DNA from: a virus
Strand: one strand, 5' to 3'
Virus record (IMG/VR): IMGVR_UViG_3300001460_000075
Span: 1 to 36,702 of that record
Length of the DNA stretch: 36,702 bases
Shown: piece by piece, positions 1 through 36,702 of the stretch
How positions within the stretch are numbered: the stretch's first letter is position 1
Layout: the number at the start of each line of letters is the position of its first letter
The notes under the pieces: generated by a model
Told to the model about the DNA's origin: nothing
Database searches by the model: none
What the model saw: the letters and a program-made list of their open reading frames with translations, nothing else
Made by a program: the position numbers and the translations under genes

Positions 1-2
1 AA

Positions 3-263
3 AACATCAAACAATATGATGACAACCTGGCCAGTTACTCGAATGATGATGATCGCAAGAAATGGATCCCGGATGGTTTACGCCATACCGGTATATCTTA
101 CCAGTTGGTGGCGTCCGGATCCGACTACCTTCATACGGCCGAGTGGTCCGGTAATTCTGAATCGATGATCAAAGAACATTACAAGGCCCTTATTAAAGGA
201 TCCACCGAGATGACCCCAAAAGAAGAGGTCCGGGGCTTTTATTGCGTTATACCTCAACGATAA
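3..263 (+). CDS. int: Tyrosine recombinase (phage integrase), C-terminal fragment
   Basis: The reading frame is open from the left edge of the window to a TAA at 261-263, so only the last 86 residues are present. They contain the catalytic C-terminus of a tyrosine recombinase: the box II arginine-histidine in GLRHTGISY, then EWSGNS, then the nucleophile region in MIKEHYKAL. In most integrases the middle element reads LGHS; here the histidine is asparagine (GNS), a variant I recall from some integrase subfamilies. The enzyme would integrate and excise the phage genome at an att site, which is not identifiable here. It is one of only two plus-strand genes and converges on the excisionase-like gene at 322-513. 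A strong terminator follows it. The 5' end lies outside the window. Confidence 0.88.
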   Translation, partial: NIKQYDDNLASYSNDDDRKKWIPDGLRHTGISYQLVASGSDYLHTAEWSGNSESMIKEHYKALIKGSTEMTPKEEVRGFYCVIPQR

Positions 264-298
264 TGTAACCAGTAGGCAAAGACCCACAAGATTACAAT

Positions 299-336
299 AA
301 AGGCCATGAGAGATAATAAACTCATGGCCTTTTTTT
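299..336 (+). terminator. Rho-independent terminator between int and the excisionase-like gene
   Basis: A perfect 12-bp stem is formed by AAAGGCCATGAG (299-310) and CTCATGGCCTTT (321-332) around a 10-base loop. It is followed by a run of T on the plus strand, which fits termination of integrase transcription. On the minus strand the same hairpin is followed only by a weak T-rich stretch, so it may work less well in that direction. The stop codon of the minus-strand gene at 322-513 lies inside the stem. Confidence 0.9.
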
Positions 337-513
337 ATACATGGCTTGTTTCATAAGTTTGCGGATATCCGCCAACTTATAAACTAAAATTTTATCGGTC
401 AACTTGTAGGCCGTTAACTTCCCGGCTTGCTCTAGTCGCCGAACTGTTCGTTCTGATATTCGTAACATCTCGGCCACCGTTTGCCGGCGGATATATCCAT
501 CATCTATATTCAT
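322..513 (-). CDS. Excisionase-family MerR-like HTH protein
   Basis: This 63-residue basic protein is almost entirely one winged-helix DNA-binding domain of the excisionase/MerR (HTH_17) type. The visible pattern is RRQTVAEMLRISERTVRRLE (residues about 9-28), followed by a basic wing and the lysine-rich tail. Proteins of this form bind att-site or promoter DNA and direct recombination towards excision. Its position as the last minus-strand gene, tail to tail with the integrase, supports an excisionase role, although a transcriptional regulator is also possible. It begins 14 bases inside the preceding 49-residue gene and its stop codon sits in the terminator stem. Confidence 0.75.
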   Translation of the reverse strand: MNIDDGYIRRQTVAEMLRISERTVRRLEQAGKLTAYKLTDKILVYKLADIRKLMKQAMYKKRP

Positions 514-649
514 TTTTTAATCTCCAATTTACTAGGTCCCTTAAATAATTCATGGCCTTTGCCTTGGAAGAGAACTGGCCGATAGGTATGCCATCCCTTA
601 CCAGGTACCAGGATCCACCGGCCGAGTTGTCGTAATGCACTCTGATCAT
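500..649 (-). CDS. Small hypothetical protein (49 aa)
   Basis: Hand translation gives an intact 49-residue frame from ATG at 649 to TGA at 500-502. The start overlaps the stop of the upstream HTH gene as ATGA, and the end overlaps the excisionase-like gene by 14 bases, so it fits the coupled layout of the operon. The product begins MIRVHYDNSAGG and has the pattern GSWYLVRDGIPIGQFSSKAKA, with alternating hydrophobic residues suggesting a small beta-sheet fold followed by a helix. I do not recognise the family and assign no function. Confidence 0.6.
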   Translation of the reverse strand: MIRVHYDNSAGGSWYLVRDGIPIGQFSSKAKAMNYLRDLVNWRLKNEYR

Positions 650-1047
650 TCCCAGTGGCCGTCCCTATACTCATCCATAATCTTTTGAAATTTCCTCCGA
701 AATGATTTTAATGCACCGGCCTCCCATAACCTTACGGATTCCCTGGTGACGCCACAATGTTCTGCAATTTCCTCCAGGGTAAACTCTTCCCCAGGAACTT
801 GCTTGTCCACCATGTCGGCCAGTTTTGCGTCCGCCACCAGGGATCGTATTTTCCCTAATGGACCAATTCCCTGGCCCTTACACCGCCTATCTTTCTTCTT
901 AGATAAGCCGGCCAACAATTGGATAGGATCCGCCTTCGTGGATGATTTTGTTTCCTCGGATACCTTTGATGCCTTGGAACCAAAATTTTTTCTTTCCAAT
1001 TTGCCGTTCACCCTCCCTCTCCTCACACTGAATCCATCCTTCTCCAA
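646..1047 (-). CDS. Sigma-70 region 4-like HTH protein
   Basis: The 133-residue product has a basic, lysine-rich N-terminal half that looks unstructured. A C-terminal helix-turn-helix follows at about residues 89-120, with the pattern FTLEEIAEHCGVTRESVRLWE, which resembles region 4 of sigma-70 factors. It could be a small sigma-like regulator of early or late phage transcription, or an HTH DNA-binding protein of another kind. The start is uncertain. The longest frame begins with TTG at 1047, and an in-frame GTG at 1026 lies about 10 bases after an AAGGA-like sequence. A competing frame opening with ATG at 1105 overlaps the first part, but the HTH makes this frame the better candidate. Confidence 0.65.
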   Translation of the reverse strand: MEKDGFSVRRGRVNGKLERKNFGSKASKVSEETKSSTKADPIQLLAGLSKKKDRRCKGQGIGPLGKIRSLVADAKLADMVDKQVPGEEFTLEEIAEHCGVTRESVRLWEAGALKSFRRKFQKIMDEYRDGHWE

Positions 1048-1101
1048 AATTTTTGATCACCAGTTCGCCACCAATATCCGGCACGATTATTATTAAGCCA
1101 C

Positions 1102-2034
1102 TCATTTGGTACCATAAGTTTTGTGTCTCGGTGGAAGGTCCGCCCTTCGGCGGATCCTGGGTGGATCCACCTCAATAGTAAGAGGTGGCCGATTTGGCAT
1201 GGACCGGCCAGTTACCTCGAGGATCGCACAATTTGTTTCTTCATGTTTAGATAAAGATAAAATTGAATCCGGGAACCTGGCAAAGGCACCGGATCCGGAG
1301 CCTCGGTCAATGTGATCCTCGTTGCCCATCTTACCTTTCCGGTAATGATGACTTAGGCAAATGGTGGCCCCGGTTTGTTTGCCAATCTTGTTGAGTTCAA
1401 CCATTAGATTCTTAACGCAACTGGCGGAATTTTCGTCAAACTCACCGGCCTCAAGTAAATAGATTGGATCCAGGATAATCACATCCACATTGCCAATTTT
1501 CTCAAGTCGATGCTCCAGGCACTCAGTTAGGCTTTGCATGGTGTAGTTACACATTCTTAAGGACCACAAAAACAAATCATCTGGAGGGGCATCCAGGCCG
1601 TTCGCCTGGCTTATTCTCCACAACCGGTCGATAGCATCATCCTTGTGTAACTCCAGGTCGATCATTAGGACCTTACCCTTCTCGGTGGCCAGGTCACAAA
1701 AGTTTTGCCCCGAAGCAATAGCGGTGGCCATGGTCGCAAAGAACCAGGACTTTCCCATCTTACTGGGGGCCGTTAACATTACATTATCGCCATGTCGAAA
1801 AAGGCCGTCAATTTGTACCTTTCGTTTTATTAACTCATAGGCTTTCGGAAATTGTCCGCCGGATAAAATTGGTGGCAATTGTGGAAGTTTTCCCAGTACA
1901 TCAAAATTATCACCGACAAGCATCGGTGGCAATGCCGTTAAGGATGGTTCAATATTAATTGGCTCGAGAGCAACATCATCAACCCCAACCAGGTTGGCAA
2001 CACTACCGGCAAATTTAAAGGCATCATCTTGCAT
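1102..2034 (-). CDS. RepA/AAA_25-type replicative helicase-like ATPase
   Basis: This is a RecA-fold NTPase of the RepA/AAA_25 family, the hexameric helicases of some plasmids and phages. Numbering from the ATG at 2034 (310 residues), the Walker A motif APSKMGKS is at about 89-96. A conserved acidic strand VLMIDLEL lies near 122-129, Walker B VIILDP at about 185-190, and an SHH sensor motif follows ATICL near 228-230. The frame can be extended to an ATG at 2061, but the 2034 start has an AGAGG sequence about 10 bases upstream and overlaps the primase gene less. It follows the primase directly, and the pair probably makes up the phage replication initiator and helicase. No DNA polymerase gene is visible, so host polymerase is probably used. 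Confidence 0.85.
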   Translation of the reverse strand: MQDDAFKFAGSVANLVGVDDVALEPINIEPSLTALPPMLVGDNFDVLGKLPQLPPILSGGQFPKAYELIKRKVQIDGLFRHGDNVMLTAPSKMGKSWFFATMATAIASGQNFCDLATEKGKVLMIDLELHKDDAIDRLWRISQANGLDAPPDDLFLWSLRMCNYTMQSLTECLEHRLEKIGNVDVIILDPIYLLEAGEFDENSASCVKNLMVELNKIGKQTGATICLSHHYRKGKMGNEDHIDRGSGSGAFARFPDSILSLSKHEETNCAILEVTGRSMPNRPPLTIEVDPPRIRRRADLPPRHKTYGTK

Positions 2035-3025
2035 AATAAATAATCCTCTGTTCTTTGCCATTGTCTTCCCGGAAAGCCCAGGGCATACGGACCAACTGGT
2101 TGGGACGGAATACGGCCGGATCCGCCCCGAGGCGGATACCCATATTCATAAACTCCTGGATTTTCTCCGGGTCCTGGCCTTCACATTCATACCAGGCATG
2201 TAAACTTTTATTCCCGGAGTGAACTACCATTTTTAATGGCAATATTTTTTTCAACCGGGATATTAATCCGGCCTGGAGGTCGAACCGGTATTTGATTCCT
2301 TCGGCGTCACTCTCGTAAATAATATATTTATGTACCTGGATGTTTTCCTTTACCCGGCCACCGTCCGGATCCTTGAGAGGGCAAGGGCAAATGTAACGGA
2401 CCAATTCGTTTCCGGTTGGGTCGATAAAATTGCCCATGCTCATGTTCGAGGTATTTACAATTACACCGGAACTCATTGGTTTATCGGTGAGAAATATGTT
2501 TCTACCTGGTCCATATAAATCCATTAGAACCTTGACCATATTATTAGGTTTAGAATCACTTGACGCCTCCAGGGCGTCCAGTGATACCGTGTTCTGATAT
2601 TCTGCTATAAGTGTCGTATCGATGCCAATTTTTTGTTGCCTGGGTCCATTGTTAACTTTCTCGTCAAAGGCCCACTTGATAGCATTTTCAATTTCACTGC
2701 TCTGCAATCCCCGGCGTTTTACTGACTCACTTGCCTGGTACATTATATCCCTGGCCGTCTCGGCCTGGATCCCGGACTCAAACAATACTCGGGCCACCAT
2801 CAAAATAATTTCATGGTACCCGGCTTTTCCATCAATACCCTGGCGTTCAATTCCCTTCAACCGTTTGGTTAATTCCTCTTTTCCTATTACCGCCATTTGG
2901 TCACCCTTCCAGTCCCAAGGACAATCGAAATTATTCTTATGAGGATCATCCCATAGGTTCGCAAGGGCCAGGCATGTATCTGTTTCAATTTCTTCATCGT
3001 AACGACTCCAATTTTCCAAGTGCAT
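2024..3025 (-). CDS. Primase of the archaeo-eukaryotic type with PriCT-like helical region
   Basis: The 333-residue protein appears to combine two parts. Residues about 45-125 form an alpha-helical region with alternating hydrophobic residues resembling primase C-terminal (PriCT-like) domains. The C-terminal half carries motifs I associate with archaeo-eukaryotic primases: an acidic ESD at about 238-240, the SGNKSLHAW motif at 270-278, and NQLVRMPWAFR at 309-319. In this family the acidic residues bind metal and the SGxKSxH motif contributes to nucleotide binding. Two cysteines (CPC, about 213-215) may be structural. Its C-terminus overlaps the helicase start, indicating a coupled primase-helicase pair. 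The assignment rests on motifs, not overall identity, so the exact subfamily is unsure. Confidence 0.72.
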   Translation of the reverse strand: MHLENWSRYDEEIETDTCLALANLWDDPHKNNFDCPWDWKGDQMAVIGKEELTKRLKGIERQGIDGKAGYHEIILMVARVLFESGIQAETARDIMYQASESVKRRGLQSSEIENAIKWAFDEKVNNGPRQQKIGIDTTLIAEYQNTVSLDALEASSDSKPNNMVKVLMDLYGPGRNIFLTDKPMSSGVIVNTSNMSMGNFIDPTGNELVRYICPCPLKDPDGGRVKENIQVHKYIIYESDAEGIKYRFDLQAGLISRLKKILPLKMVVHSGNKSLHAWYECEGQDPEKIQEFMNMGIRLGADPAVFRPNQLVRMPWAFREDNGKEQRIIYYAR

Positions 3026-3191
3026 TATTTATTCCTAACACTGATATGGTTAATGCCTCACCGGCCGGAATGCCGGTGTTATGCATGTACTGTATTTCTC
3101 TAGTGATATTTTTTAAATACTTCTGCAACAATGCCAGGTCCCGGCGTTCGCCGGCACCGTCACGGTCCCATATGAAATGTAAGTCAATCAC
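2994..3191 (-). CDS. Small hypothetical protein (65 aa)
   Basis: The frame starts at a GTG at 3191 that overlaps the stop codon of the upstream 80-residue gene (GTGA) and ends at 2994, 32 bases inside the primase gene. The product begins with a valine codon then IDLHFIWDRDGAGERRDLALL, and continues as a mainly helical sequence. The same frame stays open to 3383, but that extension runs antiparallel to no known domain and only shadows the 80-residue gene, so I reject it. The function is not recognisable. The location inside the replication cassette suggests an accessory role in DNA metabolism. Confidence 0.55.
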   Translation of the reverse strand: MIDLHFIWDRDGAGERRDLALLQKYLKNITREIQYMHNTGIPAGEALTISVLGINNALGKLESLR

Positions 3192-3430
3192 CTTCTTTTC
3201 TTCCGAGACCGGGCCACCGGCCGGAAGGACTCCTTGAACCAGGACTCCCATGCCAGTGCCACTTCCCTCGCCTCGTTCCGGCTCAAGAATACCGTCCCCA
3301 ACTGGGGGAACGGTATTGACCTGGATAACCTCGGCCCGATTGGGGATGCCCCCATCTGCCGGTTGTAATATAATATCTGCCATTTTTCGCCTTTCCTTAC
3401 TACAACTGCGGTTGCATCAATTTGACTCAC
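3188..3430 (-). CDS. Small hypothetical protein (80 aa)
   Basis: The product has a beta-rich N-terminal half (WQILYYNRQMG and VFLSRNEAREVALAW are visible), a tryptophan-containing helix and a very basic C-terminus ending in RSRKKRR. The basic tail suggests nucleic acid binding, but no family is recognised. The start is a GTG at 3430, 14 bases inside the end of the RecB-like nuclease gene. The end overlaps the next gene by GTGA. This tight packing supports expression as part of the replication operon. Confidence 0.55.
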   Translation of the reverse strand: MSQIDATAVVVRKGEKWQILYYNRQMGASPIGPRLSRSIPFPQLGTVFLSRNEAREVALAWESWFKESFRPVARSRKKRR

Positions 3431-4184
3431 GAGGATCGTACTTGTTTCGGATCCGCCACAACTTTGCCACTACACAAAAATTCTTGTAAGCATTCCACAT
3501 TTCTTCCGGGGTATACACGGCCTTCTCAAATCTTGCCCGGCCGTGATTAACTTCCGTTGTACTTATGAAGGCATTGACTCCATAAACCTCCAGGTTCTCG
3601 AGGGCCTCAACGCCCCAGTAGGCACCGGCATAAGCGGACACTTGCTCAATCTGATTATGATACGGTTTTACCTTTTCACCTGGCTTAGTTTTCTTTGACT
3701 TCCAGTCCAGTATGAATTTTTTACCGCATGGCGTTTTTGCAATACAGTCGGCCATGCCGGCATACGCCTCACCGAGATTGACCACACAATGTTCCAGGTG
3801 TTCTATTGCAAATTCCTTTTCCTGGAAGTACTCCAGGGCCGGGATGACATATGGAGCAAGGTCATCATCTACGGCCTCCGGCCCAACACTTTTCTCCAAG
3901 CAAGTTTGAAGAGCATCATGGATCCGAGTACCCAATTCCATAGTACCTTTAGCACGGTCCCAGTCTTGGCCCCGGAGGCGTCTGATGAAACTTGGGCAGT
4001 CCTCTTGGGCAATTGCGGGAAATTCATAACTAAGTTTAAGTAATTCGTTTTGTTTCCATTGTTCTAATCCAGGGGATCCTTCAATCTTCTGTTGCTCGGT
4101 TACCGAGGCGAATAGTTTATCCTTCCTGGCGGTTCGGAGTGTTGTATTGAACAACACTCCGTCCCGGCTATACCAGTGTCCCAT
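3417..4184 (-). CDS. PD-(D/E)XK nuclease, RecB/Cas4-like exonuclease
   Basis: The 255-residue protein shows the ordered motifs of the RecB/Cas4 nuclease superfamily. There is a histidine in ELGTRIHDALQ (about 83-93), the metal-binding aspartate in AGMADC (D146), the DWK signature in FILDWKSKK (160-162), and the QxxxY motif in EQVSAYAG (Q181, Y185). Such enzymes resect DNA ends for phage recombination or replication. It has no iron-sulphur cysteine cluster of the Cas4 type that I can see. The upstream neighbour is an ssDNA-binding-like protein with one-base overlap, which fits a recombination module. An AAAGGA sequence lies about nine bases before the ATG. Confidence 0.85.
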   Translation of the reverse strand: MGHWYSRDGVLFNTTLRTARKDKLFASVTEQQKIEGSPGLEQWKQNELLKLSYEFPAIAQEDCPSFIRRLRGQDWDRAKGTMELGTRIHDALQTCLEKSVGPEAVDDDLAPYVIPALEYFQEKEFAIEHLEHCVVNLGEAYAGMADCIAKTPCGKKFILDWKSKKTKPGEKVKPYHNQIEQVSAYAGAYWGVEALENLEVYGVNAFISTTEVNHGRARFEKAVYTPEEMWNAYKNFCVVAKLWRIRNKYDPRESN

Positions 4185-4708
4185 CAGAATGGATCCTTTT
4201 GAGTGGACGCCGGAAGTGGATGACGGCGATCACCGTCTAAAGTAATTTTTTCAATTGCCGGAATTTTTGTTTCGGCATCATCGTCAAACACTGGGGCGAT
4301 GGAGTGAAGATATGCGTACTCAAGTCCCTTCTGACTAGTCTTAGTATTGACCGTGATGTTGAAAACTTTTCCGAGCAATGAGGATGTGTCAAAACCAGGA
4401 CCAGGTTTTTCACCGAGCATGTTGGTTAAGAATTTAACCAGGTTGGATTTTTCGCCACCGGTTATATTCATATCCCAGGACTGAACGAAAGAAATCTTAT
4501 CGTCTTTTTGTACTGCAAACAAAAAAGCAATTTTATCTTTTTTGATCATAGTTCCAGGCATTTGACGGTTCTCTTCCTCGAAGTCTGCAACCTCAAGAAT
4601 ATCTACTAATCTTCCGATGAAGTTACCCTTGGGAGCAACGGCGTTAATAATAAACCGCAACAGTCTGAAGTCAGAACCGGACGGCGTGGATGCTTGTAAT
4701 ATAGCCAT
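4184..4708 (-). CDS. Phage ssDNA-binding-like protein (OB-fold type)
   Basis: The 174-residue sequence matches the general pattern of phage single-strand DNA-binding or DUF669-like proteins. Beta strands near the start (GNFIGRLVDILEVADF) are followed by a strand pair around IAFLFAVQKDDKISFVQSWDM. A helix then carries LVKFLTNMLG, and a further strand region GKVFNITVNTK leads to YAYLHSIAPV. The C-terminus is acidic then proline-rich, as in many SSBs whose tails recruit partners. Position between a resolvase and a RecB-like nuclease supports a role in coating ssDNA during replication and recombination. The family assignment is by pattern only. Confidence 0.6.
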   Translation of the reverse strand: MAILQASTPSGSDFRLLRFIINAVAPKGNFIGRLVDILEVADFEEENRQMPGTMIKKDKIAFLFAVQKDDKISFVQSWDMNITGGEKSNLVKFLTNMLGEKPGPGFDTSSLLGKVFNITVNTKTSQKGLEYAYLHSIAPVFDDDAETKIPAIEKITLDGDRRHPLPASTQKDPF

Positions 4709-4712
4709 GTAT

Positions 4713-5174
4713 TTATTGGTTATTATTTTGTAAAAAGTAATCTAAAATTAGGATGGCGTCACATGTCGCCAGTGTCGGTTTAAGGCCCGGGAACCTAAGA
4801 CATGCATAGTCTCGGAGTCCTCTTTTTCTTTCCGGCCCTTTTAGTTTTGCAATACCTGGTATCGGCCGTTGCCAGGTCTTCGGAGGGATCGGGGCAACCG
4901 GTACCGACTGGCCTCGGGCTATGCCCTCAAATAGTCCACAACTTTTACCCAGGGTAAATGATGCTGATGACGGTATAAGTTTACCCACAAATTTGGGAAC
5001 CCACTCCAATGCCATGGTACGGTCATCATCGTTATACTCATTAAAATGTTCAATGAAATCGGCCAGGTGATTGTTGGTGCATTTCCATGCACCAACAATT
5101 TCACCGTTGACCGCAACCGCATAACCGCCCGAACTACCGGGATCAATACCAAATACTACTTTTCTAAATTGCAT
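4713..5174 (-). CDS. RuvC-like Holliday junction resolvase
   Basis: This is an RNase H-fold nuclease of the RuvC type. Counting from the ATG at 5174 (153 residues), the first catalytic aspartate is D11 in FGIDPGSSGGYAV. A second acidic residue is E57 in MALEWVPK, and a C-terminal acidic residue is D139 in ATCDAILILDYF. It would resolve Holliday junctions or branched DNA before packaging. The frame continues to an ATG at 5207, but residues before M12 lie over the preceding HTH gene and precede the first beta strand, so I prefer the inner start. No Shine-Dalgarno is visible there, and translation may be coupled to the gene ending at 5164. Confidence 0.85.
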   Translation of the reverse strand: MQFRKVVFGIDPGSSGGYAVAVNGEIVGAWKCTNNHLADFIEHFNEYNDDDRTMALEWVPKFVGKLIPSSASFTLGKSCGLFEGIARGQSVPVAPIPPKTWQRPIPGIAKLKGPERKRGLRDYACLRFPGLKPTLATCDAILILDYFLQNNNQ

Positions 5175-5328
5175 TAAAAATTGTTGACAATATGTTTTTG
5201 CGGTCATAATAAACCACTCGAGTGTTTACTTGATAACGCTTCCAATGAAATTTCTTTTCCCACCGCCTTACCGTTCGGCAAGTGATGTTAAACATTTGTG
5301 CCACCTCCCTAGGACTTAAAACTTCCAT
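5164..5328 (-). CDS. Small MerR/excisionase-type HTH protein (54 aa)
   Basis: Hand translation of the apparent gap between the RHH gene and the resolvase gives a 54-residue frame from ATG at 5328 to TAG at 5164-5166. An AAAGG sequence lies six bases upstream of the start. The product is a clear HTH_17-like DNA-binding domain: LSPREVAQMFNITCRTVRRWE at residues 4-24, followed by a basic wing region RYQVNTRVVYYDRKN. It overlaps the RHH gene upstream by 20 bases and the resolvase downstream by 11 bases. It is the second such HTH in the window, the other being at 322-513. It could be an early regulator or the true excisionase. Confidence 0.7.
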   Translation of the reverse strand: MEVLSPREVAQMFNITCRTVRRWEKKFHWKRYQVNTRVVYYDRKNILSTIFNAI

Positions 5329-5497
5329 GTATCGCCTTTCTAATTATCCATCCGATGCTACGATCAAGGTCTACGCTCATCTTGTACAATTTTGTGTACT
5401 CAGATTTAGTGAGACTCACCGTAATTCGGTTCGTTAATTTATCTTTGTTTTTCTTTTTTTTGTTATTTTCCATCCGGGTCCATCTCTTATTCACCAC
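5309..5497 (-). CDS. Ribbon-helix-helix (Arc/CopG-type) regulator, leftward
   Basis: The C-terminal 38 residues form a ribbon-helix-helix domain. A beta strand NRITVSLTKSEY is followed by two helices carrying LYKMSVDLDRSIGWIIRKAI. The N-terminus is extremely lysine-rich. Two starts are possible: GTG at 5497 (62 residues) or ATG at 5473, which gives a shorter protein still holding the complete domain. Neither has a strong ribosome-binding site. It is divergent from a second RHH gene at 5576, with repeated sequence between them. In temperate phages such paired Arc/Mnt-like proteins act at immunity or antirepressor switches, so I infer a lysis-lysogeny regulatory role. Confidence 0.72.
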   Translation of the reverse strand: MVNKRWTRMENNKKKKNKDKLTNRITVSLTKSEYTKLYKMSVDLDRSIGWIIRKAIHGSFKS

Positions 5498-5570
5498 ATT
5501 ACACCACCATGCAATAAAATTAATGGTTTTATGTAAATTACATCACACTGCACCACATTGCATCACAACA
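5490..5570. promoter_or_regulatory. Divergent regulatory region with operator-like repeats
   Basis: The short interval between the two divergent RHH genes contains near-identical direct repeats CACCACATTACA (5492-5503) and CACCACATTGCA (5551-5562), about 59 bases apart. Related CATCAC words occur at 5541 and 5561. In the middle is a perfect 13-base palindrome, ATGTAAATTACAT (5531-5543). RHH proteins bind short repeated half-sites, so these are credible operators. I could not identify convincing -35/-10 boxes by eye, although the middle is AT-rich enough for two overlapping promoters. Confidence 0.5.
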
Positions 5571-5575
5571 AAAAA

Positions 5576-5779
5576 ATGAAAATAAAACGATTGTCAATGA
5601 CTTTTAATCCGGATGCTTATGCGATCCTGGAGAAAGTCAGCAATGAGTTGGGGATTTCTCTAAGCCAGGCAAATGCTATATGCCTTGAGTCACTCAACGA
5701 AATTGCAAAGGCAAATGAACTGCCTAAAAAGAAATTAAGCCCGAAGGTTAATTTTATCTACACAATACTAAAAAATTAA
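5576..5779 (+). CDS. Ribbon-helix-helix-like regulator, rightward
   Basis: This is the only complete plus-strand gene. From the ATG at 5576 it encodes about 67 residues: MKIKRLSMTFNPDAY supplies a basic strand, and ILEKVSNELGISLSQANAICLESL gives two helices, the overall shape of a CopG-type RHH protein. The frame extends to a TTG at 5558, but that start lies in the putative operator. The gene diverges from the RHH gene at 5309-5497. Its stop codon interlocks with the stop of the minus-strand gene at 5776, so the two transcripts converge without a spacer. By position it is the best candidate for a lysogeny-maintenance repressor, but direct evidence is lacking. Confidence 0.62.
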   Translation: MKIKRLSMTFNPDAYAILEKVSNELGISLSQANAICLESLNEIAKANELPKKKLSPKVNFIYTILKN

Positions 5780-5982
5780 TTCTTTTCAGTATCTTCAAAA
5801 TCAATCTCATCAAATATTGATTGAGTCACCTTATCGAAATCACCCTCGGGTGATTCGAGGCCCTTCTGCATTGCCGATGAAAATGCCATAGCATCATTCG
5901 CCTCGTCCTCATTTTTTGGTATTAAGATATCTTTGGACTGGGACGGATTTTCCGAGTCGTTTGTATTCTTTTTTGCTTTCAT
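5776..5982 (-). CDS. Small acidic hypothetical protein (68 aa)
   Basis: The product is hydrophilic, basic at the extreme N-terminus and strongly acidic towards the C-terminus (FDEIDFEDTEKN). The start at 5982 overlaps the end of the giant gene by 74 bases in another frame. A GGAGG sequence lies 15 bases upstream, which is far for initiation, and an inner ATG at 5892 would remove the overlap. It is the last gene of the structural operon and its stop interlocks with that of the convergent RHH gene. No family is recognised. Reality of the gene is likely but not certain. Confidence 0.45.
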   Translation of the reverse strand: MKAKKNTNDSENPSQSKDILIPKNEDEANDAMAFSSAMQKGLESPEGDFDKVTQSIFDEIDFEDTEKN

Positions 5983-8900
5983 TAAATTTATCTATTGCCT
6001 CCGTTTTTGTGTATTGCGTTCCATCCTTTTTTAGAAATCGTGATGGATCCTTTATGGTAGCATTCCATTTCTTCATGCTACGGTCCGCCCGGTGATAGTC
6101 AATTATTTTGACGCCGTCTTTTAGTTTTCTCGGTTCCTGGCCGTCCGGGAAAAATATATCCATAGGTTCATCAAATGAAGACTTAAAGGCACCGTCATCA
6201 CTGGTCCAATTGCTCTTGCCATATAAATCTTTTTCACCGAACCAGGCCACCGCCTGGAGGTCATCCGGATTCTTTCCCATTCGTTTTGCCACTTCAGCAA
6301 ATACGATTTGGCCCAGGGCAAAGTCTACATTACCAACCGGTCCTTCCGAGGCCGGTTGGATCCGCCATTGCTTTTCACCTTCAAACATTTTACGGCGTAA
6401 CATTCTACCGGCCCACACATCAATTGTGGCCTGGAGTGTCCGGCCGGTAAGGTTGCCGGCAAAGTTCGGAGTCTTGGGACTCTCGGACATAGTTAACCAG
6501 TTCCCGGCGATTACTCGCATAACCTGGCCGGAGTTGGCATTGTATTTTTTTCCGTTTGCTCGGAGTGGAATTAAAAGTTTTCTTACTTGCTTACCATTGT
6601 GATCCAACCCCTTAACATACCTGGTTAATAGTTGTCTGTTAAGTTGATCAGAGTTGCGGTAAGTTGCTTCCCGAACAGTACCGTTTTTTAACTTACGCCT
6701 GGGCGTCATGGTCTCGGCCCGGGTTGCCATTTTTTTCTTCACCATGAACTCGGCAATAGAACCATTTTTAAAATGGTTATAACCTTCCATGTAAGTCTTT
6801 ATAAGATTATCGTAACTACCGTTTTTATAGAGTGTCAGTGCCTCCCTGGCTTGTATAAAATTCGTTTCCACCGGAGTCCGGGCCGAGGTGGCTCCGAGGA
6901 GTTGTGAAAATATTTCATGGTCAGTACCGAGTGCGGTTGCCAATTTTTTTCTCATGCGAGAATACCAACCGTCTCCGGCCTTGATGGCCGGATCCTCCAT
7001 CCAGGTAGTTATTTCTTGCTCAACACGGTTGGCCGTTTCATCCAGGGCACCGGACTCCATAATCTCTCGAACCCTTGCTTTTTGTGGTCCACTTAGGACC
7101 ACATCCATGCCATCAATGTCGTACTGAATTTTAGATGATTTCTGCCCGGCGTAACTTTGCACTACCGGAGAGTTTTGCAAATCATAATCCACTACCTCAT
7201 ATTCCGGATTCATCTTAGGATTACCGTCTGCATCCAGGACCGGGTTGTCATCATCGTCCAGGACCTCTTTCCATTTTGGCTTGCCGGATTTCTTATCGAC
7301 TGCCTGGGTTACCGGTACGGCCTCGGAATGCCTGGCGTTTGATTGCTCGAGTAACTGCAAGAGTGGATGAGAATCGTCTACGCCTAGCAATGGTGCATCC
7401 GGATCGTCCGGCATAAACATTCGTAATTCATTTTGCATTTTTTGAAAATGCTTTACGCCTTCTACGGTGTTTCGCCAGTCGGCCCGAACCTTCGGATCCT
7501 GGCCAACTTTAGCCGGGAAAAGGTCCATTGTCTTTCTTGGCAATGAATGAACTTTTTGGTTATAAATAAATGAGCGTATTCCATTCCCTTGGACATTCAT
7601 GTGATGATCAGAAAAAACAGTATCTTTTCCGGCAACATCTGCATAAGTCTCCCAAAAAGAACTATAATCGTTATTAGCGTAGGCCTCCTTTGTTATCGGT
7701 ATTTCAATTTCAATTTGGCGGACGATATCATCTCTTGTTGTGGGTTTATGTTTAATTTTAAACCCGGCGTCCTTAAATGCCTGGGACTCGAATTGTTTTA
7801 CAATTGCATCGTATGTCTGGGTTTCTTTAGTTTTCTTAGACATTTCATCTTTCATTGCATTGCCCACCCATTCGGCCCTTTCACTTTCCTTAAATAGTTT
7901 TCCTCTGACCAGGGTATTAAATGTTTCATTCATCATTTTCTCGGTATTTTCTACCATGTTCACTTTAAACCTGGCATCTACAACTATCCTGGCCGGTGTT
8001 ATATCTGCCTCAACTACCTTCATTGGTTCCAGGCCAAACTTTTTTCCGACTTTGTTAACTCGTTTAACGAGTTCGTTGTCGTAAAACTGACGCATCGGTT
8101 GAGCGTCTGTATCCAGGCCGGTGGCCTCTATTTCAAATTTGTCCGGGCCAATATTTTTGGCCCCTCCATCCTTGACAAATTTCTTATAATTACGGCCGTC
8201 AATTAACATAGCGAACTCATCTTCAGTCAAGTTCTGCTTGTTTACTTTCTCATCTTTTACGATGACCTCTCCGCCTTTGAGTTCATTGACTTTCCCGGAC
8301 ATAAAATCCTCCAGGTTGCCAAGTGGCTCAAGTGTATCCGGGTCCATTGCTCGTAATGTGTTGAATCCGGCCCTCCGGGTTTCTGTATCAACCCCGGCCC
8401 GAGGCGATATAATAACATCTTCACCGGAACCAGTCCTGACGAATATGTCGTTAAGTGTCAGAGTTACATCGTTGTCTCTAACCGGGGTCATCAAAAAATG
8501 CTCTTTAAAAAATTCATTATTTCTGACGCCCTTGGCCTTCATCATTCCACGGCCGGCCACTCGCTTTTTATAACCTATCATGTTGTATCGAGTTTTACCT
8601 TTGTCATCAACAAAGGTTGTGTACTCGATGCCGTCTATGTGTTCTGACGGTTTCATGGCCTTGTGAATGTCTTCACCCATGAGGATACTGTAACGCTCAT
8701 GTCCGTCTCTTACGGCGTTGTGAATGCTTCTCTTGATCCCCGGTTCAACCCAATTCTTGTAAGACTCAATTCCAGTAGCGTATTTACCTACCTCTTTGGC
8801 GTCCTTTACTTGTTGCAAAACCATTTCTTTCGTCTTGATGGTACTCTGTAAACCTTCAAATTTATCTCTAAATTTAGACCATGTTTGCTCAGAGGCATTA

Positions 8901-11900
8901 TCAAATATATGCGTACTCGGTAAAAATCCATCAGCATAACCATTGCCGTAACTCTTGCCCATTGCCCTCATAAATGCCCGGTCCATTGTTGTGGCGTATG
9001 CTCCATGGTTGAGGTCAAATGTATTAATTTGATTACCCATCGGTACGGCCGTTCCTACTTGCGGATGCCGGGCTTTTGTTCCTGGAGTCATGTTGACTAT
9101 ATCCGCCGGGCCGATAACCGGTTTTGCTCCCGGACTATTTTGGTGGACTACCGGTTTCGGTGGCAGTGGAGTGCCATCGTTTTGAGTAAATTGACCATCA
9201 AAAGTCATCCTCTCATATGCTTTGTCTATTCCATATTGCAGTTTTTCCGCAACCAGGTCGTTTAACTCTCCAAGTTGAGTAACAGTATCCTCCTCTTTCA
9301 ATTGATAAAGGTAGTCTAAATCTTCAATTTTTTTCTGATCAATTTTCACTTCAGACTTGTACCCTCGTTTAGGATTTGTGACTGGGTCAAAATTCTCTTT
9401 CGGATTGATAGGTTTCCTGGCATTTTGATGAGCGTCACTTTGTAACTCGCCTAAAATATATTCGTTGGATATTTCCATGTTTCCATCTTTATCCCGAATG
9501 TAAGTATGGCCTCTTTCGGACCTTTCATGCCAAACAACATTTTCCACATTTGAATGATCGCTATTCCATTTTTCGCCTCTCCAGGTATCATCCGAAAAAG
9601 CCTCATAGTGATATTCCAGTTTCGGCATATCACCATCATTTGCGGATGGAAAGAATTCCTTATATCTTTGGCCCTGGTCATGCTTTGATATTTTAGGGCC
9701 ATGATTTGAAATGGCCTGGAGTAAATCCGCTTTCGTGGCCTTGTCTTTATTATCAAACAAACGGTCCGCAATTTTAGTATGCTTGGCATACCTGGCCAGG
9801 CCACCCTTCTCCATCATGTTTTCAAATTGTTTCTTTTGGAATTTCTCGGGCAATTTGTCATACAAAGTATCGAGAATTGGATCCCCCATGCCGTCATTCT
9901 TTTCTCGCATGTCAAAATCAACTAACTCAAAGATTTCTTCAGTTGACCTAATGTTTTCTTCGGGCGTCAAACTCATTTCCATTTGATCCGGCATCATCAT
10001 CCCTTTGTTTTGCTCCGGGAAGATTGACTGAAATTTTCGGCCCTCGAGTTTCATTATGGCCTCGGTCCTGGTCTTGTACCCGGACTCCAGGAAAGGCTTG
10101 AAGTCCTCGGATCCTATCTTTTGCCAAAACTTTTTTGCTGATCCCTGGATATCCTTAATCCGTAATTCATTATCTAACGCATGGTTAAGCATGGAGTGAA
10201 CTACAGAAGTGCCCAGGCCCTTCTTTTGCGTCCCTTTATTGATTCTAATATCAATAAGGGAATCGAAATGGCCTTCGTCAGTTAATGAGGCCACCACATA
10301 ACCGTCTGAATCTGTTACCGTTTTACCCTGGGCATTCATCTTCTTATAATTTTCCATGTCGAAGATTTGGAACTTTGCCCGGCTAATAGGATCCTTGCTC
10401 CGATGAGGTGCCATTCCTTCATGCATTGGCCCAAACAAAATCACTTTGTCATTGTGATAATAATTTAATCCGAGTGGGCCGGGGGCCATTTGAAATGGTT
10501 TATTGTCACCAGGATCCGGCATAAATCTAATGTCACTACCTTGCTGACCGGTCACTGATGACATTCGTTTGCTTGGCAACTCTTGTCCAAAAAGTCCGGA
10601 GACTTTTCCAAACGCCCGGTCCTTACTTATAAACTTTCTTTCCTTATTTTGGTCACTGATAAGTTTAACTTTATTTGTATCAAAAACCTGGACGATATCA
10701 TTGGTCTCGTATGCATCGAATCCGGCCTCAACCAGGTCCTCAACGGTGATTTGTTCCATTGGTTTACCAATGGCGTCCAGGTCACTCTGATTGCCTAATC
10801 TGAACGGTGTTTTTGCATTAACTGCAACGGTCAATGGTTTTTGTTTTGCGTCTAAAATTTTCTGTTCACTTAATGCCGTTTTTCTATTTTTAAAATATAC
10901 ATGGCCGGGGTATGCTGACCACTGGGATTGATTTCTGATTTCCATATCTCCCCTGGTTCCGATCCCCTCAAGTGTACCGTCATATGTCATGGCATCTGCC
11001 CCAATCGGTCCGACATGGTAAAGTTCATCCGCCTTCCACTTGTCACCGGATTTTGTAGCAAACGCCGGTGAACCGTACTCCTCTTCATCTGCAATAAATT
11101 TTTGGAAGTACGGTGAATCCTGGCCCATGGTTTCCCATTCTTTTCTTGCTCGTTTTGCAATAGCCTGGTCCTGGTTCTGCAACTCGCTTAACTGGCGTCC
11201 TTGCTTCATGGCCCTACGCATTGACGGATCCGGCATTAACATGGCCCCAGGTTCCTGGTGAGTACCTGGGTCCCAACCAAACTCCTGAATGGAATTTCCT
11301 TCAGAATATAATTCTTTTGCCTTTATTGACTTACTTAAAACTCGAGTCTGCCCCTGGATATATCTATCACCATGGTCCCTGGCGTACTCTTCAGTAATCG
11401 CAACCCAGTCGCCTGGATTAATTTCATCCACAAACTCCGGTACGGCCCGGTAAACCATTACCTCGCCGTCTGGATCACCTTGCATCTTCTTAATGACTGA
11501 TATGGCCTCCTGGTCAACCCTTGGGTTATCTATATCATTGCCGTAATATCTAAGGCCCTCGGGGCCGTAGATATCCGGGAACGAACCGTTTAAATTGTCT
11601 AGTGTATTACCACTTGCTTCCGGATCGAATCCAGGTGCCCGGTGAACGCCATGGTAATCGGGCGATTGTGAATTTTTTTCCTTTGCCAGTTCTCGGTTTA
11701 TGATTCCATTTATGCCGTCTCCTGGATCCGGCATCATCATAGGTTCCCTTCCGGCCCTTTGCTCGGACGCCATCCATCGAATGGTTAGTTCCGGTGAATG
11801 CTTTACGGCCTCGTAGGAAACTTCTTTACCTTGCTCCATGGCATCCGAAATTATTTTTTCATGCCCTTTTTCTATGTCGTAAAAATTACGGTCTTTTGCT

Positions 11901-14900
11901 TTTTCGTGAGGTTTTAATTTTGTGGCCTCAGATAACGAAAGATAATAATTCTGTTGCACCTCGAGGCCGTCATAATCTCCTTTATTAGCCCTACCAAAAG
12001 CATCCTTTAAATCGCTTAAAGAAAGTTGGTGGATTTCTTTAGAGCGTTTTGCCATGTCCGCTTGTGCTTGCTTGTACAAATCTGTAGAGTCCGGCATCAT
12101 CCTGGTATTATCCGGCATCGGTTGTTTAGGCATAGGCATTTGGTAGTTCTGTATCGCCCTGGGATCCGTGTGCATCCCTTCGCCAAACTCATCCATGCTT
12201 GCAATTCGGTCCAGTCTCCTGGACCTGGTGACGGCCATGCGTTGAGACTTCTTCTCACCCAGGCCGGCAAGCAGTGGGTTAAGTTCTATTTGCCTCTTGT
12301 TTAACGCACCAAAACTGGCGTTTAAAATCTGCTTTTGCTCCGGTGTAAACTTTGAATCCTTGCCACCGGTTAAGACATTATTCTTGTGTTCTTTTGTGAA
12401 CTCAATCAAATCGTTTTGAATCCTCTTGGCCAACTCAACCGGGTTGTCGATTCCAAATGCATTTTTTGCATTTTCAAGTCGGCCCTTGGTGCTTAATAAA
12501 TGTTGTACATTCTTGGTGATTTGCTCCTGGGAGAATGTATCGACTATGATATTTTTATCCTTGGTCACCGTGATTCCGTAGACCAGGGTATCCCTCATCT
12601 CACCTTTAACCGTCTTGTATTTTCTTCCACTGGCCCCGAGTCTTCCACCGCCCATGGCTTTGTAATACATCATTAGAAAACGATTACTCGGAGGACCGTC
12701 AAAGTCCTGGCCGGCCATATCGGGGTTGTAGTTTGGGTTCTTCGTTCGGTTACCGAAAGTATCATAGATATACTCCGGATTAATGCTCTCGTTATTGAAG
12801 ATTCCTGGTTGTTGTCTCATCCCGGACCTGGATGCTCTTCTCAATATATCCAACTGCACCGGATTGAAAGAGTCGGTCAGTTCGTTTATGATTCTTTCGT
12901 CCAGGAACCGGCCGGATCCTCTTAGGGATCCGTCCTTAGTCTCATACAATGTAATGTGGCCGTCCTCTGCCGAGTCAGAGTATTTTTGAATTAAAGTAAT
13001 TACATCATTTGCCAATTGTGCATTTTCTGCGTTCTGCTCTTTTGGCATTTTCAATTGAACCTTGCCGAGCATATCAGTTGCTAGGGTGCCATCCGGATTA
13101 GTTTTAAAAATACCCCCGTTATTGAAATGTTCTATGGCGTCAAGATTACCGTAGTCCTTCGGGCCAACCTCAAAATCATTCGGGTTTGTGTCCTGGAGCA
13201 TAGACAAATCACCCTCGTTCTTTTTTATTGCCTCCGAACTTTTGCCAATTGTCCGGCGTTCGTATTCACCAATTAGACGATCCACCTCTTTGTTGAATCT
13301 TAATGAGTCCTTACTTTTATTTGTAAAAATCATTTTCGATCCGTCTATTGTGACGGCGTTACCTATAGAGTGGTTGGCTTGTCTGAAAAATTTAGGTGTT
13401 AAAAGTTTATCACCCAGGTTCACCAGGGCACCATCAACGATTGATGCCATTTTATTGGCGTAGGGGCCACTCATTGCCGTCTTCCTGGTCTTACCAGTAA
13501 GAATACGGTGTGCCATCATCTCGGCAAAGTATTCGTCCCCTATCATCTCGGGAATCTCCTGGTAATTACGAAGTGTCCCCGGATCCACATTGGATTTTTT
13601 TAACTTGGCCACATACTCATCCTTGATGGCCTGGAAATGTGCATTCGTTTTATACTGGTCATGCCCATATTTGTCTTTAACCATTATGGGTTTCTGATTC
13701 TCGTCCCTTTCCGTAAACCATCCAGGTCTATTCTTGCGAACATCGCCGAAAAGAATTTCCCGGACATTGTAGTGAAGTCCATGCGACTTCACATGATGAC
13801 CGATTTCATGTGCTAAGATTTGGCCCAAAACAGAACCGCCTTCTTTGCGAACTTTGGCCATATTGATTTGCACAACGCCGTTCCCCTCCGGGTCAACATA
13901 TTGCATCCCGGGAGTGACCTTATCATCATTGATGAATTTAAGTTGCATGTCCGGGAAGTAAGTACTGGCCTCGGCAATTGCCGTTTTTTCTTCGGGGAGC
14001 AATCTCCTAAATCCTTTTAGTTGGGCCGGACTTAAACTTTTCTCATATGCCAGGAGGTCACCCATTTGCCTTTGCTTCAATTGCCCGGCGTCCTTGAACC
14101 TCATAAGTTGGCCACCAACCCCGGCAACCCCAATGATAGGGCCACCAATTGCAAAGCCTCCGGCCATGCCTTCCGGGCCACCGGTTGCATAGCCTATGGC
14201 CATTGGCAATGATAGGCCCTCAACGGTGGCATGGATGCCACGGTTCATAATTGAATTGCCTGGGACATATTCCATGCCCTTTGCAATGAATCGTCCAAGT
14301 CCAGGAACATTGTTCTTGGGAACTTGCCTGGCCTGGTTTAAAATTTTATAGGTATCGAGGAAACTGTAATTAAACGCCTCGTTGTCAAACAATGAGCCGG
14401 CATAAGTAGGATTGTCTGCCGGAGATGCTCCAAGTGATTTCCAGTATGGCATCGTTCGTTGCATCTCCAGGGACTGCCTTCCAAATACCTTTGCGGTTCT
14501 ACCGACTTGCTCGAGGAACCTGGGGCCGAGCATCAATGCAACGCCGGACCCCATTGTTGTGTAATTTTCGTTGTAACCAAGGGCACCTATGGTAAGTATC
14601 GATCCGCCTTTAACGGCGGTATCGAGGGCCAATCCGGCACCTTCTCGAGTAGTGGCATAGCCACCCTTCATCAAAAAATTAATCGCCGTTTCCCTGGGTA
14701 ATGATTTAAGGAACTCCATTCCCCGGCCGGCCCACTCGGCCGATGCTCCTAATTTTTCTACGGTCTTACCAACAATGGTCTGCGATAATCCGGCCGGTTT
14801 TGGTGGCCTTAATTTAGTCGCTAACTTTTCAGTTATCGCCAAAATATCTTTGTCGGCCTGGGCGATTTGCTTGCCCAGTTTTGTTTGAATGCTTTTTACT

Positions 14901-16054
14901 TTTGCCTCGCCGAGGTCTCCGGTAATTCTACCGAGTGTATCCTTGGCCAGGTCGGCCGTCAAAAGTGTTGCAGTAGTCTTTAACTGATGAGCCTTTTTTA
15001 ATTCTTCCTGGAGTACCCGAACGGATCCTCGCCTTATAATATCCTTACCTCGCATCACACTGGCCGTGACGCCACCGGTTACATAAACATCCGGTTGTAA
15101 TACCATGGACATGGCCATTGCTTTGGCCCGATCCGGTTCGATCCGGTCCATTGCCAGGTCGTTATATGTCTCAATGTCCCCAACAAATTCCGCAATCGTT
15201 TGGGCACCGCCCTCTATTGCATTTATAGATTTTGCCTGGGCTTGCATGTACTCAATTTGAGTATCAAGTTGAGCGTCAGAGTGATCATTCCAGTTCTGAA
15301 AGTACGATGGAATCAGTAGGCCGGGGGATTTCATTGCCTTGACGCCGAAGTCACCAATCATCTTATAACCAACAAAAGCCTCGGCACTGGCCTGGTAAAG
15401 GTCTGCATTATTTTTATTGGTCCCATACTTGTATGCCTTGGACGCAATAATAGCGTCCAGGTTTTTATTCATGGGAACCTGGAATTCGTTACGCAATTCG
15501 GCGTAAGTGTCGTTTACATTAAACCCATCGTCCCTGGCCCTTCCGACTAACTCCAGGGCCATCCTGTCGGCCCTGGATAAAACATCATCCGGGAAATCTT
15601 TTTCTAATTTAGAAGTATCTGCCGGGCCGTGTGTATATTGGTTAAAGGTACCGAGTTGGTTATTTATCACATTACCAACATCAGTGACCAAATTGTCCGG
15701 TTTTTTAAACTTAGTGTAAGAACCTGGTGATTGTTGAAGTAACTTAAAAAGGTTGTCTTGTTGTCTCTGCCCCTTGCCTGACATTGCGTCCCATGCACCT
15801 TTGCCAAATTCCTTGAGGACCGTTTTTGCCGTATCCCAAAAGTCAACATCGTGTTCAAAGTATCCGTTCCGTAAGGCGTCTCTTACGACTGCCTTGTTTT
15901 CCTCCGGGGCATCATCGGAGTACAAGCCTAACATTTGATCCTGGGGGACCCTGGTCTTTAAATGCTCATAGATGGTTTCGCTTGTTGGCGGTTCACTAAG
16001 ATAAACCTCCTCTTTAAAATCAAGAGGACCGGATTCAATTGTATATTTATTCAT
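5909..16054 (-). CDS. Giant polyvalent internal-virion protein (3381 aa) with zincin, ADP-ribosyltransferase and GNAT-like modules
   Basis: A single uninterrupted frame encodes 3381 residues, about 28% of the window. Residues 1-700 look like an internal virion protein with helical segments and hydrophobic glycine-rich stretches near 485 and 610-648. A zincin metalloprotease motif AHEIGHH follows (H749, E750, H753), with EMMAH near 845. An ADP-ribosyltransferase-like module spans about 1450-1600 (YRAVP 1535-1539, then GDWVAIT, ending FGWDPG). A second spans about 1675-1800 (ELYHVG to VFDTNKVK). A GNAT-like acetyltransferase motif QKKGLGT is at 1943-1949. A QSD-type polyvalent module carries QSDAHQ at 2205-2210. 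A conserved phage module is near 3015-3260 (ATSART 3055-3060). MPD motifs separate modules. The gene follows other internal-virion genes directly, so I infer ejection into the host. Domain calls rest on motif recognition. Confidence 0.85.
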   Translation of the reverse strand: MNKYTIESGPLDFKEEVYLSEPPTSETIYEHLKTRVPQDQMLGLYSDDAPEENKAVVRDALRNGYFEHDVDFWDTAKTVLKEFGKGAWDAMSGKGQRQQDNLFKLLQQSPGSYTKFKKPDNLVTDVGNVINNQLGTFNQYTHGPADTSKLEKDFPDDVLSRADRMALELVGRARDDGFNVNDTYAELRNEFQVPMNKNLDAIIASKAYKYGTNKNNADLYQASAEAFVGYKMIGDFGVKAMKSPGLLIPSYFQNWNDHSDAQLDTQIEYMQAQAKSINAIEGGAQTIAEFVGDIETYNDLAMDRIEPDRAKAMAMSMVLQPDVYVTGGVTASVMRGKDIIRRGSVRVLQEELKKAHQLKTTATLLTADLAKDTLGRITGDLGEAKVKSIQTKLGKQIAQADKDILAITEKLATKLRPPKPAGLSQTIVGKTVEKLGASAEWAGRGMEFLKSLPRETAINFLMKGGYATTREGAGLALDTAVKGGSILTIGALGYNENYTTMGSGVALMLGPRFLEQVGRTAKVFGRQSLEMQRTMPYWKSLGASPADNPTYAGSLFDNEAFNYSFLDTYKILNQARQVPKNNVPGLGRFIAKGMEYVPGNSIMNRGIHATVEGLSLPMAIGYATGGPEGMAGGFAIGGPIIGVAGVGGQLMRFKDAGQLKQRQMGDLLAYEKSLSPAQLKGFRRLLPEEKTAIAEASTYFPDMQLKFINDDKVTPGMQYVDPEGNGVVQINMAKVRKEGGSVLGQILAHEIGHHVKSHGLHYNVREILFGDVRKNRPGWFTERDENQKPIMVKDKYGHDQYKTNAHFQAIKDEYVAKLKKSNVDPGTLRNYQEIPEMIGDEYFAEMMAHRILTGKTRKTAMSGPYANKMASIVDGALVNLGDKLLTPKFFRQANHSIGNAVTIDGSKMIFTNKSKDSLRFNKEVDRLIGEYERRTIGKSSEAIKKNEGDLSMLQDTNPNDFEVGPKDYGNLDAIEHFNNGGIFKTNPDGTLATDMLGKVQLKMPKEQNAENAQLANDVITLIQKYSDSAEDGHITLYETKDGSLRGSGRFLDERIINELTDSFNPVQLDILRRASRSGMRQQPGIFNNESINPEYIYDTFGNRTKNPNYNPDMAGQDFDGPPSNRFLMMYYKAMGGGRLGASGRKYKTVKGEMRDTLVYGITVTKDKNIIVDTFSQEQITKNVQHLLSTKGRLENAKNAFGIDNPVELAKRIQNDLIEFTKEHKNNVLTGGKDSKFTPEQKQILNASFGALNKRQIELNPLLAGLGEKKSQRMAVTRSRRLDRIASMDEFGEGMHTDPRAIQNYQMPMPKQPMPDNTRMMPDSTDLYKQAQADMAKRSKEIHQLSLSDLKDAFGRANKGDYDGLEVQQNYYLSLSEATKLKPHEKAKDRNFYDIEKGHEKIISDAMEQGKEVSYEAVKHSPELTIRWMASEQRAGREPMMMPDPGDGINGIINRELAKEKNSQSPDYHGVHRAPGFDPEASGNTLDNLNGSFPDIYGPEGLRYYGNDIDNPRVDQEAISVIKKMQGDPDGEVMVYRAVPEFVDEINPGDWVAITEEYARDHGDRYIQGQTRVLSKSIKAKELYSEGNSIQEFGWDPGTHQEPGAMLMPDPSMRRAMKQGRQLSELQNQDQAIAKRARKEWETMGQDSPYFQKFIADEEEYGSPAFATKSGDKWKADELYHVGPIGADAMTYDGTLEGIGTRGDMEIRNQSQWSAYPGHVYFKNRKTALSEQKILDAKQKPLTVAVNAKTPFRLGNQSDLDAIGKPMEQITVEDLVEAGFDAYETNDIVQVFDTNKVKLISDQNKERKFISKDRAFGKVSGLFGQELPSKRMSSVTGQQGSDIRFMPDPGDNKPFQMAPGPLGLNYYHNDKVILFGPMHEGMAPHRSKDPISRAKFQIFDMENYKKMNAQGKTVTDSDGYVVASLTDEGHFDSLIDIRINKGTQKKGLGTSVVHSMLNHALDNELRIKDIQGSAKKFWQKIGSEDFKPFLESGYKTRTEAIMKLEGRKFQSIFPEQNKGMMMPDQMEMSLTPEENIRSTEEIFELVDFDMREKNDGMGDPILDTLYDKLPEKFQKKQFENMMEKGGLARYAKHTKIADRLFDNKDKATKADLLQAISNHGPKISKHDQGQRYKEFFPSANDGDMPKLEYHYEAFSDDTWRGEKWNSDHSNVENVVWHERSERGHTYIRDKDGNMEISNEYILGELQSDAHQNARKPINPKENFDPVTNPKRGYKSEVKIDQKKIEDLDYLYQLKEEDTVTQLGELNDLVAEKLQYGIDKAYERMTFDGQFTQNDGTPLPPKPVVHQNSPGAKPVIGPADIVNMTPGTKARHPQVGTAVPMGNQINTFDLNHGAYATTMDRAFMRAMGKSYGNGYADGFLPSTHIFDNASEQTWSKFRDKFEGLQSTIKTKEMVLQQVKDAKEVGKYATGIESYKNWVEPGIKRSIHNAVRDGHERYSILMGEDIHKAMKPSEHIDGIEYTTFVDDKGKTRYNMIGYKKRVAGRGMMKAKGVRNNEFFKEHFLMTPVRDNDVTLTLNDIFVRTGSGEDVIISPRAGVDTETRRAGFNTLRAMDPDTLEPLGNLEDFMSGKVNELKGGEVIVKDEKVNKQNLTEDEFAMLIDGRNYKKFVKDGGAKNIGPDKFEIEATGLDTDAQPMRQFYDNELVKRVNKVGKKFGLEPMKVVEADITPARIVVDARFKVNMVENTEKMMNETFNTLVRGKLFKESERAEWVGNAMKDEMSKKTKETQTYDAIVKQFESQAFKDAGFKIKHKPTTRDDIVRQIEIEIPITKEAYANNDYSSFWETYADVAGKDTVFSDHHMNVQGNGIRSFIYNQKVHSLPRKTMDLFPAKVGQDPKVRADWRNTVEGVKHFQKMQNELRMFMPDDPDAPLLGVDDSHPLLQLLEQSNARHSEAVPVTQAVDKKSGKPKWKEVLDDDDNPVLDADGNPKMNPEYEVVDYDLQNSPVVQSYAGQKSSKIQYDIDGMDVVLSGPQKARVREIMESGALDETANRVEQEITTWMEDPAIKAGDGWYSRMRKKLATALGTDHEIFSQLLGATSARTPVETNFIQAREALTLYKNGSYDNLIKTYMEGYNHFKNGSIAEFMVKKKMATRAETMTPRRKLKNGTVREATYRNSDQLNRQLLTRYVKGLDHNGKQVRKLLIPLRANGKKYNANSGQVMRVIAGNWLTMSESPKTPNFAGNLTGRTLQATIDVWAGRMLRRKMFEGEKQWRIQPASEGPVGNVDFALGQIVFAEVAKRMGKNPDDLQAVAWFGEKDLYGKSNWTSDDGAFKSSFDEPMDIFFPDGQEPRKLKDGVKIIDYHRADRSMKKWNATIKDPSRFLKKDGTQYTKTEAIDKFNESKKEYKRLGKSVPVQRYLNTKK
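7406..12118 (-). repeat. Recurring Met-Pro-Asp junction motif in the giant protein
   Basis: Within the giant protein a short motif recurs at residues 1313 (MPDNTR), 1319 (MMPDST), 1439 (MMMPDPGDG), 1607 (MPDPS, preceded by ML), 1845 (RFMPDPGDN), 2019 (MMMPDQ) and 2881 (FMPDDPD). The copies fall between the recognisable modules rather than inside them. On the plus strand they appear as CATs followed upstream by TCCGG, often within GGATCCGGCAT. The spacing is irregular, which argues against a simple tandem repeat. Confidence 0.75.
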
Positions 16055-17413
16055 TTATTGAGTAGAATTTGAGTCCGGCCCGGTTACCTTAACGCCTCCA
16101 CCTGGTGCCATGTACATAACTTGGCCGTTTGACATTGTGGTTGGAATGTATCCTTGCGGTACTCCAGGGGCCGGGCCTTGGGCCGTCCCTGGATTTAATG
16201 GGTTCGCCGTTGGTGGCGAACCTGGGGCCTGGGTGTTATTCGCCTGGTTGGCATTCGGATATGTGGCAGTTATGTTCGGATATAACTCTAAATTCTTGGC
16301 AAGGGAGGCCCTGGATCGTCCAATCATTTCTCTCAATACCTGGCCATAGTCTGCCCATTGTATCGTGTCGCCTGGGTTCACAAACATGTCTAGCAAAAGT
16401 GCCCGGTCCTGGTCAGACAATACGCCACCGCCTAAAATTTCGGTCCTCGAGGATCCCATTAGTTCGTTGACGATTGTTTTTGCAATTTTTGCTCTAGTCC
16501 TAAAACTCTCGTCTGTTATTTGTGCCCATCCTCGTTTTATAAAGTTAGGATATTCCTTCTTTAAGTCGTCTGATATGTTGATGAGTCTTTGCAATGAGGT
16601 AAGTGATTTCTGACTATCTCGCATTTCTGCCCGGAATTGTTTTGCCCCAGTCTCACTGGCAAATGTTCCACTGACATTAAGTTCTTGTATCATTCCACCC
16701 TTGGGGCCAGGTGTTGTAAAATTAAAGTCTATCGTTTTGGCTTGTTGTTGTTGATCAAATGTTGTCTTACTCCGGTCACCCTCTTGTTTTGCCAAACCAA
16801 GTCTTTGGGTCTGATAGGCATCCATTCCCTGGTTTAACATTTTCTGTAAAACTTCCGGACTCGCACCGCCCTTTGCTGATTCAACGAGTAGTTTATTCTT
16901 ATCCGCAAAACCAGGATCCTTTGTTGCCGTTTCAATTATCGAATTTCTAAAATTTTCTCCGGCCTTTAATTCCTGGTTCATTTTTGCCCGGTTGGCCAAC
17001 ATGTTGCCCTGGTTAATCATCGAGTTGCGTTTTGCAATTTCCTGGTTTGCCTGGGCATTTGCTTGGCTTGCAGTAAAGTTTGCCATTTGTGCCTCCTGGT
17101 ACTGTTTGTCCTGGAGGAATTTTGACATTTCCATCTGTTGTGCCTTGGCCTCTTTCTGTTTCACCTGGGCTTGCATCTGACTGTATACAAATTTATCCAG
17201 GTCAACCGATGACATACTTTTGGCCTCACCCGGTTTTAATCCAAACCCTACTGCCATAGACTCGAGCCTGGCTTGTTCTTTTGCCATTTTCATGGCGTTG
17301 TCAGTCCTCTGTTTCTCGGCGTCTTTTGCTCTCTCGCTAAATTGCTCGAGTGCTAATTCGTTTACACCTCCGCCAATTGTCCCGGCACTAAAATTTGTAT
17401 TAAAATAAGACAT
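16055..17413 (-). CDS. Internal-virion-like protein with N-terminal coiled coil (452 aa)
   Basis: The first 200 residues are very rich in Ala, Gln, Lys, Glu and Met with heptad-like spacing (ERAKDAEKQR, MQAQVKQKEAKAQQ), predicting a long helix or coiled coil. The middle has a compact helical segment around LTSLQRLINISDDLKKEYP, and the C-terminus is a low-complexity Pro/Gly/Asn/Thr tail. No enzyme motif is seen. It directly precedes the giant gene, with TAA adjacent to the next ATG, and has one of the few clear ribosome-binding sites (CGGAG about seven bases from the ATG). I infer a structural or ejected core protein that may accompany the giant protein in the capsid. Confidence 0.6.
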   Translation of the reverse strand: MSYFNTNFSAGTIGGGVNELALEQFSERAKDAEKQRTDNAMKMAKEQARLESMAVGFGLKPGEAKSMSSVDLDKFVYSQMQAQVKQKEAKAQQMEMSKFLQDKQYQEAQMANFTASQANAQANQEIAKRNSMINQGNMLANRAKMNQELKAGENFRNSIIETATKDPGFADKNKLLVESAKGGASPEVLQKMLNQGMDAYQTQRLGLAKQEGDRSKTTFDQQQQAKTIDFNFTTPGPKGGMIQELNVSGTFASETGAKQFRAEMRDSQKSLTSLQRLINISDDLKKEYPNFIKRGWAQITDESFRTRAKIAKTIVNELMGSSRTEILGGGVLSDQDRALLLDMFVNPGDTIQWADYGQVLREMIGRSRASLAKNLELYPNITATYPNANQANNTQAPGSPPTANPLNPGTAQGPAPGVPQGYIPTTMSNGQVMYMAPGGGVKVTGPDSNSTQ

Positions 17414-17431
17414 AATTATTCTCCGATTTTT

Positions 17432-18946
17432 TTATTTTCCAGTAAGGTAAGCAAACATGTCCGATTGTTGATTGCCGGACTGTTTGTTGTTATTACTGAT
17501 GGTTAGCAAATCGTTACCAATTGATGTTAAACTATCACCGGCGGTTTGGGTTGGGGTGCTTCCCTGGGACTGATATGGAATTGCACCAGGATTAAAGTTC
17601 AAACCCTGGACCGGGTTGGTCTGATACATATTGTTGGCGGTGTTAGTGTTGGATCCACTAAGGCCCAGTGCCTTAATTGGATCCACCGTGTTTTGCGTAA
17701 CAATATTCGTGGCCGATGGAATATATTGCCGTTGGCCCTGGAGTAAGGAAAACAATGAGTTTTCATCCCTGGACATTCTTCGGTCCATTTCCATGCCGGT
17801 GTTAAGTATGGCCTGGGATGCCCCTCCTCCCTTTAAATACGGTTGGTCCGCAAAGTAACCGGTGGATCCCAGGGCGTCATCAGTAATAGTCCTTAGTGTC
17901 GCCTGGTCAAGTCTTCCATTTGAGTTTACTCGGTCAGTAAGTCTTTGCTCAAGTAACTGTTGACTCGGATCATTAACGAGGCCCATAGCCTCGTTAACCA
18001 TGGCCGTCTGTTCAGGTGATCGAAATTGATCCGGAGTGAATCCCATGCCTCCCATTGAGGTTGGCTTGTAAAAGTTTGATGCGTCCTGGAAACCTTCTTG
18101 GATCAAATTTCTATCGATTTGACCAAGTTCCCTGGATGATCGTTCGAGTTGTCCAACCCGGGAGAGTTTTTGTTGAATCTCCTGAGAAATCGGATTAGTA
18201 GGATTTTGCCTGGCCCACTCAACCAGGAATTGGTCCCGGTCAATTTGTGCATTTATTGAATTACCATTTGCGTCTTTTGCTCCAATAAATTCCTGGTAGG
18301 CCGTTTCCAATGATTCGCCGTATTGGCCATTAAACATGTCATTTGACAAGGATCCAAATGTTGTACCAAAACTAGAAAGATTCTCGAGGTCACGAAGTGC
18401 TGACTGGTCGCCGTATGATGCATTGATGATTGCTTGCCGAAGTCCTGGGTCGGTCATCACATCAGTTCTTTCCATGAACTGTTCTGTAAATGATTTTGTG
18501 GCCTCTCCGTCATCATCGCCATTTAAAGTTTTATCGACTTCGCTCCATATATTCATTCCGGCACCGGCCGAAAGTGTAAGAAGTGCCAGGTCTTGCAGTG
18601 TAAACTTATCCTCATCCTCAACGGCCTTGCGTAACATCATCTTGTTTTGCAAATCCGTTTGAGCAGTTTGAAGCATCGTCTGCAATTGTTGTGCCCTATT
18701 TATATCCCCAGTCTTGAGGGCCTCATTGTATTGCGTGCTGATTGCCTGAACATTTTCCTGGCTTTGTGCGATTGCCTCGTCCGTCTTTGTACCCATCTCA
18801 CTTCGGGCCTCTGCTTGCCTTTCGGCATCAATATCACTTGGCGGTGGCGTTGGGTTGGCTTGAGGTTGCTCCTCAACTTTTTTAATTAATGGACTGCCAT
18901 TTGGGCTTTGTAAATTGAGTCCTGGTAAATTTCCTAATGTTGTCAT
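17432..18946 (-). CDS. Internal-virion-like Gln/Asn-rich protein (504 aa)
   Basis: The sequence is rich in Gln, Asn, Ser and Asp. It has a proline-rich N-terminus, a helical region between about residues 40 and 130, and a low-complexity Gln/Asn C-terminus ending in QQSDMFAYLTGK. A weakly hydrophobic stretch LALLTLSAGAGMNIW (about 118-132) may contact membrane or partner proteins. No catalytic motif is visible and I do not recognise the family. Placement between two other large non-enzymatic proteins upstream of the giant gene is typical of internal core or ejection proteins in podoviruses. No Shine-Dalgarno sequence is visible at the ATG. Confidence 0.6.
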   Translation of the reverse strand: MTTLGNLPGLNLQSPNGSPLIKKVEEQPQANPTPPPSDIDAERQAEARSEMGTKTDEAIAQSQENVQAISTQYNEALKTGDINRAQQLQTMLQTAQTDLQNKMMLRKAVEDEDKFTLQDLALLTLSAGAGMNIWSEVDKTLNGDDDGEATKSFTEQFMERTDVMTDPGLRQAIINASYGDQSALRDLENLSSFGTTFGSLSNDMFNGQYGESLETAYQEFIGAKDANGNSINAQIDRDQFLVEWARQNPTNPISQEIQQKLSRVGQLERSSRELGQIDRNLIQEGFQDASNFYKPTSMGGMGFTPDQFRSPEQTAMVNEAMGLVNDPSQQLLEQRLTDRVNSNGRLDQATLRTITDDALGSTGYFADQPYLKGGGASQAILNTGMEMDRRMSRDENSLFSLLQGQRQYIPSATNIVTQNTVDPIKALGLSGSNTNTANNMYQTNPVQGLNFNPGAIPYQSQGSTPTQTAGDSLTSIGNDLLTISNNNKQSGNQQSDMFAYLTGK

Positions 18947-18957
18947 AATCGTGTTAG

Positions 18958-20412
18958 TTAAGCATTCATGCTTGTACGCCCAGTCCCATAATCTCGATTA
19001 TATCGGTCGACATGGTTGTAATTATTGTAGTAGTTGTTTCTTATTGCCGTATCCAATTGCCGTTGAATGTCTCTTTGATAAAAAATGCTATTGCCAATGC
19101 TTGCGTTTGTCCTGGCACTATCTGAAATATTTTGCCTAGCAGTTTCGTTTATCTGATCCATGACTTTTTGATTTTCTTCAGTTAGTGCAATTGCACCGTC
19201 CATGACTTTTTTATCGGCGTCAGATATTGCCTGGTAATCATTTGTGTCCTTCGGGATGAAGTCCTCTGAATTGGAATCATGGCTTTTAACGATTCCAATG
19301 TCCGGGTCATAAGTGTAACCATCGGGAATATATGTATACCCAAGACCGGTTTCTGAATGGTCCTGGGGATCCGAAACAAAACGGCCACCGCCAGGTAAAG
19401 TGTTAAGTGTGTTGTCGGTTGGATTATAATAATCACCCTCCGGAATGTAACTCGGATTGTCCTGGTAAAATGACATGTCAGTTGGAGTGGCGTTTTTAAG
19501 GCCCTCATTCCACATGTCAAAGAGTCCAGGGATATCTTCCGGCGTCACATTCTCAAACCCAGGAAATTGCGACTCGGCCCATTCATTAATTTGCTCTGTA
19601 AATGCCTCTTCGTCACTCGTTGTAAGTGCGTCAATAACTTTATCTTTTACCTGGGCGTAATTTTCAGTGAGTGGTTTAAATGGATTATTCCACTGTTGCG
19701 ATTGCGGATCATCATCCTTTGCCAGGCCGGGAAGGTATCCACCAAAAACCGTCCGGTCTACCAGTTCGCCAAGTTCCTTAACGGTCCGGTAAGTACCTTT
19801 TACGGCGTTCATTGGTAAACTGGCCAGGTCATAAAAGAACTTGCCAGGTTCAGTGGCCATTAACGGTCCGATTGTATTGTCATAAACAAAGTCGGTGACG
19901 GTCTCGAGACCTTCACCGATAAAAGTGTCATCTAGGAAATCGCCGGCCACATTAAGTCCCTGGGCAACTTGCTTCATTCCTGGCAAGTTTCCAAATGGAG
20001 CGTCCTGGTCATCCTGGGTGAGTTTGTTGGCAATGTTCAATGAGGCCGTGACCGGATTCATGTAACTTAAAATATCGAAAGTTGTGTTAAGAAGATTCTT
20101 TGGCGATGTGGTTGCAATCGCCTGGTTATAACCTTCGCCTCCGTATGGGTTTAAAAGGCCAAGGCCGTCCTTATACGATGTAAATGTGTTTAACGCTGAT
20201 GTGGCTTTGATTGCAGTGTCGGCCAAATCATTATAAGTGTTCCCGAATCGCCCAGGATTATTAACGGCAACCGGGTAGGTTGCCATTAATCCGAGTGTTA
20301 GGCCACCGGTCCCCTTGGCCATTGCCTCCTCGGCTCCGGTACTCAGAGGATCATCCGTGAGGCCCCGGCCTCCGGATGCAATCATGGGAGCATATTGAGC
20401 GATTCCGGCCAT
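18958..20412 (-). CDS. Internal-virion-like protein (484 aa)
   Basis: The N-terminal 100 residues are glycine- and alanine-rich with hydrophobic patches (GLTLGLMATYPVAV), followed by helical segments to about residue 290. A tyrosine-, aspartate- and proline-rich region then holds several YIPEGDYY- and YIPDGYTYDPD-like elements. The last 70 residues are polar, ending in an Asn/Tyr/Arg-rich tail (RNNYYNNYNHVDRYNRD). No enzyme motif is seen. The ATG overlaps the end of the upstream appendage gene. By context I infer a component of the internal core or the ejection apparatus, but it could be a tail-associated protein. Confidence 0.58.
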   Translation of the reverse strand: MAGIAQYAPMIASGGRGLTDDPLSTGAEEAMAKGTGGLTLGLMATYPVAVNNPGRFGNTYNDLADTAIKATSALNTFTSYKDGLGLLNPYGGEGYNQAIATTSPKNLLNTTFDILSYMNPVTASLNIANKLTQDDQDAPFGNLPGMKQVAQGLNVAGDFLDDTFIGEGLETVTDFVYDNTIGPLMATEPGKFFYDLASLPMNAVKGTYRTVKELGELVDRTVFGGYLPGLAKDDDPQSQQWNNPFKPLTENYAQVKDKVIDALTTSDEEAFTEQINEWAESQFPGFENVTPEDIPGLFDMWNEGLKNATPTDMSFYQDNPSYIPEGDYYNPTDNTLNTLPGGGRFVSDPQDHSETGLGYTYIPDGYTYDPDIGIVKSHDSNSEDFIPKDTNDYQAISDADKKVMDGAIALTEENQKVMDQINETARQNISDSARTNASIGNSIFYQRDIQRQLDTAIRNNYYNNYNHVDRYNRDYGTGRTSMNA

Positions 20413-22118
20413 TATCCGTTAAACTCCGAAGGATTGTAGGACCAGTTTCCATTTGCCATAGTAGCAGTGTAAACTGGACTTGTTGGGGAAATAGTTTTGA
20501 GCCTTACTATTACGCCGGTTGCGGTGAGTTCGATTTCATCTGCGTATAAATTTGTTGTTCTATTTCCAGGATACCCGGCAACCTTATCAATTGCTAAGTC
20601 ATTGTTTCCAGGATAAGTGGGAGTTTCGTGGTAACGAAGAAAACTATTATTATTAAGAACATAAGTGGCCAACCAACCGTGGTAAAGAGTGGATCGGTCA
20701 ACTTGCTCTTCAATGAACCCAGTGCCATCAGCAATCTTATATCCGGCCGTTAGGTTTGTGTTTGGGTCGTTTCGGTACATGGCACTATAATCAATTTTTA
20801 CAATTGCACTCACTCCGTTGCTTGATTGATTAAAACCGTGACTTTTTGACCAATCATAAGTCTTTGTAGAAATTGGTGACCATGCATATTGTCCGGCAGT
20901 TATACCATAAACGCCGGATCCTAAAGTTATGGTAATAATTGTGTCAGTAATGTCTGTTATTACATGAGTGTTATCACCGCCGTTATCCACTGTAGTCATG
21001 CCGGTCCATAAAACGACTTGGTCACTCACTTTCCATGGGATATTTGATGCCTGGTATTTTGCACCCAGGACAACATCACCGGGGTTAGTTGTGTCAACTA
21101 CAACGGTACTGGATGGTGGCCCCTGGACTATGTATTTGATATTGTCTCCGTCAATTTCAAATATTGTTACTTGTTCGCCATTAACGAGAAGTAAGTCGCC
21201 CACTTCGTATCCGGTATTGTTAGGTGGTGGCGGTTGGTTTACAGTTACCAAAATGTCATCAGTGTCTAAGTTTGTACTGGTGCCATCGGTCCAGTAAATT
21301 GTTCTATCAATAATATCTTCAACCGTCTTTTGCTGAACGCCATCCAACCACAAAGTATCATCAATATTGGCAAAACCGGTATTATTAATTCCTACCAGGT
21401 CGATTGTTGTTCCGCCTAAATCGTTATTGTCTAAAGTAGTATTGTCAGTAAATGTAATTAATGAACCACTAATGAATTTAATCGTCTTTTTCTGTAGACC
21501 ATTAATATAGACAACTTGGTTTGCACTAAAACTCGTTGTGTTTGGCAACACAAAATTCCACTGTGCCCCTTCATGCGTACTTCTAAGAGTACCGTTGCCA
21601 CTCGTTACATTTACCCTGGCCGTAGTGCTATTCGGTACGCTTGTGATTGTGTAAACTTCATTTGCGACAAAACCTCTTGCAGTATTATCAGTAATTGCAT
21701 AAACAGTTCTGCCAATATCACTGTTTGTGAATCCGGTAGTATCACCGGTTGTGTCGCCGGTTGTGCCACCACTGGTATCACCGGTTGTGCCACCACTGGT
21801 ATCACCGGTTGTGCCACCACTGGTATCGCCGGTTGTGCCACCACTGGTATCGCCTGGGTCGGTTAACGACACACTGGAGTCGCCTGAATTTACCGTTGCG
21901 GTGCCACCGGCTCCGTTAAGATAAGATATATTTTCCGCCGGTGCTATTCCTAGCGAAGTAATGACCTGGGCCTGGCCATTAATGTAAACTATTTGACCGA
22001 CTGCAAAAGAACCGTTGGCATTCTTCATCCATGTTCGTTGGCCATCTACTACCAGGTTATCAACTGTTACATTATTGAATGTAACAGTATCGATGGTACT
22101 TAAATTTACATCGGTCAT
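20412..22118 (-). CDS. Tail appendage protein with repeated beta modules (568 aa)
   Basis: The protein is built from short beta modules. At least four resemble VYINGxQxxI followed by a second strand (residues about 43-56, 203-225, 255-285 and 305-330). A different module begins with FTNSDIGR at 130-137 and ends GAQWNF near 184-189. It is related to modules in the genes at 25463-26662 and 28297-28800. Between residues 89 and 128 lies a perfect octapeptide repeat of the GDTSGGTT type. The C-terminal 150 residues look like a separate beta-rich domain with many aromatic residues. This modular beta architecture fits a virion surface appendage or tail fibre. The start overlaps the previous gene by ATGA. 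Confidence 0.65.
   Translation of the reverse strand: MTDVNLSTIDTVTFNNVTVDNLVVDGQRTWMKNANGSFAVGQIVYINGQAQVITSLGIAPAENISYLNGAGGTATVNSGDSSVSLTDPGDTSGGTTGDTSGGTTGDTSGGTTGDTSGGTTGDTTGDTTGFTNSDIGRTVYAITDNTARGFVANEVYTITSVPNSTTARVNVTSGNGTLRSTHEGAQWNFVLPNTTSFSANQVVYINGLQKKTIKFISGSLITFTDNTTLDNNDLGGTTIDLVGINNTGFANIDDTLWLDGVQQKTVEDIIDRTIYWTDGTSTNLDTDDILVTVNQPPPPNNTGYEVGDLLLVNGEQVTIFEIDGDNIKYIVQGPPSSTVVVDTTNPGDVVLGAKYQASNIPWKVSDQVVLWTGMTTVDNGGDNTHVITDITDTIITITLGSGVYGITAGQYAWSPISTKTYDWSKSHGFNQSSNGVSAIVKIDYSAMYRNDPNTNLTAGYKIADGTGFIEEQVDRSTLYHGWLATYVLNNNSFLRYHETPTYPGNNDLAIDKVAGYPGNRTTNLYADEIELTATGVIVRLKTISPTSPVYTATMANGNWSYNPSEFNG
21757..21852. repeat. Four tandem 24-bp repeats inside an appendage gene
   Basis: Four consecutive 24-base units, each beginning CCGGTTGTGCCACCACTGG on the plus strand, run from 21757 to 21852, with a degenerate half unit just before. 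The units differ only at the last base (A in the first two, G in the last two). They encode the octapeptide repeat GDTSGGTT on the minus strand. Length change by slipped-strand replication would keep the frame. Confidence 0.92.
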
Positions 22119-22936
22119 GTCGTTGTGATGGTTAAGGTTGAACCACTTACTGCAAAGTTGGCCGTCCCGGATCCGTTAGAAGTTAAAGTTAGCGTGGACC
22201 CACTTAGTGAAAACGCCGAGGTGCCGGAACCACTCCCGGTTCCTCCACTGACAACAGTGCCGTCTGTTAACACAAATTGATCGGCCTGGACCACTCCACT
22301 AACTTGAACGAGTGGAAGTAAATCGGATGTATCTCCCTCGTTGTTAGCGTCCGGTTTTATTGATAAAACATTTTGACTGTAATTGGACTGAAGGTACCAA
22401 GTATTGTATGAGCCTCCACGATTTGCGTGGAGACTTAATGTGGCCGATTGATCATCCATTCCGGCCTCAACTGAAGTATACTCACCAATGAATCTAAATC
22501 TTGCTGAACCGCCTTGACTTGGGAGTAGCGAACGGCCGGAAAATGTCAAGCCAACTGCATCCAATCTCAACCCTTGTAGTGGGTTGTCAAGAGGCTCCGT
22601 TCCACGGCCTAAAACTAGACCTTTATTGTCCTGGAAAATTAGGTATCCATCATCGGTTATATTTAGTGCCTCAATACCCCCGGTTAAGTCAGACTTTTTA
22701 ATCCGTGCAATTTTGTTTAAAGTGGGTGACCAAACTAAAAGAATTTCCTGGCCAGTTGTGTCCTCATTAGCAATCTCTTCTTGATCAAAAATTGATGCCG
22801 TTAGAACCTCATTTTGTAAATGTATTTTACCTATGACGCCGGTATCAATTGTAGCATTTCCGACAAGGTTATTTAATGACTCGGCCGTGACTGATTGGCC
22901 GTTTGTAAAACTTTCTCCTGGTATTAAATCGCTCAT
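22115..22936 (-). CDS. Tail fibre or appendage protein (about 273 aa)
   Basis: The N-terminal third resembles phage baseplate or fibre attachment regions (SFTNGQSVTAESLNNLV, then IGKIHLQNEVLT). The middle is a beta-rich jelly-roll-like stretch, and the C-terminus is a Gly/Ser/Thr-rich repeat region containing SLSGSTLTLTS and AVSGSTLTITT. The longest frame starts with TTG at 22957 inside the preceding gene. I prefer the ATG at 22936, just after the stop of the nozzle-like gene. The end overlaps the next gene by ATGA. A role in host recognition is inferred from the architecture and position; no receptor-binding domain was recognised. Confidence 0.62.
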   Translation of the reverse strand: MSDLIPGESFTNGQSVTAESLNNLVGNATIDTGVIGKIHLQNEVLTASIFDQEEIANEDTTGQEILLVWSPTLNKIARIKKSDLTGGIEALNITDDGYLIFQDNKGLVLGRGTEPLDNPLQGLRLDAVGLTFSGRSLLPSQGGSARFRFIGEYTSVEAGMDDQSATLSLHANRGGSYNTWYLQSNYSQNVLSIKPDANNEGDTSDLLPLVQVSGVVQADQFVLTDGTVVSGGTGSGSGTSAFSLSGSTLTLTSNGSGTANFAVSGSTLTITTT

Positions 22937-22943
22937 TTTTTTA

Positions 22944-24791
22944 TTAGTTTCTATCAACCGTTGTCCTGGATCCAGTAGACGCCTCTATTGCAATGGTTTT
23001 AATTTTTATTTTCTTATCAGTTAAATTGCTTATTTTAATATACATAGATTCACCCCTTGCCCGAAGTTGTGAACGAGTTTGATGCCGGCCATTTTGTTCT
23101 ACATCTTCACCCGATGAATCAGTAAATTTTATAAGGTCCGTTATTAGTTCCGGGACAAAAGTAAATGCTTGTGCATTTATTTTTGACCCATCGGTTTCCC
23201 AGGATATTAATGAACGCCTATAATGTTTATTTTCGATGGTGTTGTGTTTGTATTCCCTGGTTTCAATTTGGCAGTCTATACCGTAGTTGGTTTCGTGATA
23301 AATATCGTCATCAATATCATTGTCCGAACCATACTGAAGTAACCCGGCGGACTTGCTCATTATTAACAATTTTAGACCGTCTGCGGAATTGATGGTTATG
23401 GATTTAAATTGATCGTTTAAAAATGTGTTTACGGTTTTGTTATTTAGTTCCAGTGGGTACTTAATATTATCGACTGACTCCCATGCTTTGAGTTTGGTAT
23501 TGTAAAGATATAATTCCAAACCATTTCCGTAGTAATAACGGCCGAGATAGAACGATGAAAAGGTGTCAGTATTGGCCGAGTCGTTTTGTACTAAGTTATC
23601 AATCCCGGTGGACAATGGTTGGTCTGCGATCCGAATGGCCTGGGGTGATAGTCCGATCCCTCCGGCCCCTTGAGCATTGAGCGTCAGTGCATAGATGCCT
23701 TGAGGTGAATGAAATATTATTTCATCGCCTACAACCTGGATTGACTTCTTAGATAAGCAACCTAATTGATTGGTTATCCTGGACAATCCTAACCGGCCAC
23801 CTTCGGCCGTTGACTTCATGTCATATAACCCGGTCATTAAATAGATTGAATGGTTCTTGAAGATGATCATTGAATCATCTGCCATAGGCTCAAGGGCCTG
23901 GATATTTCCAGTCTCTGAACTGGAAATAATTACACGGTTATAAATTGGAAAAGTAGTCGTACTTAAAGGAGATGAAATTCTTAACTCATCCTGGCCGGTT
24001 GGGACGATTAATCTGTTCCCGGTAAATGTTGCAAATTCTGCACAAGGGCAACCGTCATCCAGGGAGTAGATTATCCCCCCGGTTGCCGATCCTGGTGGGA
24101 CAAAAACTTGGTTATCATTTTTGACCAGTGTGATTGTATCATCTGTTGATGATTCAACTTTAAATACACGATCAATTGTTGTATTAGTTCCGTGTATTAC
24201 AACGGTCTCGCCTTCATTAAAAAAATGATTTTCAACCGACACACTCAGTCCATCAGAAGTTAAATCTTGAATGCTATTTATGTCGGCCTGTTTATATAGT
24301 TCAAATTTATCTTTATCCTGGTTTAATCTAGATACCTGGTCACCTAAAATAAAGTCTAACTTTACCGGTAGTGTTGGTCCTGGATCCGAGAATAAAAGTG
24401 TTGAAACTTTGGTATCAATTAAGAACGCCTTTGTTAAATTATCATATGTCGGTGGATATGATATTGTTGAATTAGTTCCGTCACTTTTTAAATAATATCC
24501 CGAGTCCTTTGTTGCACATAAAACTGAATCGGTATTTTCGTTTGACTCGGAAATCGCAATTGCATCTAAAAAATCATTTCCTACGATAGTCGTGTTTATC
24601 GATTTATCAGTAAATCTTTTGTATCCATTTCTTGTCTCAATACATCCTTTTTCAAGGCGTATATTTTCGCCTTTTGATAAGGTTCCCTGACCTAAATATG
24701 AACGGTCATTTTCGGTGTTTATGCCAACGAATCCACTATCACCGTCAAGGACCGGTTTATCGTCAAGTTGTCCGTAATCCCTATACCTCAT
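22944..24791 (-). CDS. Tail nozzle-like structural protein (615 aa)
   Basis: The sequence has the form of large podovirus tail-tube or nozzle proteins. An N-terminal segment reads GTLSKGENIRLEKGCIETRNGYKRF, repeated beta blades follow, then FATFTGNRLIV, MADDSMIIFKNHSIYLMTG, and GCLSKKSIQVVGDEIIFHSPQGIYAL. These elements are characteristic of phage proteins that sense or display a beta-propeller-like fold at the tail tip. The C-terminal domain is mixed alpha/beta. It would close the tail channel and contact the host. Its start overlaps the holin-like gene by ATGA. Length is in the usual range for the group, but the exact fold is inferred from pattern only. Confidence 0.68.
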   Translation of the reverse strand: MRYRDYGQLDDKPVLDGDSGFVGINTENDRSYLGQGTLSKGENIRLEKGCIETRNGYKRFTDKSINTTIVGNDFLDAIAISESNENTDSVLCATKDSGYYLKSDGTNSTISYPPTYDNLTKAFLIDTKVSTLLFSDPGPTLPVKLDFILGDQVSRLNQDKDKFELYKQADINSIQDLTSDGLSVSVENHFFNEGETVVIHGTNTTIDRVFKVESSTDDTITLVKNDNQVFVPPGSATGGIIYSLDDGCPCAEFATFTGNRLIVPTGQDELRISSPLSTTTFPIYNRVIISSSETGNIQALEPMADDSMIIFKNHSIYLMTGLYDMKSTAEGGRLGLSRITNQLGCLSKKSIQVVGDEIIFHSPQGIYALTLNAQGAGGIGLSPQAIRIADQPLSTGIDNLVQNDSANTDTFSSFYLGRYYYGNGLELYLYNTKLKAWESVDNIKYPLELNNKTVNTFLNDQFKSITINSADGLKLLIMSKSAGLLQYGSDNDIDDDIYHETNYGIDCQIETREYKHNTIENKHYRRSLISWETDGSKINAQAFTFVPELITDLIKFTDSSGEDVEQNGRHQTRSQLRARGESMYIKISNLTDKKIKIKTIAIEASTGSRTTVDRN

Positions 24792-24937
24792 TTTTTCTCT
24801 TTATGAAGAAGGTAAATCTTGTAACACATATAGATAATTGTCAGTACGCCTACGGACGCTGAAAGTAGTTCATCCAGGTGCCCTAACGATATCGTTGCCA
24901 GGCATCCGGAAAGTCCAAAAAGTGCAGTACGGTCCAT
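24788..24937 (-). CDS. Holin-like membrane protein (49 aa)
   Basis: Hand translation gives 49 residues from ATG at 24937 to TGA at 24788-24790. The N-terminal region is hydrophobic (ALFGLSGCLATISLG), followed by a short polar HLDELL segment. A strong membrane helix comes next (ASVGVLTIIYMCYKIYLL), then a charged tail HKEKK. Two hydrophobic segments and a basic tail in a very small protein are the hallmark of small phage holins. The start overlaps the preceding membrane peptide (TAATG) and the end overlaps the nozzle gene (ATGA). No ribosome-binding site is needed if translation is coupled. The function is inferred from topology, not family match. Confidence 0.6.
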   Translation of the reverse strand: MDRTALFGLSGCLATISLGHLDELLSASVGVLTIIYMCYKIYLLHKEKK

Positions 24938-25050
24938 TAGAATAACTCCAGTAAAATTATTATTAAAATTGATATAAATAACCAGGTTGCCACTTTGCCT
25001 TTGAGTTTAAGAGTTGAGTAATATTCGGTGAATAGTTTTAGATTTTTCAT
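24937..25050 (-). CDS. Single-pass membrane peptide (37 aa)
   Basis: Hand translation gives a 37-residue peptide from ATG at 25050 to TAA at 24937-24939. A basic N-terminal part (MKNLKLFTEYYSTLKLKGK) is followed by a membrane helix WLFISILIIILLELF reaching the C-terminus. It overlaps the lipoprotein gene upstream (ATGA) and the holin-like gene downstream (TAATG). The position in a three-gene membrane cassette suggests a lysis role, for example holin partner, antiholin or inner-membrane spanin fragment. It is short for any of these. The main support is the intact overlaps on both sides. Confidence 0.5.
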   Translation of the reverse strand: MKNLKLFTEYYSTLKLKGKVATWLFISILIIILLELF

Positions 25051-25475
25051 TTTGGAAATGGTGCCCTGGTTAACTTTTCTGTTTCAGTTTTTGCACAACG
25101 GGTTGCGGTTTTTTTTGCCAACCAAATTGGTATTGTTAGATATCCCAGGAGTACAATACCGGCCAACATAAGGATTTTTTGAATGGTTTCCTTAAAGTCA
25201 TCGAATAAAGAAAAATGTGGATCCAGTTGAGACTGAACCAATTTTTGAACATCGTTTTCGCTTAGTGCCTTGAGTGTGGCTTTTGCTTTTTCGTTGCCGT
25301 CAATTTCTTTAATTATCTGCCCGGCTCCGGCCCCGAGAGTTCCACCGGCAATTGATCCCGGAATGCCACCGATTGCACCCAGGCCGGCCCCGGCCCCGGC
25401 CCCGAGAGTTGGGGCAAAGTTCTTCCAAGAACATGCCGTTAAAAATAAAACGCAAGTAGTCATTAGGTATCGCAT
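25047..25475 (-). CDS. Phage lipoprotein with glycine zipper and membrane helix (142 aa)
   Basis: A lipoprotein signal peptide is clear: MRYLMTTCVLFLTACSWK with the lipobox LTAC and the acylated cysteine at position 15. It is followed by a glycine-zipper region (about 24-54, LGAGAGAGLGAIGG and GGTLGAGAG), a charged helical part, and a second membrane helix ILMLAGIVLLGYLTIPIWLA (about 101-120) before a basic C-terminus. Glycine zippers insert into membranes. An envelope-disrupting role in lysis, analogous to a spanin, or a DNA-ejection channel role is possible. The neighbours downstream are two tiny membrane proteins, supporting lysis. No endolysin gene is visible beside it. Confidence 0.7.
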   Translation of the reverse strand: MRYLMTTCVLFLTACSWKNFAPTLGAGAGAGLGAIGGIPGSIAGGTLGAGAGQIIKEIDGNEKAKATLKALSENDVQKLVQSQLDPHFSLFDDFKETIQKILMLAGIVLLGYLTIPIWLAKKTATRCAKTETEKLTRAPFPK

Positions 25476-26662
25476 ACATCGGATGACGCATTGAATAAAG
25501 TAACGCCACCATCATTTAACAAAAGACCCTGGGGGTTATTGGTACTATTTGCATAAAAGGACTGCACTGGGGCCGGTACAATTATATCTTGGCCACCAAT
25601 ATATCTTCTTTGTCTAACGGCCTGAGAAACCCCTGGCGTTACTTCAGTAGTTTGAATGAGAAAAGTTGGAGGAAAATTTGTTGTGCAATTCTTATTTGCG
25701 ACTTTTACTAATATCGTGTAGGCGGTTGATGCCGGAGTACTCATCAAATATTGATCATTATAACCGTTGTTATACCATGACCTTTCAACGCTATCGAACT
25801 CGGCATAATACCCATCAAAATTCGCAGTACCGGTATAATGTTCCGAAAACCTCAATTCTTGAGTTATTACACGATTTGAGTGAAGTATCGAAACCAATAC
25901 TTTTTCCCATTGTGTTCCCCGGTCGCCTGAGACTTCAACATTTCCGTCAGGCGTTTCAACTGTAATTACAGAATTAGAAACTGACGCAACTCGAAGTACT
26001 ATGCCGGTAGTAAAAGTCGTAAATGTTGTCATTAACCGGACTGTATCCCCGGTCCCTACCGTGCTATCTGCGTCAACCGTGTAGGCATTCAATTGCAAGT
26101 CTGCAAACGGAAGGTTAAGTGTGTCTGTATTATCGGTTGTTGATCCGGTATCCGTGTTATCTGTTGTTGATCCGGTATCCGTGTTATCTGTATTAAAATT
26201 CCAATGCACTCCTCTCTGTCTACCGAAAGGTCTTGTTGAATCATCTAACCATACAAATGTGCCGTCATTGTCTATTATTCCTATTCTTGTGCCTTCGTTA
26301 TTAACTTGAGTTGTCGTGTAAAGTGTGCCGATTGTAAGATTCCAATTACCCAGATTGGTTAAGTCTGAAAAAACAATTTCCCTTCCTATATCTGAATTTG
26401 TAAATTCTGGTTGGTTATCTGTTGTTGATCCGGTATCACTCGGCCGAACTAAAATATTGTTATCTGTTACCGCATACCACTCGCCGTTCCATAGGTAGGC
26501 AAGAGTTTGTGAGGATCCTACGCCGTCTGATATTATGGCAGTCTGACCATTTGTGCCACTGGTTGGCATAGTCGCCAGTGTATAAACTGGCGATACTGTT
26601 GTCGTTGACAATGCCTTGAGTTCTTGGCCAACGAGTGTGCCTATGTCAGAAAGTATAGTCAT
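25463..26662 (-). CDS. Tail appendage protein with repeated beta modules (399 aa)
   Basis: The N-terminus resembles a common fibre module (YTLATMPTSGTNGQTAIISDG then AYLWNGEWYAVTD, residues about 27-67). Next comes a module beginning FTNSDIGR (87-94) and ending GVHWNF (151-156). A nonapeptide repeat of the NTDTGSTTD type follows, and a second related module ends RGTQWEKV. The C-terminal 150 residues contain beta strands rich in Tyr, Asn and Thr and a pair of cysteines, and may be a receptor-binding tip. Its start overlaps the upstream fibre gene by TAATG, and its end overlaps the lipoprotein gene by 13 bases. Host-recognition function is inferred from architecture. Confidence 0.63.
   Translation of the reverse strand: MTILSDIGTLVGQELKALSTTTVSPVYTLATMPTSGTNGQTAIISDGVGSSQTLAYLWNGEWYAVTDNNILVRPSDTGSTTDNQPEFTNSDIGREIVFSDLTNLGNWNLTIGTLYTTTQVNNEGTRIGIIDNDGTFVWLDDSTRPFGRQRGVHWNFNTDNTDTGSTTDNTDTGSTTDNTDTLNLPFADLQLNAYTVDADSTVGTGDTVRLMTTFTTFTTGIVLRVASVSNSVITVETPDGNVEVSGDRGTQWEKVLVSILHSNRVITQELRFSEHYTGTANFDGYYAEFDSVERSWYNNGYNDQYLMSTPASTAYTILVKVANKNCTTNFPPTFLIQTTEVTPGVSQAVRQRRYIGGQDIIVPAPVQSFYANSTNNPQGLLLNDGGVTLFNASSDVCDT
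26136..26189. repeat. Two tandem 27-bp repeats inside an appendage gene
   Basis: Two identical 27-base units (26136-26162 and 26163-26189) begin GTTGTTGATCCGGTATCC. A partial third copy is dispersed near 26420-26442. They encode a Thr/Asp/Ser/Asn-rich nonapeptide linker between beta modules. The arrangement parallels the 24-bp array at 21757-21852 but the sequence differs. Confidence 0.88.
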
Positions 26663-27933
26663 TATGTCCGGGCGTTGTTAAACGCCGTTTGAAAGTCAGT
26701 AAAGTTCCCCAGGGCGGTTGGAGTAACTGCATTGCTCGATGTGACCAGTTGTTCGTAACTCGATCCACTTTTTGCATAAATTGCATCGGAATAGAGTGCC
26801 CCGGTATAGAGTTGTGCGTTTGCCGTACCCTTCTTGAAGTGCCAACAATCGTTTACATTGTCCCAATATACCTTTGCCTTATCTTCTTCACCGCCGGCCG
26901 TAGATTGTGTGTAATTAAAACTTGTCGGATTGTATGCCGAACTGCCCGAACTTAAATCAGCACTACCGCCCGAAAAATCACCGTCAATGCCGGCCCCTAC
27001 TTCAATCATCAACCAGGTTGGGAGATTTGCCATTAGGGTCCCATCAAAATTGTTACCATTAGGATTACTGTACCAAATGATTTTATAATTATTTGTGTTT
27101 GCGTGACCGTTCCCTTTACTCACATAAACTGGTTTAGGATCACCGGAAGCAACTTCTCCGTTTTCAACTGCATAATCCGAAGTAGTTGTGCCGTCCCACT
27201 CAAAATCCGGGTAGAATGAATTATCGACAAAATCAATTAAATCATTTTGGGATGCCGTACTGCCTCGGTTTATTTCAATGCCGGATTCCTGGCCAACGAT
27301 GGTCCCGGTTGAACTTTTATTTAACTCAATAAAGGTGTCGGAGACTTCAACGGTTTGGGTGTTTACAATTGTAGTGCTTCCCTGGACCTCCAGGGAATCA
27401 CAAGTTAAACGCCCCTTTATGTCAGTGGCTCCGTTTACGGTAAGTGCGTTTGTACTTTCACCGGTGTTTCCTACCTCGGCCCTCAAGGCCGAAAGGGCCT
27501 GGAGTGCGTTGACATGTTGTGCAGTAATAGCACTGCCTATTAATGCATTACCGGTTGTGGCTAAATTACCAATTGATACTTTTGTTGCGGATATATTGTT
27601 TGCCGTAAATATTGATGCGGAAACATTATCCACATCAATCTGACCAAGTTCTGTTTTAGTAGCGTAGGTGTTAGACGCCATCGTTGTAGTTAAATAACTG
27701 CTTAACGCCAATTGAGTAGCATAAGTATTGGCAATTGTATCGGCCGTGGAATAATCGTTCAGGACTGAACTTTTAGCGTAATCACTTAAAGATGATTTTG
27801 TGGCGTAAGTACTCGAAGCGTCACTTTGAGAAAGTGCGTTATTGGCAGTTGTCTGTACGGTATAAAGTGAGGCCCTAACGGTTTTAAATTCACCACCTAT
27901 GGTGTTGGCGATTTGTTGTAATATACTACTCAT
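26662..27933 (-). CDS. Tail fibre protein with trimeric-repeat N-terminus (423 aa)
   Basis: Residues about 30-100 carry imperfect repeats of the YATKSSLSDYAKSS kind, with YAT and LSDY/LSSY recurring, typical of trimeric fibre shafts. A beta-helical or fibre segment follows, including VEVSDTFIELNKSSTG and GQESGIEINRGS. That element is common to phage fibre and baseplate-wedge proteins. The C-terminal half contains aromatic strands (NYKIIWYSNPNG, TWLMIEVGAG) and probably forms the distal domain. It overlaps the upstream 121-residue gene by ATGA. A fibre that binds the host surface is the likely role. No chaperone or autoprotease domain was noticed. Confidence 0.68.
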   Translation of the reverse strand: MSSILQQIANTIGGEFKTVRASLYTVQTTANNALSQSDASSTYATKSSLSDYAKSSVLNDYSTADTIANTYATQLALSSYLTTTMASNTYATKTELGQIDVDNVSASIFTANNISATKVSIGNLATTGNALIGSAITAQHVNALQALSALRAEVGNTGESTNALTVNGATDIKGRLTCDSLEVQGSTTIVNTQTVEVSDTFIELNKSSTGTIVGQESGIEINRGSTASQNDLIDFVDNSFYPDFEWDGTTTSDYAVENGEVASGDPKPVYVSKGNGHANTNNYKIIWYSNPNGNNFDGTLMANLPTWLMIEVGAGIDGDFSGGSADLSSGSSAYNPTSFNYTQSTAGGEEDKAKVYWDNVNDCWHFKKGTANAQLYTGALYSDAIYAKSGSSYEQLVTSSNAVTPTALGNFTDFQTAFNNART

Positions 27934-28295
27934 ATCTTAGAATTATTAAATGCTTGATTAAATATTGAGACGGACCCAATGGCCGAATTAAGTGCAATGT
28001 CCTGGGAGTCTGTTAAATTTGCGGATCCCAGGGAAACATTGGTGCCCGAAAATCCGTTTACGGTTTTAATCATCCCTATAGATGATCCGTCCGTAAGGTC
28101 CTCACTTGAGAGTGTTATTTCTCCGTTCGTCTTACCGGCCACCGATTTCACCGGGGCCACTGCAAAGAGGTCTGAAACTGATAGACTTTTAGTGGCTTTT
28201 GTTCCGCCATCCGGATTGTCTACAACCGGGAAAATGTCATCAATCGTAATGTCACTTTCATTTATTTTGGGTAACTCTGATATTCTTACTCCCAT
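27930..28295 (-). CDS. Fibre-associated structural protein (121 aa)
   Basis: The start GVRISELPKINESDITIDDIF followed by PVVDN and TKATKSLSVSDLF is a pattern I recognise from N-terminal attachment regions of phage fibres (ISELP, then DxxPVVD). The rest includes KSVAGKTNGEITLSSEDL and a second short strand region. It resembles repeats found in fibre shafts. It is short for a whole fibre, so it may attach a separate fibre such as the one encoded next, whose start overlaps by four bases. The assignment is by pattern. Confidence 0.62.
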   Translation of the reverse strand: MGVRISELPKINESDITIDDIFPVVDNPDGGTKATKSLSVSDLFAVAPVKSVAGKTNGEITLSSEDLTDGSSIGMIKTVNGFSGTNVSLGSANLTDSQDIALNSAIGSVSIFNQAFNNSKI

Positions 28296-28296
28296 A

Positions 28297-28800
28297 TTAT
28301 AATGACTCCGTATTGTTTAAGTATTGATTATGATTTGACCATATTGTTGTGCTTGCCAGGTCCCAGTTTGTTCCCTTCACACCCTCTCGTAGTAAAAGTG
28401 TATTATTGGGGTTGTTTGGATGTTGTATTCTTGCACGGTTATTTATGATATCTATGACCTGGAAACTTTCACCGGTTGTGAAATTATAGCCTCCGTAAGT
28501 AAAATCCTGGAGTGCTTGAACTATGTTGCCCCTGGTGTATCTTTTGCCGTTGGATGGTGAAATATATTCTATAATTAATGTTTCGCCTACTACCGTGGTA
28601 CTACCTCCGTTTAACCACTGAGTTGTAACTCGCCTTGACTCGCCGACATAACCGTTATTTGTCTGCTCTACCACTATCGGTAGGCCGTTCTCATCTAAAA
28701 TAAGAACGCCGTTTTCGTCTGTTAGGTACTCGGTATCGCCTTCCTCTGCAATGCTTACTACAGTGGTTCTTAAACTAAGGCCAAGAGCAAGTGCATTCAC
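28297..28800 (-). CDS. Virion-associated protein with a beta module (167 aa)
   Basis: The N-terminus (GLSLRTTVVSIAEE) is followed by an acidic segment LTDENGVLILDENGLPI with two near-identical DENG turns. The C-terminal 70 residues form a module with YTRGNIVQAL, then GYNFTTGESFQVIDIINNRARI, ending EGVKGTNWDL. The ending resembles the modules of the genes at 25463-26662 and 20412-22118. The start is a GTG at 28800 directly after the TAA of the previous gene, so translation is probably coupled. It is likely part of the neck or fibre apparatus. The family is not recognised. Confidence 0.58.
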   Translation of the reverse strand: MNALALGLSLRTTVVSIAEEGDTEYLTDENGVLILDENGLPIVVEQTNNGYVGESRRVTTQWLNGGSTTVVGETLIIEYISPSNGKRYTRGNIVQALQDFTYGGYNFTTGESFQVIDIINNRARIQHPNNPNNTLLLREGVKGTNWDLASTTIWSNHNQYLNNTESL

Positions 28801-29055
28801 TTAAAGGTCGTATGCTACGGCCGTACCGGATCCCAGGGAAAGTGAAGTTGTCACGCCAAACAAAACTAAACCGCCTGGAACGGCCTGGTTGTTTAAATTT
28901 GATGTGCTTTGATCAATGTTAGTTTGAATGACATTTATCATTGAATCTTCGACAAATTGAATTGCATTCCATTTGCCGGTAACAGTTGATCCTGGTTTAA
29001 TTACTATACCGCCTTTCAGGCCGGTTAGGTTTTTTACATTAACTTGTCCGCTCAT
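28801..29055 (-). CDS. Small phage structural protein (84 aa)
   Basis: The sequence has the pattern of a short beta-rich phage protein frequently found between neck and fibre genes. GIVIKPGSTVTGKWNAIQFVEDSMI is followed by polar helices, then GGLVLFGVTTSLSLGSGTAVAYDL. The closing element, GSG followed by AVAY, recurs in my memory of similar proteins, but I cannot name the family. It overlaps the upstream adaptor-like gene by ATGA and abuts the next gene. A minor capsid or connector role is plausible. Confidence 0.55.
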   Translation of the reverse strand: MSGQVNVKNLTGLKGGIVIKPGSTVTGKWNAIQFVEDSMINVIQTNIDQSTSNLNNQAVPGGLVLFGVTTSLSLGSGTAVAYDL

Positions 29056-29651
29056 GTTGATTGATATATTAAAGTTGGGTTTGTTGTAGAATATTGGCCA
29101 ATTGTCGGCCGGTTTTGTTGTTGTAGTCTCTCTACTCTATCGAAGGCCCTGGCCATGTATTCCTCGGCCTGGTTCTCTTCTCGGATAGCACGGTCCGCCT
29201 GGCCGTCTCCCTTAAAAAAATCTGCCAGGATTGCTGAAAGTAGGTAATTTTCTAAGAAACTTGGAACCAGGGAACCTTCCTCGTAATCCGTAAATTTCTT
29301 TTTTGCCAGGACCACAATTTCGGATCCGGTAAAAGTCGGCCTCATTAAAACATCAGATTCAATTATTTGGTAAAGAATCTTTTGGGCCGTTTGGTCTCCG
29401 TATGGGTGTTTGTCCCATACCTCTAAAACATCAAAATCCACCTGGCCGGTGGAAAGAACATTTGCCGTATCCCTGGTTAAAGGTAAGGTTTTTAACTCTA
29501 TTAATTCCGGCCAGTCTGCACGGTCCCAGGCATCCCTTAACCTGGAGTTAAGAGATTGCTTAAAGAAAAACTTATCCGTTGCGTCAAGGGTCGCTAGACC
29601 GGCAACTGACTGAAATCGTTTTTCAAGGTTTCCATAAGGTATCGTTTGCAC
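29052..29651 (-). CDS. Head-tail adaptor-like protein 2 (199 aa)
   Basis: This protein is related to the product of the next gene upstream. Both begin with IPYGNLEKRF- or LPYSTLQDRF-like segments, continue with a conserved NSRLRDAWDRADWPEL helix, and end with a helical region of the type ADFFKGDGQADRAIREENQAEEYM followed by a Gln-rich stretch. The length and helical bundle pattern suit head-completion or tail-tubular A-type adaptors. The start is a GTG at 29651, just after the stop of the paralogue. A role in joining the portal to the nozzle is inferred. Confidence 0.62.
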   Translation of the reverse strand: MQTIPYGNLEKRFQSVAGLATLDATDKFFFKQSLNSRLRDAWDRADWPELIELKTLPLTRDTANVLSTGQVDFDVLEVWDKHPYGDQTAQKILYQIIESDVLMRPTFTGSEIVVLAKKKFTDYEEGSLVPSFLENYLLSAILADFFKGDGQADRAIREENQAEEYMARAFDRVERLQQQNRPTIGQYSTTNPTLIYQST

Positions 29652-29653
29652 TG

Positions 29654-30415
29654 TTATTGCACATTATTGTCAAAAGTCTGATTCGTCTTTGCACCAATTG
29701 GCATTCCGCCAACTTGTACATTGTGACGATTAAATTGTGAAGGCGGACGATACTGTAATATGTCATGCCTAAATTGACGGCCCTGGTTGCTTACTTTATC
29801 TATCTCATGCAAAAGTAAGGATTCCGCATATTGGTCCTCTAGCACTGCCTTCTGAGTTGCCCCGTCCCCACGCAAAAAATCAGCATAACTTCCGTGAACC
29901 GCATATTCAAAAAATATCCATGGTACATCACTATTGTCGCCACCTTCGTCACCGAAATATCCGGTGGTTATTGATGTCTCTGAATTAACTACGCCTTCCA
30001 AGTCCTTGCGGTAAGTTATGTATGCCTTCTTAGTCGCCAGGTTGTCCGGTGATATTATTTTTATAAGCGGATCACCCAGGGGACTTACATCTTGTAAGAA
30101 TGTGTATTCATCCGGATATCTGTTGGTCAAAGGATTATCCTGGTGTACTCGGAAAACTACATTGGCGTTATTCGCCAATTTTGTTCCACCGGTACCGGAT
30201 CCATCATAAGTAACTATTGAGTTCCCGGTTAAAGTAACTTCCTCGCCTACTACTGTAAACACTGGCCAAGGATACCTTTCATAGGCCAACCGAATCCTTC
30301 GATTAACCAGGTCACGAAGAAAACCGGAATCAGTGGTCTGTAATGACTCGAGGCCAGTTAAGGCCCTAAAACGGTCTTGTAATGTGGAGTAAGGTAAAGT
30401 TGGGTAGTTGGCCAT
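29654..30415 (-). CDS. Head-tail adaptor-like protein 1 (253 aa)
   Basis: The larger of two paralogous neck proteins. It has the same N-terminal pattern (LPYSTLQDRFRALTGLESL, then NRRIRLAYERYPWP) and the same C-terminal helical pattern (SYADFLRGDGATQKAVLEDQY) as its neighbour. A central beta insertion (about 55-170) is absent or shorter in the other. The C-terminal tail is asparagine- and glutamine-rich. Adaptors of this kind form a ring beneath the portal in podoviruses. The ATG at 30415 follows the 103-residue gene by two bases. Confidence 0.63.
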   Translation of the reverse strand: MANYPTLPYSTLQDRFRALTGLESLQTTDSGFLRDLVNRRIRLAYERYPWPVFTVVGEEVTLTGNSIVTYDGSGTGGTKLANNANVVFRVHQDNPLTNRYPDEYTFLQDVSPLGDPLIKIISPDNLATKKAYITYRKDLEGVVNSETSITTGYFGDEGGDNSDVPWIFFEYAVHGSYADFLRGDGATQKAVLEDQYAESLLLHEIDKVSNQGRQFRHDILQYRPPSQFNRHNVQVGGMPIGAKTNQTFDNNVQ

Positions 30416-30417
30416 AA

Positions 30418-30729
30418 TTAGTCGGGTTGAATCCTACACTCGGGATTGTCTTTTAAAAATTTATCCCGATTGGACTTATCATCCCAAAAATTCGGGTCTT
30501 CTTGCTGAAAGCGGAAAAATGTTCGAGCATCATACGATGCTACTGGTTTAAAATTCTTGGACTGTTCGCCCTTCCGGGATTCGTTCTCTTTTGCGATTGC
30601 CCTGGCCCTGGCGTTGTATGATGCCTTTTCCCTGGCAACATCATCACGATTTCGCCTGGCCATGTAGTCGTTTATTTCGTCATCGGACATTTTCTTGCGT
30701 CCGCCTTTTACAATTATATTTAAACTCAT
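30418..30729 (-). CDS. Small hydrophilic phage protein after the capsid gene (103 aa)
   Basis: From the ATG at 30729 the product has 103 residues. The basic N-terminus contains IVKGGRKK, a long charged helix follows (DEINDYMARRNRDDVAREKASY), and the tail is aromatic and acidic (YDARTFFRFQQEDPNFW, DNPECRIQPD). The frame remains open upstream to 30882, but that part crosses the terminator and the capsid gene in another frame and looks non-coding. No family is recognised. Placement just after the capsid gene and before the adaptors suggests a head-associated protein. The start codon lies only about three bases beyond the U-tract of the terminator, so its message may depend on read-through. Confidence 0.58.
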   Translation of the reverse strand: MSLNIIVKGGRKKMSDDEINDYMARRNRDDVAREKASYNARARAIAKENESRKGEQSKNFKPVASYDARTFFRFQQEDPNFWDDKSNRDKFLKDNPECRIQPD

Positions 30730-30731
30730 AA

Positions 30732-30776
30732 TAAAAAAAATTGGGGGCCGGTGTTTCCCCGGACTCCGGCCCCCAA
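30732..30776 (-). terminator. Intrinsic terminator after the major capsid gene
   Basis: An 11-bp GC-rich stem is formed by TTGGGGGCCGG (30741-30751) and CCGGCCCCCAA (30766-30776) with a 14-base loop. On the minus strand it is followed by eight consecutive T residues (30733-30740). It lies between the capsid gene and the 103-residue gene and would lower transcription of all neck and tail genes relative to the capsid. Confidence 0.92.
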
Positions 30777-30780
30777 TAAA

Positions 30781-30810
30781 GGAACTGGTAAAACAAAAAA
30801 ACCAGTTACC
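30781..30810 (-). other. Second hairpin just downstream of the capsid stop codon
   Basis: AACTGGT (30783-30789) pairs with ACCAGTT (30801-30807), extended by two further G-C pairs with a single bulged base, around an A-rich plus-strand loop. It lies nine bases beyond the capsid stop and just before the terminator. It could stabilise the 3' end of the capsid message. It lacks its own T tract after the stem, so I do not call it a terminator. Confidence 0.6.
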
Positions 30811-30818
30811 ATGACTAA

Positions 30819-31862
30819 CTAAACTATTGAGCCAAGGGGCTTGCCGGCCGAACCACAAGAAAGGGTCAGCATTGCCCGGCATAGTCCTCGTTTACCTCCG
30901 CCATCAACATCATCGAGGTCGATAGTTTTAACATCTTCGAGAAAACGAAGGCTAATCCCGGAGTCGCTTGGTAAGAGATAAGCACGATTGCGAGCAGTGT
31001 CGTTAAATGCTACCCCTGACGAGCGTCCTAAAAATAACGAGGGCACCAAATACACACGGCCCCAGTCGCTGATATACTCTTGCACTTGCAACTTCAAAAC
31101 GCCGTCACCGACATTCTGCGTAAGTTGGTAAGAAAAAGCATTGGCACTGGAACTTACTCTCGTCATGTCCGCCAAACTATTTATGACGGAAGGTCCACCG
31201 AAAAGTTTGTAACTTGGTGCGGATCCGTGAAGTTCATAAACCGCTTGTAACTGCTCACGAAACGCATCCTCGGTAAGGTCACCAGGAGACCCGGTCGTGC
31301 CAGTTAAGTTAAACCGACTTTTTGTAACTGAACGGTGTGCCAATTTTCCAGTACTATCGTAAATACTCGTATCGGCCGGGTTGGTCCAGGTTCCAAGTGC
31401 GTCCATGAGGTCACCGGCGTTGCTTGCTCCGGCTTGACTTTCTTGGTCGGATCCAAGACATGCTTCGATATCTCTACGCATTTCCAAGAGGGCCTTGGAT
31501 TTTGACATTGCGTACAAATTATCGGGACCGGCCACATTTACTGCTTCGGCTTGAGGCGAAACGGCAAATTCTCTTTGGAATTGCTGAATGCGATTTCCAA
31601 ATCTCACCCGGCCTTCAGTCTTGTCTTTAAAACCGTTGGCAAAAGAAAGAGGGGCACCGTCAACATGACCAGTGAATTTTACTTCGTCTAGGTCATCGAC
31701 TATCCACTCGGAAAGTATTGCCTGGGCTTTAGGGCCTCGGCTAAGTGTTGAAAATAATGGGCAAGATTCGGGTTCAGTTCTGCGAATCGTGTTGTCTAAT
31801 GACTCCCTTGCTCCCTTTTCGGAAACTCGGTCGCCTAATCCGTATGATGTTGCTAATGGCAT
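30819..31862 (-). CDS. Major capsid protein, SU10/DUF5309-like
   Basis: The 347-residue protein matches the layout of the SU10 major capsid family (DUF5309) as I recall it. The N-terminal arm contains TIRRTEPESCPLFSTLSRGPKA, then a segment with RFGNRIQQFQREFAVSPQAEAV and LEMRRDIEACLGS. A Gly-rich loop ending in LMDALGTW and a long conserved core with SLADMTRVSS follow, and the C-terminus is LLPSDSGISLRFLEDVKTIDL. In this fold the protein adopts the HK97 topology. The gene follows the scaffold, as usual. No clear Shine-Dalgarno precedes the ATG. The terminator downstream supports high independent expression. Confidence 0.8.
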   Translation of the reverse strand: MPLATSYGLGDRVSEKGARESLDNTIRRTEPESCPLFSTLSRGPKAQAILSEWIVDDLDEVKFTGHVDGAPLSFANGFKDKTEGRVRFGNRIQQFQREFAVSPQAEAVNVAGPDNLYAMSKSKALLEMRRDIEACLGSDQESQAGASNAGDLMDALGTWTNPADTSIYDSTGKLAHRSVTKSRFNLTGTTGSPGDLTEDAFREQLQAVYELHGSAPSYKLFGGPSVINSLADMTRVSSSANAFSYQLTQNVGDGVLKLQVQEYISDWGRVYLVPSLFLGRSSGVAFNDTARNRAYLLPSDSGISLRFLEDVKTIDLDDVDGGGKRGLCRAMLTLSCGSAGKPLGSIV

Positions 31863-31874
31863 AATAAATGTAAG

Positions 31875-32819
31875 TTAAGAATTAAGTAAGAATGTTGTTA
31901 AATTTTCTGAAGTGATGTTTTCCTTTCCCAGGATTTTGGCACTATCTTTGTAACGGTTTCTTCTCGGACTGGCCTCACTGCTTGGTTCTCCCATTGGCGG
32001 TGATGCTTTCGCTTTTGTCGGTTTTGCTTTTGCAATCATTTCTTCCTCTTTCATTTTAAGAACTCCCTTAACAATTACGCCTCTCACAAATTCCGCATTT
32101 GGAAGTTGCTCAAGAACTTTGTATTGGTCCGAATTTTTTATCTGCTGATAAAGTTCGTACTCTTGGGAATCCTCTTTCTGTAAGAATGGAAACGCACTTT
32201 TGGCCCTTGATTTGCTCTCGGTCCTATTTGTCAAAAACTTTTCCCTTTCCGGGATAAGTTCCATCAAAAATTCATCGGACCTTTGAAAGATTGCTCGGAT
32301 TTCATCGCCCGAGTATTCTTTGCCGTTTTCCTCTACATAATCTTTGCCCAGGTGGGTCATCGCCCATCTTTTGGCTTGTTGTGCTTCGGTTTTGAGTTGT
32401 TCAAGTTCCTCGAGTGAATTGACTTTGGAAACTTCGGGATCATTTGTGTTGGCCTCGGTTTCAACTGTTTTATCCATTAAGGACTTTAGTTGCTCCTGGA
32501 GTTCAACATTTTTCTCCTCACTGCTTTTGGCCCTTTTTGTCAATTTTGAAACTTGTTTTAAAAGTTTCTGAACTGACTTAGGAACCTCTTCAGTGGTCTC
32601 CTCTTCGATGTCTTCGAGTTCATCGTCATTAGATTGTGAAAGAACTGGATCGGGTGTATCTTCGGCCTCCTCCGAATATTCAGCGGACGGCGTTGGATCC
32701 TCCTGGACTTTTTCTTGATTAAATAAATTAACCAGGTCGTTATCCGTAAGGTTACCCTCGGGTTGATTTTCTTCTGTAACTGATTCGCTCGTTACCTCGG
32801 CGTCTGATTCGTTTGTCAT
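31875..32819 (-). CDS. Scaffolding protein (314 aa)
   Basis: The N-terminal 80 residues are strongly acidic (EEAEDTPDP, DDELEDIEEETTEE). They are followed by a lysine/glutamate coiled coil (LLKQVSKLTKRAKSSEEKNVELQEQL), further helices, and a basic C-terminal part with KPTKAKASPP and RRNRYKDSAK. An acidic N-terminus with a helical middle and a basic, capsid-binding C-terminus is the classical scaffold form, and the gene sits directly upstream of the capsid gene. No protease domain is present, so removal would need another enzyme or release intact. The ATG lacks an obvious ribosome-binding site. Confidence 0.75.
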   Translation of the reverse strand: MTNESDAEVTSESVTEENQPEGNLTDNDLVNLFNQEKVQEDPTPSAEYSEEAEDTPDPVLSQSNDDELEDIEEETTEEVPKSVQKLLKQVSKLTKRAKSSEEKNVELQEQLKSLMDKTVETEANTNDPEVSKVNSLEELEQLKTEAQQAKRWAMTHLGKDYVEENGKEYSGDEIRAIFQRSDEFLMELIPEREKFLTNRTESKSRAKSAFPFLQKEDSQEYELYQQIKNSDQYKVLEQLPNAEFVRGVIVKGVLKMKEEEMIAKAKPTKAKASPPMGEPSSEASPRRNRYKDSAKILGKENITSENLTTFLLNS

Positions 32820-32919
32820 AACTGCATTTTAAGTCGCATTCTTTCTGTAATCCCCAACAGTGGGTCTTACCAAATTCAACTTTAACAGTAATTTTGATTT
32901 TTGTGACTAACCGGGCCAA

Positions 32920-33093
32920 TCAGTCCTCACTAAACTCAATCACATCGTCATCCATCCACCGGTTTAAACCTTTTATTACGGCCTGGACGATTGAAGTATC
33001 ATCCAGGTCGCTTTCTTCGTCATATCGATTGCATAACTTTACCGTCTCATGCTCAATCTGATCGAGGGCCTCCTGGTCACTGCTTGCAGTCAT
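32920..33093 (-). CDS. Small acidic protein (57 aa)
   Basis: Hand translation gives 57 residues from ATG at 33093 to TGA at 32920-32922. The start overlaps the end of the preceding 69-residue gene by 17 bases. The product is acidic and helical (SSDQEALDQIEHETVKLCNRY, then SIVQAVIKGLNRWMDDD) and ends VIEFSED. The family is not recognised. It is followed by about 100 bases before the scaffold ATG in which I see no gene and no convincing promoter. Confidence 0.55.
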   Translation of the reverse strand: MTASSDQEALDQIEHETVKLCNRYDEESDLDDTSIVQAVIKGLNRWMDDDVIEFSED

Positions 33094-33286
33094 CAATGCC
33101 CTTTAGGATTAAATCTAAGGTAGAAATTGATCCGGCTAGGTAGGCCAAAACCTGGGGATTCCCGGCGTTGTCAAATGAAGATAATTCGACAATATGCGTC
33201 TCTCGTTGGTCTTTTATCTGCTCAACGATGACCTTGAAATTAGGATTGTCCTCCAGGGCCTTGATTGCTTGTTCAAATGTTAGCAT
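33077..33286 (-). CDS. Small hypothetical protein (69 aa)
   Basis: The product is a compact helical protein: FEQAIKALEDNPNFKVIVEQIKDQRE is followed by a turn and a second helix LAYLAGSISTLDLILKGIDD. Short proteins with a similar LAGxIxxLxLIL ending are common just after portal genes in tailed phages, but I cannot name a family. The ATG overlaps the portal stop (TAATG), so it is probably translated by reinitiation. A role in portal or head assembly is possible. Confidence 0.55.
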   Translation of the reverse strand: MLTFEQAIKALEDNPNFKVIVEQIKDQRETHIVELSSFDNAGNPQVLAYLAGSISTLDLILKGIDDCKQ

Positions 33287-35361
33287 TATGCGTTGCTAGG
33301 TGGAGCATTACCAGGAGGTGCCCCCAACTTGCCAGTAAGAGCATTACGGCGTTGTGCATCCTGGTGTTCCAAATTGGCCATATACGACTCGAATCTCTTC
33401 TTAAAAGGCTCATCTTGTTGAAGTCTTTGTTGAACATCGGTGGCCGGAATTTCCTTTGTTCCGGACAAATAACCTTGAATTGCTTGTTTTCGCAATTGAG
33501 TGTTAGCATTTTCCGGGGCAGTAACAACCTGGCCGGATGCGATTTTTGCAATATCTCTGCTTGTTTCTTCAAGTTCCTTGTCAGTTGCTTGTTGCTCCGG
33601 CACAATTAGTCTCTCCGATAGATTTGGATCCAGGGCCTCGAGGTAGACTCGAAGGAGTTCGGAAAAGTTCGCCTGGCCATTCCGGTCAAAACTACTCATC
33701 ACCTCACCGGCCACTTTTAGTTTTTCAAGTGTTTTCTCCTGGTCCAGGGAATTTGCATCAAATGTTAATTCAAAATCATAATCCTCGGCCGTTTCGTCCA
33801 TTATCAATTGAACAGACTCCTCATGGCCGGTGGCCCTAAAATATACTTCCGGACCGGCGTAAGACCGTTGTAGTGCCCATAACTGTTTCAAGACGGACCT
33901 CCAGGAGTCTAACCACATTGAAATCATCTCTTGCCGGACAATATTGGCCTCAACTGCATCCTCTTCGGATGTTGGCCGGCCGGCAATTCTGTAGGCGGTT
34001 CTTCTTAGTTCGTTCTCTACATCCATGGACGCCGGTGAATATTGAGGAATGTCCATAAACTGGACTTCCCCTGGCCGGCGGATCGGAACAAAACTACCCG
34101 GGCCAATACGCTCGGGTTTTCGTCCTACGGTAAAAGTTACTGGTGGAACCGTTGATAAACTAGCACGGTCAATTCGTGCGTCTTGCTCAACCTTAATGGC
34201 CTGTTCGTATGGTCTAAGCAATTCAGCAAGTCCCCTGGAATCTAATAAACGATGGTTTATTGTTTCCCGGCAAAAAGATGTAAACGGATATTTACCTCGA
34301 GACCAGGAGTTCACTTCATGTTTTGCGTAACCTTCAACCTCCTCACTGAAAGTAGTGGTGGAGATCAAAGGGACGCTATCATCGTCAATTTCCCTACGGT
34401 AAACCGTAATAAGTTTAAGTAAACCGTCATACTGTTCACTTGTGTCATTTTGGTTAGAAAAAGGCATTTCATTATGCGATGCATTAGCATCCATTTTGCC
34501 GGCCTTCTCTATAAGTTCGTTTACAAATTTCTTATCATATCCCTGGGTAAGGACCAACTCACGAAGTGCCTCCGGGGTATGGTAATGAACACAATAGACG
34601 GCCCTGGCCGACTGGATATCATTCAAAACATTACTATCAAATATGATTTCACGGCCAATCTCATAGGACCTTACTGTTGGCCGGTTTTCAATCACTCGTT
34701 CCATAGGAATTTTGGCCATACCGGTCTTCTTAAATCCGTTCAGAATTTTAGAAATTTTTGTTTTTTTGAGATTTGGGAAAAGTTGTGCCAGGCCCTCTTT
34801 TGCCATTTTGTTGGCCTCCGGGTCTTCACTGACAATCATTTCATAAATATCAGTTGACGCCTGGGCTATTTCCTCAAGTGAAACATCCTGGTAGTACCGT
34901 TCAACTTTTGTACACCAGTAAGTCCCCAGGATACCGGATCCGTACATTAAAAGGTTATTTGAAAGGATCCCAACCTCCCGGTCCAACTCGGTAATACCGG
35001 TCATGGTCCATCTCATGTACTGGGCGATCAGTCGGGCCAGTTTTGAGTCATCGACTTCAGTTGGCACGCATTGTAAATTTGATACCTTGACGGATTTTTT
35101 CAACATAGCCACATCGGATGTGACTATCTGATCGACTAGGCCAATGGTTTGGTCCGATGCCCCTTTCCATGGGAAAGCGTCATCGGCCTCTTTGCGGTTA
35201 GTCTTAAAATTCTTTCCTGGCCAGTACCCGAAACGCAAGTCCCTGGACTCATCACATTTGTCAGTATAGTACCCGAGATTAGCCTTACAACGATTGTAAT
35301 CGTGTTGTAAAAACTCGATGTCCGGTTCATCCGTATATTTTTGTTCCTCCTCGGTATGCAC
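33286..35361 (-). CDS. Portal protein (691 aa)
   Basis: The length, position between terminase and scaffold, and sequence pattern match podovirus-type portal proteins. The N-terminus includes DDAFPWKGASDQTIGLVDQIVTSDVA. The core contains NNLLMYGSGILGTYWC, a wing region with KYPFTSFCRETINHRLLDSRGLAELLRPYEQAIK, and VPPVTFTVGRKPERIGPGSFVPIRR. The stem and C-terminal helical barrel contain LKQLWALQRSYAGPEVYFR. The last 100 residues are Gln- and Pro-rich. Portals form a dodecamer through which DNA is packaged. The start is a GTG at 35361 with no Shine-Dalgarno, ten bases after the HTH gene. Confidence 0.82.
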   Translation of the reverse strand: MHTEEEQKYTDEPDIEFLQHDYNRCKANLGYYTDKCDESRDLRFGYWPGKNFKTNRKEADDAFPWKGASDQTIGLVDQIVTSDVAMLKKSVKVSNLQCVPTEVDDSKLARLIAQYMRWTMTGITELDREVGILSNNLLMYGSGILGTYWCTKVERYYQDVSLEEIAQASTDIYEMIVSEDPEANKMAKEGLAQLFPNLKKTKISKILNGFKKTGMAKIPMERVIENRPTVRSYEIGREIIFDSNVLNDIQSARAVYCVHYHTPEALRELVLTQGYDKKFVNELIEKAGKMDANASHNEMPFSNQNDTSEQYDGLLKLITVYRREIDDDSVPLISTTTFSEEVEGYAKHEVNSWSRGKYPFTSFCRETINHRLLDSRGLAELLRPYEQAIKVEQDARIDRASLSTVPPVTFTVGRKPERIGPGSFVPIRRPGEVQFMDIPQYSPASMDVENELRRTAYRIAGRPTSEEDAVEANIVRQEMISMWLDSWRSVLKQLWALQRSYAGPEVYFRATGHEESVQLIMDETAEDYDFELTFDANSLDQEKTLEKLKVAGEVMSSFDRNGQANFSELLRVYLEALDPNLSERLIVPEQQATDKELEETSRDIAKIASGQVVTAPENANTQLRKQAIQGYLSGTKEIPATDVQQRLQQDEPFKKRFESYMANLEHQDAQRRNALTGKLGAPPGNAPPSNA

Positions 35362-35370
35362 GAAATTTAA

Positions 35371-35622
35371 TTATAACTCATATTCCCACAATTGTGACTT
35401 TAGTTTCTCCAGGCCGGATCGTTCCGCATTGATGATTGTTTTGCGGTCGCATCCACAAAAGTCTGCAATTTCGTCCTGGGTCATTGGTTTTGGAGACTCG
35501 CCTTTTTCTGCAAATTTAAAGGCCGACTTCAAAACAAGATAATTTAGCATTTCATCAATCCTGGTTGCCCGGTCGTTTTTGGACTCAAACCACTCTGTAT
35601 CTTCCTTTGTCAATTGCCTCAA
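35371..35622 (-). CDS. Sigma-70 region 4-like HTH protein 2 (83 aa)
   Basis: Residues about 47-75 form a helix-turn-helix resembling sigma-70 region 4: MTQDEIADFCGCDRKTIINAE. An N-terminal helix holds RATRIDEMLNYLVLKSAF. The only available start is a TTG at 35622, 38 bases inside the gene before it. The motif resembles the HTH in the gene at 646-1047 (TxxEIAxxCGxxR shared), so the two may be related. Between the large terminase and portal it might also be a small terminase DNA-binding subunit, whose N-terminal HTH is similar in size. A transcriptional role is the alternative. Confidence 0.6.
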   Translation of the reverse strand: MRQLTKEDTEWFESKNDRATRIDEMLNYLVLKSAFKFAEKGESPKPMTQDEIADFCGCDRKTIINAERSGLEKLKSQLWEYEL

Positions 35623-35905
35623 CTGTTACCTTCTGACCGGGGAAACGGTTAAGGCCGGGTTTAATGACGGCAATTTCAGTTTTGCCGTTAAGTGTGATTT
35701 GTACAAGTCTTGGATTTGGAACCATTTTCCTAATTGTTGCATTTTGATACTTCGGAAATGTGACCTCTTTTTTGTACTTATTATAGGCCCTTTTTAAGGT
35801 CGTAAGTGAGGCGTCAAATTCCTTTACAATCTCGGGCCAAGTTTTGCCCTGGTTCTTCAGAGAGATGATTTTCTCTCCCATCTCCATAGTTATTTTCGGT
35901 TTCAT
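35585..35905 (-). CDS. HTH protein with C-terminal beta domain (106 aa)
   Basis: The first 45 residues form a homeodomain-like helix-turn-helix (MGEKIISLKNQGKTWPEIVKEF, then LTTLKRAYNKYKKE). The remaining part is beta-rich (RLVQITLNGKTEIAVIK, then VTVEAIDKGRYRVV) and may be a small barrel. The start overlaps the nuclease gene by ATGA. Because the small terminase subunit in many phages is an HTH protein next to the large subunit, this is one of two candidates for that role. The other is the gene at 35371-35622. Neither is confirmed by a named motif. Confidence 0.55.
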   Translation of the reverse strand: MKPKITMEMGEKIISLKNQGKTWPEIVKEFDASLTTLKRAYNKYKKEVTFPKYQNATIRKMVPNPRLVQITLNGKTEIAVIKPGLNRFPGQKVTVEAIDKGRYRVV

Positions 35906-36399
35906 TGTTTTTTAAACCTCCTCATAGATTGGCGTTTAACCTGGTAGTAAATTGATCCCTGGTTGTCCTTGCGGTTTTCTTCCTTAAAAATCGTCCTGGG
36001 CCTAACAAATCCCTCTATGTACATGGTGCCCTTTTCCTCGCCCGGTTCGATTATGCCGGTAACCAGGACATAGTAATCGCATGGGTTGTTTTTCTTGCGG
36101 TAGTTTACATTCATATCTCCACCTACCCGGCGGTTATTTTTAACATCATAGGTTTTTCCATCTATGATGAAATCAGCACCTCCGGACCTCGGTTTCCAAG
36201 TTAGGTCCAGGTAGGCGTTTGCCCACTTTCCAAAACAAATTTCACCGAGTAGGCCATTAACCTCAATCCGATTGGCCGGATTCCTGTCACCCTTGAGGTC
36301 AAAGACATTATTTTTCCTATTCACCTGGTCCCTTTGACTGGCGATACAGTCGGCCAGTCTATAATCCCACTCCGTCATCTCTATGGCAATAGCCGGCAT
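35902..36399 (-). CDS. PD-(D/E)XK nuclease-like protein (165 aa)
   Basis: The sequence contains the restriction-endonuclease-like catalytic pattern. A glutamate lies in GLLGEICFGKW (E53), and a SGGADFIIDGKTYDVKNNRR segment carries D76 and the DVK signature at 85-87. Beta strands follow (CDYYVLVTGI). The size is typical of small phage or restriction endonucleases of this fold. Its ATG overlaps the TGA stop of the large terminase, and its end overlaps the next gene, so it is part of the packaging operon. Possible roles are packaging, recombination or host DNA degradation. The family cannot be named. Confidence 0.72.
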   Translation of the reverse strand: MPAIAIEMTEWDYRLADCIASQRDQVNRKNNVFDLKGDRNPANRIEVNGLLGEICFGKWANAYLDLTWKPRSGGADFIIDGKTYDVKNNRRVGGDMNVNYRKKNNPCDYYVLVTGIIEPGEEKGTMYIEGFVRPRTIFKEENRKDNQGSIYYQVKRQSMRRFKKQ

Positions 36400-36701
36400 C
36401 AGTAACTACCGGCCCCAGTGGTTCGGAATGATGAATCCTCGAGGTATTCATAATTCCCTACCGCAATATATCGAAGGCAATCAACCGGGTCCTTACAGAC
36501 GCCCTTGCCACCGTCCTCTACCCGGTAATTCATACAACAAAAAATGGTATTCCCACATTTATCGCTAAAAATGAGCCTCGAGTGATTATTAAATCCGATT
36601 GGTTGGTTATTATCGTAACTTAATAACGAATTGATGGCCTGAAGACCGTCATCGATATGGATCCCGGAGGCCGGGGAGGCATAAACCTCAAAATCCGCCA
36701 G
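36399..36701 (-). CDS. terL: Large terminase subunit, C-terminal fragment
   Basis: The frame is open to the right edge, so only the last 100 residues are visible. They show the end of the nuclease domain: HIDDGLQAINSLLSYD, then RLIFSDKCGNTIFCCMNYRVEDGG, then KDPVDCLRYIAVGNYEYLED. The aspartate in KDPxDxLRY and the short tail after it are typical of terminase large subunit C-termini. Its ATPase domain lies outside the window. The protein packages DNA and cuts concatemers at the portal. Position immediately before nuclease, HTH and portal genes supports the call. Confidence 0.78.
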   Translation of the reverse strand: MADFEVYASPASGIHIDDGLQAINSLLSYDNNQPIGFNNHSRLIFSDKCGNTIFCCMNYRVEDGGKGVCKDPVDCLRYIAVGNYEYLEDSSFRTTGAGSY

Positions 36702-36702
36702 G

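Follow-up and report, generated by a model that had tools for sequence, protein, structure and literature searches.

The window analysed here, the whole 36.7-kb stretch of the virus record IMGVR_UViG_3300001460_000075, carries on its minus strand a single frame of 3381 codons, free of stops, at 5909-16054. A sequence-only reading of the same DNA had proposed a 3381-residue polyvalent protein at this position; the frame is indeed uninterrupted, and its strand, which that reading did not give, is minus, as it is for every feature described below. The gene follows, with 0-nt spacing, a 452-aa ORF that is the last of a run of virion genes. This run includes the MCP (phrog_1328), a 615-aa protein that weakly matches internal virion/lysin families, and a 691-aa protein that aligns over its full length with the ORF at the portal position in a relative; the order in which SLT/internal-virion and MCP/portal-type genes precede the giant gene is kept in relatives. 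After it come genes for a primase, a helicase, an exonuclease and a Holliday-junction resolvase, the PHROG-matched downstream genes being those of replication and recombination, while a 68-aa ORF at 5776-5982 has no match. The gene had been placed among internal-virion genes. Since virion genes lie directly before it and replication genes after it, it adjoins the virion run but stands beside, and not inside, the internal-virion cluster.

Searches with the DNA and the whole protein found no close relatives among isolated phages, and a first IMG/VR scan with the whole protein gave no full-protein match. Relatives were gathered through the MCP, which led to 20 related contigs, one of them (G015) with a syntenic 3155-aa homologue; alignment of the N-terminal region brought in L040, L041 and L043-L045, and an ART scan added more. 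The homologues have residues 1 to about 1310 in common, the zincin among them, and the cargo beyond differs in kind and order (L045 is truncated). These alignments show that the protein is built of a conserved backbone (1 to about 1310) and swappable cargo. The backbone, delimited as residues 1-1312 (12119-16054), is homologous at 22-40% identity in G015/L042, L040, L041, L043, L044 and others, and contains a Gly/Ala-rich hydrophobic stretch (residues ~630-650), the zincin and an 'ITKDGN' region; the motif [FYLMWI]MP does not occur in it.

The zincin motif HEIGHH lies at residues 749-754 (13793-13810), where the sequence-only reading had located it. H749, E750 and H753 are invariant in 16 diverged relatives, which also keep an ExFA element ~90 residues downstream; its glutamate, E841 of DEYFAE (13532-13534; the invariant column E202 of alignment A5), is the predicted third zinc ligand. 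HExxH with a conserved downstream Glu ligand is the arrangement of M48-like gluzincins, and its conservation in the 16 relatives supports the zincin assignment well. The best match of the zincin profile in the PDB was the M48 peptidase 3c37, weak at E=0.006, with 4il3 at E=0.17 and Pfam M48 at E=0.41. The giant gene at the matching place in phage C75C1 was considered as a comparison and set aside, the part read having no HExxH and repeats of another kind.

Beyond the backbone, the ART1 module (residues 1459-1599; 11258-11680) matches phrog_2579 with E=4e-36, a family that PHROGs labels 'ParB C-terminal domain'. Its AlphaFold model, made with 47 homologues, reached a pLDDT of 85. Foldseek alone returned nothing significant for this model against the PDB, and PDB sequence searches for ART1 and the GNAT-like region were likewise without significant matches. 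The second-look aligner VIA listed nearly exclusively ART-superfamily chains, with Z up to 4.9, led at that score by KptA/Tpt1 (tRNA 2'-phosphotransferase) and including Vis, VIP2, MbcT and RES. R1536 and E1591 (R83 and E138 of alignment A9) are invariant in 47 ART1 sequences, as the Arg and Glu of an R-S-E site would be; where such a site has Ser/Thr, the window protein has Ala. We regard ART1 as a probable ART fold, with moderate confidence.

The second ART-like module, ART2 (residues about 1610-1838; 10541-11227), is ART-PolyVal-like. The region 1607-1844 aligns end to end, from one boundary motif (see below) to the next, with modules of L044 (1570-1821), L101 and L102. No Pfam hit to ART-PolyVal (PF18760) was obtained for the window module, and PF18760 does match other modules in the relatives L041, L042 and L044. 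Set against the H-Y-D active site, the window has LYH and its nearest homologues LYY, the strand-1 His being replaced by Tyr. An AlphaFold model of ART2 together with the GNAT-like region was of low confidence (pLDDT 40). Two ART-like modules had been claimed for this protein: ART1 stands on a confident model and consistent, if weak, ART-fold matches, and for ART2 it is homology that suggests an ART.

The GNAT-like stretch (residues about 1918-1981; 10112-10303) does contain QKKGLGT at 1943-1949, and its match to Acetyltransf_1 is below threshold (15.5 bits against a cut-off of 20.7), with no match in the PDB and the low-confidence model just mentioned; it is a candidate GNAT. The core of the QSD-type module (residues 2190-2230; 9365-9487) has the QSD residues at 2205-2207 as predicted, and the pattern E[LM]QSD.[HL]Q recurs in the cargo of G015 and L043. 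The C-terminal module (residues about 2996-3292; 6179-7069) was rightly recognised as conserved: PF23802 (DUF7178) matches at 3171-3271 with 45 bits against a cut-off of 27, and homologues are found in L121, L125 and L127.

The 3381-aa protein adds a new member to a class already described, the phage polyvalent proteins (PMC5512222). A zincin, an ART-fold module and DUF7178, together with the ART2, GNAT-like and QSD stretches, fall within the 2-15 domains of disparate activity per polypeptide that mark this class, and the gene belongs to a virus record and follows virion genes, as polyvalent genes of phages or conjugative elements lie near virion or transfer genes. That the gene closes the virion operon, in an arrangement conserved in relatives, further supports this identity. 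The combination had been thought unusual, a view that is not supported: zincin peptidases, ARTs and GNATs are all named as parts of polyvalent proteins in PMC5512222, where ARTs are the commonest protein-modifying domain and GNATs 'typically' adjoin them. Since protease, ARTs and GNATs are standard in these proteins, the combination is not the surprise. The gene context makes it reasonable to suppose that the protein may be ejected into the host. A feature absent from the sequence-only reading, a short peptide at the module boundaries, is more interesting than the module combination.

The peptide [MLF]MPD occurs six times in the window protein against about 0.07 copies expected, and it marks the end of the carrier and every cargo junction that we recognised. 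The copies are MMPD at 1319-1322 (12089-12100), where the backbone ends; MMPD at 1440-1443 (11726-11737), at the start of ART1; LMPD at 1606-1609 (11228-11239), between ART1 and ART2; FMPD at 1844-1847 (10514-10525), between ART2 and the GNAT-like stretch; MMPD at 2020-2023 (9986-9997); and FMPD at 2880-2883 (7406-7417). With regular-expression classes that were defined after the data had been inspected, [FYLMWI]MP was found in five homologues 0 times per backbone against 2-6 times per cargo, and in 19 relatives 81 copies of [FYLM]MP lie beyond residue 950, as opposed to 2 within the first 950 residues of these proteins. None of the 29 other ORFs of the window contains [FYLM]MP. The consensus of the cargo copies in the 19 relatives is [DN][KI]L[FY]MPA[S]. 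Homology blocks shared between cargoes begin or end at the motif about twice as often as with random placement, 61% and 49% of block ends lying within 12 aa of it (null 30% and 23%). The protein thus has what a polyprotein has, a repeated specific site at domain junctions.

The same modules occur in unrelated polyvalent proteins, where they end in other peptides (IRFS, LFQ-S), mostly uniform within one protein. The widely shared ART-PolyVal module has a conserved tail; two scans gave 113 non-redundant proteins, in which the recognised endings of this tail were S (IRFS) in 30 proteins, Q (ILYQ, LFQ) in 16, MP in 10, and rarer letters. Proteins with several tails mostly have one flavour each; some of them contain tandem ART copies, so part of this uniformity is due to duplication. 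The Q-type sites (LFQ-S, VYFQ-S) are similar to known Gln-P1 protease sites. Another ART type, together with its upstream edge, mostly shares the flavour of the protein in which it lies, with NYVIFDEADVQITDKLFMPA in MP proteins and NYVIFDDDAIEILNTFYQDQ in a Q protein, and the peptide in front of AYHGTP modules is of Q type in Q proteins and MP/IP/HP in MP proteins. A third module family, that of ART1, has RFSRR/QFSRR, ILSARDEDG/IQSARDEDG, MMPDP/LMPDP and similar peptides at its two edges, and stand-alone ART1 proteins mostly end shortly past the module, without such a peptide.

The matching of the two edges was also seen by permutation. The 55 aa upstream of the ART resemble the tail of their own protein over those of other proteins (12.0 against 7.86, sd 0.38, for shuffled pairs; 0 of 20,000), and the comparison holds when the MP proteins are left out (11.2 against 7.8; 0 of 20,000). 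For the edges of ART1 the values were 20.9 and 14.7 (0 of 20,000); since this last comparison also catches other shared linker sequence (L173, L180, L211), it supports flavour matching in part.

Peptide flavour follows the tree of the zincin and not that of the module to which it is attached. The trees cover 31 proteins of Q or S flavour, each with a single zincin, the trait being the flavour of the ART's own tail. On the zincin tree the Q/S flavour requires 4 changes against 10.3 when shuffled, and none of 500 shuffles was as low; the ART tree requires 9 against 10.1, with about 150 of 500 as low, a tree so poorly resolved (one starred branch in the 46-row tree, none in the Q/S tree) that a signal could be hidden in it. 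An earlier build of the zincin and ART trees with a simpler model and all six flavours gave 11 and 16 changes, respectively. HExxH or HExxxH is present in 48 of 53 complete flavoured ORFs longer than 1000 aa, against 8% of shuffled sequences. The five complete ORFs that are flavoured and have no HExxH show that a zincin is not always present in cis; neighbouring ORFs carry one in a few of these loci. Because the zincin is part of the backbone, its co-variation with the peptide may reflect no more than a link between the peptide and the backbone or the host.

A repeated, protein-specific peptide that occurs only at junctions and varies with the embedded peptidase is most simply read as a cleavage site. 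From the placement of the motif and its association with zincin type, we propose that the boundary peptide is a candidate processing site, specific to each protein and probably cut by the embedded zincin. The whole of this reading, a constant carrier with swappable cassettes, a protein-specific boundary peptide and release by a protease, has in our estimate an even chance of being right. A stricter form, to which we give somewhat less than even odds, is a private cleavage code: each backbone zincin would recognise its own peptide (FMP-A/D, LFQ-S, IRFS-R and others), and captured cassettes would have to adopt that peptide at their edges.

The peptide may instead be a structural or handling element that is not cut, such as a terminal docking strand, or a pause or recognition tag used when the protein is unfolded and ejected via the portal. 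It is short, hydrophobic and located at module ends, and ejected polyvalent proteins that stay unprocessed do exist: as cited in PMC5512222, the virion RNAP of phage N4 contains an MPTase and is packaged without being cleaved, and both ArdC and TraC1 are transferred as full-length proteins, cases that also run counter to processing. Against this, one module family bears different peptides in different proteins, which means that the peptide is not intrinsic to the fold of the module, and there is no obvious reason why a handling element would be associated with zincin type. We consider this explanation possible and put it at about half the weight of the processing reading.

A scar of recombination is less probable still. 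Here modules would be shuffled at the DNA level through short shared sequence (microhomology) and the peptide would have no role, which fits the coincidence of block ends with the motif and the codons of the window, where Pro is encoded by CCG in all six copies and up to 16 nt of DNA are common to them; L104 is similar, with CCT in six of its seven Pro codons. Across 17 MP proteins, however, Pro codons within the motif agree with one another no more often than those elsewhere in the cargo (53 same-codon pairs, null 44, p=0.10), which means that the peptide is conserved and its DNA is not, and the Q and S flavours have no DNA word in common with MP. A DNA scar as the sole cause is therefore not supported by the codon test across relatives, and the unusually uniform codons of the window and L104 stand apart from this; the window copies, with their uniform CCG, may have been recently copied. 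Internal initiation of translation at the ATG of M-P, which would yield nested C-terminal products, is very improbable: an ATG is present in every MP copy, and upstream anti-SD pairing is slightly better at the window copies than at other Met codons, but SD-like pairing is not enriched across six genes (p=0.18) and the Q and S flavours, which have no Met, cannot be explained in this way.

Under the processing reading, the protein would most likely be synthesised late with the virion proteins, then packaged and ejected with the DNA. Its constant carrier (1 to about 1312, with the M48-like zincin) would be followed by swappable effector cassettes, each bounded by a short protein-specific peptide, here [MLF]-M-P-D. 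Cleavage at this peptide or next to it, by the zincin or by some other protease that matches the backbone, would free the carrier, ART1, ART2, the GNAT-like module, the QSD region and the C-terminal module, each to act as a separate effector on host proteins. With the motif as the edge, the predicted products are the carrier (1 to about 1320), 1320-1440, ART1 (1441-1606), ART2 (1607-1844), the GNAT-like module (1845-2020), the QSD region (2021-2880) and the C-terminus (2881-3381).

The role of zincins inside polyvalent proteins has been an open proposal since 2017, and a boundary peptide visible in the sequence itself allows a direct test of it with predicted cut sites. For many phage proteins, the peptide also offers an objective means of delimiting effector domains of unknown kind. 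Should the flavours stem from zincins of distinct specificity, these would form a set of new sequence-specific proteases, and if the cleavage code is true, every cut site and released effector would be predictable from sequence. What is new is the layout, a punctuation peptide at the module joins. We did not find it described in the literature examined, namely open-access papers, with text look-ups in Iyer et al. 2017, a 2022 NAD/ADPr survey and a MuF toxin paper, a scope that is not proof of novelty.

Among known systems, the polyvalent proteins of Iyer et al. 2017 (PMC5512222) are the closest: they too are large multidomain phage proteins with a zincin, ARTs, possibly a GNAT and uncharacterised domains, and with virion genes as neighbours. 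Processing by the zincin was already predicted there, citing DdrB of phage P1. Our analysis adds to this general proposal a candidate cut site and its code; text searches of PMC5512222 turned up no reference to such a peptide at the boundaries, to a flavour specific to each protein or to an association with the type of zincin. The P1 proteins DdrB and DarA are, as cited in the same available text, packaged in the head and proteolytically processed, and DdrB has a C-terminal MPTase. The window protein differs from them in its internal zincin and many cassettes, and the likeness drawn here is one of description.

Polymorphic toxins likewise join a constant carrier to a variable effector cassette through a short junction peptide, such as the VENN motif that stands before the C-terminal toxin in CdiA. 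The window protein differs in its series of peptide-bounded cassettes. We considered and rejected the polymorphic-toxin class, defined by a single C-terminal toxin and a downstream immunity gene: several cassettes are present, and among the PHROG-matched genes downstream, which are those of replication and recombination, no immunity gene was recognised. RNA-virus polyproteins are cut by a 3C/TEV-type protease at repeated junction sites. The window protein comes from a DNA phage, its zincin is not chymotrypsin-like and its cleavage is putative; what the two share is a set of repeated short junction sites matched to a protease in the same polypeptide, and the Q-flavour sites of other polyvalent proteins look like those of the RNA viruses.

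The [MLF]MPD boundary peptides found at the module junctions of the polyvalent protein (MPD motifs) were observed to be near-exact repeats at the DNA level as well (ATGATGATGCCGGATC; window 9985-12103), and their proline codon is CCG in every copy. This near-exact repetition, together with the uniform use of CCG, suggests that the motifs have been copied recently within the window genome. In two multidomain proteins, L173 and L180, a different type of boundary repeat, with the pattern CGTG..GGGFxxGNxCA, flanks the ART-like module ART1 on both sides.

The family to which ART1 belongs, phrog_2579 (window residues 1459-1599), is designated 'ParB C-terminal domain' in PHROGs and in several phage records. 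Since modelling suggests an ART fold for this segment, the public label may be misleading. Elsewhere in the window (1102-3025), the primase and helicase parts are spread over two overlapping ORFs, although both correspond to a single PHROG, phrog_2597.

In three of the compared sequences (L070, L052 and L162), an HExxH-type zincin lies in a nearby ORF and not inside the flavoured polyvalent protein, that is, the one carrying a protein-specific boundary peptide. The separate ORF represents a gene split or frameshift, and these sequences may constitute a natural case of trans-processing.

The giant protein of phage C75C1 (L047, 1-7576) matches the window polyvalent protein in genome position. 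No HExxH was detected in its examined portion, and a [TY]xLP[DE]F.V-like motif recurs in it about 14 times, at intervals of tens of residues.
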